Shown: positions 1 through 64,000 of the stretch, piece by piece
How positions within the stretch are numbered: position 1 is the first letter of the stretch
Layout: each line of letters opens with the position of its first letter
Assembly: GCA_021772635.1 (NCBI GenBank)
Contig: JAJFLP010000122.1
Coordinates: forward strand, 40,079-104,078
Direction of reading: 5' to 3'
From: Verrucomicrobiota bacterium
Lineage (GTDB): Bacteria; Verrucomicrobiota; Lentisphaeria; JABSQK01; JAJFLO01
DNA: 64,000 nucleotides
Program-made: the position numbers and the translations under genes
Notes under the pieces: model-generated
Databases searched by the model: none
Told to the model about the DNA's origin: nothing
Seen by the model: the letters and a program-made list of their open reading frames with translations, nothing else

Positions 1-960
1 GGCTACCATGACAATAGCGTCGATGGCGTCGATACCGGCTTTAAGTTCGAGTTTCTTGTCGATACTCTCGAGTTTTGGTCGCAGTCGGACATCGTTATAA
101 CGGATAGCGCCCTGTTGTCCCTCGGTTATAAACGGCGCGATGAGAACGGTGAGAATAAGAATACATTCAGCGACGGGACAAATACCGACGCCTTCTACGG
201 TCAACTGCAAATCCAAGCCTACGACAGCGTTTCTGTTGCTGTAGGGATTCGTAACGACAACCACTCGGAGTTCGGTGGTGAGACGACCTATCGTGCTTCG
301 GGGGCGTGGCAAATCGAAGATACCGGACTGCGTTTACACGGAAGTTGGGGAACTGGATTTCGGGCGCCGTCATTCAACGAGTTGTTCTTTCCCGGATTCG
401 GCAATCCAAACCTGGACGCGGAGGAGAGTACAGGCTACGACATCGGGATTGAGTGGACTTCTTCAATCCCCGGCGTATCGATTGATATCACGTATTTCAA
501 TAATAAATTTGACGATCTTATCAGCTTTGATTCGAGCATTTCACTCGCGAACAATATCAGCGAAGCCAGTGCGGAAGGAGTTGAGGCCAGAATCGAAGCG
601 CAGATTACGAAGTCAATGTTACTTGGAGCTTCGTATACTTTTACTGATTCGGAGAATAAGGACACCGGGAAGATGCTTCCCCGACGCGCGCAACACCGCG
701 TCACGGGGTTTCTGGATTTATCGATCACCGACCGCTTAAGCGCTTACATTTCGGTGGAGGCATCGGATAACACCATTGATACTGATCGAACTCAGATCGA
801 TGACTTTATTAACGTTAACGCGTCGGCGGAATACGTTGTGAACGAGTCTATCAAAACGTATGTTAAGATACAGAATATATTCGACGAGGATTACGAAGAA
901 GTAAACCTGTTCGAGATCCCGGGATTTACTGCGTTCATCGGGGTTAAGATCGGACTATAG
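1..960 (+). CDS. TonB-dependent outer-membrane receptor, C-terminal part
   Basis: The frame is open from the first base, so the start lies outside the window; about 319 residues are present. They form the C-terminal half of a beta-barrel of the BtuB-like TonB-dependent receptor class. Visible landmarks are alternating amphipathic strands, the typical GTGFRAPSFNELF segment followed by NPNLDAEES, a YTFTDSENKD strand, and a final strand IPGFTAFIGVKIGL that closes the barrel. Such receptors import scarce ligands such as cobalamin or siderophores across the outer membrane; the substrate cannot be read here because the plug is missing. A short hairpin follows the stop directly. Confidence 0.9.
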   Translation, partial: GYHDNSVDGVDTGFKFEFLVDTLEFWSQSDIVITDSALLSLGYKRRDENGENKNTFSDGTNTDAFYGQLQIQAYDSVSVAVGIRNDNHSEFGGETTYRASGAWQIEDTGLRLHGSWGTGFRAPSFNELFFPGFGNPNLDAEESTGYDIGIEWTSSIPGVSIDITYFNNKFDDLISFDSSISLANNISEASAEGVEARIEAQITKSMLLGASYTFTDSENKDTGKMLPRRAQHRVTGFLDLSITDRLSAYISVEASDNTIDTDRTQIDDFINVNASAEYVVNESIKTYVKIQNIFDEDYEEVNLFEIPGFTAFIGVKIGL

Positions 961-974
961 GGGTGCAAGCACCC
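961..974 (+). terminator. Short perfect hairpin after the TonB receptor stop
   Basis: GGGTGC-AA-GCACCC begins at the base after the TAG stop. The stem is GC-rich but no T-run follows, so factor-independent termination is uncertain. Confidence 0.35.
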
Positions 975-1070
975 GGATCTTCTAATAGCGCAGAGTGCAG
1001 CCCCAAGCGGCCGATTTTTGAACTTAGGCTATATGCAGTCGTGATCGTTCAAGGTCGGAGCCGCGGTCGA

Positions 1071-1199
1071 TACTGCAAGCAGTAAAATTTTCGGACGACT
1101 TCAAACCAAGTACGTAAGAGATATCGAACAATTTTCTTAACCGGCATTCTGCTGGCCAGCAGAATGCCTGGTCGAACAAGCGGGGGCTAACGGTATAGG
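1071..1199 (+). repeat. Family A repeat, copy 1, upstream of hslO
   Basis: Starts with the TACTGCAAGCAGTA palindrome. It lacks the GC-rich first module and carries the second palindromic module, a perfect 26-bp palindrome at 1143-1168 with half-site GGCATTCTGCTGG. It ends in a TATAGG box at 1194-1199, five bases before the hslO start codon. Confidence 0.8.
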
Positions 1200-1204
1200 G
1201 CATA

Positions 1205-2089
1205 ATGGACGATTATTTGTACAGAGGGGTATTTTCGGATCAGAAGATTCGGTTTAGTTATGCGCTGACGACGGACGTGGTTAATAGGGCTGTGCTGGCG
1301 CACGGTTGCGATCCGGTCTCGGCGCATATTCTTGGACGCGCTTTAACAAGTGCCGTTTTGATTTCACCGCTACTGACCGACGACGAACGTTTCACACTAC
1401 GCTGGAATTATTCCGGAGTCGTTAAGTCCATCGTTATCGACGTTGGAGCAAAGGCGGATGTACGCGGTTTCATCGCCCCGAATACCGTGGACGATGGTGC
1501 AACGGCCGAAACCGAATTATACGGAGACGATGGCAAAGTAATTTTGATCAAATCGTCTTCTGAGAAGGTACTTTCGACGGGTGTGACCGAAGCGCAACTA
1601 ATGGATGTCGTCGAAGACCTTACGATGTTTTTTGCGATCAGTGATCAGATCGAGACTGCGATTCTCGCTCTGATCGGATTTAGCAGTAATCCGGAGTGCC
1701 CCGTCGCCGTATGTCAGGGAATAATGATACAAGCGATGCCGGACTGTGATTTGACTGAATTCGATGAATTTCGAAATCGACTCAGCGGCGAGGAACTCAG
1801 GAGATTGGTCGGCGCGCAACCGGAGATCGATAATTATTTCGAACGCGTCCTGAGCGAATTATCCGGAGTTAAAGGGGTTGTCCCAAGGGCGGAGTCGTGT
1901 CCGGCACCCACGTTTCTGTGTAATTGTAATCGCGATAAGATACTCGATATAACGGGCACTCTCGCGGACAGCGATATTGAAGAATTAGCGAATACTGGCG
2001 AGAAATTGACCGTAAAATGCCAGTTCTGTAGTCGAGACTATCGACTCACTGCGGCCGAAATAAGTACACAACGCAAGAGATGCAATTAA
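1205..2089 (+). CDS. hslO: Hsp33 redox-regulated chaperonin
   Basis: 294 residues, the usual Hsp33 length. The N-terminal domain (1-230) shows the family opening: an acidic start, then a long stretch ending in AHGCDPVSAHILGRAL. The C-terminal redox switch has the zinc cysteines C239-x-C241 and C272-x-x-C275. In the family this zinc centre is released on oxidation, turning the protein into an ATP-independent cytosolic holdase. The ATG follows a TATAGG box by five bases with no Shine-Dalgarno, which suggests a leaderless or very short-leader transcript. The pyrophosphatase gene follows after 12 bases, so the two are probably co-transcribed. Confidence 0.95.
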   Translation: MDDYLYRGVFSDQKIRFSYALTTDVVNRAVLAHGCDPVSAHILGRALTSAVLISPLLTDDERFTLRWNYSGVVKSIVIDVGAKADVRGFIAPNTVDDGATAETELYGDDGKVILIKSSSEKVLSTGVTEAQLMDVVEDLTMFFAISDQIETAILALIGFSSNPECPVAVCQGIMIQAMPDCDLTEFDEFRNRLSGEELRRLVGAQPEIDNYFERVLSELSGVKGVVPRAESCPAPTFLCNCNRDKILDITGTLADSDIEELANTGEKLTVKCQFCSRDYRLTAAEISTQRKRCN

Positions 2090-2101
2090 GTAGGAAATGA
2101 G

Positions 2102-2737
2102 GTGAATATTCCATCAGCATTTAATCGTTGGCGCCCGCATCCGTGGCACGGATTAGCCGTTGGTCCAGAGCCGCCGAGGCTGGTTCATGCGTATATCGAG
2201 ATAACACCTTTCGACCTGATTAAGTACGAAGTAGACAAAACAACCGGGTACTTAAGGGTTGACCGTCCGCAGCGAACTTCTTCGCAACCGCCGGCATTAT
2301 ATGGATTCATTCCACGTACCTATTGCGGAAATAGGGTGAAATCTCTTTCAGAAAAGGCTGAACGGGGTGACGGTGATCCGCTTGATATCTGCGTCGTCAG
2401 TGAACGTCCGATTAACCGTTCAGAGGTTATTCTAAATACCCGAGTTCTGGGCGGACTTCGAATGATCGATCATGGCGAGGCAGATGATAAAATCATCGGG
2501 GTTCTGGCGAATGACTTATTCTGGTCGAAGGCAAAAGAATTATCCGACCTTCCTGAAGTGTTGATTGAACGAATTCATCATTATTTCAGTACTTATAAGC
2601 TTGTCCCGGGTGAGGAGTCGAAAACCTATATTCAATGTGTCTACGGGTACGCGGACGCGCTGAAGGTTGTGGAAGCGTCCATGGCCGATTACGAGGATGA
2701 ATTCGGGAACGGTAGTGATCAGGGTAGCCTAAACTGA
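2102..2737 (+). CDS. ppa: Inorganic pyrophosphatase (family I)
   Basis: 211 residues beginning with GTG, preceded by an AGGAAATGAG-like ribosome site in the 12-base gap after hslO. The family I soluble pyrophosphatase core is present: [17 protein letters not shown], the [11 protein letters not shown] segment and the metal-binding [10 protein letters not shown] motif. The enzyme hydrolyses PPi to two phosphates in the cytosol and drives biosynthetic reactions forward. The [11 protein letters not shown] form resembles the longer bacterial subgroup rather than the E. coli type. No metal-binding aspartate appears to be missing. Confidence 0.93.
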
Positions 2738-2838
2738 TTCGGAACGATAAAGAGAAGACAGGCGGACTTTTCCCCGCTACCAACTGAATAGCCGGTTAAA
2801 TGCTGTACAGCTCCGTGTTCGCCGGGATCGTCAAGGTC

Positions 2839-3183
<345 letters not shown>

Positions 3184-3463
3184 TCAAGTCCCTTGATAAA
3201 TTTTCGATTTTCGATTGGAGATTGTCACTTCGTTGCCACCTCGTGGTGGCCCGTCTCGCTCTGCTCGGCTGTCGATTTTGTTCTGTCGGAAGATTCTTCT
3301 CAATAACATTGGGTAGAGTTGTATGATTGCAAAGGCGTTGTTGTAGAGCGTCCAGCGCGCGTACGTTAATGAGCGTTCCCCACAAGATATATAATTTAAC
3401 GTTTCGGATGATATTGACAATCGCTTTAGCAGTGGAGACGCGAGTATTAAGCGAAGTGAGAAA

Positions 3464-4567
3464 ATGAACGACTTAGACAAGAAACAAGATGCAGCATGGG
3501 TTCGGCGGTTACTGGAATGGTACGATACGAATAAACGTATACTGCCGTGGCGGTCGTCGCCGACGCCGTATTTCGTTTGGATCAGTGAAATAATGCTGCA
3601 ACAGACGCAAGTTGATACCGTTATCCCGTACTTCGAAAGATTTGTTCAAAGGTTCCCGACGGTTTCGGAACTTTCTGGAACGGATATTGAAGACGTTCTG
3701 AAGGTATGGCAGGGGCTCGGCTACTATGCTCGTGCCCGAAACCTGCACAAAGCAGCCGGAGTAATCAGCGACAATCACAACGGAATTTTCCCGGAATCGG
3801 CTGTTGAACTTCAAAAGCTTCCCGGAATCGGAGAGTATACGGCCGGCGCGGTGGCGAGCATCGCGTTTGGTGAAGCGGTTCCAGCCGTAGATGGGAACTG
3901 CCTTCGTGTATTCGCGCGTTTTTGGGGGATCTCGGACGTAATAGACGAGCCGAAAACGAAAGAATGCATACGTTCTCGTCTTGCCGGCTATGTTTCTGAA
4001 GGCAATCCGTCGGGATTCAATCAGGGAATCATGGAGCTCGGTGCGCTTGTTTGTCGCCCGACTAACCCCGACTGCGGTCAATGTCCGATTAAATCTGGTT
4101 GCATGGCATACGAGAAGTCTTTGACCGCGGTTTTGCCAGTACGGAAGCCGAAATCGTCTGTCCCGCACCGCACCCTCTTTGCCGCGGTGGTGTGGCGTGA
4201 TGATAAAGTTTTCGTGATGAGACGAGAGTACGATGAAATGCTTGGTGGTCTTTGGCGGTTCCCCAACGTCACGGTTAAACCGGGAGACGAAACGTCAGAA
4301 AGTTTGGGGAAGATAGTGGAAGAACAGATAAGTTTTCGCGCCCGTATAACCGGTAAGTACGGCCAGATTAATCACGCGTATACGCATTTTAAAGTATCGA
4401 TTACAGTGTTTCGGTGCGAGTTCAACGAGGGCACGGCGATTAGTTCGGAACTGCGCGAGACGCTGGTTAATGTCGCCTGGATCAGTCTCGAAGACGTCGA
4501 AGAATATCCCTTTGACAAGGCCTCGCTGAAAATCATTGATTTGATTCGAAGTGTCGACTTTTCGTGA
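3464..4567 (+). CDS. mutY: A/G-specific adenine DNA glycosylase MutY
   Basis: 367 residues. The N-terminal HhH-GPD glycosylase domain has the catalytic glutamate E42 in SEIMLQQTQV, the helix-hairpin-helix LPGIGEYTAGAV (119-130) and the catalytic aspartate D143 in AVDGN. The [4Fe-4S] loop C197-x6-C204-x2-C207-x5-C213 is complete. The C-terminal third (about 230-360) is the Nudix-like domain that recognises 8-oxoG. The enzyme removes adenine mispaired with 8-oxoguanine. All catalytic residues are present, so it should be active. The 283-base divergent gap to the HIT gene shows no clear promoter. Confidence 0.96.
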   Translation: MNDLDKKQDAAWVRRLLEWYDTNKRILPWRSSPTPYFVWISEIMLQQTQVDTVIPYFERFVQRFPTVSELSGTDIEDVLKVWQGLGYYARARNLHKAAGVISDNHNGIFPESAVELQKLPGIGEYTAGAVASIAFGEAVPAVDGNCLRVFARFWGISDVIDEPKTKECIRSRLAGYVSEGNPSGFNQGIMELGALVCRPTNPDCGQCPIKSGCMAYEKSLTAVLPVRKPKSSVPHRTLFAAVVWRDDKVFVMRREYDEMLGGLWRFPNVTVKPGDETSESLGKIVEEQISFRARITGKYGQINHAYTHFKVSITVFRCEFNEGTAISSELRETLVNVAWISLEDVEEYPFDKASLKIIDLIRSVDFS

Positions 4568-4643
4568 ATGATGCGAGCGTCGGTCCTTCTTGAAACTCGA
4601 ATATTCTTGAGGCAGGTCATCTTTTTGATTTCGGATCGGCGAG

Positions 4644-4717
4644 GCGGTCTTTGGAGTTCAAGCTTTAGCTTGTGAGTCGCTCTTGCGGCACGTTACAGAT
4701 TGAACTCCAAAATCCGC
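4644..4717. repeat. Inverted repeat (family D) between convergent genes
   Basis: Arms at 4644-4661 and 4700-4717 pair with a two-base mismatch, with the core TTTGGAGTTCAA / TTGAACTCCAAA. The left arm continues into AAGCTTTAGCTT, itself a small palindrome. The same arm design occurs at 29785-29874. It lies between mutY and the minus-strand MFS/spermidine-synthase gene and could terminate both. Confidence 0.65.
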
Positions 4718-4854
4718 ATAACCCAAGTATCGTAATTTGATTAAGGAACCGTTTCGAGTCGTAGTTTCAGGACCGCAAACTCCTGATTAAAGCCCGGTGG
4801 AACGGAGGAGTTTCTTTTTATCTCGGCCCCGTAACTTCCGCTTTCGTATATCGT

Positions 4855-7698
4855 CTACTCTGTCGTCGACAGTTCCGCGAGGATCTCTCCCATTCGAGTA
4901 TCTTCAGGGAATTCTTCGGTGTAGGCGGTTGTCTTTTCGACCAGAAACGGGACGAATGGGACAGGGACAAAGCAGTTTTTCAGGTTTTCGTATTCTTCAT
5001 AAAGCCGCGTCAAGTACCAGGATCTCTTTTCTTTCGTGTCGGCCCCTTCGTAATAACTTTCAAGATTACCGAGATAATACTTTCTCGCCCATGGGTCTTC
5101 GATATACCACAGTCCTTTGTGCATGACTTCCAGTATCCGGACTCGCTTGGTAATCGGAGTTTGTACCTGGAAATTTCGGAAGTACGAGAAGAAGGCGTCC
5201 GGGGAAGATGTCGGCAAGGCATGCAGGAACGGGTAGGCTGTTACTTTTCGTGGCAGCAAACGTTGATCTATTAAATCCGGAATGATTGCCGGTGTACGAT
5301 AAAACAGGTGTATCGGCGCTTCGTATTCGATAAACGGTGCCTCATCACTATTCTCCACGGGCGCTCGGGTTTGCAGCATCTGGTCTACGACGTCAGTGTC
5401 TGCCATATGACGGAGTAGTACCTCCTCGAAATTCTGTATTCTCGAATTTGCGATCGCGATTTTAAGTTGGTCGAATACTCTGCGACCTTCAGCAAGGTCG
5501 ATTTGACGTTCGCTTTTATAGCACGTGATTATCAGATCTTTTTGGCCGGAATACCAAATGTCCAAGTCCGGGAATACTTTTCTTAGGGAGTACAAGACTG
5601 ACAAAACGATCGAGTCAGACGTCTCATAGGTTTGCAGCCATTGAGTAAAGGTCCCGTCGTCGTTCAATGACTCAACAACCTGTTGATAGTACTCGACTGA
5701 GAATAAATTTCCGATTCCGGCGATCCACGGATTGGACGGTTCGCTGATGATTACGTCGTACTTATCGTCCGCAAGGTTCAGAAACGTCTTGGCATCTTCC
5801 ACATGGATCGCGATCTTTGGATTCGATGCAAGGTCATGGTTAACTTCGGAGAAATACGGTAGCGCCGTGATCACGTCCTCGGAAATCTCGACTACATCGA
5901 CGGATTGCACTGAATCCGGCAGTGAACTCACGTGCGCTGTCGTCCCCGTTCCCATCCCGATAACCAGTGTTCGTTTACCTCCCGGTGCGACTAAATTTGG
6001 AATTAATCCAAGTAAAGTCTGAGTAATCAAATCCCCATGAATACTCGTGCTTGCGTCGGCTTTGCCGTTAATAAAGAGGGCGCGGTTTCCCGAATCCTCC
6101 TCGGTCACAGCGATCGTGGAAGTTACTCCTTCGTTATAAAACAGGATCTTATACTCACTTGAGAAATGCTCAACGTAATCCGTGAACGAGTCGTATGTCT
6201 GCTGATTACGGTGTCGAAATTCCGATGACAAGAAGACGTAAGGATTAAAATCTGGAACCCGCACGAACGTAATTATGAATAGTATCAATAATCCGCCCGC
6301 AAGCCCGTATTTCGTCGCGCGTCGCGCATCCCATATCGCGAATAAGAGTAAAATGATGACAGCATTAATTCCCAATCCGATGAAAATCGTGTTCAGTGTT
6401 CCGATTGCCGGGATTAGAAATAATCCGGTGGACAGTGCTGCGAGAATAGTCCCGAACGTGTTAAAGGCGAAAAGAGTCCCGATTTTCTCTCCGACGCAGT
6501 CTAATTTGGACATCACGCCAGCGCCTAACATCGGCAGTATCATTCCGGAAAACAAACTTGCTGGGAACATGACCACGGCGCACAATGCCGCCTGCAGTAA
6601 GAAAAAGACTGGATAGGTTTGCGACGAATGGGTTAAAGAATTGGATAATATATGAAAGATATACGGCAGCCGGTTATAAATCGGCAAGGTTGCAATGATT
6701 GTGACGATTAGCAGGATTTCCAGAATAATAACACTGAAAGTGATGTCCTTGACTCGATCGATAAAGTACGAGACGATTAGGCTACCAACTGCGATTCCGA
6801 GAATGAATACGGCGAGCATCAGGGAAAAGGAGTAGGTCGATGACCCCAGTACGTTAGATAAGATGCGAATCCACGCAATCTCGTAGAGCATTGCGGCGAG
6901 GCCCGACAGAAACGCGACTCGCATTAGGCATCTTGTTTCGTCAATCGAGAAAAATCGCCGGCCTGGCGTTTCCGTATCTACTACTGTCGGCTTCGCTACT
7001 GAATCGTCTTTGATCCGGTCTTTTAACGCGTAGACGACAAGGCCGATAAGGATATTTATTGCCGCAGCCGCGTATAAGGACGGTTGCAGGCCGAATAAAC
7101 GAATTAAATAGAATCCTGCGAGTATGCACCCGATCACAGCGCCGAGGGCGTTTATGAAATAAAGTCTGGAAAGGTTACGTCCCGAGTAAGATGGGTGCCG
7201 GATGATATACTTCGATATTACCGGTAAGGTTCCTCCCATCAGGACCGCCGGGCCCGACATGATCAGGAAGGAAATAACGAATTTAGTGATGAGTACGGTG
7301 GTAAAATTCGTGTCATTCGTTATCACACGAACGAATGCTGATTCGCCGAGTTTCATCAAGAACGGGAATGCGAGCGCATACACGCCAATTCCTGCTTCGA
7401 TCAATGCATATAAACGCAATTGGCAGTTCGTTTTCTCCGCATACCGCCCGAAAATTCGACTCCCGACGCCGAGCCCGAGCATGAACGTGGAAAGTACGAT
7501 CGCCTGCGAATACGCGCCGGCGCCCAGAAAATGCGCCATATACTTTTCCCAAATTACTTCATATACCAGGGCCGTTATGCCTGAGAGCAGAAACATAGCG
7601 AATAGCAGGCAATCGAAGTGGGATTTTTTCATAGGTTGTTGGATGGTCTGAGTGGTGAAATGTCGGGGTGTTGGATACCTGATTACCGAGGAGCCCAC
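4855..7698 (-). CDS. MFS-like membrane protein fused to a spermidine-synthase-like domain
   Basis: 947 residues. About 28-480 is a membrane region of two similar halves: the LSGITALVYEVIW motif near 38 recurs as LSGLAAMLYEIAW near 264. From about 500 to 740 comes a spermidine-synthase-type Rossmann domain with the AdoMet-binding loop GMGTGTT (581-587) and SEPSNPW (652-658). The last 200 residues are unassigned. The position of the catalytic DxxD of aminopropyltransferases reads SEPSNPW, as in other MFS-fused homologues, so spermidine synthesis is doubtful. The first start is GTG with AAGGAA nine bases upstream; ATG at 7632 would remove 22 residues. Substrate unknown. Confidence 0.85.
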   Translation of the reverse strand: MGSSVIRYPTPRHFTTQTIQQPMKKSHFDCLLFAMFLLSGITALVYEVIWEKYMAHFLGAGAYSQAIVLSTFMLGLGVGSRIFGRYAEKTNCQLRLYALIEAGIGVYALAFPFLMKLGESAFVRVITNDTNFTTVLITKFVISFLIMSGPAVLMGGTLPVISKYIIRHPSYSGRNLSRLYFINALGAVIGCILAGFYLIRLFGLQPSLYAAAAINILIGLVVYALKDRIKDDSVAKPTVVDTETPGRRFFSIDETRCLMRVAFLSGLAAMLYEIAWIRILSNVLGSSTYSFSLMLAVFILGIAVGSLIVSYFIDRVKDITFSVIILEILLIVTIIATLPIYNRLPYIFHILSNSLTHSSQTYPVFFLLQAALCAVVMFPASLFSGMILPMLGAGVMSKLDCVGEKIGTLFAFNTFGTILAALSTGLFLIPAIGTLNTIFIGLGINAVIILLLFAIWDARRATKYGLAGGLLILFIITFVRVPDFNPYVFLSSEFRHRNQQTYDSFTDYVEHFSSEYKILFYNEGVTSTIAVTEEDSGNRALFINGKADASTSIHGDLITQTLLGLIPNLVAPGGKRTLVIGMGTGTTAHVSSLPDSVQSVDVVEISEDVITALPYFSEVNHDLASNPKIAIHVEDAKTFLNLADDKYDVIISEPSNPWIAGIGNLFSVEYYQQVVESLNDDGTFTQWLQTYETSDSIVLSVLYSLRKVFPDLDIWYSGQKDLIITCYKSERQIDLAEGRRVFDQLKIAIANSRIQNFEEVLLRHMADTDVVDQMLQTRAPVENSDEAPFIEYEAPIHLFYRTPAIIPDLIDQRLLPRKVTAYPFLHALPTSSPDAFFSYFRNFQVQTPITKRVRILEVMHKGLWYIEDPWARKYYLGNLESYYEGADTKEKRSWYLTRLYEEYENLKNCFVPVPFVPFLVEKTTAYTEEFPEDTRMGEILAELSTTE

Positions 7699-7743
7699 CA
7701 GTGGGTTTCCTTTTTAACCCACATTTTGCAATCTAACACTGCA

Positions 7744-8844
7744 TTACTTTTTCAGCGCGTTATGAAACGAAATTATCCCCTTCGCAATACTTACGGCCAG
7801 TGCATGCTGGTATACCTGCGATTCGAGCTTACGCTCTTCGGCGGCGTTCGATAGAAATCCGGACTCAATCAATACCGCCGGACAACTCGCTTCCCGCAAC
7901 ACCTGCCATCTGTGGTACTTTAGCCCGCGATCACGAGCACCTGTGGTAGATAACATTTGCTGATGAATTTCGTAACCCAGTCGTGAGTTTAGACGATCAA
8001 ACTCGTTGCCGCGCACGGATTTTCTTTGTACTTTCGACTGTGTCGTCGACGAAGCGCCGCGCGGGGTAACAATAAAAGTTTCTATACCCGAGACATTCTT
8101 ATTATGCGTCGCATTGCAATGGATGCTGACGAATAGGTCGCCACCCCACTTCTGGGTAGCGACACCACGTCCCCTTAAGGAAATGTACTCGTCGGTCGTC
8201 CTCGTCAGAGCCACGACGTAACCGTACGGTTCAAGTATATTTTTTAGATCTTTCGAGATCCGTAGATTTACGTTCTTTTCCAATACCCGACTGCCGACGG
8301 CGCCATTATCTTTGCCACCGTGACCGGGATCAATTATAATGCGCCGTAGCGGATGTTTCGGGAGTCCCGTGTCTCGTAGAATTGGATCGATTAAAGAAAC
8401 GAAATCCATCTGCGAAATAAACGCCGAAGTCCGGTCGAACCGTGGTTCGAAATTAAGGTAGACAATTGCGGTGCCGATCTTTGCTTTACGCTTTCCGTTG
8501 GTTAAAACGATTCGACGCTGCTCCGATGACAACTCGACAGAATTGTAATACTTCGACATATCGAATCGGAAGTATTCAGCGATATCCGCTATGTAAAGAT
8601 GTGGTTTTCCGCCGATAATGCGGGAGCGAATTGTGAATTCGCTATGCGCAGCGGGTGTAAGAACAACGGAACAGACTAAGGCCGCTAAACAATGCTTCCA
8701 CGGCCTTACGGGCTGGCGACGATGGGGGGAAACCCGGCATGCTACGGTTCCGGTATGGGAAACCGATTCGGTTTCATAGATACGAAGAGGATTTGTGACG
8801 GAGGTCTGCTTCAAACCAGAGATATCGTTTCTTCCTACGGACAA
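7744..8844 (-). CDS. N-acetylmuramoyl-L-alanine amidase (Amidase_3, AmiC-like)
   Basis: 366 residues in the longest frame. A signal peptide (PWKHCLAALVCSVVLTPAAHS) is followed by an AMIN-like region and then the zinc amidase domain from about residue 165. The zinc and catalytic motifs are IDPGHGGKDNGAVG, the glutamate of LEKNVNL, FVSIHCNA, and LIESGFLSN near the end. Family members cleave the amide bond between MurNAc and the peptide stem in the periplasm, splitting septal murein at division. The start is uncertain: the only upstream in-frame starts are TTG codons, and about 45 residues precede the signal peptide. Confidence 0.9.
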   Translation of the reverse strand: MSVGRNDISGLKQTSVTNPLRIYETESVSHTGTVACRVSPHRRQPVRPWKHCLAALVCSVVLTPAAHSEFTIRSRIIGGKPHLYIADIAEYFRFDMSKYYNSVELSSEQRRIVLTNGKRKAKIGTAIVYLNFEPRFDRTSAFISQMDFVSLIDPILRDTGLPKHPLRRIIIDPGHGGKDNGAVGSRVLEKNVNLRISKDLKNILEPYGYVVALTRTTDEYISLRGRGVATQKWGGDLFVSIHCNATHNKNVSGIETFIVTPRGASSTTQSKVQRKSVRGNEFDRLNSRLGYEIHQQMLSTTGARDRGLKYHRWQVLREASCPAVLIESGFLSNAAEERKLESQVYQHALAVSIAKGIISFHNALKK

Positions 8845-8871
8845 GATAACACTCGTTTGTGGGTCAATTAG

Positions 8872-9237
8872 CCTGCAAGCAGTCCGATTTCTGGACGGCT
8901 ACGAATTTGCCACCCGACAGATTCCGAACGGCCGTCCTTCATGCTGGACAGCACAACGATGGCGTGATAGGTGATGGCTGGTTAAAAAAATCGAAGGTGA
9001 TAAGTATAAGGTTATACCGCCGGCGATCTCATTCTGTATCGGGATTTATTAACAAGCGGTACAATTTTCGGTCCGTATGGTATGGACTCCGCTCGTGCGG
9101 TCCGCACAAGCGGACTCTGAGAATACGGAGAGACGACTTCAAAATGATTGAGTAAGAGACTCCGAACGGTATTTTTTTAACCGGCATAGCCACCTTGGGC
9201 GACGCCTGGTCGAAAACTCCGCGATTGTTGATATAAA
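8872..9237 (+). repeat. Family A repeat, copy 2, with a degenerate fragment upstream
   Basis: A relic CTGCAAGCAG plus GATTTCTGGACG lies near 8872. The fuller copy starts at about 9039 with AAGCGGTACAATTTTCGG. It carries the GC-rich palindromic module (CCGCTCGTGCGG/CCGCACAAGCGG) and a degenerate second module at 9178-9210. The end has TATAAA near 9232. It lies between two minus-strand genes and reads antisense into the 9275-9973 gene. The rest of the 430-base gap shows nothing else. Confidence 0.75.
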
Positions 9238-9274
9238 TTCAAGCTCGGGATCGGCGGCCGGTGTTCCCGCCGCG

Positions 9275-9973
9275 TTATCCAGATATGTTATCGTCTTTCT
9301 GCCTTTTCTTGCAATCCACGAGATAATCAACAAGGGCGTCGTGAATTTCAAGCAGATGATCGTTCACAATTCTGAACATCATCAAGTATCTTTCGCTCTT
9401 GTCCGCTTTCGATTGAATCTCGCCCAGAATCTCGTTGGTTTGCCCAAGTGCCCGTTTCGCTAGAATGATGCTCCCGTTCAATTGTTCGAACGTTCCGTCA
9501 CCGATACTCAGGGAAATGTACGAGAGCAGTCTTCCGAAATAAAACAAAACTTTCACGCCCCAGAACCGATCTTCAGTGTCCAACGCCGACGCGATGATGT
9601 TACACCAACCAAGGGTCAGTTGTCGGGTCTGTTGGTATACAGGGCTGTTCTCGTAAAAGAGATAACTGTCCGGGTGGTCTGTTTCACCGGAATCGATCGT
9701 CTCATTGCTGATATCGGTTTTAGGCTCCTCTATCTCTTGCGTATCGTTGTATAACTCATCATCCCATTGGAAATCGTCAAATTGGAGCATCCCGTAGTCG
9801 CCTAGACGCGTTGCGATCAATTCTTCGGCGTCGGGCAGGTCCCCGTATCTCTCCATCATCCGGAAAAAGCGTGAAGTAATATGGTCGTTGTACTTTAAAG
9901 CGTTTTCCCATTCGTACTCCTGCCAATTATCGCTGTTCTCCCAATCCGGGCTAAATTTTCTTTCGTCTGTCAT
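9275..9973 (-). CDS. Conserved-looking hypothetical protein
   Basis: 232 residues; I do not recognise the family. It starts at ATG four bases after GGAGG, a strong ribosome site, so it is very likely a real gene. The first 110 residues are acidic and tryptophan-rich (DWENSDNWQEYEWENAL) with an acidic low-complexity linker (about 70-100). The second half is helical and includes RLLSYISLSIGDGTFEQLNG and an amphipathic C-terminal stretch ending KKRQKDDN. There is no signal peptide or membrane segment, so it is probably cytosolic. It sits between the enolase gene (upstream on the same strand) and the amidase gene, each separated by more than 300 bases. Confidence 0.7.
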   Translation of the reverse strand: MTDERKFSPDWENSDNWQEYEWENALKYNDHITSRFFRMMERYGDLPDAEELIATRLGDYGMLQFDDFQWDDELYNDTQEIEEPKTDISNETIDSGETDHPDSYLFYENSPVYQQTRQLTLGWCNIIASALDTEDRFWGVKVLFYFGRLLSYISLSIGDGTFEQLNGSIILAKRALGQTNEILGEIQSKADKSERYLMMFRIVNDHLLEIHDALVDYLVDCKKRQKDDNISG

Positions 9974-10288
9974 AATCCTCCGAAACCTGTATTTTCTTTA
10001 GCCAGCGCGCGACGGCACTGGCGCAGAAATTGAGTTTTTAGAGCCAATCAGACTCGTTCGAAAAGGAATCCGGGCCTATCCCTTGAGGGTTGCGCTTGGG
10101 GTGCAGTTACACTACCATCACGCGGCCGACTTTTCCATTTTTCTACCTGAAAATTTTGACGTTTTTTCTCACGATATTCTAATTCTGCTTTTTCAGGGGC
10201 ACTTAAGCAGACGGGTTGGCTGGACAATCGGTCAGTCCAGCCCCCTGAAATGGGCCGCTCCGGCCAACAGGCCTGCAGTTTCTGAGCC
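9974..10288. other. Intergenic gap with one hairpin
   Basis: No gene seen. An 8-bp stem with a 9-base loop (GGCTGGAC at 10218-10225 and GTCCAGCC at 10235-10242) lies 47 bases beyond the enolase stop, but no T-run follows on the minus strand. Confidence 0.5.
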
Positions 10289-11590
<1,302 letters not shown>

Positions 11591-11660
11591 TCATTGGGTA
11601 GTGCTTAAACGGAACCCCCTCGTGAACTCTGCCAGAAGGTATTCAAGCACCCGTTAATTA

Positions 11661-11820
11661 AATATACCGAACGTCTTCATCCCGCATGCGGAACGAAAAA
11701 TCGTTCGGAGTTTCTTACGCAATCAATTTGAAGTCGTCTCTCCGCATTCTCGGAGTCCGCTCGTGCGGGCCGCACGAGCGGACTCCATAATGGACCGAAA
11801 ATTGTACCGCGTGCGGTATA
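11661..11820 (-). repeat. Family A repeat, copy 3, upstream of eno
   Basis: Full-length copy in minus orientation. On the minus strand it reads from GCGGTACAATTTTCGG through the GC-rich module, a palindrome with two 17-base arms around one base at 11752-11786. It then has the degenerate GCATGCGG module and ends in TATATT at 11661-11666, heading towards eno. Confidence 0.85.
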
Positions 11821-12414
11821 GTTGCGTAATTCGGTTTGAAATCTAATGTAATCTTAAGTGTTGGAGCGCAAGCCGTCCGATTTTGAGACCGCTTAAGATC
11901 CGTCACGTAGCAAATTAAAACTGGACTTCGGAAACGCGACGGGGATCAGTAAGTATACGTAATAAAAGTTGTTTATCGTTTAACGAGATGTATCTTGATC
12001 GTTCAAGCGTGCCGACGTGACGTTCTGAACAAGAAATGGCACGCAAGTGAACGGCGAATAACCTATATGACGCATCACACCTGCCGCGACTGTAAATTCG
12101 CGGGAATAATAGCATTGATTGATCTATAATCAATAAAACATAACCGCCGATTCATTCTCGTAATTTTTCCGCCGGATCCGCGCGGGGCGTTACGACAAGC
12201 AACGCGTTAGTGATCAAAGGCATCGTAACCCAGGTTTTTTTCGGCATTCTCGTGCCTGCCTGAGTTGATATTTATCAAGTATGACGGGATACCACTCGGA
12301 ATCTTTCGCGTGCTTCAAGAATATAGCCGTTCGGTAATCGGACTGCTTGTCGTTTTATCTTAATGTATACGGCCCGCGATCTCTCCGCATAAGCGCGAGT
12401 CCCGAACATTCTGA
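11821..12414. other. Intergenic gap between two family A copies
   Basis: No gene, RNA gene or riboswitch recognised. I looked for FMN-riboswitch (RFN) conserved blocks ahead of ribBA and saw none. Confidence 0.4.
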
Positions 12415-12581
12415 ATCGGGATTTATTAACAAGCGGTACAATTTTCGGTCCATATGGAGTCCGCTCGTGCGGTCCGCACGAGCGGACTCCGAGAATGCGG
12501 AGAGACGACGTCAAATTAATTGCGTAAGAGACTCCGAGCGATTTTTCGTCCCGCATGCGGGATGAAGACGTTCGTTATAAC
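12415..12581 (+). repeat. Family A repeat, copy 4, upstream of ribBA
   Basis: Best-preserved long copy. GC-rich palindrome with perfect 17-bp arms around a single base at 12456-12490 (half-site GGAGTCCGCTCGTGCGG), then CGACGTCAAATTAATTGCG, then the CCCGCATGCGGG module, and a TATAAC box at 12576-12581, 12 bases before the ribBA ATG. Confidence 0.88.
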
Positions 12582-12593
12582 TAGGGTACACAG

Positions 12594-13790
12594 ATGTTCA
12601 ATACAATCGATGAAGTCGTACAAAGTTTGAACAATGGTGAAGTGGTCGTTGTCCTGGACGATGAGACGCGGGAGAATGAGGGCGATCTGGTGCTGGCGGC
12701 GGAGTTCGCGACTCCCGAGGCAATCAATTTCATGGCGACCTACGGGCGCGGACTTATTTGCGTCCCGTTGACGGCTGACCGCGCAGCTGCTCTTCATCTT
12801 TCGAAGATGGTCACTACCCGTGACAGATATGATACGGCTTTTACTGTATCAGTCGATGCTCGCGAAGGAATAACCACCGGGATTTCTGCAGCTGACCGAG
12901 CCAAGACAGCGCAACTGCTCGCTGATCCGGTGTCGTCACGTTCGGATTTCGATTTACCTGGTCATATATTTCCCCTGATCGCATGTGACGGCGGTGTCGT
13001 TAACCGTCCAGGGCACACGGAAGCAGCCGTAGATTTAGCCCGTATCGCGGGATTGCGTCCTGCGGGGGTGATATGTGAGATCATGAACGATGACGGTAAA
13101 ATGGCGAGGTACCCGGAATTGGAAGCGTTTGTGAGGAGGCATAAACTCAAGTGGTGTTCGATTCGAGATATTGTCCGTTATCGTCAACGCACCGAATGCC
13201 AGATTGACAAGACCGGGACTGTGAAGATTCCAACGCAGTATTCGGATCGCGATTTCGATCTTCACTGCTATGTCACGTCCTACGACGATTGCGAACATTT
13301 GGCTTTGGTGTACGGTGATGTGGCCGGCTGTGAGAATGTGGTCGTGCGTGTGCACAGTGAGTGTTTAACCGGCGATGTTTTTCATTCGACCCGCTGTGAT
13401 TGCGGTGACCAACTGGAGAAGGCCCTGGAAACAATTGTTGAAGAGGGAACGGGGATTTTGATTTACTTACGCCAAGAGGGACGCGGGATTGGGTTAATCA
13501 AGAAGATACAGGCGTACAATCTACAGGACCATGACGGGCTTGATACGGTAGAGGCCAATGAACGTCTTGGGTTCCCGCCTGATTTACGGGAGTACAGTGT
13601 CGCGGCGCAGATATTAAAGGATTTATCGATCGTTAGCATCCGGTTAATTACTAATAACCCAGGGAAGCTTAACGAAATAAAAGAATACGGCGTTGAAATT
13701 GTTGATCGTATACCGATTGTTGTACAGCCGCGACGGCAGAATGAATTTTATTTAAAGACTAAGAAGGATCGACTCGGCCATTTGCTATAG
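12594..13790 (+). CDS. ribBA: Bifunctional DHBP synthase / GTP cyclohydrolase II
   Basis: 398 residues. The N-terminal 200 residues are 3,4-dihydroxy-2-butanone-4-phosphate synthase, with the acidic metal-binding RENEGDL loop and the TYGRGLICVPL segment. The C-terminal half is GTP cyclohydrolase II, with the zinc-binding HSECLTGDVFHSTRCDCG, the catalytic YLRQEGRGIGL, and LRLITNNPGK-like IRLITNNPGKL. It supplies both branches of riboflavin synthesis. ribH follows after 195 bases that contain a family B repeat and the tail of a family A repeat, so ribH has its own promoter candidate. Confidence 0.97.
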   Translation: MFNTIDEVVQSLNNGEVVVVLDDETRENEGDLVLAAEFATPEAINFMATYGRGLICVPLTADRAAALHLSKMVTTRDRYDTAFTVSVDAREGITTGISAADRAKTAQLLADPVSSRSDFDLPGHIFPLIACDGGVVNRPGHTEAAVDLARIAGLRPAGVICEIMNDDGKMARYPELEAFVRRHKLKWCSIRDIVRYRQRTECQIDKTGTVKIPTQYSDRDFDLHCYVTSYDDCEHLALVYGDVAGCENVVVRVHSECLTGDVFHSTRCDCGDQLEKALETIVEEGTGILIYLRQEGRGIGLIKKIQAYNLQDHDGLDTVEANERLGFPPDLREYSVAAQILKDLSIVSIRLITNNPGKLNEIKEYGVEIVDRIPIVVQPRRQNEFYLKTKKDRLGHLL

Positions 13791-13821
13791 AATTCGAGTT
13801 TAAGGTTGTTTGTTCAAGATT

Positions 13822-13921
13822 CAGCCGATATTTCAATACTTCTTCAGCCGTACAACCTTCGTAACTCATTGATATCAGGCCAGCTAAAAGTGCTCGTAAC
13901 GAAATTGATGCATAGATCAGG
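13822..13921 (+). repeat. Family B repeat, copy 1 (100 bp)
   Basis: About 96 of 100 positions match the copy at 32204-32303 by eye. It contains CAGCCGATATTTCAATA, TTCAGCCGTACAACCTTCG and GAAATTGATGCATAGATCAG. It lies in the ribBA-ribH gap. Confidence 0.85.
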
Positions 13922-13979
13922 TTAACGACGTAATAAGTCTCGAACGATATTTCGAAAACGCGAAGATGTTCAGTATAAT
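13922..13979 (+). promoter_or_regulatory. Family A tail with TATAAT box before ribH
   Basis: Only the last part of the family A core is present: CGAACGATATTTCGAAAA, then GAAGATGTTCAG and TATAAT at 13974-13979. Six bases separate the box from the ribH ATG, so transcription starting at the usual distance would begin at the start codon itself. The -35 position holds TTCGAA, a weak match to TTGACA. Confidence 0.6.
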
Positions 13980-13985
13980 AGCACT

Positions 13986-14465
13986 ATGAACTCAGATGAA
14001 CCGAATACTATTGAAGCGTCGCTTGAAGCTAATAATCTAAAATTCGGTATCGTCTGTTCGCGTTTCAACGACGGATTCGTAAGGACGCTCCTTAGTGGCG
14101 CGATAGATGCAATCGTGCAACATGGCGGCCGAAGTGACGATATAGATGTCGTCTGGGTGCCGGGTGCCTATGAGATCCCCTTGTTGGCGAAGAAGTTGGC
14201 GTCTTCCGCCAAATATGATGCGGTTATCGCATTGGGTGTCGTTATTCAAGGAGCAACTCCGCACGCGCACTATATCAACACCCAAGTATCTCACAACCTG
14301 GCCGCAATCAGCTTGTCCACCGGGATCCCGGTGACGTTCGGAATAATAACGGCCGATAACCGTGAACAGGTCATCGAGCGCACGGGCGGAAAAAACGGAA
14401 ATCGAGGGGTAGGCGCTGCCGAGGCTGCTATCGAAATGGCGTGTCTACTCAAACAGTTAGCTTGA
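13986..14465 (+). CDS. ribH: 6,7-dimethyl-8-ribityllumazine synthase
   Basis: 159 residues, normal for the family. It joins the RibB product to the ribityl-pyrimidine in the next-to-last riboflavin step and usually forms 60-mer or pentamer shells. Motifs visible: GIVCSRFNDGFV near the start, WVPGAYEIPL, the substrate loop LGVVIQGATPHAHYI, and the C-terminal NRGVGAAEAAIEM. The ATG has no Shine-Dalgarno and follows TATAAT by six bases, consistent with a leaderless message. The TGA stop lies inside a family-B-like sequence (14460-14482). Confidence 0.96.
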   Translation: MNSDEPNTIEASLEANNLKFGIVCSRFNDGFVRTLLSGAIDAIVQHGGRSDDIDVVWVPGAYEIPLLAKKLASSAKYDAVIALGVVIQGATPHAHYINTQVSHNLAAISLSTGIPVTFGIITADNREQVIERTGGKNGNRGVGAAEAAIEMACLLKQLA

Positions 14466-14640
14466 TCGATGCATGAGTTTCTGCTATGAGCGCGGCGATC
14501 TGGTTCGAAATTATCGCCTTATCTCAGTGCTCCACATCTTTCATTATCTCTACGTTTTTGCTAACGCTTTAAGACAGCAATTTCAAATAAGCTATGTGCT
14601 CGCGCAACGAAATTCGCGCGTTGATCAGGCTACGCAACCC
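14460..14640 (+). repeat. Family B fragments after ribH
   Basis: GCTTGATCGATGCATGAGTTTC overlaps the ribH stop and matches the family B arm with few changes; a second degenerate fragment ending in GTTGATCAGGCTACG lies at about 14590-14636 in the opposite sense. Confidence 0.6.
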
Positions 14641-14652
14641 ATCGGATAAATC

Positions 14653-15126
14653 TTGAGCGCGACATCCTCCAAGAACTCCAAGAAACCATATCCTATCCGG
14701 CGGAAATCCCGAGAATGGACCTTGCGGATACTCTTCCAGCACGACTTTCGCGGGGAGGAATTCAGTGAAGACATATTTAAGGATTTTCACGTCCAGCTTG
14801 AAGAATTGGAGGAAACCCCCGGGCCACGTGAGTTAAGGAAAATACAAGAATTCTCGGAGGCGACAGTCAAAGGGGTTATCGAGAATCTGGATAGCATCGA
14901 CGATACAATTACTAAGTACGCCCACCACTGGCGGCTCGACCGCATGACTGCCGTGGATCGAAACGTGATGCGAATCGCGGTATACGAGTTACAATATTTA
15001 AACGAAGTTCCACCTGTCGTAAGTATTAATGAAGCGGTCGAGATCGCGAAGTTGTACGGCACGGAAGATTCGGGAAAATTTGTGAACGGCATTTTGGACA
15101 ACGTAAATAAAGGGCTGTCCGAATAA
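14653..15126 (+). CDS. nusB: Transcription antitermination factor NusB
   Basis: 157 residues. The all-helical NusB fold is recognisable from RRKSREWTLRILFQHDF at the N-terminus, and from the C-terminal LDRMTAVDRNVMRIAVYELQYL, PPVVSINEAVEIAKLYG and SGKFVNGILDNV. It binds boxA RNA with NusE/S10 and supports rRNA antitermination. The usual ribH-nusB pairing is conserved. The start is a TTG; the next candidate would cut into conserved sequence, so this start is preferred although the ribosome site is poor. Confidence 0.94.
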   Translation: MSATSSKNSKKPYPIRRKSREWTLRILFQHDFRGEEFSEDIFKDFHVQLEELEETPGPRELRKIQEFSEATVKGVIENLDSIDDTITKYAHHWRLDRMTAVDRNVMRIAVYELQYLNEVPPVVSINEAVEIAKLYGTEDSGKFVNGILDNVNKGLSE

Positions 15127-15240
15127 TGTGGTATTGCCTAGATCCTGTCGGGGAATGTTTGCATTGGCCAGCAGCGGGATTAACAAAGGCTGACTTATCA
15201 CTTGCTCGCATTTGGCAATTCATGTCGGACACTACCTAAA

Positions 15241-16161
15241 ATGGAACGACTCATAAATAAGTTCACGGCCGGACTGCAACGAACGAAAACACGGCTTGTC
15301 CGCAGTTTTCAGTCTGTCTTCCGGGATGACGGCACCTGGGGTGAAGATTCCTATGAGCAGCTGGAGGAAGCGCTCATTAGCGCGGATCTGGGCATTTCTA
15401 TCACACAGCATATAATCAATGACATACGAGACCGGTACGAACGCGGCCAAATCCAGACCTCCACCGACATAGTTGCGGCAACGAAGAGCTTGCTTTCGGT
15501 ATATCTCAATGACGGTGCCCCTCATACTTTCGATTATAATATTGCCGGCCCAACAGTCATCTTGCTGGTTGGGGTCAATGGAAGCGGTAAAACGACAACT
15601 GCCGGAAAGTTAGCGTGTATGTGGCAGAGAGAAGGAAAATCAGTAGTACTCGCGGCCTGCGATACCTTCAGAGCCGCAGCAGTTGAACAATTAAAAATCT
15701 GGGGAGAGCGCAGCGGTTGCCAAGTCGTTTCTGCTAAACACGGGGCCGATCCGGCTTCGGTAGCATTCGATGCTACCCAGGCCGCTGTCGCTCGAAAAGC
15801 GGATATCCTTCTCGTTGACACTGCTGGTCGGCAACATACGAAGAAAGGATTGATGGATGAACTCGGGAAAATCGCGAAAACGATTGGGAAGGCATTCCCC
15901 GGGGCGCCGCATGAGATTTGGCTGGTCGTCGATGGGTCGACGGGTACGAACGCTCTTCAGCAGGCGCGGACATTCGGGAGGAGTGTGGAGTTAAGTGGGT
16001 TATGCCTAACTAAACTGGACGGTTCGAGTAAAGGGGGAATTGTCGTGGCAATCTATAATGAGCTTAAGCTTCCAATTCATTTCGTGGGATTAGGAGAGGA
16101 AGTCTTCGACCTTCAGGCATTTGATCCACAGTCTTTCGCCGACGCGTTATTTACAGATTGA
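15241..16161 (+). CDS. ftsY: Signal recognition particle receptor FtsY
   Basis: 306 residues from the ATG at 15241; an upstream TTG at 15202 would add 13 unconserved residues. It is an NG-domain SRP GTPase: the N domain comprises the first 95 or so residues, followed by G1 VGVNGSGKTTTAGKLA, DTFRAAAVEQLK, DTAGRQHTKKGLMDEL, TKLDGSSKGG and the closing LGEEVFDLQAFDP. It lacks the long acidic A domain of E. coli FtsY. It receives ribosome-SRP complexes at the membrane for co-translational insertion. A 60-bp palindrome follows nine bases after the stop. Confidence 0.95.
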   Translation: MERLINKFTAGLQRTKTRLVRSFQSVFRDDGTWGEDSYEQLEEALISADLGISITQHIINDIRDRYERGQIQTSTDIVAATKSLLSVYLNDGAPHTFDYNIAGPTVILLVGVNGSGKTTTAGKLACMWQREGKSVVLAACDTFRAAAVEQLKIWGERSGCQVVSAKHGADPASVAFDATQAAVARKADILLVDTAGRQHTKKGLMDELGKIAKTIGKAFPGAPHEIWLVVDGSTGTNALQQARTFGRSVELSGLCLTKLDGSSKGGIVVAIYNELKLPIHFVGLGEEVFDLQAFDPQSFADALFTD

Positions 16162-16170
16162 ACCGGGACA

Positions 16171-16230
16171 CTAGACACTTAAATAGCGAAACCGACACAT
16201 TTGTGTCGGTTTCGCTATTTAAGTGTCTAG
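16171..16230. repeat. 60-bp palindrome with perfect 29-bp arms
   Basis: Arms 16171-16199 and 16202-16230 are perfect inverted repeats with a TT centre; the arm begins CTAGACACTTAAATAGCG. It lies between convergent ftsY and the YfiR gene. No T-run follows on either side. Its right end CTAG is the first bases of a family B arm. Confidence 0.95.
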
Positions 16231-16261
16231 CCTGATCAATTCATGCGATTCGTCGCGAGAG
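16227..16261 (-). repeat. Family B arm after the palindrome
   Basis: CTAGCCTGATCAATTCATG followed by CGATTCGTCGCGAGAG matches the 25551 and 32095 arms with a few changes. Confidence 0.7.
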
Positions 16262-16340
16262 CGCTTAACTCGCTCATAATAAATCGATTAGAGAAAACTT
16301 GACGGCGAAAGTGAATATTCATTCACTGAGATGTAAAGTT

Positions 16341-16408
16341 GAGCTAATCGGCTTATTCGAGCAGAGATTAGGGATTGTAGCAGAATACTGATGAATTAAT
16401 CAGGCTAG
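16341..16408 (+). repeat. Family C repeat, copy 1, supplying the YfiR stop codon
   Basis: 68 bp, nearly the same as 39772-39838: GAGCTAATCGGCTTATT, GAGCAGAGATTAGGG, TAGCAGAATACTGATGAATT, CAGGCTAG. The CTA at 16405-16407 is the TAG stop of the minus-strand YfiR gene. Confidence 0.85.
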
Positions 16409-16974
16409 TTTCTGGACTCAACAATCTCAGCTAGTTTAAGCAACTTAGAACTAATCTTTAGTCCGACATTGTTCGCGGCGTCTTCGTTGATCTGAAATCG
16501 TATTTTCCCGTCGCGAAGGATAAAGTTGATAATCCCCCCGCTTTTACTAAATCCTTTCGATTCCCCCACGGTCAAAGTTGGGATATCCCGAAGTTGTTCC
16601 AGGATTGCTTTCGCCTGCCTTCTCTCGGAGTTGCATACAAATAGGATATGACAGAAATCTGCGTCGGCAATATCCTGTATGTTAGTGATCCGAAACTTCA
16701 GCCCTTTGACAGTGACATCCCGAATCGTCGACTCAAAGATCTTTGCGAATGGGTTTTCTCCGAGTATCCCGATATTGATGTAGCCCAGGGATTCGGGGCC
16801 GACCTCATCTGGCCATTCCACGAATTTTGCGAAATTACATAGGAACCCCGCCTTAACCCTATATTCCAGTTGCCTGCTTTCCAGGGCGCGAGCGCCGTTA
16901 CCAAAACATAGAACTACGACACCCGCCAAGTAGGTATAACGTCGCAAAATCCGGTTGGTGTGTACTGATATCAT
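16405..16974 (-). CDS. YfiR-like periplasmic protein (DUF4154)
   Basis: 189 residues from ATG at 16974. This start gives a clean signal peptide (RRYTYLAGVVVLCFGNGARA); the frame runs on upstream to a TTG at 17106 but those residues look unconserved. The mature part opens with the YfiR hallmark EYRVKAGFLCNFAKFVEWP, then INIGILGENPF, a CHILFVCNSE segment, LTVGESKGF and INFILRDGKIRFQIN. In the best-studied case YfiR is a periplasmic inhibitor of a membrane diguanylate cyclase. It follows the TonB receptor gene closely on the same strand. No kinase or GGDEF partner is next to it. Confidence 0.88.
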   Translation of the reverse strand: MISVHTNRILRRYTYLAGVVVLCFGNGARALESRQLEYRVKAGFLCNFAKFVEWPDEVGPESLGYINIGILGENPFAKIFESTIRDVTVKGLKFRITNIQDIADADFCHILFVCNSERRQAKAILEQLRDIPTLTVGESKGFSKSGGIINFILRDGKIRFQINEDAANNVGLKISSKLLKLAEIVESRN

Positions 16975-17123
16975 CACTAATACTTCTTTCAGTTCCAAGT
17001 TCTGGGGGTATATACGATTCTCGCCTTTTGCCATCGCGATCATCCTGTGCTCGAGCGACAAAGTATAGTGAAACGCGCAAAGGAGTGCATTAGAGGGGAG
17101 TGTCAATCATGGTCAGGTGCTGT

Positions 17124-19178
17124 CTAAAAGCGACAACTTATTTTTCCGTATACCGCGCGTTCGATTTCGGTGATTTGTGAATTCAGAACGGTGGACGGTA
17201 CGTACTCTCGACGATGTCTTTCCAGTAAGTTCTGGCCGACGACTGCTATCTCGATATTCTCTGTCGCTTTCCACTCTAGCCGAACGTCCAGGGTAGTGTA
17301 GCTGTTTATCCCGGTTACTATGTCGACATAACGCAGCCACGCGTCGAAACTAAGACGGGTACCCAAGTCCATCGAAGATTGAACCGAAAACTGATGTTGT
17401 GGGATATCGATTTCCCAAATCTCCTCGCGCCCCTGATCGTCGCTGCTATTATCGACGTGCGCCTGCAAATCCAGATACGAGTACTGCCCCTGAAGCGTCC
17501 ACCAGTCTGTTATTCCTAAACGCAAAACGAGCTCTGCGCCGTAGGTTTCCGCGTCCATTTTATTCCCAGCCGCCAGCGGGAGTCGCGGATTCAGCGGATC
17601 GCTAAAGTCCACGGGACCGTCGATCTCCACGGTCTGTAATTCGTCGTATAGATTAAGAAAGGCAGTTACATCGATTGATAAGCGATCCGACGGTTGGACG
17701 CGATAGCCTAGTTCGTACCCGACCATCTCTTCGGAGTCGAATCTGTCGTCTGCCCTTAAATCCCCATCGACTCCGGCAATCGGAACATCTTGCGGGAATC
17801 TCAGCGTGTGTTCGAGTCGGAAGGGTGTCCTGACGGCGCGCGAAACTGCGCCCCAAATAGTCTGTCGCGGTCGTGGCGTATAGGTGAACCTGGCACTTGG
17901 TTGAATCTCTGAATCTGTGAAATCGTTTTTTTCGAATTTCGTTCCGATTGTTAGCCAAAGGCGGTCCGGAATAACGGTGATTTTGTCCTGTACGAATGTG
18001 CTGAAAAGTTCATCATTACGGGAATTTTGAGAAACGGAGTACGGGGCGACCGTCTTAAAATCGTCAGCGGTTAACCGGTAGCCAGCGCCCCAAATGATTT
18101 CGTGGGAGTGCAGAGGCTGAAATCGATATTGAAAGTCGATGTCTACTGTATCTCTGTCCTCATCAATTATCAGTTCATCGCGGCTGGTACGGTCATAGTA
18201 AATTTGCAGCGCGAGATCGGAATCTTCGTCGAGAGTCCGTTGCCAACGGAGCAACAGGTTACCGCCGGATACCGACGCGTCCTCAACGATTCCCTGTGAT
18301 GAGAGAGGGAGAAAAACTTCCTGACCGGCGTCTCCATTGTAGTAATCCCCCTGTAAGGTTAACCGGTTCCTGCTGTCCAGCGCCGCGTCTGCCCTAAATC
18401 CGCCGCGTCCCATTCGCCAATCATCGTGGCCATCGACTCGATCATTAACCACCTGTTCGTCGCGTTCGAAAGCCTTTCCATAGATTCTATACGCTATTTT
18501 TTCACCAATCTTCGCTCCGAATCGACCTTCGATTGAACCCTTTTCTTCGGTGCCACTCGTTGCGGAAAGAAAAGTCCCTTGTGTATCTTCGGCGTTTTTT
18601 GTGACGATATTTATGACACCGTTAACGGCATTCGCTCCCCATAACGTGCCCCCGGGGCCACGAATCACTTCTATACGGTCAATGTCCTCCAGAAGCGTAT
18701 CCTGAATTTCCCAAAAAACTCCCGAGAACAAAGGGGTGTATACGCTTCGGCCGTCAATCATAACGAGGAGTTTATTAGCGAAACGACCATTGAAGCCACG
18801 AGCCGTTATCGCCCATTTATTCCCATCCATTCGCGCGACTTGGAGTCCCGGTACCATACGCAGTACTTCAGGAATGCTGGTAGCCCCGCTACGGCGGATA
18901 TCTGTTTGCGTTACCACGAATATAGCGGCAGGGGCCTGGGATAACTTTTCCTTCTTCTTAGAAACCGAGGTTACTTCTATATTCATCAGCTCTTCCAGAC
19001 TTAAATTCGCGAAATCGCCCGGCGCAAGGCCCTCTGCTAATTGGCCTGTCGACTCAGTGGTTTCTGACTGGGTCGTCAGAGGCACAGCTCCGACGATGAC
19101 CACGAGAAGAAAAAGACGCTTTATTCGCGTCAGTGTTGTCCCGGCTCTTGTGAGTGAACTCGAATTATCCTTAGTCAT
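17124..19178 (-). CDS. TonB-dependent receptor, full length
   Basis: 684 residues. Signal peptide in the first 38 residues (RLFLLVVIVGAVPLTTQS), a FANLSLEELMNIEVTSVSKK TonB-box-like region, the plug domain with APAAIFVVTQTDIRRSG, PEVLRMVPGLQVARMD and RIEVIRGPGGTLWGANAVNGVINIVTK, then a 22-strand-type barrel ending AVYGKISCRF. The start has a strong AGGGAGGA ribosome site. This receptor-YfiR pairing is common in Gram-negative bacteria, generally with a sensor kinase as third member. The ligand cannot be told from sequence. A roughly 290-bp inverted-repeat-bounded element lies just upstream. Confidence 0.94.
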   Translation of the reverse strand: MTKDNSSSLTRAGTTLTRIKRLFLLVVIVGAVPLTTQSETTESTGQLAEGLAPGDFANLSLEELMNIEVTSVSKKKEKLSQAPAAIFVVTQTDIRRSGATSIPEVLRMVPGLQVARMDGNKWAITARGFNGRFANKLLVMIDGRSVYTPLFSGVFWEIQDTLLEDIDRIEVIRGPGGTLWGANAVNGVINIVTKNAEDTQGTFLSATSGTEEKGSIEGRFGAKIGEKIAYRIYGKAFERDEQVVNDRVDGHDDWRMGRGGFRADAALDSRNRLTLQGDYYNGDAGQEVFLPLSSQGIVEDASVSGGNLLLRWQRTLDEDSDLALQIYYDRTSRDELIIDEDRDTVDIDFQYRFQPLHSHEIIWGAGYRLTADDFKTVAPYSVSQNSRNDELFSTFVQDKITVIPDRLWLTIGTKFEKNDFTDSEIQPSARFTYTPRPRQTIWGAVSRAVRTPFRLEHTLRFPQDVPIAGVDGDLRADDRFDSEEMVGYELGYRVQPSDRLSIDVTAFLNLYDELQTVEIDGPVDFSDPLNPRLPLAAGNKMDAETYGAELVLRLGITDWWTLQGQYSYLDLQAHVDNSSDDQGREEIWEIDIPQHQFSVQSSMDLGTRLSFDAWLRYVDIVTGINSYTTLDVRLEWKATENIEIAVVGQNLLERHRREYVPSTVLNSQITEIERAVYGKISCRF

Positions 19179-19194
19179 TATTGTTCCTCCCTCT

Positions 19195-19487
19195 TACTAT
19201 TTAGTGCCTGAGCGAAAACCCTCGTGGCCGCGCGATTGCCAAATTATGGAGACCTCGGTGATTTTGCGAAGTGGCTCGCGATGTGAAACCATCGTATCCG
19301 CTACGCAAAATAGGCGAGGCACCACAAGGGGCTATCGTCCAAAGGATTGCGGCGGATGTACGGGACTTTCATCAATCACACCGTTAGCCCATACCTTTGG
19401 GTATGAACGTAACAGCGTGAATGACGAATCTACCGCACATGCGTCCGCAACCCGGCTCGCGAGGGTTTCCGCTCATGCACTATTTAA
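19195..19487 (-). repeat. Element of about 290 bp with 23-bp terminal inverted repeats
   Basis: Left end TAGTGCCTGAGCG-AAAACCCTCG (about 19202-19224) pairs with the right end CGAGGGTTTC-CGCTCATGCACTA (19460-19482) with two mismatches. The interior has a hairpin CATACC-TTTG-GGTATG and a repeated GGCTCGCGA (near 19273 and 19454) but no reading frame of note. It ends about 20 bases before the TonB receptor start. It may be a miniature inverted-repeat transposon or a structured RNA closed by a long stem. Confidence 0.6.
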
Positions 19488-19634
19488 CGGCGTCCGCTAG
19501 CACTCCATATCCCAACCCAATATACCCGTTTGGCATGACAATCCCAACGGGCCTGTGGTGACAGTGTCGCTCCGAAACTGAAAAGATTAATAGATATACT
19601 GCTCTGGGTAGTGGTACGAGCCTATCTCCGTAGA

Positions 19635-20204
19635 TCAAATAGACACGCATGTTGCGATTTCGAGTAACCGACATAACTCGGTTATTACGATCCCGAAATT
19701 CTCATCACAACCGTATAGCGCTGCGACCTTTTTACGAGCGGTCTTGACATCGTCACATGCCTTCCCCTGCGAAATGATGTCGCGGCAGTTCTCAGGCATC
19801 GGGCCCCAATTTCCGCATTCGACGAACTGGTTATTAAAGAAAATAAATTTCGGTATTGCCTCGCCCCCGTTCGTAAGATAGCGAACAAAAACCTCTGTGT
19901 TTTGTTCACGAGTAATGTATCTGGTCTTCAAATTAGGTCCCGCTCCCACCAATTTTTCTAGCACAGGAACGTGACGAACGACGTCTCCACACCAGTCTTC
20001 GGCTATTACCAAAATATTTACCAGCCGCGGGACATTAAGTAGTCGTTCGGCTGTCTCGGAGTCCAAGATTAGGTTCTTCCGCGATTGTTCAATTCTGAGG
20101 CAGTTTTCCTCGGACTCACCTTTGGCGAGCCACTCTTCATACGTCATCGCAGACGCGAAAACACTATCCCAGCGTATCCGGTCAATTATCGGCGGCTTCG
20201 GCAT
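19635..20204 (-). CDS. Thioredoxin-fold protein (Thioredoxin_9 type)
   Basis: 189 residues. The opening IRWDSVFASAMTYEEWLAKG and the core LVIAEDWCGDVVRHVPVLEKL match the family of about 190-residue thioredoxin-fold proteins with a WCGD motif; the cis-proline region is EAIPKFIFF. The active site here is C72-G-D-V75, so the second cysteine of a CxxC pair is absent and a normal dithiol oxidoreductase cycle is unlikely. There is no signal peptide, so it is probably cytosolic. It is divergent from argH, with a family A repeat in between. Confidence 0.82.
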   Translation of the reverse strand: MPKPPIIDRIRWDSVFASAMTYEEWLAKGESEENCLRIEQSRKNLILDSETAERLLNVPRLVNILVIAEDWCGDVVRHVPVLEKLVGAGPNLKTRYITREQNTEVFVRYLTNGGEAIPKFIFFNNQFVECGNWGPMPENCRDIISQGKACDDVKTARKKVAALYGCDENFGIVITELCRLLEIATCVSI

Positions 20205-20300
20205 GATTTGTTCTCCTTGTTTAATTGGGTTGTTTCTTGCAGTCTAACTTTCGTTAGGGCGTGCCTCACGGTATAGTATTTCAAGGGGTGCCGAATAAGT

Positions 20301-20461
20301 TATACCGCAAGCGGTACAATTTTCGGTCCGGATGACCGATACGCTCATGCCGTTCGCACAAGCGGACTCCGAGAATACGGAGAGACGACTTCAAAATGAT
20401 TGAGTAAGAGACTCCGAACTCTTTTTCGTCCCGCATGCGGGATGACGACGTTCGGTATAAC
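20301..20461 (+). repeat. Family A repeat, copy 5, upstream of argH
   Basis: TATACCGCAAGCGGTAC start, partly degenerate GC-rich module, CCCGCATGCGGG module and a TATAAC box at 20456-20461, about 120 bases before the argH start and pointing at it. Confidence 0.85.
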
Positions 20462-20582
20462 ATCGAATGTTTTTCCCAAAATATACGGGCTGGGAATTTC
20501 CTGCCTGAAATGGCGAATTAGCATGTTTTCTTTCGAATATCAATTAACTATACGGTAAAAGGTTAGGAGACAGACAGCTACG

Positions 20583-21962
20583 ATGGCTATTTGGGGTGGA
20601 CGTTTTTCTAAAGACGCGGACGAAATTGCGGCGGTATTTGGCGAATCGCTATCATTTGATCGACGATTATACGCTCAGGACATTAAGTGCAGCGTCGCGC
20701 ACGTACGGATGCTGGCAACTTCTAAGATAATCGATGACGCGGATGCAAGTGCGATTGTCGACGAACTTGGGCGAATACATACGGAGATAGAATCCGGCGA
20801 TTTCAATTTCTCAAGCGAATGCGAAGACATTCACATGAGTATCGAGACGTGTCTCATCGATCGACTCGGTGAAACCGGTGCCCGGATTCACGCAGCTCGG
20901 AGTCGCAACGATCAGGTTGCTACGGATATTCGTTTATATCTTCGCGATGAGATCGATGAGATTGTCGATCTCATACGGATGCTCCAGGAGCGAATCGTTG
21001 CGCTTGCCGATCGGCATTCATCGGTTATTATGCCGGGACTGACCCATCTTCAGAACGCACAGCCGGTGTTATTCGCCCATCATCTCCTCGCATATGTTGA
21101 AATGCTAGAGCGAGATAGCGACCGGCTAACTGATTGCCGCCGCCGTTTGAATCGCTCACCCTTGGGTTCGGGTGCTTTGGCTGGATCAACACTCCCGATA
21201 GATCGGGATCAGACTGCCGCAGAACTCGGATTTGATGGACCGACACGCAATAGTATGGACGCGGTATCTGATCGCGATTTTGTCATCGAGTTGCTTGCCG
21301 ATTTAGCCATTTTTATGATGCACATGTCGCGGTTGTCTGAGGATATCGTGAACTGGGTATCTCAACGGTACACCTTTATTAGTCTCGACGACGCGTTTTG
21401 TACGGGATCGAGTCTGATGCCGCAGAAAAAGAATCCTGATATTGCGGAGCTAACCCGTGGTAAAACGGGCCGTGTCTACGGCGCTTTAATCGCGCTCCTG
21501 ACGGTTATGAAAGGCTTACCCTTGTGTTATAACCGCGACCTTCAGGAAGATAAGGAACCGTTGTTCGATTCCATTGACACGGCGAAATCCGTGCTTTCTA
21601 TCTATAAGCTGATGATTGACGGCATTGAAGTCAATGCCGATGCGATGGCGATCGCCGCCTCCGATCCATTTATGATGGCTACGGACTTCGTGGATTGGTT
21701 GGTAGTCAATGGCGTTCCTTTTCGGTCTGCGCACGAGAAAGTCGGGCAGCTGGTCAGTCACTCTTCGAAGTTGAATACCTCCTTGGATAGAATGACGCTT
21801 TCTCAAATTCAGGAAGTCGTACCCGAAGCGGAAGAAGAGTGCCTTCTGTTGTTCACTGCCGAGCGGAGTGTCGCCGGCAAAAGGAGCTTTGGGGGCACCT
21901 CTCCCGAAGAGGTGGCGAAGCAGCTGGCTTACTGGAAAAAGAAACTCGCGTCCGGACATTAA
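20583..21962 (+). CDS. argH: Argininosuccinate lyase
   Basis: 459 residues, normal length. It cleaves argininosuccinate to arginine and fumarate, the last arginine step. Recognised by MAIWGGRFSKDADE at the start, AARSRNDQVATDIRLYLRDE, the PGLTHLQNAQPVLFAHHLLAY segment, and the fumarase-superfamily signature GSSLMPQKKNPDI with its catalytic serine. An AGGAGA lies 13 bases upstream, rather distant. The next gene starts immediately at the base after the TAA stop, so the two are translationally coupled or at least co-transcribed. Confidence 0.97.
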   Translation: MAIWGGRFSKDADEIAAVFGESLSFDRRLYAQDIKCSVAHVRMLATSKIIDDADASAIVDELGRIHTEIESGDFNFSSECEDIHMSIETCLIDRLGETGARIHAARSRNDQVATDIRLYLRDEIDEIVDLIRMLQERIVALADRHSSVIMPGLTHLQNAQPVLFAHHLLAYVEMLERDSDRLTDCRRRLNRSPLGSGALAGSTLPIDRDQTAAELGFDGPTRNSMDAVSDRDFVIELLADLAIFMMHMSRLSEDIVNWVSQRYTFISLDDAFCTGSSLMPQKKNPDIAELTRGKTGRVYGALIALLTVMKGLPLCYNRDLQEDKEPLFDSIDTAKSVLSIYKLMIDGIEVNADAMAIAASDPFMMATDFVDWLVVNGVPFRSAHEKVGQLVSHSSKLNTSLDRMTLSQIQEVVPEAEEECLLLFTAERSVAGKRSFGGTSPEEVAKQLAYWKKKLASGH

Positions 21963-22889
21963 ATGGCGACAATTAATAAGCCGAAAATATTGGTGGTTGG
22001 CGCGGGTGCAGTCGGCGGTTTTTACGGAGGGAAATTAGCACAGGCCGGTGCCGATGTATCAGTTATTTGTCGATCGGACTATCAAGTAGTTGCGGAACAA
22101 GGATTTGAGATCCAAAGCTGCTGGGGCGATTTTAGGTTCAACCCCACGAGGGTACTTAATTGCGTGGATGAATACGATGACTATCCCGACTACTTGATTG
22201 TTGCGTTAAAAGCCTTACCTGAACTCGACCTTCCCGATCTAATTTCCGGTGTGGTTGGTCCGAAAACTTCCGTGGTGTTACTCCAAAACGGGATCAACGT
22301 CGAATCTTTGACGGCCGAGAGATTCCCGAATTCCGAGATAATCAGCGGACTCGCGTTCATCTGCGTGAATCGCCTTGGTCCAGGGAAGATTCATCATATG
22401 GACTACGGTCGGCTCGCACTCGGTCGATATCCCTATGGCAAGTCAACGGCGGCGGAAGATATAGCGGAGTTATTTAAGCAATCCGGTGTGCCTTGTTCAA
22501 TCTCAGAAGACATAATCACTGAGCGTTGGAAGAAACTAGTTTGGAACGTCCCATTTAATTGTATCTCTGTACTGGGCGGCGGATTAGATACGCGTGCGAT
22601 TCTGGGGACCCCGGATTCTGTCGAGTTCGTAAGGAAGGTTATGGTGGAGGTCTGCGCTGTCGCCGTTGCGACGGGGCATCCGCTCGATTTGGAGGTCATC
22701 GATAGAAATATAAATGACACGATCGCAATGAAGCCCTACCGTACCAGTATGTTGTTGGACAGCGAAGCAGGCAGGCCAATGGAAATAGAAGCGATCGTGG
22801 GGAACGTGGTGAGAATTGCCGAGGGGTATGGGATCGACACGCCGCGTATAAACTGTCTGTATAGTCTTCTATCGCTCCACTGCCGTTAA
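21963..22889 (+). CDS. panE: Ketopantoate reductase family protein
   Basis: 308 residues. N-terminal NADP Rossmann domain with ILVVGAGAVGGFYGGKLAQAG, then LIVALKALP, LLQNGINVE, and the C-terminal helical domain with ITERWKKLVWNVPFNCISVL carrying the catalytic-lysine region, and SMLLDSEAGRPMEIEAIVGNVVRIA, which is typical of PanE. It would reduce 2-dehydropantoate to pantoate for coenzyme A synthesis. Its ATG directly abuts the argH stop, so it is in the same operon although the pathways differ. Paralogues with other 2-oxoacid substrates exist, so the symbol is likely but not certain. Confidence 0.88.
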   Translation: MATINKPKILVVGAGAVGGFYGGKLAQAGADVSVICRSDYQVVAEQGFEIQSCWGDFRFNPTRVLNCVDEYDDYPDYLIVALKALPELDLPDLISGVVGPKTSVVLLQNGINVESLTAERFPNSEIISGLAFICVNRLGPGKIHHMDYGRLALGRYPYGKSTAAEDIAELFKQSGVPCSISEDIITERWKKLVWNVPFNCISVLGGGLDTRAILGTPDSVEFVRKVMVEVCAVAVATGHPLDLEVIDRNINDTIAMKPYRTSMLLDSEAGRPMEIEAIVGNVVRIAEGYGIDTPRINCLYSLLSLHCR

Positions 22890-22976
22890 ACGACGACCAA
22901 AGGGTTCGGGAAAGTCGACTGGAGCGAGAATATCAACAGAGATACGCGACGATGTAGGGGAGGGGAGTCGGAATTT

Positions 22977-24230
22977 TTAACTTGCCGTGGAATACAGTAG
23001 AAAGCGCTTCAGAGCAGCCTGAACTTCCGTCAGACATTTGCTTCCGAAGTAGCGGATACTAAGTAATTCCTGTACTGATTTTGACGCGAGTTGGCCAACC
23101 GTGCGAATATTTGCAGAATGCAGTCCATTCACACTCCGGCGTGATATCTTTAGGATTGATAGGGGAGCGTTACAGGCGTTGACGAAGTTTTTGTTGTCGG
23201 CGGATTCCCGGATATCCATAAACGATTCAACGATCGGAACTGACTGAACGCTCAGCTGTCCGTTCTTCCGCCGACTGACTTTGTCGAGTACAGAGCTACT
23301 ATCCTTGCTCGCCGCGGTGTCTTCTCCGCCTTTCGATCTGTCAGCGGAAACGGTGTTCCTGCTTCTTCCTTTACTCCGCGATCCAGTTAGTCGTTGAAGC
23401 TTCCCGTGGTTATCGATGCGTTCGTCTTCAATAAGTGTTTTCAGACGTTTCAGAGAGTGCATCTGAATCTGTCTCACCCGCTCTCGCGTACGACCAATAA
23501 TAACACTAACCTCTTCCAAAGTTTTTGGTCGGCTTCCGTCTAACCCATAGCGCATCACGAGGATTGTCTGTTCGCGTTCGTCCAGATTGTGAATTAAACC
23601 GCGGAGCCGTTGGATCGTCTCTGCATCTTCGATGATATCATTCGGTTTGATCGCGCTGGTGTCTGGGATTATATCCTCGAAGCTACCGTCTTCTCCCTTC
23701 TGGATCGGATCGTGCATCGAAAACGTCCTAAGATCGGCGAGCTTCAATCCTTGGATTGTTCGTTTGGTGAGATCTAAGTATTCCGCGATTTCATTATCGG
23801 TTGCTGCGCGGCCGTACTTTTCATTGAGGTGTATTTTGGCAGCTCGAATCTTATTGATTTTGCCAGCTGACGCGACAGGAACTCTAATCGTCCTACTTTT
23901 CTGAGACAGGGCACGACGCATCGCCTGTTTTATCCACCAAGCCGAATAACTGCTAAACTTGGCTCCTTTCAGCGGATCAAATTTCTCCGCCGCGCGCATA
24001 AGCCCGATATTCCCCTCAGAAATTAAGTCGAGAAGCGGTAACCCGAGCCCCTTAAAATCGTGTGCAATTTTTACAACCAACCGCAGATTTGCTTTGATAA
24101 GCTTGGCCTTGGCGACAGCATCCCCAGCCTTAATCTTCGCAGCGAGTTCGATCTCCTCTTCTTTGGTGATCAGCGGAATCACGCCTATGTCCTGCATATA
24201 GGCTTTCATTGGATCGTTATTGCGATACAT
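22977..24230 (-). CDS. Sigma-70 family factor with C-terminal RNA polymerase alpha-CTD-like domain
   Basis: 417 residues. Regions 1.2 to 4 of a primary-type or group 2 sigma factor are complete: DPMKAYMQDIGVIPLIT (6-22), LRLVVKIAHDFKGLGLPLLDLISEGNIGLMRA (49-80), FSSYSAWWIKQAMRRAL (92-108), and the region 4.2 helix-turn-helix EVSVIIGRTRERVRQIQ (240-256). Region 1.1 is absent. After a basic, serine-rich linker (about 280-350), residues 356-413 resemble the alpha-subunit CTD without gaps: R365, N368, G396, K398 and E402 fall on E. coli alpha R265, N268, G296, K298 and E302. It has a TTGACA-17-TACTGT promoter. The tail is in frame and ends normally. Confidence 0.9.
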   Translation of the reverse strand: MYRNNDPMKAYMQDIGVIPLITKEEEIELAAKIKAGDAVAKAKLIKANLRLVVKIAHDFKGLGLPLLDLISEGNIGLMRAAEKFDPLKGAKFSSYSAWWIKQAMRRALSQKSRTIRVPVASAGKINKIRAAKIHLNEKYGRAATDNEIAEYLDLTKRTIQGLKLADLRTFSMHDPIQKGEDGSFEDIIPDTSAIKPNDIIEDAETIQRLRGLIHNLDEREQTILVMRYGLDGSRPKTLEEVSVIIGRTRERVRQIQMHSLKRLKTLIEDERIDNHGKLQRLTGSRSKGRSRNTVSADRSKGGEDTAASKDSSSVLDKVSRRKNGQLSVQSVPIVESFMDIRESADNKNFVNACNAPLSILKISRRSVNGLHSANIRTVGQLASKSVQELLSIRYFGSKCLTEVQAALKRFLLYSTAS

Positions 24231-24307
24231 TATGAATCCGTTCTCCCCACCCCAGTTTCAGTTGATTCTTGACCTGCCGGCAGACTATTAACTACCCCAC
24301 TGATACT

Positions 24308-24336
24308 ACAGTATTCATGCCGGAAATGAATGTCAA
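24308..24336 (-). promoter_or_regulatory. Sigma-70-type promoter of the sigma factor gene
   Basis: On the minus strand TTGACA (24336-24331), a 17-base spacer and TACTGT (24313-24308). Start of transcription would fall near 24301, giving a leader of about 70 bases. The region is AT-rich upstream (TATATGTATTTATTTTTTC on the plus strand). Confidence 0.75.
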
Positions 24337-24471
24337 CGGCCGTATTTAGATATATGTATTTATTTTTTCATTGTAGAATTCGATCCCGAACGTCAGAGTA
24401 TCGCTGAGGCAGGCGAAGATCCTATATTCCAAATTACGAAACTTTCGTTTCGCTTGATAGTGAATAACGAC

Positions 24472-25503
24472 ATGAAAAATGCTGCAAAAACATTAATCCG
24501 CGCGGTGATCGGTATCGGTCTAGCGGTTTTTCTTATTTCAAGCGTTATCCGTCGTAGCGGCGTCGATTTACAATCGGAGTTTGCTAACTGTCGCTGGCCA
24601 CTGATTGTTTTCGCGTTCGCCTGTTATCTGGGCTCAATCGGTTTCACTCTGATTCGCTGGCAGATGCTACTGAAGGTCCAGGGGATTCACCTTAAGATGA
24701 GAGACGTACTTTCCCTCACAATGATAGGGGTATTTTTTAATATGGTAATCCCGGGTGCCGTCAGCGGTGATGTAATTAAGATGGTGTACGTGTCGGAACA
24801 TAGCAAAGGAAAGACTACCGAAGCCGTTACTACGATCTTATTGGATCGGGTTCTTGGGCTATTCGGATTGTTTCTGGTGGCTTTACTATCTGTTTTGGTG
24901 TCTCTCCCGTTCGTACTCGGTGCGTCACTTCAGATTCAGTACGGCGCTGTATTGGTGGGCGGCGGAAGCCTCGTAGGGGTATTGGCTTTACTTACGGTAG
25001 AGTTTCGCGAGAAGATCATGAATCTTCCGGGCGTTGGATCAGTTGTTGATTTCGGAAGGCGTAATGCCCCGCAGAAGGCGACTGGGGTGATCATCCGCCT
25101 AATTGCTGCGTTGGATCTGTACCGGGGTAAACGGATAGTCGTCGGGTACGCCTTACTCTTGTCTATCGCGGTGCACTCATCGTTGGCGGTTGCAGTATTC
25201 TCAGTCGGCCGGAGTTTTCATGAGGAGACTCTGAAACTAAGGCATTATTTTATCTCGACGCAAGTCGCGAACACTGCCGGAGCGATCCCGATAACGCCTG
25301 CCGGTTTCGGAAGCCGTGATATCGTGCTATCAGCATTTTTATTCGAGGCGGGTGCTGAAAAAGAAAAGGCAGGTATAATCCCAGCGTGTTACTCAATTCT
25401 GATCGTAATTTCCAGCTTGATTGGCGGTGTGTTTTTTATTTTCACGAAACGTAAATTGACAAACCCGGACGCAGTCGAAGCGGATAATACTGCGATGACG
25501 TGA
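24472..25503 (+). CDS. Lysylphosphatidylglycerol synthase/flippase-type membrane protein (UPF0104)
   Basis: 343 residues from ATG at 24472; an upstream TTG at 24454 would add six. It is an integral membrane protein with about eight hydrophobic segments. Family landmarks are FTLIRWQMLLKVQGI, MIGVFFNMVIPGAVSGDVIKMVYV, TTILLDRVLGLFGLF and the C-terminal GAIPITPAGFGSRDIVLSAFLF. Members are related to the membrane domain of MprF and to AglD, and are thought to move or modify lipid-linked substrates. The substrate is unknown. It is divergent from the sigma factor gene and stands alone. Confidence 0.85.
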   Translation: MKNAAKTLIRAVIGIGLAVFLISSVIRRSGVDLQSEFANCRWPLIVFAFACYLGSIGFTLIRWQMLLKVQGIHLKMRDVLSLTMIGVFFNMVIPGAVSGDVIKMVYVSEHSKGKTTEAVTTILLDRVLGLFGLFLVALLSVLVSLPFVLGASLQIQYGAVLVGGGSLVGVLALLTVEFREKIMNLPGVGSVVDFGRRNAPQKATGVIIRLIAALDLYRGKRIVVGYALLLSIAVHSSLAVAVFSVGRSFHEETLKLRHYFISTQVANTAGAIPITPAGFGSRDIVLSAFLFEAGAEKEKAGIIPACYSILIVISSLIGGVFFIFTKRKLTNPDAVEADNTAMT

Positions 25504-25550
25504 GCACGGTTGAATCCGCAGTTTAAAATCGTTTGCCCTGCATTTTACGA

Positions 25551-25620
25551 CTAGCCTGATCTATGCATGAATTTCGTCACGAGAGTTCGCAGTAGAAAGT
25601 TCGTGCATAGATCAGGCTAG
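25551..25620. repeat. Family B inverted pair
   Basis: Left arm from CTAGCCTGATCTATGCATG (25551 on) and right arm ending TGCATAGATCAGGCTAG (25620) form a 70-bp imperfect palindrome in the gap between two convergent genes. Confidence 0.85.
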
Positions 25621-25647
25621 GCGTTTTACTCTTCAACAGGAACTCTG

Positions 25648-25693
25648 CCAGCTAAAAGCTCGCGTAACTAAATTGATGCATAGCTCAGGCTAG
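25648..25693 (+). repeat. Family B fragment supplying the prc stop codon
   Basis: CCAGCTAAAAGCTCGCGTAA, then AAATTGATGCATAGCTCAGG and CTAG. The CTA at 25690-25692 is the minus-strand TAG stop of prc. Confidence 0.85.
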
Positions 25694-27879
25694 TTCTTCT
25701 CCAAGACCTTTGGATTCGCACCATGGGCGAGGTCGTGTTGTTTGGTCAGCGAGACCAGATCTGATAAGATCTCAAGGGTTTCCGTCAGGTATAAATCGAC
25801 AGTCAGCTCCTTATCGGATTCTTCACTGTCCGCGTCTTCTTCGTTCGATTCTGACTTTTCCGTATCCTTCGCGTTACCGAGAATCGCCTGGCTCCGCTTG
25901 GACCAGTACTCATCTTCTGCCTTAAGCGCGATCCGATCGTCTTTATTCAACGATAACTTCTTTTCCTGTTTCCGGACACCGTACCTCTCAATGTCTTTCT
26001 TAAGCCGCTGGAACTCCGTATTATTCTCAAGGCGCTTTTCTGAACGCTGAACGATCGGCGGAATGAGTGAGGATACCCCCACGCTTGTGACGGTAGCCGC
26101 CGGTTTAATTTCGTCCCACGGCATGATGTGCTTAAGATACGCCTCCCCGATTTCTATATGATCAAGAAACGACGGATAAATAATGTCAGGAGTCACGCCT
26201 TTCTGCTGCGTAGAAGCACCCGTTACGCGATAGAATTTCGCCATAGTATATTTCATCGCGCCGGGTTTCGCCTTCCGGAACATATTCAATCGATTCAGTT
26301 TCAGCACTGTCTGAACGGTACCCTTACCGTGGGTCGTTTTATCGCCTACGATAACCCCCCTGCCATAATCCTTAATGGCACCGGAGAAAATCTCTGACGC
26401 TGATGCACTCGATCGATTTACCAACACCACGAGGGGGAGATCATAGAAGAATCCGCCGTCAGTATCTTTGCGTATTTTAACGCTGTCACGGCTCCGAACC
26501 TGAACAACCGGGCCTTCCGGTATAAACAGGCCTGTTAAGGCGATGGCTTCTTCAAGGCTTCCACCGCCATTGGAGCGCAGGTCGATAATCAACCCATCGA
26601 TCGCATGGTCTCTAATCATGTCATCTATTATTCGTTTAACATCAGTTGATGTTCTTTTCGCATTCTTCCGGCCCGCTTTAAGTGCCTCGAAGTCTGCGTA
26701 AAACGAGGGGAGATGAATTACCCCCAGATTTACCGCTTCCCCGTTCGCCGACTCAATTTTTTCAACCTGACCTTTCGCTTCTTGATCGGTTAGCTTTACT
26801 TTGTCACGTATTATTTCGATAACAGAGGGCGCGCCGTGCAGTGATTTGACCACGGTGAGCCGGACTTCCGCACCCTTCGGTCCGCGAATCTTACGTACGA
26901 CTTTATTTAGCGGCATATCGACGACATCGACTGGGGGAGCATCGGCTTGTCCGACTGCAACGATTCGATCGCCTGGTTGAAGGCGTCCGTCTTTGTCCGC
27001 CGGGCCGCCGGGGACAAGATTTACGACCTCCGTGTATCCGTCGACTGATTTGAGGGTCGCACCGATGCCTTGCAGCGATAGGCGCATTGTAATGTCGAAG
27101 TCCTCGACGGAGCGCCAGTTAAGGTAACTTGAGTGTGGATCGAAGATACTTAGTAGCGTTGTGATGTAGTACTCCATCACGTCCGCAGTATCGTTCTCGC
27201 TAAAAAATTTAAGATAGTTTTCATAGCGCTTTACTACTTTCTCTGCAGATGTCTGGCTAGCCTGCTGATATTGATCTTTCTCATCATCTTCTTCCATCAA
27301 GTATTCGAATACAAGTAATTGGTTCTTTAGTCGCTTACGCCAGATTTCGTCCAATTCCTCGCGGTCCTTTGCCCACGGGCCGTCGGTACGATCCAATATG
27401 ATATAGTCATCACTCGTAAAGTCATAAGTGTTTTCGACATTCTCTTTTACATATTCTACGCGTTCTGAAATTCTTTGCAGGAATCGGTCGTATACCTTAA
27501 ATGCGAAGTCGACGTTGCCGAGACTAAGTAAATCATCCAGGATGTAGCGTTTCGACGAGAACTCCTCTAGATCGGGTGCGGTAAAAAAGTACCGATTCGG
27601 ATCTAACTGTAAAAAATACTCATCGTAGATTTTCGAGGATATCGTATCATCAAGCTTCACGCGATCATAATGGTAGTCCTGGATTAATTTCGCGACCACC
27701 TTCGCGATCTTTTTATCCAGTATAGTCACCTTCCTTTCAACGCTCTCTTCATTGGTTTTCTGGGTGAGATTTGAGTCGGGAGTCTGGGCCTGTAGTGCCG
27801 GCAACATTGCAATTGCAATCGGTATTCCTCCCGCTACTAGCAGTAGATGTCCAATAAATCGAAATCTATTTAATTCCAT
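25690..27879 (-). CDS. prc: Tail-specific (C-terminal processing) protease Prc
   Basis: 729 residues, Prc-sized. Signal anchor in the first 32 residues (HLLLVAGGIPIAIAMLPALQAQ), a long N-terminal helical domain (45-250), a PDZ domain (about 265-355, LQGIGATLKSVDGYTEVV and LQPGDRIVAVGQ), and the S41 peptidase core. The catalytic serine is S493 in SASASEIF and the lysine is K519 in THGKGTVQ; GLIIDLRSNGGGSLEEA is also typical. It degrades or trims periplasmic proteins from their C-termini and is linked to envelope maintenance. AAGGAAA precedes the ATG. The stop codon lies in a family B repeat. Confidence 0.95.
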   Translation of the reverse strand: MELNRFRFIGHLLLVAGGIPIAIAMLPALQAQTPDSNLTQKTNEESVERKVTILDKKIAKVVAKLIQDYHYDRVKLDDTISSKIYDEYFLQLDPNRYFFTAPDLEEFSSKRYILDDLLSLGNVDFAFKVYDRFLQRISERVEYVKENVENTYDFTSDDYIILDRTDGPWAKDREELDEIWRKRLKNQLLVFEYLMEEDDEKDQYQQASQTSAEKVVKRYENYLKFFSENDTADVMEYYITTLLSIFDPHSSYLNWRSVEDFDITMRLSLQGIGATLKSVDGYTEVVNLVPGGPADKDGRLQPGDRIVAVGQADAPPVDVVDMPLNKVVRKIRGPKGAEVRLTVVKSLHGAPSVIEIIRDKVKLTDQEAKGQVEKIESANGEAVNLGVIHLPSFYADFEALKAGRKNAKRTSTDVKRIIDDMIRDHAIDGLIIDLRSNGGGSLEEAIALTGLFIPEGPVVQVRSRDSVKIRKDTDGGFFYDLPLVVLVNRSSASASEIFSGAIKDYGRGVIVGDKTTHGKGTVQTVLKLNRLNMFRKAKPGAMKYTMAKFYRVTGASTQQKGVTPDIIYPSFLDHIEIGEAYLKHIMPWDEIKPAATVTSVGVSSLIPPIVQRSEKRLENNTEFQRLKKDIERYGVRKQEKKLSLNKDDRIALKAEDEYWSKRSQAILGNAKDTEKSESNEEDADSEESDKELTVDLYLTETLEILSDLVSLTKQHDLAHGANPKVLEKN

Positions 27880-28285
27880 CAGTCTTTTTCCTTACAGGTG
27901 AGGGTGTCGTTTTCTTAGAGTTGTACTCGAATTCCGCGGGCCGATTCTGTTATTGCCGCTCCAGCCCTTCTTCGTAATCGTAATCCCTTTCCAAATATCA
28001 CCTCGAAAAACCAGAAAGATTACGAGTACGAGTACGAATCGGAATGTTCGCTTATCGTAAACCTAGCCGGAGCAATCGCACCGGCTAATCGGTTCTATTC
28101 CTTACGATCGCGCCCCACTTTAAGCGAGCAATCCGAACGATTCGTAACTCCCCGGCCGTGCGAACTGAACCCCAGGTTCTGTCGAGGCGTCAAATGCGTA
28201 TCGTATATAACGGTCATCTATACAGCCAACTGCGGGGAATTTCAATGCCTCAGGGTGTCGAATAGCGCTGGTGCGGAGACGTTGT
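27880..28285. other. Intergenic gap without recognised content
   Basis: About 400 bases between prc and the coiled-coil gene. Only a short GAGTACGAGTACGA repetition near 28024 stands out. Confidence 0.4.
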
Positions 28286-29689
28286 TTACTCCGAGTTCTT
28301 TAGAACCGCAAGTTCCTTGGCAAGTTCCCGGCTGAGTGCAAGCTGGCCAGAATATTTTTCGAGGCAACGTTGTTCTCTTTTCGCGAGCTCTCGTTGTGTA
28401 TTCTTAAGTTCTGTGATCTCCGATTTTATTTTTCGGTCATCTTCCGAATGTGCTTCGAATCGCAGATTCAGCAGCTTGATACTCTCACGCAGGTGATGGT
28501 TTGTCTTCTGGAGCACGGCTAAATCACGTTCGGCTCGCTGATGCATTCTGCTATAGTCGCGCGCATTGATTTCCTCGAGTCTAAGGGATTCTCGTAAATT
28601 CGCTATTTCCACGACTTTCGACTCGATTTCATTTCTATAACCTAGGTTTCTTTGACCAGACGAATCCTCCGGCGTTTCGGTCGAATCGACAATGATTTCC
28701 ATGTCGCTACTATTGAGGTTATTTTCCACGTAGTGCGGTTCTTGTGAACTTTCGACCAGCCCGCGTAGGCGCGTTACGTCACTCTCCAATTCACTGACCC
28801 GTTTCTGCTTTTCTGTAAAGTGGGATGCTAACGAATCAAACTCGTCCCTCAACGACTCCGCCCGTTTCTTATCGGCACGCATCCTGGACTGAAGCTTTTC
28901 TGCTAAATTCGACTGCCTCTTCAATCGGGCTACGGCAGATTCACGGTCCAACGTTAATTGTCTATTTCGCTTTCGGAGATCGACAATCTCGATCATTCGT
29001 AAGTGTTTCTCTTTTTCGTATCGGATACGTTCAAAAGCGTATTCGTCGGGAGTCCCTCGTTGATCCACAATTAGAGAGGCGCTGAGGTCAGGACTCAGAG
29101 TAGCTGTGCTCGTCGTCTGCCACATCGTTGATATCTGTTCCTCAAGCAGACGTATACGGGCACCCAAGGCCGTATTGGCAATCGTTAGCTCTTCGTTCAA
29201 CAGTTTCAATTGACTGAGTGATGGGGACGCGTGGTATTCGCCAATGATTTTCGATAATTTTTCATTGTTAGTCTCTAGCGCATTGATGGTTATCTGCGCG
29301 GCTACAAGTTTTCCGCGCAACGTCGATATGTCCTCTACGCGAACGGGATTCGAAGCATCGGGAGGCTTGTCTGCCGGAATGCGTTCGAGGGTTTCAATTT
29401 TACGGTCGCAGACATCGAGCTGGAACTGAACGAGTTCGGGATTCCACAGAGGGTAGTTTTTGTGAAGATCCAGGAATATTTTTCTTGCCTCCCGGATAAT
29501 GGATAACGTCATTGCCGGATCAATTACACGCTCTTTCAGTTCCGCCGATTTCAGCATCTCATATCCGCGCGACCAGGCGCGGTCCTGGTTCTCGACCCGG
29601 ATCGATTCCGAACAGTATCCGATGAAACTGCAGAGAACAATGAGCACTCCTGCGCAGACGCTCTCATATCTCAAGAAGAACATTTTCAT
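28286..29689 (-). CDS. Exported or membrane-anchored coiled-coil protein
   Basis: 467 residues from ATG at 29689, chosen because GGAGG stands five bases upstream; the frame itself extends 30 codons further. A hydrophobic N-terminus (YESVCAGVLIVLCSFIGYCSES) looks like a signal peptide or anchor. Residues 30-95 resemble a helical repeat segment (AMTLSIIREARKIFLDLHKNYPLWNPELVQFQ). From about 110 to the end the protein is almost entirely heptad-like coiled coil rich in E, K, R, L and S. I do not recognise a family; such proteins often have structural or scaffolding roles in the envelope. Flanked by long gaps, so probably monocistronic. Confidence 0.75.
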   Translation of the reverse strand: MKMFFLRYESVCAGVLIVLCSFIGYCSESIRVENQDRAWSRGYEMLKSAELKERVIDPAMTLSIIREARKIFLDLHKNYPLWNPELVQFQLDVCDRKIETLERIPADKPPDASNPVRVEDISTLRGKLVAAQITINALETNNEKLSKIIGEYHASPSLSQLKLLNEELTIANTALGARIRLLEEQISTMWQTTSTATLSPDLSASLIVDQRGTPDEYAFERIRYEKEKHLRMIEIVDLRKRNRQLTLDRESAVARLKRQSNLAEKLQSRMRADKKRAESLRDEFDSLASHFTEKQKRVSELESDVTRLRGLVESSQEPHYVENNLNSSDMEIIVDSTETPEDSSGQRNLGYRNEIESKVVEIANLRESLRLEEINARDYSRMHQRAERDLAVLQKTNHHLRESIKLLNLRFEAHSEDDRKIKSEITELKNTQRELAKREQRCLEKYSGQLALSRELAKELAVLKNSE

Positions 29690-29784
29690 AGTCACCTCCG
29701 AATTTAGTTCAAGCTCGGGCAGATCCTGCCTGAGTATAGCGCGGTCATCTACCGGTAGCCTCCTACGAAACTTGGTCATTTTGA

Positions 29785-29874
29785 CACACTAAAGTGTGAA
29801 CTCCAACGGGCGCTACTCGCATACTTAAAGATTAGTGTTGCTAAGGTTCCCGTTGGAGTTCACGCTTTAGCGTG
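29785..29874. repeat. Nested inverted repeat (family D)
   Basis: Outer arms 29785-29810 and 29849-29874 pair over 26 bases with two mismatches (core GTGAACTCCAACGGG). Each arm also holds a small palindrome (CACACTAAAGTGTG, CACGCTTTAGCGTG). The same design is seen at 4644-4717. Confidence 0.8.
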
Positions 29875-30230
29875 CCTTAACCTGAGTTTCGCTTTCTATT
29901 AAATCGGTTCAAGAGTTAAACCGACTGGTAGCCTCTTCAGGAACTCTATCATGCTCAACGTGTCATAATACCGTAAATCGTTAATACAGTTACGATAAGA
30001 AACTTATACTGTAAATTGAAAAAGCAAGTAAATTGTGATAGACGTAAAGTTTAACATTTGACCTGCGTATGAACACGGGCATTAGTCAGCCGGCTGCAAT
30101 GAAACGGATATAACGACATTGGGAAGTTCAACTGATTTCCGGGAGCTACAGGACGACTGTTGGGGCAAGCTTCTGAGGGATTTGTGTTTAACCACGAGTC
30201 GCGCGAGCAGGATAAATTATAAGGAATGCG
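29875..30230. other. Intergenic gap upstream of the rhomboid gene
   Basis: AT-rich around 29980-30060. No convincing promoter pair, RNA gene or repeat was recognised. Confidence 0.4.
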
Positions 30231-31169
30231 ATGTTAGGTGACAGAGATTATATGCGGTCAGATTGGAGTACTGAGCCTTACTCCCCCAGGTGGAGCGAGG
30301 ATTCGATTGTCAAGAAATTAATAATGATCACTTCGGCGATATTCTTCATTCAGTACCTGACCCGGAATTTCTCCACGCAGTATACGCAGCGGATGCTGTA
30401 CGACTGGGGCGGGCTAACTTCTTATTTATGGCTCAGTGTTCCTACTTTACCGGAATTCTGGCGTTTCGGGACTTACATGTTTGTTCACGGCAGTCTGATG
30501 CATATTCTTTTGAATATGTGGGTGCTCTTCGTATTCGGTAAACCGGTCGAACAGCAATTAGGACCACGGGTGTTTTTAAAACTTTATCTTCTCAGCGGCC
30601 TGGTAGGTGCGCTAAGTTGGGTAGTGTTTAATATGAGCTCGAAGATCCCGGTTATAGGTGCGAGCGGCGCAGTCTTCGGGGTAATGGGAGCTGCTGCGAT
30701 CCTACTTCCGAACCGTCAAATTCTCTTACTTTTTCCTCCAGTCGTCATGAAAGTCCGGACTTTGGTAATCTGTCTGGCGATTATCGATATCGTGATGCTA
30801 TATAACGCGAATACCGGGATTGCTCATTTAGCGCATATCGGTGGTCTGCTTGGAGGGTATATATTCACTCGGTCCCACGTAAAGCGGCATCAAACCGACC
30901 GAATGCGCGGGCGCTCCGATACAGGTCGCGGCATGTCCGGCGCGCTCAGACGGGTGAAGACGGGTTTCGGGAAATTGGTCAACGTACCGCATCGCCACAC
31001 CCCCGATCTTCGATTTGTCGGGAAACGATCCGTTCTAGACGATGAGACGATTACGTCAGAGATCGATCCGATCCTTGATAAAATTGGTAAATACGGGATG
31101 ACTAGCCTAACCACTGCAGAAAAAGCGGTTTTAGAGCGTGCTAGAGACAACCTAAAGGATCGACGGTAG
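30231..31169 (+). CDS. Rhomboid-family intramembrane serine protease
   Basis: 312 residues. Six or so transmembrane segments between 28 and 215, with the family WRFGTYMFVHGSLMHILLNMWVLFVFG region, the catalytic serine S145 in GASGAVFG and the histidine H202 in AHIGGLLGG. The cytoplasmic C-terminal 100 residues are basic then acidic and end in a helical segment (EIDPILDKIGKYGMTSLTTAEKAVL) that is often attached to bacterial rhomboids of this type. The protease cleaves transmembrane substrates in the lipid bilayer. Its TAG stop overlaps the GTG start of pyrD by one base, so both are co-transcribed. Confidence 0.93.
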   Translation: MLGDRDYMRSDWSTEPYSPRWSEDSIVKKLIMITSAIFFIQYLTRNFSTQYTQRMLYDWGGLTSYLWLSVPTLPEFWRFGTYMFVHGSLMHILLNMWVLFVFGKPVEQQLGPRVFLKLYLLSGLVGALSWVVFNMSSKIPVIGASGAVFGVMGAAAILLPNRQILLLFPPVVMKVRTLVICLAIIDIVMLYNANTGIAHLAHIGGLLGGYIFTRSHVKRHQTDRMRGRSDTGRGMSGALRRVKTGFGKLVNVPHRHTPDLRFVGKRSVLDDETITSEIDPILDKIGKYGMTSLTTAEKAVLERARDNLKDRR

Positions 31170-32098
31170 TGGGTGATGTTAGTTTGGAAGTTCGGCTCGG
31201 AGACACTGTCTTACGAAACCCTGTGCTTACTGCCTCTGGAACCTTTGGATATGGTAGTGAGTATCTGGGGCTTGTTCCGTTGGAAAGGCTCGGTGGAATT
31301 ACGGTCAAAGGAGTATCGCCTTTCCCGTCCCACGGTAACTCTACACCGCGCACCGCGGAGGTATTCGCAGGACTTATCAATTCCATCGGGTTACAGAATC
31401 CCGGTATCGATAAATTCATTACCCATGCGGACTACCTCCCATTTCTGCGTACTATCGATACAAACGTGTACGTAAATATTTGGGGTAAAACGATCGATGA
31501 TTATGTGGAAGTCGCCGCCCGGCTCGAGGCTGAAAGGGAGGGTATTGACGGGCTGGAGATAAACATATCGTGCCCGAATATTAAAGAGGGGGGGATCGCT
31601 TTTGGTACGGATTTACACCTGGCTGGAAAGGTCGTATCGGCGGTGCGGGAGGCGACATCGATTCCGTTGATCACGAAGTTAAGCCCGAATGTCGGGAATA
31701 TCGTCGATTTCGCGAAATGCGTCGTTGATCACGGGAGCGATGTTGTCTCCCTAATTAACACCTTTCCCGCGCTGAGCATTGATATCGAAACACGTCGGCC
31801 AAAGATATATACCGTCACTGGCGGTCTCAGTGGACGGGGAATTAAACCGATCGCTCTCAAAATGGTATATGATGTCGCGCGGGCTATTGAGGTGCCGGTT
31901 ATCGGGATGGGCGGAATCTTTACGGCGGAAGACGCGATCGAGTTTCTCCTCGCTGGTGCGCGTGCAATCGCGGTTGGGACGGCGATATTCTCGGATCCAC
32001 AAACGCCTCTCAAGGTTATCTCAGGTATAGAAGAATACCTGCGTAAGCACGATGTAAATGATATCAACGATATCATCGGCAAGATTTCGGTAGACTAG
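31169..32098 (+). CDS. pyrD: Dihydroorotate dehydrogenase, class 1
   Basis: 309 residues starting with GTG that overlaps the upstream stop (TAGTG). FMN-binding TIM barrel: LRNPVLTASGTFGYG, GITVKGVSPFP, LINSIGLQNPGID, NISCPNIKEGG with the cysteine used as catalytic base in class 1 enzymes, SLINTFPALSIDIETRRP, and GMGGIFTAEDAIEFLLAGARAIAVGTAIF. It oxidises dihydroorotate to orotate in pyrimidine synthesis. The sequence is closest to the NAD-linked 1B type, whose PyrK electron-transfer subunit is not nearby. The TAG stop is part of a family B repeat arm. Confidence 0.94.
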   Translation: MGDVSLEVRLGDTVLRNPVLTASGTFGYGSEYLGLVPLERLGGITVKGVSPFPSHGNSTPRTAEVFAGLINSIGLQNPGIDKFITHADYLPFLRTIDTNVYVNIWGKTIDDYVEVAARLEAEREGIDGLEINISCPNIKEGGIAFGTDLHLAGKVVSAVREATSIPLITKLSPNVGNIVDFAKCVVDHGSDVVSLINTFPALSIDIETRRPKIYTVTGGLSGRGIKPIALKMVYDVARAIEVPVIGMGGIFTAEDAIEFLLAGARAIAVGTAIFSDPQTPLKVISGIEEYLRKHDVNDINDIIGKISVD

Positions 32099-32120
32099 CC
32101 TGATCTATGTATAAAGTTTC
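32095..32120 (-). repeat. Family B arm overlapping the pyrD stop
   Basis: CTAGCCTGATCTATGTATAA; the TAG at 32096-32098 is the pyrD stop codon. Confidence 0.75.
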
Positions 32121-32203
32121 TACTGCGAGCATGTATCAGACCTAATCTAAATGAGTTACAAAGAACGTACGATCCCGCGGTCACGGGACTAGACTAAGGG
32201 ATC

Positions 32204-32307
32204 CAGCCGATATTTCAATATTTCTTCAGCCGTACAACCTTCGTAACTCATTGATCTCAGGACAGCTAAAAGCTCTCGTAACGAAATTGATGCATAGATC
32301 AGGCTAG
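32204..32307 (+). repeat. Family B repeat, copy 2 (about 100 bp)
   Basis: Near-identical to 13822-13921 and ending in GATCAGGCTAG. It lies in the gap between convergent pyrD and the ABC ATPase gene. Confidence 0.88.
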
Positions 32308-32480
32308 CCTACAAGCAGTCTAATTTTCGGTTCGGATTACCGGCGACTCTTCCCGCACAGGCGTGAATCCTGCCAGTAGGGGACGGTTATACAGTCCGCA
32401 CGAGCGGACTCCGAGAATGCGGAGAGAGGGCTTAGAACTAATCGCTCAAGGTATTTCGAACGATACTTCGCACTCGCCGC
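32308..32480 (+). repeat. Family A repeat, copy 6
   Basis: Follows the family B copy directly. It has ACAAGCAGTCTAATTTTCGG, a divergent insert, CCGCACGAGCGGACTCC, GAATGCGGAGAGA and ATTTCGAACGATACTTCG, but no clear TATAAT. It reads into the 3' end of the ABC gene. Confidence 0.7.
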
Positions 32481-32510
32481 GATACCAAAGCAATCTATAC
32501 GTTAACGCGG

Positions 32511-33614
32511 TTATTCCGTCTCGGAGTCTATGGTCGGTGGGGTTGCCAATTTGTTAAGACGATCCAGGTCCGCACCGTCATGCTGATCGACGACCTGCAC
32601 TTGATCTTGCAGAGCATCATCTTCTGCGGTTGCTGTAATTGTCGGCTTTGTTAGTGTTTCGAGAACTTTCTCACGGACGCGTCCGCTGTCATCACCGTCG
32701 GCTAAATACGGTGCAACCGGTCCTCCGCTAATCGCGCCTGACGAATCGTCATTCCCTGTCCGAGCCGCCTCGACGACAGCCCAGAAGTATTCTTCCAGGT
32801 TCATTTTCGGTTTATCAACCGTGCATGCTTCCGTCGGAAACGATTGGTTCAGGATCTCCAGAACCCTGGCGGTCGTAGCTGTGTCGAGTGCAGGAGCCGT
32901 GATGCGCGTTTTGTCATCGACGGTTAAGAGTTCATTTAGCGGTCCCTTCGCGTGTATTTTTCCGCCGTACAATATTACTGCGGTATCGCAAATATTCTCG
33001 ACATCAGCCAGCAGATGGCTACAGATAATGATCGACTTATTTCGGTCGGCAAGAGTGCGAATCAATTTCTTGACATCGCGGCACCCGATCGGGTCTAGAC
33101 CGGCGGTCGGTTCATCGAGAATTATCAGGTCCGGATCGTTGATTAGTGCTTGTGCTAATCCGATTCGGCGGGTCATGCCTTTTGAGAATTCTGCTAACGG
33201 CCTTTTCGCTGCGTGCCGCAATCCGACCATTTCAAGTAATTCCGATGTTCGTTTTCTTCGTTCGCGCGACGGCAGATTGAATAATGCGCCGAAAAAGTTC
33301 AAGGTTTCTTCAGCGGTAATATTTTTGTATAAATAGCTTTCTTCTGGCAAATAACCGATTCTTCTGCGCATCCGGATATTCTCCGGACTACGATCGAATA
33401 TTTTTACGACTCCCGAGTTCGGTTTGAGCAATCCGAGCAGCAACTTTATGGTCGTCGACTTACCTGAACCATTGGGTCCGAGCAGCCCGAGAACCTCGCC
33501 CTGGCGTAAGTCGAAATCGATTCCACCCACGGCAACGACCTCGGGGCGTCCCCAGAAGTCCTTAAATACTTTGCGTAAGCCGACAACTTCAACGACGATA
33601 TTGTCATTGCTCAA
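32511..33614 (-). CDS. ABC transporter ATP-binding protein with extended C-terminus
   Basis: 367 residues from TTG at 33614, chosen because AGGAG stands eight bases upstream; the frame continues 27 codons further. Residues 5-225 are a complete ABC ATPase: Walker A GLLGPNGSGKST, the Q-loop region GYLPEESYLYKNITA, a signature loop FSKGMTRRIG, Walker B LIILDEPTAGLD and the H-loop ICSHLLADVE. It resembles the ATPases of gliding/ABC-2 exporters (CcmA/GldA type). The final 110 residues are acidic and of low complexity and contain the ALEEYFWAVVEA-like helix NLEEYFWAVVEAA. No permease gene is next to it, so its membrane partner is unknown. Confidence 0.88.
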   Translation of the reverse strand: MSNDNIVVEVVGLRKVFKDFWGRPEVVAVGGIDFDLRQGEVLGLLGPNGSGKSTTIKLLLGLLKPNSGVVKIFDRSPENIRMRRRIGYLPEESYLYKNITAEETLNFFGALFNLPSRERRKRTSELLEMVGLRHAAKRPLAEFSKGMTRRIGLAQALINDPDLIILDEPTAGLDPIGCRDVKKLIRTLADRNKSIIICSHLLADVENICDTAVILYGGKIHAKGPLNELLTVDDKTRITAPALDTATTARVLEILNQSFPTEACTVDKPKMNLEEYFWAVVEAARTGNDDSSGAISGGPVAPYLADGDDSGRVREKVLETLTKPTITATAEDDALQDQVQVVDQHDGADLDRLNKLATPPTIDSETE

Positions 33615-33791
33615 GGGAATTACTCCTAAACAGTGTTTGAATCTTGACAACGGTCTCATTTCGCGGCCGTTACGGTGCTCCCTGAGCACTCTCAAAGAGG
33701 CGAGCTGTCTTATTCCGCGTTACTTCAGAATTCGGATGCGCCGGGGTAGTTGATGGGAAAGCTGAAAAAGGCGGCGCGAACTTAGCAGTCC

Positions 33792-33925
33792 TATACCGCA
33801 GGCGGTACAATTTTCGGTCCGGATGACCGAGACTCCGCTCATGCGGAGACGACTTCAAAATGATTGCGTAAGGGACTCCGAACGATTTTTCGTCCCGCAT
33901 GCGGGATGAAGACGTTCGGTATAAT
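33792..33925 (+). repeat. Family A repeat, copy 7
   Basis: TATACCGCAGGCGGTAC start, shortened GC-rich module, CCCGCATGCGGG module and a TATAAT box at 33920-33925. It lies between two minus-strand genes and reads antisense into the 33962-34540 gene. Confidence 0.85.
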
Positions 33926-33961
33926 TATTCCCGGGTTATCGGGCAGTTGACCAAGTCGTTC

Positions 33962-34540
33962 TCAGCTGTTGTCCCGCACGATCCAGAATCGAAAAAACCC
34001 GATTTCATTGGTTGTGATATTCGTTTCTACTCGACAGTCAATTGTCCCTTCGACGCCTACGGATTTACCGTCCCAGCGGCTACAGAAAAACTTCCATCCG
34101 TCAGGTATCGAATCCGGAGCCCAGGATAGCGTGACCGGGGCAGATCCGGGCTTCGCATAGAAGGTCCATTGTACCGTGTCTGCGAAGCCGCGGATGTCTT
34201 TGTAGAGATTGAAGTTGCGATCAGTGGAAACTAAAAAGGTATACCCGCTACCGCCCATTCCCGGCGGTGGCGCCATATCGTCTATACGACTGTCAAAACC
34301 GTCGGTCGCATCGCTTTGGCATCCGATGAAAACATGCCCGATATGGCCGTTTTCTATATTCAGTTTTATTTGAAACGGTTGATTCTCGATCGATCCTGCC
34401 GATTTTTGCGCGGTAGTTTTCTCTGCGTCACTATCCGCAATCGCAATTCTCGGGACGACCGCGCTCCATACAGACGCAGTGATGGCAAATAGATAAAAAA
34501 TGGAATCCCAAGTGGGTGTGGTAATTTCTCTTTTTTTCAT
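33962..34540 (-). CDS. Secreted protein with ATDGFD-type domain
   Basis: 192 residues. An N-terminal hydrophobic stretch (SIFYLFAITASVWSAVVPRIAIA) looks like a signal peptide. The mature part is one domain: GHVFIGCQSDATDGFDSRIDDMAPPPG, FNLYKDIRGFADTVQWTFYAKP, VTLSWAPDSIPDGW and a closing beta-rich segment. The ATDGFD...D.APPP...L.KDIR...W pattern occurs in secreted and surface proteins of several Gram-negative phyla, where it often precedes sorting domains; here it stands alone. The function is unknown. A plus-strand family A repeat with a TATAAT box lies just beyond its 3' end. Confidence 0.72.
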   Translation of the reverse strand: MKKREITTPTWDSIFYLFAITASVWSAVVPRIAIADSDAEKTTAQKSAGSIENQPFQIKLNIENGHIGHVFIGCQSDATDGFDSRIDDMAPPPGMGGSGYTFLVSTDRNFNLYKDIRGFADTVQWTFYAKPGSAPVTLSWAPDSIPDGWKFFCSRWDGKSVGVEGTIDCRVETNITTNEIGFFRFWIVRDNS

Positions 34541-34588
34541 AAATTCTCCTGTTCAACGCTCATGCGGGACCGGTAATCCGGACTGTTT

Positions 34589-34753
34589 TACTGCAAGCAG
34601 TACAATTTTTGGGATAGCTTCGAATTTATCAGCCAAGAATTCCCGAACGATATTTCGAAAAATCCCATGCCTTTCGGTATAATTCGTCGACCGCTCAGGT
34701 CTCAATCGCGCGAAACGGCGGCGGTTAGAAAACTCGAAGACGATCCGTATAAT
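34589..34753 (+). repeat. Family A repeat, copy 8, short form with two tails
   Basis: Short form without palindromic modules: TACTGCAAGCAGTA (34589-34602), CGAACGATATTTCGAAAA, TATAAT at 34678-34683. A second tail AACTCGAAGACGATCCG ends in another TATAAT at 34748-34753. It points at the 34811 gene. Confidence 0.85.
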
Positions 34754-34775
34754 TAAGGGTGAATTCAAAAGTCTA

Positions 34776-34803
34776 TTGACAAAACGGATCCTAAATCTAT
34801 CGT
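34776..34803 (+). promoter_or_regulatory. Promoter candidate for the 34811 gene
   Basis: TTGACA at 34776-34781, a 16-base spacer and TATCGT at 34798-34803. Seven bases remain to the ATG at 34811, so the message would be leaderless or nearly so. Confidence 0.6.
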
Positions 34804-34810
34804 TAGTGTT

Positions 34811-35176
34811 ATGAAAGCGATTGTTGACTTTGACTGTACTGAAAACGACTGTGGTTCCACGATTCAGTTTAATTTACTAGAATTAAACGGTGATACGGGG
34901 AACATCGCGTGTCCGGAGTGCCACCGAATCTACGAGTTTGAGGCGAAGTTTTTGGCGAAATTAGAAAAACTGCGCGTATTGATTCTCGCTGTCCAGGATG
35001 CCGAGGAAATTCTCGACGACTGTGACGTTGCCGTCATAACTCCCGCAGGAGAGGTCAAACTACCGTATCGCTTGCTCTTAACTCGGTTGAATACGTTGAT
35101 ATCGCTTGACTGCAATGGTAAAAAGTTAATGTTCAACTTTCGGGTCGAACCTCTGAACGAAACGATATTTAAGTAG
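34811..35176 (+). CDS. Small zinc-ribbon-like protein of unknown function
   Basis: 121 residues. Four cysteines are spaced like a zinc ribbon: C9 and C14 in DCTENDC, then a CPEC pair in IACPECHRIYEF (about 34-37). The rest is a mixed alpha/beta segment with EKLRVLILAVQDAEEILDDCDVAVITPAGEVKLPYRLLLTRLNTLI. There is no signal peptide. I do not recognise a named family. It lies just upstream of rpmH with its own promoter candidate, and no Shine-Dalgarno precedes the ATG. Confidence 0.7.
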   Translation: MKAIVDFDCTENDCGSTIQFNLLELNGDTGNIACPECHRIYEFEAKFLAKLEKLRVLILAVQDAEEILDDCDVAVITPAGEVKLPYRLLLTRLNTLISLDCNGKKLMFNFRVEPLNETIFK

Positions 35177-35240
35177 ACTGCGAGTTTTGGCCACCAGTAT
35201 AAATTCCTGCTAATAAATAGCGTCAATATCGTAATTTCTA

Positions 35241-35269
35241 TTGACAACTCGTTAATTTACCAATAGAAT
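35241..35269 (+). promoter_or_regulatory. Sigma-70-type promoter of rpmH
   Basis: TTGACA (35241-35246), a 17-base spacer, TAGAAT (35264-35269). The predicted start near 35276 gives a 54-base leader to the GTG of rpmH. It is the best consensus promoter in the window. Confidence 0.8.
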
Positions 35270-35329
35270 AACTGCCTTTCGTAACGTAATAGACGTGAAA
35301 ATTCAAAAATTTATTAGGATCAGCTACAA

Positions 35330-35467
35330 GTGAAAAGGACTTTTCAACCATCAAATCGCCGCAGGAAGCGCAGGCTAGGATTCAGGGCGAGAATGAGCAA
35401 TAGACATGGTAGAGCGATAATTAAACGCCGTCGCCAAAAAGGGAGATTGCGATTGACGCCGGCTTAG
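35330..35467 (+). CDS. rpmH: Ribosomal protein bL34
   Basis: 45 residues from GTG, found by reading the gap. The sequence [20 protein letters not shown], then [18 protein letters not shown] and LRLTPA, is an unmistakable L34, a very basic large-subunit protein. AGGAT lies about 11 bases upstream (TTAGGATCAGC). It has a strong upstream promoter. It normally heads the rpmH-rnpA-yidD-yidC-jag cluster, which is kept here, but rnpA follows only after 568 bases. dnaA, often the upstream neighbour, is absent. Confidence 0.97.
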
Positions 35468-36035
35468 ACTCCGTTGTCATTGAGATAGTTTTTATTACTA
35501 AAATAATGCGCCTTATTATCACCAAACATGACCACAACCTCGGGCGCTTGGTTTTTGTTCCGATTTTGCCGGGTTGAATTCGTATCTCAGCTGGCGAATA
35601 CCTTCTCGTCTACGTTGTGGAGCAAGAAGTGCTACGAATATCTACTGCCCATCGTTATACCCGATAGACTCCCAATAGTTAATCGTCTTGGAGTATTCGG
35701 CCATCTCGCGCGATTAGTTCTAAGCCGTCTCTCTCTATCATATTTTCGACGCCCGTTTATATCAATGCGGACCGAAAATTCGACTGTTTGCAGTCTAAGG
35801 TCTTAGAGTTGAGTGAAGTTCGCCCATTCAATTTGTGAGCTTTGAATTCGCGCGAGTGTTACTCTACTCCCTCCTGCGCTGTGTCCGCACATATTTTCGT
35901 GACGAAAGTATACCGCCGACAGCGCCGCTTTCTGTGTTTTCAAATGAAGACGCTGTCTTAGTTGGGGCCGCTTGGCAAGGATGCTTTTGCCAGTGGCTCG
36001 TTACTCATGAATTAACTTTATGATGATTTGAGCGA
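35468..36035. other. Gap between rpmH and rnpA
   Basis: 568 bases without a credible gene; two open frames (35528-35806 and 35835-36023) look random. A degenerate reversed family A copy (about 35709-35798, with GCGGACCGAAAATT and TTTGCAGTCTAAG) lies inside. Confidence 0.55.
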
Positions 36036-36404
36036 ATGCAACAAACCGAACCGGGCATGGCCACTCTGAAGCGGCGCGACACCTTGAGATGTCGGCAGGA
36101 ATTCATGATTGTCAGGAAACGTTGCCGCCGGTACGTCGGCGAGCGAGTGGTTCTTCAGATCGCGGACGCACCAGACTGTCGACTCAAAGTAGGGATTATT
36201 GTCGGACGTAGATATCACAAAAGTGCGGTTGTAAGGAATCGTGCGAAGCGCTTATTTCGGGAGTCGTTCCGATTTATCAAGAACCGGATGGAATCGCCGA
36301 AGTGGATCGTTATACTGCCGCGAAAGCGGATGTTAAATAGTAATCTCCACGATGTCCAGCCGGAGATAGTGCGCCTGCTTATGAAAGCGGGCGCAATTTC
36401 CTAG
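36036..36404 (+). CDS. rnpA: Ribonuclease P protein component
   Basis: 122 residues. Basic protein with LKRRDTLRCRQEFMIVRKRCRRYVG, LKVGIIVGRRYHKSAVVRNRAKRLFRESFR (the RNR RNA-binding motif) and the closing helix. It binds the RNase P RNA that matures tRNA 5' ends; the RNA gene is not in this window. The ATG at 36057 is an alternative start that matches the usual N-terminus slightly better. It keeps the rpmH-rnpA-yidD order although the rpmH gap is unusually long. Confidence 0.94.
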   Translation: MQQTEPGMATLKRRDTLRCRQEFMIVRKRCRRYVGERVVLQIADAPDCRLKVGIIVGRRYHKSAVVRNRAKRLFRESFRFIKNRMESPKWIVILPRKRMLNSNLHDVQPEIVRLLMKAGAIS

Positions 36405-36629
36405 ATCACAAACGAACGAACGGGGATTCCGCATGCGGGGCGACTGGTCGGAATTAATCATGTAGGAGATCCCAAACGATATTTGTTTTGGGATAGTTCC
36501 TATTGAAGAAAGCAGAACGATGGCGGTTCGCAAACTTGAAAGCGAACTCAGAACAACCAACTCTTATACCCTTTATGGTGACGAGAGGGCGTTCCCAAAC
36601 TGAGAAGTCTCCGTGATCAACAGGAATGG

Positions 36630-36893
36630 TTGCCAATGCTTAAGTCGATTCTAATCATCAGTGTCCGGTTGTACCAGTATCTGCTATCTCCGTTATTACC
36701 ACCGTCGTGCCGTTTTTGGCCGACTTGCTCGGAGTACTCATTGCAATCGATCAAGCGATTTGGAGTTCTTAAGGGCGTATACCTCAGTCTTCACCGGGTT
36801 TGCAGGTGTCATCCGTTTAACTCCGGTGGTTTCGATCCAATACCGCCTGACAACTGCTGCGCGAACAATACAGCGGTCTGCGAACGATCATGA
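36630..36893 (+). CDS. yidD: Membrane protein insertion efficiency factor YidD
   Basis: 87 residues from TTG at 36630; ATG at 36636, ten bases after AGGA, is a good alternative. All family markers are present: VRLYQYLLSPLLPPSCRFWPTCSEYSLQSIKRFG and CRCHPFNSGGFDPIP. YidD is a small amphipathic inner-membrane-associated protein that helps YidC-dependent insertion. It sits between rnpA and yidC as usual, with a family A repeat after it. Confidence 0.94.
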   Translation: MPMLKSILIISVRLYQYLLSPLLPPSCRFWPTCSEYSLQSIKRFGVLKGVYLSLHRVCRCHPFNSGGFDPIPPDNCCANNTAVCERS

Positions 36894-36909
36894 AGCACGA
36901 AATGATCTG

Positions 36910-37095
36910 ACAGCAATCCGATTTTCAGTCCGTTTCGACGGACTCTCTTTGTACAAGCGGACTCCGACAGGTCCGGATAGGCGTCTCGTACTGACGGGAT
37001 ACACTCTCGTGCAGGAAGACTTCGCTGATGCGGAGAGATATATAACTTATAATCAACTACATAAAGAGACTTCACGCAACATTTGGAAAACGAAA
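36910..37095 (+). repeat. Family A repeat, copy 9, upstream of yidC
   Basis: Variant with an extended GC-rich module (GGTCCGGATAGGCGTCTCG, ACTCTCGTGCAGGAAGAC, GATGCGGAGAGATAT) shared with the copy at 39041. TATAAC and TATAAT-like stretches occur at 37040-37052. It points at yidC. Confidence 0.7.
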
Positions 37096-37236
37096 AAGCG
37101 ATCTGCATGGATCCCGTTATATTGTTCGGGGCCGCTATTTGCAGGTATACGCCCACCGGCTTTGCGGCGTGGGCAGTTCTCAATTGATTACGTTTTCTGA
37201 ATAAGTTCGTTAGTTCAAAAGTCTAGTCATAGATTT

Positions 37237-38988
37237 ATGCGTAAAGAAGATATTCTAATTGTCGCGTCGTGCCTGGTTCTTCTCTTTGTCTGGTTCACGC
37301 GATTCTCGACTATACCCCCTCCAGTGCCCGCTGGTGAAGGCGGAAGCGCAACTTCCGAGGCAGTGAAAGCGAACGCATCGGTCGAGGAAGACGCCGCCTT
37401 TCGTACTGCTAACCCAATCTCTGCTTCCGATCCTCTCCCGACCGATAAAAAGCAGGATCAGATACTGCCTGCCGAAGTCTCTGAATATTTTACTCTCTCG
37501 CCGGCGGCGCCGATTACTTTCGGAATCGAGGGAAAGATGGATATCACGATCGACCCTGAGAAAGGGGGCATCGTAGACGTCGTATTATTCGAGTACAAAG
37601 AGAATGACCGCAAGAGTCCGATGCGCTTAGGTAATTCGGAAATTCCGATGTTGGATATCCAGGATAACGAGCGAAAATGGGTCTTCAGCCATGCTCGTGT
37701 TGATGAGGTTTCATCGTATCATCTTGCTATTTCGCGGGCCATCGTCGGGACTGCAATGACCCTCCAACAGCGTTGGGAGATCGACCTGGACTCCGCCCAC
37801 CAGATTAAATATACGGCCGGGCTCAAAAATCACGGCTCTGAGACGCTAAGTCTTAACGGGATACACATCGGTTGTGGCGTAATGAACCCGCTCGAAACCG
37901 CCGCTGGCTTTATGGGGAGCGGCGGGATGGACCAGCGCGTTGATATCTTAAATTCGGGGGACGAGAGCCCGAAGATAATTAATATCGACAAAATTACAGG
38001 GTACGATGAGGATGATCGTGCGAAGCTGCGTGGTTCACGAGTCGATTGGATTGCCATAGAGAATAAGTATTTCACGTCATTGATATCTGCTGAGCAACCT
38101 TTCGTCGGGTGTAATCTTTTCACGACGCCCGTCGACGAAAGCAAGGACGGTCGCAAGGATCCGCGGCTTCTTTACGGGTTCGCGTACCTTCCGAAAACGA
38201 ATATTAAAGCGCAGGAGGAACGCGTCTGGGAATTCGATTGCTTTATTGGCCCTAAGAACTATGATCTTTTTAAGGATTTGGGGCAGAATAAGCAGTCAAT
38301 TCTCAACTTTGATCAATTCCTTTTATTCCATTTTGAGTGGATGAAGGCCATTTCGCTGGGGATATTTTGGAGTCTCAGAAAACTGGAAGGGGTCTTCCAT
38401 AGCTATGGGATCGCGATAATTATCATTACGATAGTCATCCGTATGATATTTTGGCCAATTACGCATAAGAGTACCATTTGGTCAAAGAAGATGCAAAAAA
38501 TACAACCGCTCGCGCAGGAGTTGCGCGAGAAGTATAAGAGCGATCCACAAAAGATGCAGCAGAAGACGATGGAGTTGTATCGTGAGCATAAGATCAATCC
38601 CGTTTCCGGTTGCCTCCCAATGTTCCTTCAGATTCCCGTATTTTTCGCGTTGTTTAACGTTTTGAGGGGCGCCATCGAGCTGCGCCACGCTGGATTCTTA
38701 TGGGCACATGATTTATCGCAGCAAGATACCATCTATACTCTTCCTGGTATCGATATTCCCATCAATCCGCTCGCGGTTTTGATGGGGATTACGATGTTTT
38801 GGCAGCAGAAGATCATCCCGTCAAGTCCCGACCCCGTTCAACAGAAAGTAATGATGTTTATGACCGTCTTTTTTGTGATAATTTTATACGGCATGCCATC
38901 CGGTTTGACGCTGTACTGGACCATTAATCAGCTGATATCTATACTTCAGTATAAGGTTACCCATCAGGTTACGAACGACACAAAATAA
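37237..38988 (+). CDS. yidC: Membrane protein insertase YidC
   Basis: 583 residues. N-terminal signal anchor (ILIVASCLVLLFVWF), a large periplasmic beta domain of about 330 residues as in Gram-negative YidC, and the five-helix Oxa1 core from about 365: YGIAIIIITIVIRMIFWPITHKS, the positively charged cytoplasmic hairpin with MQKIQPLAQELREKYKSDPQKMQQKTMELYREHKINPVSGCLPMFLQIPVFFALF, and GLTLYWTINQLISILQ. It inserts and folds inner-membrane proteins, alone or with Sec. The length and periplasmic domain support a diderm cell plan. Confidence 0.96.
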   Translation: MRKEDILIVASCLVLLFVWFTRFSTIPPPVPAGEGGSATSEAVKANASVEEDAAFRTANPISASDPLPTDKKQDQILPAEVSEYFTLSPAAPITFGIEGKMDITIDPEKGGIVDVVLFEYKENDRKSPMRLGNSEIPMLDIQDNERKWVFSHARVDEVSSYHLAISRAIVGTAMTLQQRWEIDLDSAHQIKYTAGLKNHGSETLSLNGIHIGCGVMNPLETAAGFMGSGGMDQRVDILNSGDESPKIINIDKITGYDEDDRAKLRGSRVDWIAIENKYFTSLISAEQPFVGCNLFTTPVDESKDGRKDPRLLYGFAYLPKTNIKAQEERVWEFDCFIGPKNYDLFKDLGQNKQSILNFDQFLLFHFEWMKAISLGIFWSLRKLEGVFHSYGIAIIIITIVIRMIFWPITHKSTIWSKKMQKIQPLAQELREKYKSDPQKMQQKTMELYREHKINPVSGCLPMFLQIPVFFALFNVLRGAIELRHAGFLWAHDLSQQDTIYTLPGIDIPINPLAVLMGITMFWQQKIIPSSPDPVQQKVMMFMTVFFVIILYGMPSGLTLYWTINQLISILQYKVTHQVTNDTK

Positions 38989-39040
38989 CTAACGAGATCA
39001 AGTCCCGGAAATACGCATCGATCGGCGACATGATCTTATG

Positions 39041-39238
39041 ATTTGCAAGCAGTCTCGTACTTGCTTGTTTTCGGTTCTAATGGACCCCGAGAACGCGGTC
39101 CGGATAGGTGTCCGGTACTGTTCGGGATCCACGCTCGTGCGGGAAGACTCCGCTGACGCGGAGAGAAAGACTGTTTAGAATTGATCGCGCAAGAGATTTC
39201 GAGCGATTTTACGAAAACTCCAAGTCGATCAGTATACA
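39041..39238 (+). repeat. Family A repeat, copy 10, upstream of jag
   Basis: TTTGCAAGCAGT, the extended GC-rich module with GCTCGTGCGGGAAGACTCC and GACGCGGAGAGA, GAGCGATTTTACGAAAACTCC, and TATACA at 39233-39238, 30 bases before the jag ATG. Confidence 0.8.
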
Positions 39239-39268
39239 ATTAAGTTTCATACTAACGGAGTAGATATT

Positions 39269-39778
39269 ATGGCACTATCAAAATCACAATTGAAACAAAC
39301 CGAGGACGGATTTAATCGTTTAATCGATTTGCTCGGGTTGTCAGCAGATGTAGCTGTCAAGGAAAATAATAATTTGATTCACCTCGATGTGAAGACCGAT
39401 GATCCAGGGCGGCTTATTGGCCGGAACGGAAAGACATTAACGGCTTTGCAGCACTTACTTAACGGCATTCTTCTGAGAAAAGAGAAGTCGTTCCCCCGGG
39501 TTGTAGTCGAGGTCGCCGGGTACAAGGACACTCGGCCGCGCGAAAAGAAACCAATTGCTGCTGCTACTGCTACTGCCCCTGAGGGGGTTCCGGATAAGTT
39601 GAAGAAACAAGCGGAAGATACCGTTAAGGAAGTCAAACGCTGGGGCGAGCCGGTAGCGCTGCCGGCGATGCGTGCTGATGAGATAACACAAATTGAGGCC
39701 ATCCTGAAGAAGGATTCGGAAATCGAAATAGTGCATGGCAATAAGGACCGTATATCCGTGCGCCTCAAAAAGAGCTAA
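39269..39778 (+). CDS. jag: Jag/KhpB-type KH-R3H RNA-binding protein
   Basis: 169 residues. KH domain with DDPGRLIGRNGKTLTALQHLLNGI (about 48-72) followed by a basic alanine-rich linker and a C-terminal R3H-like region (VALPAMRADEITQIEAILKKDSEIE ending SVRLKKS). The R3H domain lacks the typical R-x3-H and is better described as degenerate. Jag/KhpB proteins bind RNA and lie next to yidC in many genomes. CGGAG lies about ten bases before the ATG. The TAA stop is inside a family C repeat. Confidence 0.88.
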   Translation: MALSKSQLKQTEDGFNRLIDLLGLSADVAVKENNNLIHLDVKTDDPGRLIGRNGKTLTALQHLLNGILLRKEKSFPRVVVEVAGYKDTRPREKKPIAAATATAPEGVPDKLKKQAEDTVKEVKRWGEPVALPAMRADEITQIEAILKKDSEIEIVHGNKDRISVRLKKS

Positions 39779-39838
39779 TCGGCTTATTTGAGCAGAGATT
39801 AGGGTTTTTAGCAGAATACGGATGAATTATTCAGGCTA
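39772..39838 (+). repeat. Family C repeat, copy 2, overlapping the jag stop
   Basis: Near-identical to 16341-16408. The TAA at 39776-39778 within GAGCTAATC is the jag stop codon. Confidence 0.88.
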
Positions 39839-39927
39839 TACTCGTAAATCGACACTCAATTTCGACGAGCCCAGCCTAAGCGAGTTTCACATCCAACTCC
39901 ACGAACCACCAGGATACGACAGCCTTG

Positions 39928-40749
39928 CTAAGGGGTGATCTTTTCAGCGAGCAACAGAAATTCGGCTTCAGACAGTGATTCCGCCCGAATATTTTCGTCG
40001 ATTTCAAGCGAGTTGAACGCCTCTGTTACGAGATCCTTCCCGAACTTTCGGCCCAGAACCGTTAGAAGCTTCTTTCGCCTTTGGGAGAAAGCCAGCTTCA
40101 CGACCGTAGAAAATCTTTTGTAAGCCGCCGGATCGGGTCGAGACGCTTTTAGATAGCAGGTGATCAACGCCGAATCGACCTCAGGAATTGGCCAAAAAAC
40201 ATTGGGAGGAACTCGGCGTTCGATTTTTACCGTGTAGACTGCCTGTAATCTAACGGATAATCCGTTATATGCTTTCGTCCCACGTTTCGCACTCAGCCGT
40301 TCGGCCATTTCCTTTTGGAAAAGGAAACACAGTGACGTCGGTTTTTTCTCCATCCCTAAAATTTGTGCGATGATAATAGAAGATATCGAGTAGGGGAGGT
40401 TCCCGACACAAGAATAGGCGGAGCCGCCGGTTAGATCGCCGAAATCTATCTTGGTTGCGTCGGCGTGGATCAACTGAATATCAGGGTGCGAACGAAATTT
40501 CTCGGCAAGATACTCGAAGAATCGGGAATCGTGTTCGATTGCGATAAGTTTTGCGTGTGCTGCCAGCAGAAGCGCGGTCAGATTTCCAGGGCCGGGGCCT
40601 ATTTCTACTATTACTTCACCCGGAACCGGATTAATCGTCTTCGCGATTGCATTCAGTAGATTTTTGTCAACAAGAAAATTTTGACCGAGCTTACGGCTGG
40701 CCCTGATCTTAAGGGTTCGCAGTAAATTTGTAAGTTCGCTCTTATTCAT
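39928..40749 (-). CDS. rsmA: 16S rRNA dimethyladenosine methyltransferase KsgA
   Basis: 273 residues. RNA adenine dimethylase with SRKLGQNFLVDKNLLNAIAK, the AdoMet loop VVEIGPGPGNLT-like VIVEIGPGPGNLTALLL, the catalytic CVGNLPYSISS motif and the C-terminal FSQRRKKLLTVL helix. It dimethylates two adenines at the 3' end of 16S rRNA during small-subunit maturation. Its ATG overlaps the surA stop (ATGA), so the two are coupled. Confidence 0.96.
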   Translation of the reverse strand: MNKSELTNLLRTLKIRASRKLGQNFLVDKNLLNAIAKTINPVPGEVIVEIGPGPGNLTALLLAAHAKLIAIEHDSRFFEYLAEKFRSHPDIQLIHADATKIDFGDLTGGSAYSCVGNLPYSISSIIIAQILGMEKKPTSLCFLFQKEMAERLSAKRGTKAYNGLSVRLQAVYTVKIERRVPPNVFWPIPEVDSALITCYLKASRPDPAAYKRFSTVVKLAFSQRRKKLLTVLGRKFGKDLVTEAFNSLEIDENIRAESLSEAEFLLLAEKITP

Positions 40750-41723
40750 TCCTTGAAATATATCCGAACGTAGGCCTTATTTCTCAGCTCAGATACATAC
40801 TCCTGATAGCGACGTTCCCTTTCGCGCTTATAAAGAGTTTCCTTGATCGCCTCATAGACTTCTTCGATCGCCGCGCGGCTCCCGGGTTTGACTTCGGCGA
40901 CGTGAATGAGGAATATCGTATTATCCAACGTCACCGGACGCGAGATGGTTCCGACGTTAAAATCATCGAGCGCAGCCTTAAACTCTGTTCGGATATCTCC
41001 CTCGCTCATCCATCCTAAGTCGCCTTTACTTTCTTTCGTAGGGTGAGTAGAAAAGTCGTTCACCAATTTATCAAAGTCCGTGCCGTCTTTAGCTAAACCA
41101 ATGATCTTCTGCAGGTAATCGCTATCACCGTTATTATCGATACCAATAAGCTGAAGCCGAACCTCCGGCGCCGCACCGAATTCGTCGAGATTATTATTGT
41201 AATAATCTTCCACTTCCTGCGGCGAGATATTGATATTTCGATCTACCGTTTGATTAAGTAATAAATTGATCGAGAGGCGTTTCTCAATTCCTTTCCTAAA
41301 TTCATCCATATTGGTACCGGTGGCTGTAAGCATCTCGTCGAATTTCTCCCAATTGCCGCCGGCTTGCGACGCTACAATCGAGTCGATTCTTTTCTCCAGT
41401 ACTTCGGTAGGAAACTGATACCCTTTACTCTCAAACTCGGTATAAATAAGCTTTTGGTTGATGAGTTCGTGTGCAGCTTTTACGCGGAACTGATTAATCT
41501 CATTGAACAATTTCGTTCGATGCTGCTCGTCTTTCAGTTGCTCAGCTGTGTATTTATTCTGAAGTTGTTTTTCGAGTGCGGAGTTGAATGTTGCGACATC
41601 GTAAACAGTTATAATCTGATCGTTTACGACTGCGACTATACCATCGGTATAGCCCATCTCCTGACTTTGAATCGCGATAGGAAAGGTCAGAAAAGCCACC
41701 AATATTGTAATCACAAAAGGCAT
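40746..41723 (-). CDS. surA: SurA-like periplasmic peptidyl-prolyl isomerase/chaperone
   Basis: 325 residues from ATG at 41723 (a TTG directly before it could add one), with AAGGAAA about ten bases upstream. Signal peptide (VITILVAFLTFPIAIQSQ), a SurA N-terminal domain with GIVAVVNDQIITVYDV, and one parvulin domain (about 200-295, VRLQLIGI, FSTHPTKESKGDLGWMSEGDI). E. coli SurA has two parvulin domains; one is common elsewhere. It escorts outer-membrane proteins to BamA, which is also in this window. The ksgA coupling is the same as in E. coli. Confidence 0.9.
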   Translation of the reverse strand: MPFVITILVAFLTFPIAIQSQEMGYTDGIVAVVNDQIITVYDVATFNSALEKQLQNKYTAEQLKDEQHRTKLFNEINQFRVKAAHELINQKLIYTEFESKGYQFPTEVLEKRIDSIVASQAGGNWEKFDEMLTATGTNMDEFRKGIEKRLSINLLLNQTVDRNINISPQEVEDYYNNNLDEFGAAPEVRLQLIGIDNNGDSDYLQKIIGLAKDGTDFDKLVNDFSTHPTKESKGDLGWMSEGDIRTEFKAALDDFNVGTISRPVTLDNTIFLIHVAEVKPGSRAAIEEVYEAIKETLYKRERERRYQEYVSELRNKAYVRIYFKE

Positions 41724-41828
41724 CAAAATCTTTTCCTTAGAATATTACTAGACTGTGGGCGGCCTAAAGCCAATGCAGCGGCATAGTTTTTGAATACGGC
41801 GTAAAAACGCGCAGTCGGGTTCGGCACC

Positions 41829-41907
41829 ATAATTTCCGGACGACTTTAATTAGTCAGCCAAGAGGTATCGAACGATAATCCGAAAACTTGAAGATATTCG
41901 GTATACT
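41829..41907 (+). repeat. Family A repeat, copy 11, short form
   Basis: GGACGACTTTAATTAGTCAG, CGAACGATAATCCGAAAAC and a TATACT box at 41902-41907. It is in plus orientation between two minus-strand genes and so points into the clpX 3' end. Confidence 0.75.
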
Positions 41908-41929
41908 ACAAAAGTTTGACAGATAAAAC

Positions 41930-43255
41930 TTACGCAACGTTCGCTGCGTGTTTCCGTCGCTTCTTTAATTTTGGCTGTTGCTGCCGTGTAACCACGTGCT
42001 CATCTATAGTACAGGTCGCAATATCGTTGCGGGACGGTAAGTCGAACATAATATCCAGCATTATATATTCTAAAATCGATCGCAATCCACGCGCTCCAGT
42101 CTCCTTCTTTATCGCTAGCTTAGCGAGCGCTTTGAGCGCTTCCTCTGTAAATCTGAGTTCCACGTTTTCCATTGCGAACAACTGCTGATATTGCTTTGTA
42201 ATTGCGTTTTTCGTTGACGTCAGGATTTCTATCAATTCATCTTCTTCAAGTTCCCTCAATACAGCGATCAATGGAAGTCTCCCAATGAATTCCGGGATAA
42301 GCCCAAACTTTAACAGGTCTTCTGATTGTACGTGGTTCAAAAGCTCTTTATCGTCGTGTAACACGAGTGAATCTGATTCTTCCTCTTCGGCTGACTCTGA
42401 CAGGAAGCCTAGCAAACGCCTGCCGATTCGGCGTTTAATAACTTTGTCCAGCGACACGAATGCCCCTGCGCAGATAAAGAGAATATTATTTGTTTCAACT
42501 TGAAGATACTCCTGGTGCGGATGTTTACGCCCGCCTTTCGGTGGCACATTTGCCACCGAACCTTCCAGAATTTTAAGTAAAGCCTGTTGCACACCTTCCC
42601 CAGAGACGTCACGGGTTATCGAGACGTTCTCGGATTTCTTAGAAATCTTGTCGATTTCATCAATATATATGATGCCAATTTGTGCGCGCTCAATGTTGTA
42701 GTCCGCGGCCTGAACGAGACGAAGGATAATGTTCTCAACATCTTCCCCTACATACCCGGCTTCTGTCAGAGTCGTTGCGTCGGCGATTGCGAATGGCACG
42801 TCCAGAATCTTCGCTAATGTGCGGGCCAAGAGAGTCTTGCCGGACCCGGTAGGACCGACCAATAGGATATTGCTTTTCTCAAGCTCCACATCCGTATCGG
42901 ACCGGTCAGATCTGGCGGGGGAACCCGCTCTCATAAACTGCAATCGCTTATAGTGATTATGGACCGCAACCGATAGTACTTTCTTTACGTATTCCTGTCC
43001 TACGACGTATTCATCGAGAGCCGCTTTGATGTCCACCGGCTTCGGGACACGCAACTCGGGGATTTTCAGCGGCGATTTACTCGGCGTTTTCTCGATAACG
43101 CTGCCCTCGCCGCTGGCGAGCATATCATCACAGAGCTTTACGCAATCTGAACAAATATAAATGCCGGAAGGACTGGAAATCATCTGTGGCGCTTCGTTAC
43201 GGGAGCGTCCGCAAAATGAGCAGAAAATCTGATTTCGACTGCTTTTCTTTGCCAT
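41930..43255 (-). CDS. clpX: ATP-dependent Clp protease ATPase subunit ClpX
   Basis: 441 residues. N-terminal C4 zinc domain ([16 protein letters not shown]...[10 protein letters not shown]), AAA+ module with [13 protein letters not shown], the Walker B region [27 protein letters not shown], the IGF-type loop region [12 protein letters not shown], and the C-terminal small domain. It unfolds tagged substrates and feeds them to ClpP. A 30-residue tail rich in lysine and alanine follows. The gene starts 18 bases after clpP on the same strand, so they form one operon with tig. Confidence 0.97.
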
Positions 43256-43273
43256 AATTTGTCACTTACTGGA

Positions 43274-43870
43274 TTATTTATCGTCCGATTTAACTTTTGT
43301 TAATACCGAGTCAACCAACCCGTAGTCGCAGGCCTCGGTCGCGCTCATGTATAAGTCGCGTTCTGTATCTTTCTCGACCTGCTCGGTTTTTACACCGGTA
43401 TGCGTTGCCAGTATCTGATTCAAAGAGCGTCGCAGTCGGATAATCTCTTTCGCCTGAATGCCGATATCCGACGCCGATCCTGTCGTACCACCCCACGGTT
43501 GGTGAATCATAATGCGGGCATTCGGTAACGCGTAGCGTTTCCCCTTTGTGCCGGCCGCGAGCAGAACTGCGCCTAGGCTGGCCGCCTGGCCAACGCAGTA
43601 GGTTCGAATGTCACAACTGAGGATCTGCATTGTGTCATAGATTGCCATGCCGGCGGTGACAGCTCCGCCGGGGCTGTTTATATAAAAATCTATGTCCTTC
43701 TGCGGATCTTCCGACTGCAGGTATAGAAACTCGGCGATCAATAAATTCGCAACGACGTCATCGATTGGAGTTCCGAGGATAACAATCCGATCTTTAAGCA
43801 AACGAGAGAATATGTCATATCCACGCTCACCGTGCGCTGTCTGTTCAACAACCATTGGAACCAGTGTCAT
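43274..43870 (-). CDS. clpP: ATP-dependent Clp protease proteolytic subunit
   Basis: 198 residues, standard ClpP length. Catalytic triad motifs: serine in [14 protein letters not shown], histidine in [10 protein letters not shown], and the downstream aspartate region in [22 protein letters not shown]. The N-terminal [28 protein letters not shown] is also typical. It has a GGGATG-type ribosome site and follows a reversed family A repeat whose TATACA box lies about 24 bases upstream. It forms the tetradecameric peptidase with ClpX. Confidence 0.97.
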
Positions 43871-43893
43871 AAGATCATCCCTTTCTTTTTATA

Positions 43894-43993
43894 TGTATAC
43901 CGAACGCCTACGAGATTTCGAAATCTCGTGCGTGGTTAGTTCAAAGTCGTCCAAAAAATTGTACTGCCTGCAGTGTAGACTGTAAGCAGTCGA
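43894..43993 (-). repeat. Family A repeat, copy 12, short form, upstream of clpP
   Basis: Minus orientation. CTGCAGGCAGTACAATTTT, TTGGACGACTTTGAAC, a GAGATTTCGAAATCTC palindrome, GGCGTTCGG and TATACA at 43894-43899, directed at clpP. Confidence 0.82.
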
Positions 43994-44010
43994 TTATTCG
44001 AAATAGCGCT

Positions 44011-45348
44011 CTATGTTCCGGAAGATCTCTCTTCGACATCGGCAATTTCAATTAGTTTCGTTATTACATTCGCCATCAAGAGATTCAATGTAATAGTTGA
44101 CCGTAGCGCATCTTCGTCAATGGGATTATTCTTCCCGTTACCACTTGCAGCACGTTCCTGGTGAAATCTCTCTACCTGAGCATTAATTTCAGCGTCAGGG
44201 ATCTTAATACTCTCTTTTCGTCCGATTTCCGTCATAATATATTGCAGCTTCAAACGTCGGGTTGCAGTATCCTCAATTGTTTTTAGAAAGCGTCCACGTT
44301 CCTCCTCGTCTTTAAATACGCTTTCGAACGACAGCCCCGTGCGTTTCCACTGCTCCAGTGATGCAGAGAGGGCGTGCTGTTTCTCCAACTCGAGAACTTT
44401 CGGAGGCAAGGGAAACTTTGTTTTGTCAACCAAGTAGTCGCTAACCTGTCTTTCCAAATATTTGCGGCGTTCGACTTCTTTGTCGTAGAGGAGCTTGTCT
44501 TTAATTACGGTCTTGAGGTGTTCTACGTTCTCCGAACCGACGGACTTCGCGAATTCATCGGTTAGTTCTGGTTTTACCCTGGCGTGAATTTCGTGGATTT
44601 TAAAATGATATTGCAAGGTCTTTCCCGTCAGTGCGGGTTCGTAAAAATCGTCAGGAAACGTCACGTCTAATGATCGCTCGTCTCCGGACACGACTCCCAG
44701 CAAACCCGTCTTGGTACCTGGAATTAATTCCGGGTCTCCCAGCAACAGCCACGTCTCGCTACTTTCGAGCAGTTGTCGAGCAGATACCGGGATATTATCG
44801 TCGTCTTGTTCCGTCGTCTTATAACTGAGTTTCAGCATATCATTTTCTTCCGCCGCGCGATCAATCTGGCTAAAGGTCGAACGTTCGCCTAAGAGTTTAT
44901 CGATGAAGCCGTCCGTATCCTTTTCCTCGACTTTAACTTCGAGATCTGTTAATTTTATGCCGTCGTATTTCGGTAACTCAACCGTTGGAGCGATGTCGAA
45001 TTCAATGGTAAAGGTGAAGTCCTTATTCTTCTCGATCGTCCCGATGGCATCCTTCGCTATCGTCGGCATCGTGACAGGATTTGCTTCGCATCGTTCAAGT
45101 GCAGTCCGCAGTCCGGTATTAACGAGTTCCCCTCGCACTTCTTCGTTTATCTTCTTCGCGAACCTCCCTGTAACCAAATTTGACGGCGTTCTGCCAGGTC
45201 GGAACCCCGGAATTTTAGCGTGTCTGGCGAAATTCGATTCCATCCCGGAGATCAGATGATTAACCTCCGTCGCGGGGATGGTAATATCCATCGCGTATTG
45301 ACAAGGGGCGATCTCTTTCGGATTCGTCGTTATTTTTTCAGTATCCAA
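44011..45348 (-). CDS. tig: Trigger factor
   Basis: 445 residues. N-terminal ribosome-binding domain with ANFARHAKIPGFRPGRTPSNLV-type sequence (ESNFARHAKIPGFRPGR), an FKBP-like PPIase domain (about 160-245) and a long helical C-terminal chaperone domain. It binds nascent chains at the exit tunnel. The start is a TTG with CGGAG 11 bases upstream; a shorter start would remove conserved sequence. Gene order tig-clpP-clpX is the classical one. A reversed family A repeat precedes it. Confidence 0.94.
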   Translation of the reverse strand: MDTEKITTNPKEIAPCQYAMDITIPATEVNHLISGMESNFARHAKIPGFRPGRTPSNLVTGRFAKKINEEVRGELVNTGLRTALERCEANPVTMPTIAKDAIGTIEKNKDFTFTIEFDIAPTVELPKYDGIKLTDLEVKVEEKDTDGFIDKLLGERSTFSQIDRAAEENDMLKLSYKTTEQDDDNIPVSARQLLESSETWLLLGDPELIPGTKTGLLGVVSGDERSLDVTFPDDFYEPALTGKTLQYHFKIHEIHARVKPELTDEFAKSVGSENVEHLKTVIKDKLLYDKEVERRKYLERQVSDYLVDKTKFPLPPKVLELEKQHALSASLEQWKRTGLSFESVFKDEEERGRFLKTIEDTATRRLKLQYIMTEIGRKESIKIPDAEINAQVERFHQERAASGNGKNNPIDEDALRSTITLNLLMANVITKLIEIADVEERSSGT

Positions 45349-45374
45349 ATGATTTATACTCCGTTTAATATGTA

Positions 45375-45478
45375 GTTATCCCAATCGTCTTCATCCCGCA
45401 TGCGGGACGAAATATTGTTCGATATCCCTTAGGTAATGAACTCAAAGTCGTCCAAAAATTGTACTGCTTGCAGTATAT
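45375..45478 (-). repeat. Family A repeat, copy 13, upstream of tig
   Basis: Minus orientation. CTGCAAGCAGTACAATTTT, GGACGACTTTGAGTTC, the CCCGCATGCGGG module and a weak GATAAC at the end. A second TATAAA lies at the tig start. Confidence 0.8.
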
Positions 45479-46152
45479 CAACAACTTATTGAGTCTGTAT
45501 TCGTGTAAGTGTGCTGAGTTCGGATTGCTATAAACGATTACAGATTACAGATTACCGCGGGGATGCGGAGAGAATACAGAAGAGATCAGATACCATTGCG
45601 GAAAGCGCATTTATCTGAGTAATTCTTTGAGACTTCGTCAGCGATTAATGCTTTAGCGAATCTCGCCGTTACGCTCGGAACTCGTATTGTACGCGTAGAG
45701 AAACCGCAAACAATGGATCAAAGTGATTTCGCGTACCGCAGTGTGTGTGAATCGAGTCTGAACGCTTCATCCAGTTGTTCGCGGTAGTAATATTATTCTC
45801 TGGTTTTGGGTTACTCCCAATTAGAAAATAACCGTCTATATTTCTCTTCGTGTCTCCATGGTAAATAGTTACAACGAGGTATAACCTAACCGGTATTTAC
45901 GACTTCCCCGATGAATAATTCCGCTACACTAACCCCAATACGGGATATGAAAACCAGAATTCTCTTAATTATCGCCTTCGGTGATAGCGAAAATTCCAGA
46001 CCCGGGAGAATCGTCACAAGCCCTCACTCGCAGAGCAACGATCGGTGGCTCATGCAATCGAACACCGGTGCGATCAGTTTTAACCCCTTCCGCAGGGAAA
46101 CGGATAAGCAAAATCCGGACGTTGAGTTGGAATTTACAGTTTAGGAGCCGTC
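45479..46152. other. Long intergenic gap between divergent tig and cysC
   Basis: About 670 bases. A short family A relic (GGGATGCGGAGAGAATAC) lies near 45560. A 77-codon frame at 45911-46144 ends just before cysC but looks non-coding. Nothing else was recognised. Confidence 0.45.
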
Positions 46153-46752
46153 GTGGCGTTTAACGAGTTAGCGAATATAGACAAATCAATTACTCGGCGT
46201 CGCCGAGAATCATTGCTCGGCCAAAGGGGTGCGGTCGTTTGGTTTACAGGGCTTTCAGGTGCTGGAAAATCGACCCTCGCGAACGCGTTGGAGGAGTGGC
46301 TTAACGAAAAAGGCAAGCTGACGTATCTACTTGATGGCGATATCATGCGTACGGGACTGAGTCAAGACCTGGGATTCAGCCACGATGATCGAATGGAGAA
46401 TATCCGGCGAATAGCGGAAGTCTCGAAAATCCTGGTACACTCCGGTGTGATCTGCATCTCCGCATTCATCTCTCCTTATAGAGAATCGCGGGAACTCGCA
46501 CGTCGTGTCATCGGAGAGGATGATTTTTACGTTATTTACGTTTCGACGCCGCTCGCCGTCTGCGAAGGACGTGACCCGAAAGGACTATACATGAAGGCAC
46601 GTCAGGGCGTGATACCCGAGTTTACGGGAGTTAGTTCACCATATGAAGAGCCGGTGGACCCGAATCTTATCCTGGACACCTCGCAGCATGATATCGACGC
46701 GTGCTTGAAATTGGCTACCGAGATGATCAGAGCTGCCGGAGTGATCGGATAG
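46153..46752 (+). CDS. cysC: Adenylylsulfate (APS) kinase
   Basis: 199 residues starting with GTG six bases after AGGAG. P-loop GLSGAGKST (33-41), YLLDGDIMRTGLSQDLGFSHDDRMENIRRI, the SAFISPYRESRELAR segment and GRDPKGLYMKARQG are diagnostic. It phosphorylates APS to PAPS for sulfate assimilation or sulfotransfer. No sulfurylase gene is near, so the pathway context is incomplete here. Stand-alone gene, convergent with the response regulator. Confidence 0.95.
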   Translation: MAFNELANIDKSITRRRRESLLGQRGAVVWFTGLSGAGKSTLANALEEWLNEKGKLTYLLDGDIMRTGLSQDLGFSHDDRMENIRRIAEVSKILVHSGVICISAFISPYRESRELARRVIGEDDFYVIYVSTPLAVCEGRDPKGLYMKARQGVIPEFTGVSSPYEEPVDPNLILDTSQHDIDACLKLATEMIRAAGVIG

Positions 46753-46802
46753 ACGAGAGGAGCCGGTATATTTTCAAGTTTGACGGACATACTGTCGACC
46801 TA

Positions 46803-46895
46803 TACTGCAGGCAGTACAATTTTTGACTAGCTTAGAATTTATCAGCCAAAAATATCCGAACGATATTTCGAAAACTCGAAGGCGTTCAGTATAAT
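46803..46895 (+). repeat. Family A repeat, copy 14, short form
   Basis: The cleanest short copy: CTGCAGGCAGTACAATTTT, ATTTATCAGCCAAAAATATC, CGAACGATATTTCGAAAAC, GAAGGCGTTCAG and TATAAT at 46890-46895. It sits between convergent genes. Confidence 0.88.
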
Positions 46896-46906
46896 ATCAG
46901 GACTGG

Positions 46907-48271
46907 TCACAGTTCATATTTCTCTATCTTTCGAATAATAGTGCGGCGGCTGATTCCCAATTTTTTCGCGGCAGCAGTCCTATTTCCATCGTACTCATCC
47001 AACGCGCGCATGATCAGGAACTTCTCGTGGCTGTCGATATCGAGCGAATCCGATGCGATCGCTAAGTTGCTATCCGGAGATAGCGGTGTTGGGGATTCAT
47101 CTCTGATTTTCCTTGGAACGTCATTGGCGGTAACGATCTTTTCTCTCGTCATGACGATCATTCTCTCTACTGCGTTACGTAGCTCTCGAACATTTCCCGG
47201 CCATTTGTATGCCGTGAGAAGATCGATCGCCTGCGGCGAGAATCCTTCGATCTTCCTGTTGTTCTCTCTATTAAACAGGTCCAAATAATAATTTAGCAGT
47301 AACGGAATATCTTCGCGCCTGTCTCGTAACGGAGGCATATGAATATTCAAGACATCCAGCCGAAAATATAGATCTTCGCGGAACGACCCCTCTTTAACCA
47401 AGTCCTCCAGGGTTCGGTTGGTTGCGGCAACCAGACGGACATTAACTTCGATCGGATTCGTCCCGCCGACACGCTCGAAGGCGCGCGTTTCCAGTATTCG
47501 CAATAGCGCAACTTGTACCGACGGCTCGATTTCAGCAATTTCGTCAAGAAACAGGGTTCCCCCGTCCGCCGCCTCGAACCGTCCGATTCGTCGTTCGGTT
47601 GCCCCGGTAAATGCACCTTTCTCATGTCCGAATAATTCGCTTTCCAGCAGACTCCGGGTGAGCGCGGCACAGTGCACGGCGATGAACGGCTTATCGGCGC
47701 GGTCGCTGAGCTGATGTAAGGCTCCGGCCGCGAGTTCTTTACCTGTACCGCTTTCGCCGGAGAGAAGGACGGTCGATCGCGCCGGTGCTATCTGTTTTAA
47801 CGTGTCGAAGACTTCCTGCATGACCACAGATTTACCGATAATTTTCTCGAATGCGAACTGGGAGGCGAGTTCCCGTTTTAAGTGTTTATTCTCTTTCTTC
47901 AGACGTCCAGATTCCAGTGCTCGTCTGATTACGATTTCAAGGTTATCGAGGTTGATCGGTTTTGTTAAGAAATCATATGCCCCGGCTTTCATTGCATCAA
48001 CCGCGTTTTCCACCGATCCGTACGCCGTCAGCATGATGCATACGGGCGGGTTCTGAATGGCCGTGACGCGTTTGATGAAGTTAAGACCATCCAATTCCGG
48101 CATCCGAAGGTCGGTTAGAACGATGTCGAAATCCTGCTCTAAAACCATATCTAACCCGGTACGAGCGTTATCTGCCAGACTAACATCATAGTGCGAAGCA
48201 AGAAGGCGCTGTAACCCTTCACGCGTGTTTTTCTCATCGTCGATTATTAAAATTTTGGATTTCTTTGACAT
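46907..48271 (-). CDS. NtrC-family sigma-54-dependent response regulator
   Basis: 454 residues. Receiver domain (1-120) with D11/D12, phospho-acceptor D54 in VLTDLRMPELDG and DFLTKPINLDNLE. AAA+ domain (about 145-380) with GESGTGKELAAGALH, the sigma-54-contact loop GAFTGA, and GGTLFLDEIAE. The C-terminal Fis-type helix-turn-helix is GNRTAAAKKLGISRRTIIRKI. It activates sigma-54 promoters after phosphorylation. It starts 42 bases after the cognate kinase gene. The target genes are not evident. Confidence 0.96.
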   Translation of the reverse strand: MSKKSKILIIDDEKNTREGLQRLLASHYDVSLADNARTGLDMVLEQDFDIVLTDLRMPELDGLNFIKRVTAIQNPPVCIMLTAYGSVENAVDAMKAGAYDFLTKPINLDNLEIVIRRALESGRLKKENKHLKRELASQFAFEKIIGKSVVMQEVFDTLKQIAPARSTVLLSGESGTGKELAAGALHQLSDRADKPFIAVHCAALTRSLLESELFGHEKGAFTGATERRIGRFEAADGGTLFLDEIAEIEPSVQVALLRILETRAFERVGGTNPIEVNVRLVAATNRTLEDLVKEGSFREDLYFRLDVLNIHMPPLRDRREDIPLLLNYYLDLFNRENNRKIEGFSPQAIDLLTAYKWPGNVRELRNAVERMIVMTREKIVTANDVPRKIRDESPTPLSPDSNLAIASDSLDIDSHEKFLIMRALDEYDGNRTAAAKKLGISRRTIIRKIEKYEL

Positions 48272-48313
48272 GGTCTAGTGCTACGCGATTCGTCGTGCAT
48301 GTAGTGTTTGGGG

Positions 48314-49525
48314 CTAACCTATCTTCGGTACTTTCGGTCGCGGAGAATTGAGTAAACGATTACGTCTATCCCGCGGTATAAACTTGATTGTTACCGTCGT
48401 GCCGGAACCAGGATCGCTTTCGACACTGAGTTCGCCGCCGTGATTTCTTATTATTCTTTCAACAATCATCAGGCCGAGACCGGAGCCGTCCTCTCGGGTT
48501 GTGTAATAGGGATTGAATATATTACCCAGGTCATCCGGATCAATCCCTTTTCCGTTGTCTTCGAACGACAAGCTGATGCAGTCGTTTTTGTCGGCAAGCG
48601 AGATCTTTAGCAGACCATCTTTCGACATGGCCTGTATCGCGTTCTTGATGATATTATAGAATGCTTGTTTCAGCTGGGTTTCGTCACCCCAGATTGGAGG
48701 TATTCCCTTTGACCAGGTTCCTTCGACGTAAATCCCGCGATCCTCAATTTCTTTACCCATAAACGTGATCGTTTCGCTGACGAGTTCGTTGAGAGATACT
48801 CGTTTGAGATCCATATCCGCTGGCCGTACAGCCTTGACGAATTGATTTATGATGGTATCGAGCCGGTCTACTTCCTGAGACGCCACGGTCAAGAGCTGTT
48901 TCGCGTCTTCTGCTTTTTCGTTTTCGCCGTCCAGTTCTGCGAAATAACGCTGTAGTAACTGCAGATGAATTGTAAGACTGTTTAGCGGGTTCCCGATTTC
49001 ATGTGCAACGCCGGCCGCAAGAATCGTCATTGTCTTGATTTTCTCGGATTCTATTTGTGATTCGGTGCGATCTCTGAACTCCGTGACATCATTTAGTATG
49101 ATAGCGATAAGTTCCAGTTCCGAGCTTCCATCGTTCTCATTCTGGTAGGGTACGAGGAAAAACTGCAGGTACCGATGAGTGGGATAGAATATTTCAATTT
49201 CCTGTCGTGTAATCCGGCCCGATTCCTTTGGATCTTGAGAAATCAATTGGTCCCAGTCTAGATCACGAAGATAACGACTGATCGTTTGATTGTCTCTTTC
49301 TGCGATGTCTTCGGGTAACCCAAGGATATTAATTGCCGCATTATTGACGAAATGAATCTTGAGATCCCGGTCAACGATCAATACCCCTTCCTGTATGATC
49401 TGAAATATCGTATCCAGAATCCCCTTTTCCCGAATCAACTTAGAAATCCAATGTTGAACGCTACTTGGATCGAGCAGATCCAGACGCTCCAGGACTCGGT
49501 CAAAGAAACTATTCTTTTTGGTCAT
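48314..49525 (-). CDS. Cytosolic PAS-domain sensor histidine kinase
   Basis: 403 residues, with no transmembrane segment. PAS-like domain (about 38-150, IIQEGVLIVDRDLKIHFVNNAA), dimerisation domain with phospho-histidine H175 in GVAHEIGNPLNSL, and HATPase_c with N-box IIKNAIQAM, FEDNGKGI and GSGLGLMIVERIIRNHGG. Architecture and context match NtrB-type kinases that pair with the downstream NtrC-like regulator. The signal is unknown and must be intracellular. A reversed family A repeat ends about 22 bases upstream of its ATG. Confidence 0.95.
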   Translation of the reverse strand: MTKKNSFFDRVLERLDLLDPSSVQHWISKLIREKGILDTIFQIIQEGVLIVDRDLKIHFVNNAAINILGLPEDIAERDNQTISRYLRDLDWDQLISQDPKESGRITRQEIEIFYPTHRYLQFFLVPYQNENDGSSELELIAIILNDVTEFRDRTESQIESEKIKTMTILAAGVAHEIGNPLNSLTIHLQLLQRYFAELDGENEKAEDAKQLLTVASQEVDRLDTIINQFVKAVRPADMDLKRVSLNELVSETITFMGKEIEDRGIYVEGTWSKGIPPIWGDETQLKQAFYNIIKNAIQAMSKDGLLKISLADKNDCISLSFEDNGKGIDPDDLGNIFNPYYTTREDGSGLGLMIVERIIRNHGGELSVESDPGSGTTVTIKFIPRDRRNRLLNSPRPKVPKIG

Positions 49526-49547
49526 GTGCTCAGTTTTTTGGTTAACG

Positions 49548-49714
49548 GTTATAGGTATTCCGAACGTCTTCAGGTTTTTGACCAGGCATTTTGCTGGCCA
49601 GCAGAATGCCGGTTAAAAAATATTGTTCGATATCCCTTAGGTAATGAATTCAAAGTTGTCTCTCCGTATTCTCGGAGTACGTCCATGCGGACCCAAAATT
49701 GTACCGCTTGCAGT
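49548..49714 (-). repeat. Family A repeat, copy 15, upstream of the histidine kinase
   Basis: Minus orientation. It has a degenerate GC-rich module, the second palindromic module (CATTTTGCTGGCCAGCAG with flanking GACCAGG/CCGGTT), and TATAAC at 49548-49553 leading to the kinase start. Confidence 0.83.
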
Positions 49715-50089
49715 TTTCCATAAGTTTATGGTGACTAAATCCTCTAAAATCCCGGCAATCTCGGGTTGCGAATATTCGAATATAGCGTTACTTTCTCATG
49801 CTAGTTGATTATATTCGAGTACTAGTTTTTAACGTTCTGTAGTATTTTGCGAAGATGTATTTCGTTGCTTTGTATTTTTTGTCATGGATAAGGAACCTGG
49901 CGCGGCGGAGATATTCGCAGTAAAGTATATTGAGTACTAACAGAAGCCAGAAGCGTACCCCATGAGTTATGTCTCCTTCGTCGGAGAACGGTGTTACGGA
50001 ATTTTGCACACAGCAGTCAGACAGTCAGCGTGTTTCTCGGGCATGTAATAGAATTCAATGGCGATCCCCGGAAATTGAGATGATCGAAT
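49715..50089. other. Intergenic gap without recognised content
   Basis: AT-rich sequence between two family A copies; no gene or RNA seen. Confidence 0.4.
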
Positions 50090-50291
50090 AGACTGCAAGT
50101 AATCCTATTTTGTTCCGGATTATCCGCGACTCTTGCTCATGCAGTCCGCACGAGCGGACTCCGAAGAATGCGGAGAGACGACTTAAAACTATTCACGCGA
50201 GATATATCCGAACGATATTTAACCGGTCGCACCAAAGTTCTGTAGTCCAGCATGAACGTCTGGTCGAGAACTCGAAGACGATCGGTATTGC
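50090..50291 (+). repeat. Family A repeat, copy 16, upstream of the SUMF1 gene
   Basis: GACTGCAAGTAATCCTATTTT start, half of the GC-rich module, CGAACGATATTT immediately followed by a diverged second module (AACCGG ... CTGGT) and then CGAGAACTCGAAGACG, with a weak TATTGC box. It shows the clean insertion point of the module. Confidence 0.82.
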
Positions 50292-50358
50292 AAAGAACGT
50301 CTGATAGATAACGAAATTTCGTTTAACCAATTACTCAAGATAACAGGACTGAGAGTTC

Positions 50359-51126
50359 ATGCAAAACGGTTATTGGGCGCAATCTATTATTAAGAAGGAT
50401 ACACTCGGGCAAGAGTTCTGCTATATCCCGGCCGGCACTTTTCTGTACGGGAAAGAGCATGTTACCAGTAGGATTTTGTCACCGTTCTATATGAGTCGTT
50501 TCCCGATTACTAATATTCAATTCAGGCATTTTGTCAATGAAACCGGATACGCTTATGAGTTGTTTGACGTTATGGATCAACTATCTGCGGCACCCGGTTG
50601 TCCGGCGACGCCGGTAAGTTGGCAAAACGCGAAAGCGTATGCCCGTTGGTTGCGAACGTTAACTGGGGAATATTATAGCCTTCCGAGTGAAGAGGAATGG
50701 GAATTAGCGGCGCGAGGGACTGACGGGCGGCCGTATCCTTGGGGGAAGACTCCCCCAACTGATGAACATGGTACATTCTCCATAGGCACCCATCGGTCTC
50801 AGACATCGGTTGTGGGTTCGCATCCGCTCAACGTCAGTCCCTACGGGGTCGCGGACATGGTTGGGAATGTTTGGGAGTGGTGTCTGGATGAGATTGATGA
50901 GTTGGGTGAAGCACACATTATGCGCGGCGGCTCGTGCGTTAACGATGAAACATATTGTAATTGCAATTCGCGTTGCTACGAGAGTCCGTCGGATAAGCGC
51001 GTCTTATACGCGAGCATCCGCTTAGTCTATTTGCCTGAGGAAATGTACGAAAGATATCGCGCTGCGATTGAAGGCGGCATGATGAGTGCTCCAGCCGATG
51101 GAGACCTCACTCGGACATTACGGTAA
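50359..51126 (+). CDS. SUMF1/formylglycine-generating-enzyme domain protein
   Basis: 255 residues. The FGE-sulfatase domain is complete: YIPAGTFLYG, SPFYMSRFPITNIQFRHFV, PVSWQNAKAYARWL, YSLPSEEEWELAARG, PYGVADMVGNVWEWCLD and MRGGSCVNDETYCNCNSRC. Aligned with human FGE (GGSYMCHRSYC), the second active cysteine corresponds to C200, but the first is N195; extra cysteines occur at 193, 202 and 206. Formylglycine formation is therefore doubtful, and many domain members have other roles. There is no signal peptide and no sulfatase gene in the window. Confidence 0.87.
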   Translation: MQNGYWAQSIIKKDTLGQEFCYIPAGTFLYGKEHVTSRILSPFYMSRFPITNIQFRHFVNETGYAYELFDVMDQLSAAPGCPATPVSWQNAKAYARWLRTLTGEYYSLPSEEEWELAARGTDGRPYPWGKTPPTDEHGTFSIGTHRSQTSVVGSHPLNVSPYGVADMVGNVWEWCLDEIDELGEAHIMRGGSCVNDETYCNCNSRCYESPSDKRVLYASIRLVYLPEEMYERYRAAIEGGMMSAPADGDLTRTLR

Positions 51127-51138
51127 AAAGAAACGCCA

Positions 51139-51346
51139 GACCGCAAGCGGTTTGATTTTCTGCGGAATACGGATTCTGCAGGTAAACCCGGACTTCGTTT
51201 ATGCGGAGAATCCGCTCATACCGAATGAGTCGAACGAGGACGAGACGGTTATGAGTCACATGAACTGTAATTCACAGGGCAAGGGCGGAAGTTCCTGCCG
51301 AACAACAGCGCGCCTGATCGAAGACTCTATCGGCGATCAGTATAAT
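51139..51346 (+). repeat. Diverged family A repeat, copy 17, upstream of the TPR gene
   Basis: GACCGCAAGCGGTTTGATTTT start, a largely unrelated middle with TATGCGGAGAATCCG, then CGGCGATCAG and TATAAT at 51341-51346, 38 bases before the TPR gene start. Confidence 0.6.
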
Positions 51347-51383
51347 TTAAAACGTTTTCGATAATTACGATGAGGATTGTCCT

Positions 51384-51818
51384 ATGAGTTTCGATCAAAC
51401 AATTGTTAATTTAAATCGGTGGGAAGTTGTTTTTCGCGTGGGTAAGAGGGCGTTGGCGGACGGTGATCTTGAAGAGGCGGAAGAACAGCTGCTGGCGGCA
51501 CTCCAAGACGCATCAAAAATGGGCGCGGGGGACCCGCGCGTGGCGAACATTAATAATTCGTTGGCTGAATTATACCTCAAATTAGAGAAGTATGAGGAGG
51601 CTGAGACGAATTTCAAGCAGGTTATCACAGTGTGGGAGTCAACCCTGGGGCCCAGCTATACCGGGCTAATCGATGTACTCGATAATTATGCTGTCGCGCT
51701 GGATAAATTAGGTCGTGGAGCGGAAGCTGATGAAACGCGAGATCGCGCTCAAAAAATCCGTGACGAGCAGGCGAAATTAAAGGCTACCGAGAACAAGTAC
51801 GATCCTCCAGCTCGTTGA
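51384..51818 (+). CDS. Tetratricopeptide-repeat protein
   Basis: 144 residues, starting ten or so bases after GAGGATT. Three tandem TPR-type helical pairs: RVGKRALADGDLEEAEEQLLAAL (about 16-38), NSLAELYLKLEKYEEAETNFKQVI (50-75) and IDVLDNYAVALDKLGRGAEADETRDRA (92-118). No signal peptide is seen. TPRs mediate protein-protein contacts; the partner is unknown. It may be co-transcribed with the SUMF1 gene, though a promoter-like repeat lies between. Confidence 0.85.
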   Translation: MSFDQTIVNLNRWEVVFRVGKRALADGDLEEAEEQLLAALQDASKMGAGDPRVANINNSLAELYLKLEKYEEAETNFKQVITVWESTLGPSYTGLIDVLDNYAVALDKLGRGAEADETRDRAQKIRDEQAKLKATENKYDPPAR

Positions 51819-51829
51819 TTCGATCTTTC

Positions 51830-52036
51830 TATACTGCAAGCAATACAATTTTTGGTCCGTATGGACCGACTCCGCACGAGCGGACTCCGAGAATACGGAG
51901 AGACGACTTTGAATTCATTGCCTAAGATCTATGTTGAGCCTGGCGAAATCCGCCGCGGTGGAAACAATATTTAACCGACATTCTGCTGGCCAGCAGAACG
52001 ACTCCTGGTCGAAAACCTGAAGATGTTCGCTGTAAC
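51830..52036 (+). repeat. Family A repeat, copy 18
   Basis: ATACTGCAAGCAATACAATTTT, a partial GC-rich module, CGACTTTGAATTCATTG, then ATATTTAACCG-type second module (CATTCTGCTGGCCAGCAG) and GAAAACCTGAAGATGTTCG, with weak TGTAAC. It sits between convergent genes. The remaining bases to 52223 show nothing else. Confidence 0.83.
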
Positions 52037-52223
52037 TATGCAGAAGATTCCGGATACTTCGTTATAACCCGTATCGTTTGGGTTTGACAGCAGGATATCT
52101 CCTCCTGATCGAACTGCCTCCCTCTCCGCGCTCCAGTATTTTCTGGTTGCTGCGCATGACGTCCTAACCGAAAATCCGGTACCCCGCGAGCCTACACCGA
52201 GGTCAGCCATGGTCGCCGTTAGT

Positions 52224-54797
52224 TCACGGATAAAAACGCGGGAGAACCTCTAATTTTTCCGATAGACGACCGATTTCCTCAGTATCTGCGTCTCCGACGA
52301 TGCTTATAGAGTACGTTCCCACGTCAAGTCCGCTGATATCTACCGTCCAGTTAAAGCCTTTGTCTGTTTGGGTGATTGGAATGCGTGATCCGTTTATTAC
52401 GATTTCGAGACCGCTATGAAGGTACGGCCCAGTGAGTTCGATCGCGGCTTTAGGCCCAACCATCACGTCACGAGGCGTAAACCGGGTTGTATTTTGTAGT
52501 GGACGACGTATGAAAATGGTGATTGGTTTCGACCGTGAAACAGGGTAGCGTTTCTTAAAGATCGACATGTCGAATGGCTCTGTAGTCCATTCGACCCATA
52601 GTCGGTGAGAACCCGGACACAGGTGTGGTAACTCCACTTTCGTCTCGAAATGCGCCGTCTCAGGCGTGCCGGAGGCGACGGGAAATCCGTCGATATATAG
52701 AACGGCGTAGGAATTGAACAGTTCAATTCCTCGCTGCATATAAACGACCAGATCGTCCCCCAACGATAGTCTATCGGTGTCCACCTTTATAGAGCCGTTT
52801 AATTCCGGATTATCCACGTATATCTCCGAGACCGTTTCCGTTTCCTCTCCCAGGAATGTGCCGGCACGAGTTCGAAGGACATTAAATCCTGCGCAGACGA
52901 GGGTCCTCGGTACGAGGATGGACTCGTTTACTTTCGGATTTTTCCATGTTGGCTGCATAACCGTCTCGGCGATACGCCCAACCTGAACGCTCTTCCAAGA
53001 AGGGGCCCCGACCGCTAACTCCCCGGCGAATTGTGATTTCGGTGCGCGGACGACATGGACAGTTAGATCCAGGCGGCGGCGCATCGTTGCGTAGCTTGGG
53101 ACAAACCACAGCTGACTTTCCTCCGGTTGCGCTGGATTTGGTCGAACCTGGACCTTCCATTCTTCTCGTTTTCCGAACGGGTTTTGCTCTCCGATTTTAT
53201 CTGCGGTCCGCTGGAGAAAGTCCTCCACAGTTTCGTTGCCGTATGCGGTCATAGATATCGTTGATCCCTCAACGCCGATTCTCAGTTCGTCGCCGGTGAG
53301 AGGGGGTATTTTGCCGAAATCGTAGATCGCGCACTCAGCGCGATAGGGCCGGAACTGGAGGGGCTTGGAAAGTGGGAATGGAGTGTTTCCATCAAGTGCT
53401 ATGAGATTGCAGTTAGGTATGTCGCCAAACGATTCCTCCAGGGGCGGATGCCATCGGATCAGGAGTTTATTTTTTCGCTTCCCTACCTGGTGAATACTGA
53501 CACTGCTGTTCCCGCAATACGTAAAATAATTAAGTATCCTAGTCAATGGTTCGTTGTCGGTGCTGCGGTAGGTATGAGAGAAAACGGAATCACTCCCTTT
53601 CGTGACGGAAAGATTCCATTGTACACCTTGCGGCACCAGAGGTTCGCGGTGCAGCAGCAGATCCTGCTCATTTAGCCAGACCTCTACCCATGCGATCCCA
53701 TAATTTGATTTGCCTTCCTCAACGTCAATATCTACCCGAATTTCATCGCTATCCCGGAATCGGTTGGCCGCGGGATTATTGTGAACTTTACATGGATTTC
53801 CAAAAGGCGACATAAGAGGATCGCCGAGAACCAAACCCATGGTCCAGTCACTGATCGTTTGCAGATAAGATTCCATCAATGAGAATCCGCCCGCGTAACG
53901 AATAGGTAAGGTGTAGTTTGCCCAGCGCGCTGGCGTATTCGTTGGTTCTACTACCGTTCCGTATGCGCCGCAAACCCCGTAGCGGACGAACGACAGTAAG
54001 GTCACCTGGCCGCCGGGATCGAGGAGGTAGCCGCCGTGTGAGGTCAGGTTATCGAGGATAGAACCTGGCAGGTAGGTATTTGATGCGAGGTCCAAGTGCG
54101 TGGACCCGGTGAATTGTCCGAGAACGTCGTGCTTGTTCTTAACCTGCGGATGACTTATACGCTCGCACGGAAGCCCGTTTGCTTCCATGATTGCTATGGC
54201 TTGCTGAATCTGTCGATTTCGTGTACCTCTGGCGCCTCTGCCTTCACAGAAGTAAAACGTCCCGGCCGAAGGTACATCTCTATAATGACATACACTGGAA
54301 TCTATTAATCGGGCGCCGTCGTTGAAGTTGAACGCACTGATTGTCGTAGCTGGTACGAGAAAATCACCACCATAGGGGATGGACGCTTCAAAAGGGAGAG
54401 CATTACCGAAATATCCGTTCGTCGATCGTATATTATCAGTCCCACCATAAAGAATCGCGGCAGTTGTTGAGGTGCGGTTCAGTCTGTACGGGACGCCGCG
54501 TACTAGTACGACGTAATCGATCGCATCCCCGCAACGCGAAATTCGCTGCATTACGGGGGTAAGAAGTTTCCTGTCAAAGTCGCCGGTATTTATATTAACG
54601 GGATCGTTAAAACTCAACAGCAGTAAGTTCGGGGGGGGGAGATGTCTAGCGCGCATGTAGCGCTTGGCCAGTTCCATAGATTCGGGTTGGTCCCGATCCG
54701 CGACTACCAGAACCCGTCCGCACCTGACTGATAGTTTCTCTGTTCCATAGCAGACCGGGGACGCGAGGCAGGAGAGACTTAAAAGCAGTAACAGCAT
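52224..54797 (-). CDS. TIGR03790-family secreted protein
   Basis: 857 residues with a signal peptide (MLLLLLSLSCLASPVCYG). Residues 25-345 follow the TIGR03790 pattern: VLVVADRDQPESMELAKRYMRARHLP, NLLLLSFND, IDYVVLVRGVPYRL, a DARLIDSS-like segment, LTSHGGYLL, LSFVRYGVCGAYGTVVEP and LGDPLMSPFG. The function of that family is unknown. The remaining 500 residues are beta-rich and contain Ig-like stretches (for example 760-850, with ITQTDKGFNWTVDISGLDVGTYSISIVGD). Probably periplasmic or surface-located. The stop is close to a convergent TPR gene. Confidence 0.85.
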   Translation of the reverse strand: MLLLLLSLSCLASPVCYGTEKLSVRCGRVLVVADRDQPESMELAKRYMRARHLPPPNLLLLSFNDPVNINTGDFDRKLLTPVMQRISRCGDAIDYVVLVRGVPYRLNRTSTTAAILYGGTDNIRSTNGYFGNALPFEASIPYGGDFLVPATTISAFNFNDGARLIDSSVCHYRDVPSAGTFYFCEGRGARGTRNRQIQQAIAIMEANGLPCERISHPQVKNKHDVLGQFTGSTHLDLASNTYLPGSILDNLTSHGGYLLDPGGQVTLLSFVRYGVCGAYGTVVEPTNTPARWANYTLPIRYAGGFSLMESYLQTISDWTMGLVLGDPLMSPFGNPCKVHNNPAANRFRDSDEIRVDIDVEEGKSNYGIAWVEVWLNEQDLLLHREPLVPQGVQWNLSVTKGSDSVFSHTYRSTDNEPLTRILNYFTYCGNSSVSIHQVGKRKNKLLIRWHPPLEESFGDIPNCNLIALDGNTPFPLSKPLQFRPYRAECAIYDFGKIPPLTGDELRIGVEGSTISMTAYGNETVEDFLQRTADKIGEQNPFGKREEWKVQVRPNPAQPEESQLWFVPSYATMRRRLDLTVHVVRAPKSQFAGELAVGAPSWKSVQVGRIAETVMQPTWKNPKVNESILVPRTLVCAGFNVLRTRAGTFLGEETETVSEIYVDNPELNGSIKVDTDRLSLGDDLVVYMQRGIELFNSYAVLYIDGFPVASGTPETAHFETKVELPHLCPGSHRLWVEWTTEPFDMSIFKKRYPVSRSKPITIFIRRPLQNTTRFTPRDVMVGPKAAIELTGPYLHSGLEIVINGSRIPITQTDKGFNWTVDISGLDVGTYSISIVGDADTEEIGRLSEKLEVLPRFYP

Positions 54798-54920
54798 CCG
54801 GGTGGTGCCGTTTGAGTGTAGGTGTATTCGATGGCTCGGTAGAATATTATACCTCGATAATTTCGCGGGAAGCAGGACTTCGATAGGTAAGTAAGCGCCA
54901 CGGCCTATTGTGTTAGACGA

Positions 54921-55013
54921 TACTGCATGCAGTACAATTTCCGGATAACTTGTATGTCCCTCCCCAAGGGATTCCGAACGATAATTCGAAAACTTGAAGG
55001 CGTTTGGTATATA
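54921..55013 (+). repeat. Family A repeat, copy 19, short form
   Basis: TACTGCATGCAGTA (54921-54934), CGAACGATAATTCGAAAAC, GAAGGCGTTTGG and TATATA at 55008-55013. It lies between two minus-strand genes, pointing into the bamA 3' end. Confidence 0.82.
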
Positions 55014-55144
55014 AGCGATTTACCTATTATCACTACGGAAAGGTTAGCGCGCACACATGACCACAATCACGGAGTTCTCGAGAGTCGATCCAAACTTCGG
55101 GTAAAATTTCTTCGCTAATATTCGCAAGTGCGACTTTTCGCAGC

Positions 55145-57439
55145 CTAAAAGTTGTACCCGAGATTGAAGTGGAACCTGCCGCCGGTGCCTAAATGTTTTT
55201 GCTCACGCGACACCGGCCAGCCGTAATCCAGCTGAATCGCGCCGATAGGGAGGAACAGACGTAGTCCAGCGCCGACGCCTACGTTTAACTCCGATGGCGT
55301 CCAATCGAATTCGTCTTTCCAGACATTCCCGGAATCAACAAATATCGAACCCATAACGGTTTTCTCGTACAAGGGTGTTGTAACCTCAACAGATGCCAAA
55401 AGGATTGATTGACCACCGACGGGCTCTTCATTGTCTGGATCGACCGGCCCGACGTCACGCTCCTTAAACCCGCGAATCGAATTCGCTCCGCCGGTGAAGA
55501 AACGGTCGAAAATGCGCGGGGTATCGCCGCTTACGTTATCGACTTGGCCGATTTCACCGGAAATCTTAAAGACGGTCTTTTTGAAGATAGGATAATATTT
55601 GTCAGCCGATAGAGTCAATTTGTACAGGTTCGAATAGCTTCCAATAGCCTCTGTCTGGAATTCAGAATTAATCGAGATACGCGACCCGCTTGAGGTAAGA
55701 ATAACACGGTCCCGGTGGTCCCGAACAAAACCAAGGGTAAACGCGCTGACCAGATCACCGCCCTCTTCTGCGTCCCTGAAGAGTTTGCTATAGTCGCCCT
55801 CAATATCATTGATATCGATATCCTCTATCCGGTAGCCGAATGATTGTCGCCAGAATTTTTTCTTTAACCGACGGGTAAAGGCGACGCTTGAGCCTTTACT
55901 ATCCTGATCATATTCTCGATTACTGGAAGTCGTCCGGCTCCAGATTTCAAAATCGAATCGCAATGGTTTGTCATTAAGCCAGGGTTCGGTGAAAGAGAGC
56001 ACGTAGTCTTGGCGCGATGATCCGAACTGTGCGCGTAGTCGCATGCGCTGTCCGCCGCCCCGTAGCCCCGGGAAATCGTGTAGATCAAAATTGGATTGCG
56101 ATACCTCGATGGTACCAACCAGGTTGTCGGTGCTGGAGAAGCCGGCGCCAAACAGAAGCTGACCGGTTAGTTTCTCATCGAGGTTAACATTCAGATCTTT
56201 CTTATCATTTTCTTCCGTGGATACCGGTAAAATATCAACGTTTTCGAAGTATCCGAGGTTCTGCAGGCTGGTTTTACTCGCCTCGATTTTAGAAATATCG
56301 CTGACGTCGCCCGGGTGTATTCTCAGCTCGCGTCGGATCACATGATCCTTAGTAATATGATTTCCCGCAATATTGATATTGCGAATCGTATATGCAGTCC
56401 CTTCACGGATGATATACTCGACTGATGCGGTATTATTCTCGCTTTCGATTGAGCGGTCTGGCAAGACGTAGCAGTCGAGATATCCCTTATGACTATATTT
56501 ATTGGTAATCGCATTAATATCCCGGCGCTCTTGACCGCTACTGTAAACCTCCCCGGATTGCAACGAAATAATTTCGGTAAGCTGCTCAGTACTAAACTCG
56601 GTATTCCCCGAGATGGAAATATCCTTTACGCTATACTGTGGACCTTCCTCGAGAAATAGTGTCAGGTGAATATCTTTGCCGTCCTTTGTAATGTAACGAT
56701 CAATTTTACTTAGCTTAAAATCAAGATATCCCTTATCCCAGTACGCGTTCTTTATGCTGTCGATATCGTTTTGTAACTCGGTTTCATCGAAATAGCCGGC
56801 CGGGAATATATACCCCAGTAAAGAAACCTCGGTTTCCATCATCTTCTCCAACTGGCGGTCGGAAAAAACGATGTTTCCGATAAGATCAACGCCTCTTGTT
56901 TTGTACCTGGATTTTTCGTTGATTTCATACACCACTTTTAAATGATGGGAATCCTCAAGGGGGACAACCTGCTGTTTTATCGTTGTATCGTGATAGCCTT
57001 TATTTCGATAAAGATCGTATAGCGCCTGCAGATCCTCAGAAAGGAGCTTTTCATCCTGTATTTCATTCTCTTTCAGGTCTACCTCCCGCCTCAGTTTCTT
57101 GGTTGAAATTAAGGAATTCCCCTGGAACACGATCTCGCTGATCACTGCCTTCGGAGTGATTGTCAGGGTGATGGTAACCGATCCCGTGTTGGTCGGTTCG
57201 ACTTTCGCCTCGATGTCGTCAAACTGTTTCGTCGCGTAAAGCGTTTTTATATCTTCCGATAGGGTTTCCGGTGAAAATTCGTCGCCAATCTGCATCGTCA
57301 TATTACTGCGGACCATGTCTTGTGAAACCAGGCGGCTGGTTGCTGATTTTACGAGAATATCGTTTATCGAAGCAGCATACAGGGCACAGCTTGCACCGAA
57401 GGTAAAAGTAATTACGCAAATCTTCGTAAATCTGCTCAT
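55145..57439 (-). CDS. bamA: Outer-membrane protein assembly factor BamA
   Basis: 764 residues. Signal peptide (ICVITFTFGASCALYAAS), five POTRA domains (about 25-345, for example VSEIVFQGNSLISTKKLRREV and IRNINIAGNHITKDHVIRREL), and the Omp85 barrel with RGFKERDVGP (the conserved VRGF/Y-type lid-lock motif), SILLASVEVTTPLYEKTV and a final strand HFNLGYNF ending in phenylalanine. It folds and inserts outer-membrane beta-barrels. It follows dnaB after 48 bases. A TATAAT at 57474-57469 on the minus strand could start a separate message, but no -35 is seen. Confidence 0.97.
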   Translation of the reverse strand: MSRFTKICVITFTFGASCALYAASINDILVKSATSRLVSQDMVRSNMTMQIGDEFSPETLSEDIKTLYATKQFDDIEAKVEPTNTGSVTITLTITPKAVISEIVFQGNSLISTKKLRREVDLKENEIQDEKLLSEDLQALYDLYRNKGYHDTTIKQQVVPLEDSHHLKVVYEINEKSRYKTRGVDLIGNIVFSDRQLEKMMETEVSLLGYIFPAGYFDETELQNDIDSIKNAYWDKGYLDFKLSKIDRYITKDGKDIHLTLFLEEGPQYSVKDISISGNTEFSTEQLTEIISLQSGEVYSSGQERRDINAITNKYSHKGYLDCYVLPDRSIESENNTASVEYIIREGTAYTIRNINIAGNHITKDHVIRRELRIHPGDVSDISKIEASKTSLQNLGYFENVDILPVSTEENDKKDLNVNLDEKLTGQLLFGAGFSSTDNLVGTIEVSQSNFDLHDFPGLRGGGQRMRLRAQFGSSRQDYVLSFTEPWLNDKPLRFDFEIWSRTTSSNREYDQDSKGSSVAFTRRLKKKFWRQSFGYRIEDIDINDIEGDYSKLFRDAEEGGDLVSAFTLGFVRDHRDRVILTSSGSRISINSEFQTEAIGSYSNLYKLTLSADKYYPIFKKTVFKISGEIGQVDNVSGDTPRIFDRFFTGGANSIRGFKERDVGPVDPDNEEPVGGQSILLASVEVTTPLYEKTVMGSIFVDSGNVWKDEFDWTPSELNVGVGAGLRLFLPIGAIQLDYGWPVSREQKHLGTGGRFHFNLGYNF

Positions 57440-57487
57440 GTGGTAATTTCCGTTTTGATTATTTAGCGATTATAGACTGGATAGTGG

Positions 57488-58924
57488 CTAATACGACGCT
57501 TCTACGGGTACGTCTGCATCTGATACATACTGGGGTGCCTGATCGAAGAAACGCGTCCACTCGGGTTTAAAAGCTAAGTCGGCGATCCCGGTTTCCCCAT
57601 TGCGGTTTTTCGCAACGATAACCTGTGACTTAATTCGAGTATCGTCACCATCCGATCCATGCGTTTCTTTTTCTTCTCCCCCTTCGCCTCCGCGATGTAA
57701 TAACATTACGATATCGGCGTCTTGCTCGATAGCACCAGATTCACGAAGTTGTGACAGCTTCGGCTGATTACCTTGTTCCGCCTGACGATTAAGCTGGCAC
57801 AACAATAGTATGGGGAGGTTTAATTCTTTAGCCAACGCCTTAATATCGGCAGACAGTTTCGCGACCTCCTGTTCTCTGGAGGTCGTCTTATTGACCCCGA
57901 CCGGGCGCATCAGCTGTAGATAATCGATAACGATCAGTTGGATATTATACTCGAGCTTCATCCTCCTGGCCTTATGTCTGAGCTCCAAACTAGATAATTG
58001 TGGAGTATCGTCGATATATATCGGCGCGGCGCTCAGGCGGTCTGCGGTCCCCATCACCTTTGTGCTCCATTGTGCATTGGACAGAGTCCCGTCGCGTATG
58101 TCCTTCATATTGATCTGGCCCTCGCTGGATAGCATCCGAATAATTACTTGATGACTTCCCATTTCAAGGCTGAATATCCCGACTGGAATTTTCTTGTCAA
58201 CGCTAACGTGTCTGGTTATATCTAATGCTAACGCGGTCTTACCCATCGATGGCCGTGCTGCCAAAACGATGAGTTCGCCGGGTTTCATTCCGGTTATCTT
58301 TCTATCAATATTCTTGAATCCAGTTGCAAGGCCGATCGCTTCCGGCCTCTTTTCGCTGAGGGCCTGCAGATAATCGACTGCGTCTTTCATCAGGTCTTTG
58401 ATAGTCTTCGTATAAGTATCCGTACGAATCTCGGTCACATCCATGATCTTTCGTTCGACGGAGTCTATGAACTCGGGGACTTCACCGGTGGCCTCGAAGC
58501 AACGGCCAACGATATCACTGCAGGTGGCGATAAGTGTGCGAAGGATATACGCATCAAGGACGTGATCAACGTATTTATCTACGTTCGCAGTGGTTGGAAC
58601 TACATTATAAAGGTGATTTAAATATTCCTCGCCGCCGATGTCTTCGAGTACGGCGGACCGCTCGAATTTGGTGGTAACGGTGATGAGGTCAATTCGATCA
58701 GGGACCATCTCATTCCGCATTTCCCGTAATCCAAGGAATATTTTTCGGTGAGGAGCGTGATGGAAACATGTTTCTGTTTTGATTCTGGAAAAGACGCTAT
58801 CCATCGTAGCGCAGGGATCTAGCAGTAGACAGGAGAGGATGGCTTTCTCGGCTTCGATGCACTGGGGCAACGGCCGATCGCCGACTAGAAGAGGGCCGAT
58901 TTTAGCAGTGGAAAAACTTGCCAT
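57488..58924 (-). CDS. dnaB: Replicative DNA helicase DnaB
   Basis: 478 residues. N-terminal DnaB domain (LPQCIEAEKAILSCLLLD), a linker helix, and the RecA-like helicase core with LAARPSMGKTALALDITRH (Walker A), GIFSLEMGSHQVIIRMLSSE, LIVIDYLQLMRP (Walker B) and ILLLCQLNRQAEQGNQPKLSQLRESGAIEQDADIVMLLHR. It is the hexameric 5'-3' fork helicase. There is no intein. It is the usual downstream neighbour of rplI. Confidence 0.97.
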   Translation of the reverse strand: MASFSTAKIGPLLVGDRPLPQCIEAEKAILSCLLLDPCATMDSVFSRIKTETCFHHAPHRKIFLGLREMRNEMVPDRIDLITVTTKFERSAVLEDIGGEEYLNHLYNVVPTTANVDKYVDHVLDAYILRTLIATCSDIVGRCFEATGEVPEFIDSVERKIMDVTEIRTDTYTKTIKDLMKDAVDYLQALSEKRPEAIGLATGFKNIDRKITGMKPGELIVLAARPSMGKTALALDITRHVSVDKKIPVGIFSLEMGSHQVIIRMLSSEGQINMKDIRDGTLSNAQWSTKVMGTADRLSAAPIYIDDTPQLSSLELRHKARRMKLEYNIQLIVIDYLQLMRPVGVNKTTSREQEVAKLSADIKALAKELNLPILLLCQLNRQAEQGNQPKLSQLRESGAIEQDADIVMLLHRGGEGGEEKETHGSDGDDTRIKSQVIVAKNRNGETGIADLAFKPEWTRFFDQAPQYVSDADVPVEASY

Positions 58925-59059
58925 GAGAAGAGACTTTTGCTGGATACTCAGACATGCGGGAGGCGCCTATTCTGGCGTCAAATGTAAAAAAACGATGGCG
59001 CACAGAAAAATCAGGCTAGTGCATATCAGGGGGGCGGCAGACCGGCGATGTCAAATCGA

Positions 59060-59515
59060 TTAATCGTCGGCTTTGACTACCCAGACTTTAATTGCCGCAA
59101 CGACCTCACGATTTAGGTGCACATCAACCTGGTATACGCCGAGTTTTCGAATCGGTTCTGATAACGCGATTTGCTTACGTTCAACTTCGATGTTCATCTC
59201 AGCCAGAGCACTGACTATATGCTGTGCGGTCACTGAACCGTAGAGTTTTTCGTCGTCACCGGCTTGCATCGGGATCGTGATCGAGTTATTGACGATGGTA
59301 TCTGCGACATCCTTGAAGTGCGTAACCTGTTTTTCGTACTCATCTTGAGCATTCTTTTTCTTGGCTTCTAATTGCCGTAATGCTCCCGGCGTGGATTTGC
59401 TTGCAAGCCGCTTAGGTATTAAATAGTTGCGCGCGTATCCGTCAGCAACCTTTATGACGTCACCCATTTCACCTAAATGCGTGACGTTGTCGAGCAGTAT
59501 CAGTTCCACCGCCAT
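59060..59515 (-). CDS. rplI: Ribosomal protein bL9
   Basis: 151 residues. N-terminal domain MAVELILLDNVTHLGEMGDVIKVADGYARNYLIPKRLA, the long connecting helix (about 45-80) and the C-terminal domain with KLYGSVTAQHIVSAL. It binds 23S rRNA near the L1 stalk. It starts 21 bases after rpsR. Confidence 0.97.
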   Translation of the reverse strand: MAVELILLDNVTHLGEMGDVIKVADGYARNYLIPKRLASKSTPGALRQLEAKKKNAQDEYEKQVTHFKDVADTIVNNSITIPMQAGDDEKLYGSVTAQHIVSALAEMNIEVERKQIALSEPIRKLGVYQVDVHLNREVVAAIKVWVVKADD

Positions 59516-59536
59516 AATAATTCCTCTCGATAAATT

Positions 59537-59773
59537 CTATGGTAACAACGCGATCGACCGCGCTCTTTTAATTGCCTTAGCCAGTTTCTTCTGGTGTAAC
59601 CCACAGTTACCGGTAATGCGTCGGGGAATAATCTTCCCTTTCTCGGTAACGAAGCGGATCAATAAGTCGGCATCCTTAAAGTCGATATAATAAGCACGTT
59701 CCTCACAAAAGCGACAAATTTTCGGCCTGTAGGTGCGAACTTTCCTTCTTGTTTTTGGTCGTCTGATAGCCAT
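59537..59773 (-). CDS. rpsR: Ribosomal protein bS18, zinc-binding form
   Basis: 78 residues. [39 protein letters not shown] is the S18 core. The four zinc ligands of the C+ form, C20, C23, C57 and H60, are present, unlike in E. coli. It pairs with S6 on the platform of the small subunit. It is separated from ssb by 258 bases holding a family A repeat. Confidence 0.96.
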
Positions 59774-59829
59774 ATATTACCTTTCTGTTTAATGCCAGAG
59801 CGTATGCTCGCGTATAACGTTCGTGAATC

Positions 59830-60019
59830 TTGGGTCCGAATGGACGGACTGTCTATGCACCAGCGGACTCGCCGCATAAGCGCAAGTCCCGGGTACTCCG
59901 GACTGAGAATACGGAGAGGGACCAGTTAAAATTACTAACGCCCGAGATTCTGAACAGCCGTCGCTCAGCGGTTCAGTACCACGACGACGGCTAAAAAACT
60001 CGAATACCGCTTGCGGTAT
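59830..60019 (+). repeat. Family A repeat, copy 20, between ssb and rpsR
   Basis: Diverged copy with GGGTCCGAATGGACGG, GAGAATACGGAGAGGGACC and a new palindromic insert (GCCGTCG ... CGACGGC) followed by CTAAAAAACTCGAATACC and a terminal ATACCGC-TT-GCGGTAT. It is in plus orientation, opposite to the operon it interrupts. Confidence 0.68.
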
Positions 60020-60031
60020 GAATACGACGAG

Positions 60032-60547
60032 TTAAAACGGAATATCATCCATGGACTCGTCATCAGTACCTGGGCCCGGTGCGGCGTTCCCGCCGGCGTC
60101 GCCGGACGGAAATGGTGGTGCTGGCGGCGCTGATTCCTTTGAAGCCGGGGCGGGTGGTGGTCGATCACTGTGTGAAAATTCCGCGGGGGTGTCGCTATAT
60201 TCGCTACCCCGAGACGGCGCTCCCAGAAACTGAATTCTCTCGCCGGTCACGGTGATTCGGCTTCTTTTCCGGCCAGACTCGCGGTCATCCCACTGATCGA
60301 ATTTCAGGCGCCCTTCAACAAAAGCGGGCGCACCTTTTTTTAGATAAGTATTGCAACTTTCCGCCTGTTTCCCCCAAACTTCGATATCGATAAAACAGGT
60401 GTCTGAGCGTTCCTCGCCGTTCGCCGTCGTATATTTTCGATTGACGGCGAGCCCTAAGGCACATAGTGCGGCTCCACCCGGGGTATAGCGAATCTCTGGG
60501 TCACGGGTGAGATTTCCGATTAAAAATACTTTATTTAATGATGCCAT
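60032..60547 (-). CDS. ssb: Single-stranded DNA-binding protein
   Basis: 171 residues. OB fold in the first 110 residues (NKVFLIGNLTRDPEIRYTPGGAALCALGLAVNRKY, KQAESCNTYLKKGAPAFVEGRLKF), a proline/alanine-rich flexible linker and the acidic protein-docking tail DDESMDDIPF. It coats ssDNA and recruits repair and replication enzymes. It lies between rpsF and rpsR as in many bacteria. Confidence 0.97.
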   Translation of the reverse strand: MASLNKVFLIGNLTRDPEIRYTPGGAALCALGLAVNRKYTTANGEERSDTCFIDIEVWGKQAESCNTYLKKGAPAFVEGRLKFDQWDDRESGRKRSRITVTGERIQFLGAPSRGSEYSDTPAEFSHSDRPPPAPASKESAPPAPPFPSGDAGGNAAPGPGTDDESMDDIPF

Positions 60548-60674
60548 GTTCTTTGCCTATATCTCTTGTTACTATTCTGATCGCTTCGGAGTTTTTGACT
60601 ACGCGCCCTGCTATTCAACAGGGACTTCGGTCATTCTCTCCGAGATACCGTTTATGTGATTCACGACCGTGTCT

Positions 60675-60986
60675 CTATTCCGTGCTATTTCGATCGACCG
60701 GACGAGTATAATTAAAAATATCCGCGCGAAGTACTTTCGGGTCTCGGCGAAATTTATCCTTTATTTTTACCACGCCATCCGCAGGCGCGTTGAGAATGAC
60801 GTTGAGGTATACCGCCGAGGAAATCTTATTGATTGGATGGGCCAATGTCCGGTGCCCCATCTCATTGGTTTCTACGATTCCGCCACCGATTTCTTTTGTG
60901 ATGGATTCAAGCTGGTCTAGAAATCCTTTGGTGCCATCCTCATTCTTGCCTTTATCAAGTATAAATATGGATTCATATTTTTTCAA
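60675..60986 (-). CDS. rpsF: Ribosomal protein bS6
   Basis: 103 residues. KKYESIFILDKGKNEDGTKGFLDQL and the GHRTLAHPINKISSAVYLNVIL core with a C-terminal RRDPKVLRADIF. It lacks a poly-glutamate tail. It heads the rpsF-ssb-rpsR-rplI group and follows pth after 30 bases. Confidence 0.95.
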   Translation of the reverse strand: MKKYESIFILDKGKNEDGTKGFLDQLESITKEIGGGIVETNEMGHRTLAHPINKISSAVYLNVILNAPADGVVKIKDKFRRDPKVLRADIFNYTRPVDRNSTE

Positions 60987-61016
60987 TTCAATTAACTCCG
61001 ATTATGGTTAGGTTGA

Positions 61017-61649
61017 TCAACATGAGACTGGCGACGACTCCTCACCCCCCCCGTCAAACGGGATTCCATTATAACTATTCATCGTCGCTTCTACACCGCG
61101 ATTTACAGCTAGTAGCACAGCCTCCGCCGCGCCCGCGATGACTTTTTCAAGTACCGGCTGCTCGTCAGCCGTGAATGATGACAAAACGTGATCAGACGTT
61201 TTGCTGTCCTCAGTCGTCGCTCTTCCGATACCGATGCGCATTCGGTTGAAGGAATCACTATTCAATGCGGCGATTACTGAATCTACACCGCGATGTCCGC
61301 CGCTACCGCCTTTCATGCGAATCCGAATCTTACCTAATGGCAGATCCACGTCGTCGAATATCAATAGGATCTGGTGCGGCTCAATTCCCTTTTCTCGACA
61401 AAACTTCGCGACAGGCATGCCGCTTAAGTTCATGTAAGTCAGAGGTTTTTGTAAAAATACTTGCCGTCCCTTTGACCGGAAGAAACATAGGACGCTTTCA
61501 GAAAAATGCTCGGGCGGCGACGAAGCCGGTTTCTTGCCGGCTAAGATTTTATCGATGACTTTGAACCCCACATTGTGACGAGTGTCCGCGTATTCCTCTC
61601 CCGGATTCCCCAGTCCGACGATCAGTGATGGACAAACTGTATCATCCAT
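61017..61649 (-). CDS. pth: Peptidyl-tRNA hydrolase
   Basis: 210 residues. LIVGLGNPGEEYADTRHNVGFKVID with the catalytic histidine region, LQKPLTYMNLSGMPVAKFC, LLIFDDVDLPLGKIRIRMKGGSGGHRGVDSV and FNRMRIGIGR. It releases tRNA from dropped-off peptidyl-tRNAs. It lies 30 bases after rplY, the usual partner. Confidence 0.96.
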   Translation of the reverse strand: MDDTVCPSLIVGLGNPGEEYADTRHNVGFKVIDKILAGKKPASSPPEHFSESVLCFFRSKGRQVFLQKPLTYMNLSGMPVAKFCREKGIEPHQILLIFDDVDLPLGKIRIRMKGGSGGHRGVDSVIAALNSDSFNRMRIGIGRATTEDSKTSDHVLSSFTADEQPVLEKVIAGAAEAVLLAVNRGVEATMNSYNGIPFDGGGEESSPVSC

Positions 61650-61679
61650 AAAAATATCCCGTCGCGTTCTCGTTTATTC

Positions 61680-62354
61680 TTATTCCGCGTCTTCCTCACT
61701 CTTGCCCTTGGTAATGACCTCCGGCTCGCCGGCCGACGGTTCGCCCAGAACTCCGGCTTCTTCTGCTTCTTCGACTTCTTCTTCGAGATTCGGCGCTTGA
61801 ACATGGACAATCGTGATGTGCGGGTCGGTGAACGTCCCGCTTACACCGCTGGGCAGCGATATATCGCCAATTGCGATGCTGTCACCAATATTGAGAGCCG
61901 TGACGTCTATTACTATTTCATCCGGCAGGTCGCGAGGGAGACAACGAATCTCGATTTGATGAGAAACAAGATCCAATTGCCCGCCGTGATCTATACCCTC
62001 CGCGTGGCCAACAACCTTAATCTCTACCTCCGCTGTAATTTCCTTATCCATTCTGACTTGCTGAAAATCGATATGCAAGATATTGGTACTTAAATAATCG
62101 AATTGGATATCCTTGACCTGAACATCGGTTGTTTTCGTTTTGCTCTTGTCATCCTCTATATTGAGCGTAATAATCGACGAATGCCGCACAACTGAATTTA
62201 TTTCTTTCAGATTCGAACATAACGCCATAGGCTCAATCTTATCACCGTAAAGGATGCACGGCACTAACCCTTCGGATCTCAGACGTTTCGTCGACTTTTT
62301 GCCGGTTACGTCCCGCAGGCGTACTGAAATCGACTGTAGAATTTTCTTTGCCAT
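61680..62354 (-). CDS. rplY: Ribosomal protein bL25, long (Ctc) form
   Basis: 224 residues, the two-domain TL5/Ctc type. The N-terminal 5S-rRNA-binding domain has KKSTKRLRSEGLVPCILYGD and VKDIQFDYLSTNILHIDFQQV; the C-terminal beta domain has VEIRCLPRDLPDEIVIDVTALNIGDSIAIGDI. An acidic 30-residue tail (LEEEVEEAEEAG) follows, common in Gram-negative Ctc proteins. First gene of the minus-strand ribosomal/replication cluster. Confidence 0.95.
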   Translation of the reverse strand: MAKKILQSISVRLRDVTGKKSTKRLRSEGLVPCILYGDKIEPMALCSNLKEINSVVRHSSIITLNIEDDKSKTKTTDVQVKDIQFDYLSTNILHIDFQQVRMDKEITAEVEIKVVGHAEGIDHGGQLDLVSHQIEIRCLPRDLPDEIVIDVTALNIGDSIAIGDISLPSGVSGTFTDPHITIVHVQAPNLEEEVEEAEEAGVLGEPSAGEPEVITKGKSEEDAE

Positions 62355-62509
62355 CTTTAGTTCCTCTGATTTACGAATTCAGCGCCTTCTTTTCTTTTAC
62401 GCGAAAATTCGAGAAAAATCTTTAATATAAAGAGGGTTACGCTCACTTCAATATCAAAATAAGTTGTTACCCGAGAAAAAACACACCAACATGGAGATCA
62501 TCCGCAAAT

Positions 62510-63826
62510 ATGCAAGAATCTTTGATTGAATTGCTTAGAAATCGAGAGGCAAAGGTTGGGATAATTGGACTGGGTTACGTCGGGTTACCGATACTTTTGG
62601 AATTCGCACGCGTCGGGTTCCCCGTTATCGGGTTTGACGTGGACGGGGATAAGATATCGCAACTTCTCAAGGGGGATTCATACATTCGTCATATCGAACC
62701 AAGCCGCGTGAAGGATCTTCTGGTTGACAACCTGAAAGCGGACGTGACGATCGAATTCTCCAGAGTATCGGACTGCGATGCTCTCCTGATCTGCGTCCCG
62801 ACACCGTTGAATCAGCATCGCGATCCGGAGCTGAGTTTTATCACGCGTACGGCGGAAACAATCTCGGCATATATGAGAAAAGGACAGCTAATAAGTTTGG
62901 AGTCAACGACTTATCCAGGCACCACTGAGGACGTACTCGTCCCGATTCTGGAGAAAGGCGCAAAATTAACTGCCGGCACCGATTTTTTCGTAGTCTACTC
63001 GCCGGAACGTGAAGATCCGAATAATGCGGAGTTCGCAACCTCTTCGATACCGAAAGTTATCGGTGGCATAAATCAGGAGTCACTCGAGATCGGCATAGTC
63101 CTGTACAGCTCGATTATCTGTGAAATGGTGCCTGTCTCTTCGTGCCGCGCGGCCGAGGCGACCAAGCTGATGGAGAATATCTTCCGTTGTGTTAACATTG
63201 CACTCGTAAACGAGCTTAAGACGGTATTTTCCGCGATGGACATAAATATTTGGGAAGTTATTCGGGCGGCTAAAACTAAACCGTTCGGATATATGGCGTT
63301 TTATCCGGGACCGGGTTTGGGCGGACATTGTATCCCGATCGACCCTTTTTATTTGTCATGGAAAGCGAAGGAGTATGGAATCTCGACGAAATTCATTGAA
63401 CTTGCTGGTGAGATCAACACGAATATGCCGAATTACGTTATTCACCAGACAATGCTGGCGTTGAATGAAAACAAGATGACGCTGCGAGATAGCCGAGTCT
63501 TACTTATCGGCCTCGCATACAAGAAAAACGTTGACGATATTCGCGAAAGTCCCGCTTTCGTTCTTTGGGACGAATTGTTAAAGCACGGTTCATTGGTCGA
63601 TTACTTCGATCCGTATTGTCCAGTCGTAAAGGACACAAGGGAGTTTCCACATTTAGCGGGTATAGCGAGTCGAACCATCGACGATATTGCCGATGGCGTG
63701 TATGATGCGGCGATTATTGCCACAGACCATGATCAAGTGGACCACGATCAAATCGCGCGCAAAGTTAAGGTTTTAATCGATACGCGCGGGGTTTGCGAGG
63801 ATGCGGAGAATGTCTATCGGGCGTGA
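62510..63826 (+). CDS. Nucleotide-sugar dehydrogenase (UDP-N-acetyl-glucosamine 6-dehydrogenase type)
   Basis: 438 residues. Rossmann NAD site VGIIGLGYVGLPILLEFARVG (16-36), CVPTPLNQHRDPELSFI, the substrate-binding LENIFR-type segment KLMENIFRCVNIALVNELK, and the catalytic cysteine in GPGLGGHCIPIDPFYLSWKA. The GGHCIPIDP form and length match the WbpA/WecC-like branch, which oxidises UDP-GlcNAc or related sugars to uronic acids for surface polysaccharides; UDP-glucose or GDP-mannose cannot be fully excluded. It is divergent from rplY and is the only sugar-pathway gene here. GGAG stands about 14 bases before the ATG. Confidence 0.93.
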   Translation: MQESLIELLRNREAKVGIIGLGYVGLPILLEFARVGFPVIGFDVDGDKISQLLKGDSYIRHIEPSRVKDLLVDNLKADVTIEFSRVSDCDALLICVPTPLNQHRDPELSFITRTAETISAYMRKGQLISLESTTYPGTTEDVLVPILEKGAKLTAGTDFFVVYSPEREDPNNAEFATSSIPKVIGGINQESLEIGIVLYSSIICEMVPVSSCRAAEATKLMENIFRCVNIALVNELKTVFSAMDINIWEVIRAAKTKPFGYMAFYPGPGLGGHCIPIDPFYLSWKAKEYGISTKFIELAGEINTNMPNYVIHQTMLALNENKMTLRDSRVLLIGLAYKKNVDDIRESPAFVLWDELLKHGSLVDYFDPYCPVVKDTREFPHLAGIASRTIDDIADGVYDAAIIATDHDQVDHDQIARKVKVLIDTRGVCEDAENVYRA

Positions 63827-64000
63827 TATCTGGACGCCAGCCTTAGGAATTATTCAGGTTAGGAGGCTGTCGGACTTTAGGGATCGTCACGAGAAAATAG
63901 ATAAATTGAGACCAATTTTTCCCGGAATGAGGCGAATATTAGACATATTTAACGAAATTTCGGGAGAAAATGGGCCAATTTCAGCGTTTTCATAGTCGAT
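63827..64000. other. Non-coding right edge
   Basis: Contains GCCTTAGGAATTATTCAGG, resembling the end of family C. No gene was recognised. Confidence 0.35.

Follow-up and report, generated by a model that had tools for sequence, protein, structure and literature searches.

A sigma factor with an alpha-CTD-like tail in an order of Lentisphaeria

A single open reading frame in the window (the whole stretch of DNA analysed, 64,000 nucleotides) joins a sigma-70 family core to a tail resembling the C-terminal domain of the RNA polymerase alpha subunit (alpha-CTD), and this identity is supported by profile matches, by the predicted fold, by residue conservation and by conservation of the architecture across the order. 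The frame encodes 417 residues without an internal stop (Table 1). Sigma70_r1_2, r2, r3 and r4 follow one another in order, each above its Pfam cut-off, and residues 355–408 match RNA_pol_A_CTD (PF03118) with 55.1 bits, where the cut-off is 23.8 (E 6.4e-15); both halves of the first-pass annotation, a complete region 1.2–4 core and an alpha-CTD-like tail, are thus borne out. We found no description of a fusion between a sigma factor and an alpha-CTD in the open-licence literature.

Table 1. Features of the fusion sigma gene and its upstream side (window coordinates)
Feature	Position	Strand	Basis or remark
Whole ORF, sigma factor + alpha-CTD tail, 417 aa	22977..24230	-	
Sigma region 1.2, residues 6-37	24120..24215	-	PF00140
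Sigma region 2, residues 44-114	23889..24101	-	PF04542
Sigma region 3, residues 124-198	23637..23861	-	PF04539
Sigma region 4, -35 reader, residues 213-264	23439..23594	-	PF04545
E268 codon, sigma70 R603 position; acidic in 58/60 listed fusions	23427..23429	-	Ungapped alignment to SigA
Spacer, residues 269-354, poorly conserved, largely disordered by prediction	23169..23426	-	
Alpha-CTD-like domain, residues 355-408	23007..23168	-	PF03118 and predicted fold
K361 codon, alpha E261 position; basic in 33/60 listed fusions, acidic in 2/60	23148..23150	-	
Promoter-like TTGACA-17-TACTGT, upstream side of the sigma gene; lead only, score not significant	24308..24336	-	39/300 shuffles as high
Divergent neighbour, LPG_synthase_TM membrane protein; context only	24454..25503	+	PF03706

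Of 8000 proteins scored in a profile search 120 were listed, and 60 of these combine the four sigma regions with PF03118 (P0001–P0059 and P0062, the window's own protein counted); a fragment (P0121) retains regions 3 and 4 with the tail, and protein searches with the tail by itself returned 31 and 47 candidates. Public members that bear a name come from metagenome assemblies, with Lentisphaeria in four titles and Verrucomicrobia in one, and the source label of one listed fusion, P0050, is a Rhodothermales MAG. All six genomes of the order that were examined hold a second PF03118 match besides rpoA, in each case within one ORF with a sigma factor, so that the architecture which the first-pass annotation proposed to look for in related genomes is present there. 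With 60 homologues built in the same way, a frameshift that merged two genes can for practical purposes be dismissed. An artefact of sequencing or assembly, or a neutral leftover without function, is a very improbable explanation of the fusion: near relatives in the same clade do end without a tail (P0061, 316 residues; P0060, 303 residues, whose end is unlike those of its relatives), but the recurrence of the architecture as a single ORF in the six genomes and the 60 proteins argues against an artefact, and the tail, with a dN/dS of 0.056 in one pair, looks to be under constraint.

A rapidly built tree of 124 sigma cores groups the 60 fusions with the two tail-less relatives (62 rows; support from SH-aLRT only, 91). 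Next to this group, on a long branch and with uncertain placement, stands L005, a paralogue from the window's genome that has no tail. Presence of the tail requires three changes on the sigma-core tree, which fits one gain and two losses. Tail-less Lentisphaeria sigmas (L003 of the same genome, P0063 and P0120, for example) have a sigma core closely related to that of the fusions but no CTD, most of those listed stopping about 20–50 residues past the QI of region 4.2; in tail-less P0070 the chain continues into another domain. Long Lys/Ala-rich N-terminal extensions were seen in the tail-less relatives P0082, P0083, P0085, P0087, P0091, P0095, P0096, P0099, P0109, P0119 and P0120.

Within the class, two PF03118 matches (E ≤ 1e-6, counted per genome) occur in 9 of 197 genomes, namely the six of the order and three others. 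In G149 and G177 rpoA is split, its pieces lying where contigs end, and the second match of G057 is a small free-standing CTD protein. The latter (L054, 1459-1842, minus strand; a 128-residue frame with PF03118 at E 3.9e-13) adjoins frames that by eye resemble phage head genes. The fusion was found in none of the 191 other class genomes, a count in which eight genomes have no PF03118 match at all, single matches were not each opened and a fusion could be overlooked where it takes the place of an unassembled rpoA; a looser cut adds one match, a DNA ligase-like ORF in G033. A phylum sample of 387 genomes, scanned with the A2 profile and again counted per genome, gave two matches in five genomes outside the class (G199, G377, G383, G391 and G405), and in no case is the second protein a sigma factor with region 2 (G383 being judged by eye only). 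The G383 protein (L064) is an open frame of 361 residues with an alpha-CTD-like end and an N-terminal part that by eye is not alpha.

Chains in which a CTD, N-terminal or internal, is followed by a region-4-like part were also seen in other classes of the phylum (L065 1360-2523, L067 1321-2514 and L068 1384-2478, plus strand; L066 1-2247, minus strand). As in the fusion, the two parts share one chain, but here the CTD comes first, the region-4-like part of L066 and L067 lies below the Pfam cut-off, and all four are without a Pfam region 2 or 3 and are therefore not sigma factors by that test. ECF41 proteins are ECF-type sigma factors with a regulatory domain of another kind. Like the fusion they carry an extra domain on a sigma chain (PMC3426412).

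The sigma core itself is closest, among solved structures found by sequence, to SigA and RpoS, and sigma chains are among the best 50 Foldseek matches listed for the full-length predicted model. Regions 1.2, 2, 3 and 4 are held in common with these group 1 and 2 factors, but the fusion lacks region 1.1 (region 1.2 begins at residue 6 in the Pfam match), continues past region 4 into a spacer and a CTD, and has an acid in place of Arg at the R603 position. Scores far below the cut-off of the RpoD models place it outside group 1, and TIGR02394 (the RpoS equivalog) gives 272 bits against 378.7. Nor is it of the ECF type, which has regions 2 and 4 only, since regions 1.2 and 3 are also present, or an alpha subunit, as no alpha-NTD family appears among its Pfam matches. 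Six residues (W98, W99, Q102, R249, E250 and R253) are kept in all 60 listed fusions, a pattern that is only suggestive of core polymerase binding and initiation.

Five ORFs of the genome match sigma region 3, and L004 is the best RpoD match among its sigmas, though below the RpoD cut-off; the fusion is therefore an additional sigma that probably does not serve as the primary factor. A normal rpoA is present as well (L043, 3377-4408, 343 residues), whose CTD, inspected as the first-pass annotation advised, is intact and includes DLELSVRAQN and FGQKSLTEL, which rules out that the tail stands in for a lost alpha-CTD. The divergent LPG_synthase_TM neighbour recurs beside the fusion gene in G002, G003 and G004 by Pfam (L039 5187-6179, L040 1599-2660, L041 1441-2460 among the loci in other genomes) and in G001 by eye, and no such neighbour stands beside the gene in G005; this arrangement is at most a hint that the sigma is connected with the envelope. 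The best -35/-10 score upstream of the sigma gene was reached by 39 of 300 shuffles in the window, 130 in G001, 259 in G002, none in G003, 6 in G004 and 175 in G005, so that only G003 and G004 stand out; these scores play no part in the interpretation. Rfam gave no match across the 64-kb window. Further along, at 28286-29779 on the minus strand, lies a predicted protein of 497 residues that has no Pfam match and looks coiled-coil-like by eye.

Sequence comparison with solved structures relates the tail to RNA polymerase alpha subunits, with 8dkc_A as the best match (E 6e-6); the alpha chain of E. coli (1lb2_B) aligns weakly with residues 355–407 of P0001 (E 0.021), at equal lengths on both sides. 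Structure prediction makes the tail helical with an alpha-CTD fold, in keeping with the first-pass expectation. In E. coli numbering, R265, N268, G296 and E302 have an unchanged counterpart in all 60 listed fusions, and that of K298 is Lys in 59 and Arg in one; the five matched residues originally claimed are indeed in place. The profile, the predicted fold and these equivalents are shared with the alpha-CTD (PF03118; 1lb2, 3n97, 7vpd), but the domain sits on a sigma factor and several positions differ: that of S299 is Cys in 60/60 (C399 here), that of N294 is Tyr or Phe in 54/60 (Y394) and that of C269 is Ser or Gly in 55/60 (G369), while the sigma-facing D259 and E261 of alpha, the latter mostly non-acidic in the fusions, are I359 and K361 in the window protein. 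With the acidic sigma-contact face lost and DNA-surface positions altered, the tail is a modified CTD and not a copy. The spacer that precedes it spans 46–91 residues across the listed fusions; the linker was at first described as basic-rich, which suits the window protein, with a net charge of +4 in 86 residues, but not the family, where the values run from -12 to +6 in 60 proteins.

Positions 286–287, which form part of an activator-contact patch in E. coli, are variable across the 60 fusions. This variability, the full retention of the four core DNA-binding residues and the lack of a conserved regulator gene among the neighbours seen all speak against a tail that serves mainly as a protein-docking module, by which an activator or other partner would recruit the fusion sigma with DNA contact secondary. 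Such a role seems rather unlikely to us, even though activators are known to dock on the alpha-CTD (PMC5511352) and the changed DNA-surface positions, together with the Cys that is invariant in place of S299, could point to a surface for a new partner. The same paper places R265 and N294 among the DNA contacts of the alpha-CTD.

The charges at the presumed sigma–CTD contact are altered on both sides. Residue 268, at the position of sigma70 R603, is acidic in 58/60 listed fusions as against 27/60 listed tail-less relatives, and is Arg in the RpoD-like L004 of the same genome. At position 261, 36 of 38 alpha chains are acidic (the exceptions being Gln in L008 and Asn in L011; the pattern used to find alpha required Ser at 299, and all 38 loci fitted it), whereas among the 60 fusion tails 33 are basic and two acidic. 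An acid at 268 is combined with a base at 361 in 32/60, including E268 and K361 in the window protein. Given that D259 and E261 of alpha meet R603 of sigma70 (PMC5511352), these residues would be compatible with a charge-swapped, private sigma–CTD contact, which the fusion sigma possibly has. The acid at the R603 position is partly older than the tail, and the swap may thus be an exaptation and not the product of co-evolution.

The opposed charges, by which the K361 face could lie on the acidic end of region 4, and a spacer long enough to fold back would also suit an intramolecular brake, in which the tail covers region 4 of the free sigma and is released on binding of core polymerase or DNA. 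We regard this as quite improbable: the predicted model has no confident packing of the tail on region 4 (pTM 0.32), and the invariance of the DNA-binding residues would be needless for such a brake.

We consider it moderately probable that the fusion sigma supplies its own UP-element contact, the tethered CTD gripping the A/T-rich minor groove just upstream of -35. In PMC4496709 the alpha-CTDs are placed near -42 and -52, and it is the proximal CTD that contacts sigma region 4. The tail CTD would take the minor-groove site next to region 4, and the spacer, hung from the end of region 4, would reach both the -42 and the -52 subsites. Region 4, with its acid at the R603 position, would pair with the tail, where the E261 position is often basic, and not with the acidic face of the genome's own alpha-CTD. 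The holoenzyme would then have a third CTD, supplied by sigma, besides the two of alpha, and would prefer promoters with an A/T-rich upstream element; a tail that gripped DNA there would likely constitute the sigma's own UP-element contact. A more far-reaching version, that the two parts form an orthogonal pair, with region 4 unsuited to the cell's own alpha-CTD, the tethered charge-inverted CTD replacing it and a three-CTD enzyme serving a private class of -35 and UP-element promoters, is a tentative proposal that we hold to be on the doubtful side.

In the usual division of labour, sigma reads the -10 and -35 elements and alpha reads the UP element. A natural sigma with a CTD on the same chain would directly test why the two functions stand apart, would show the contribution of the contact that sigma region 4 makes with the alpha-CTD, and would test whether a sigma factor can own a class of UP elements. 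The fusion also provides a natural one-chain design for a sigma factor with extended promoter specificity.
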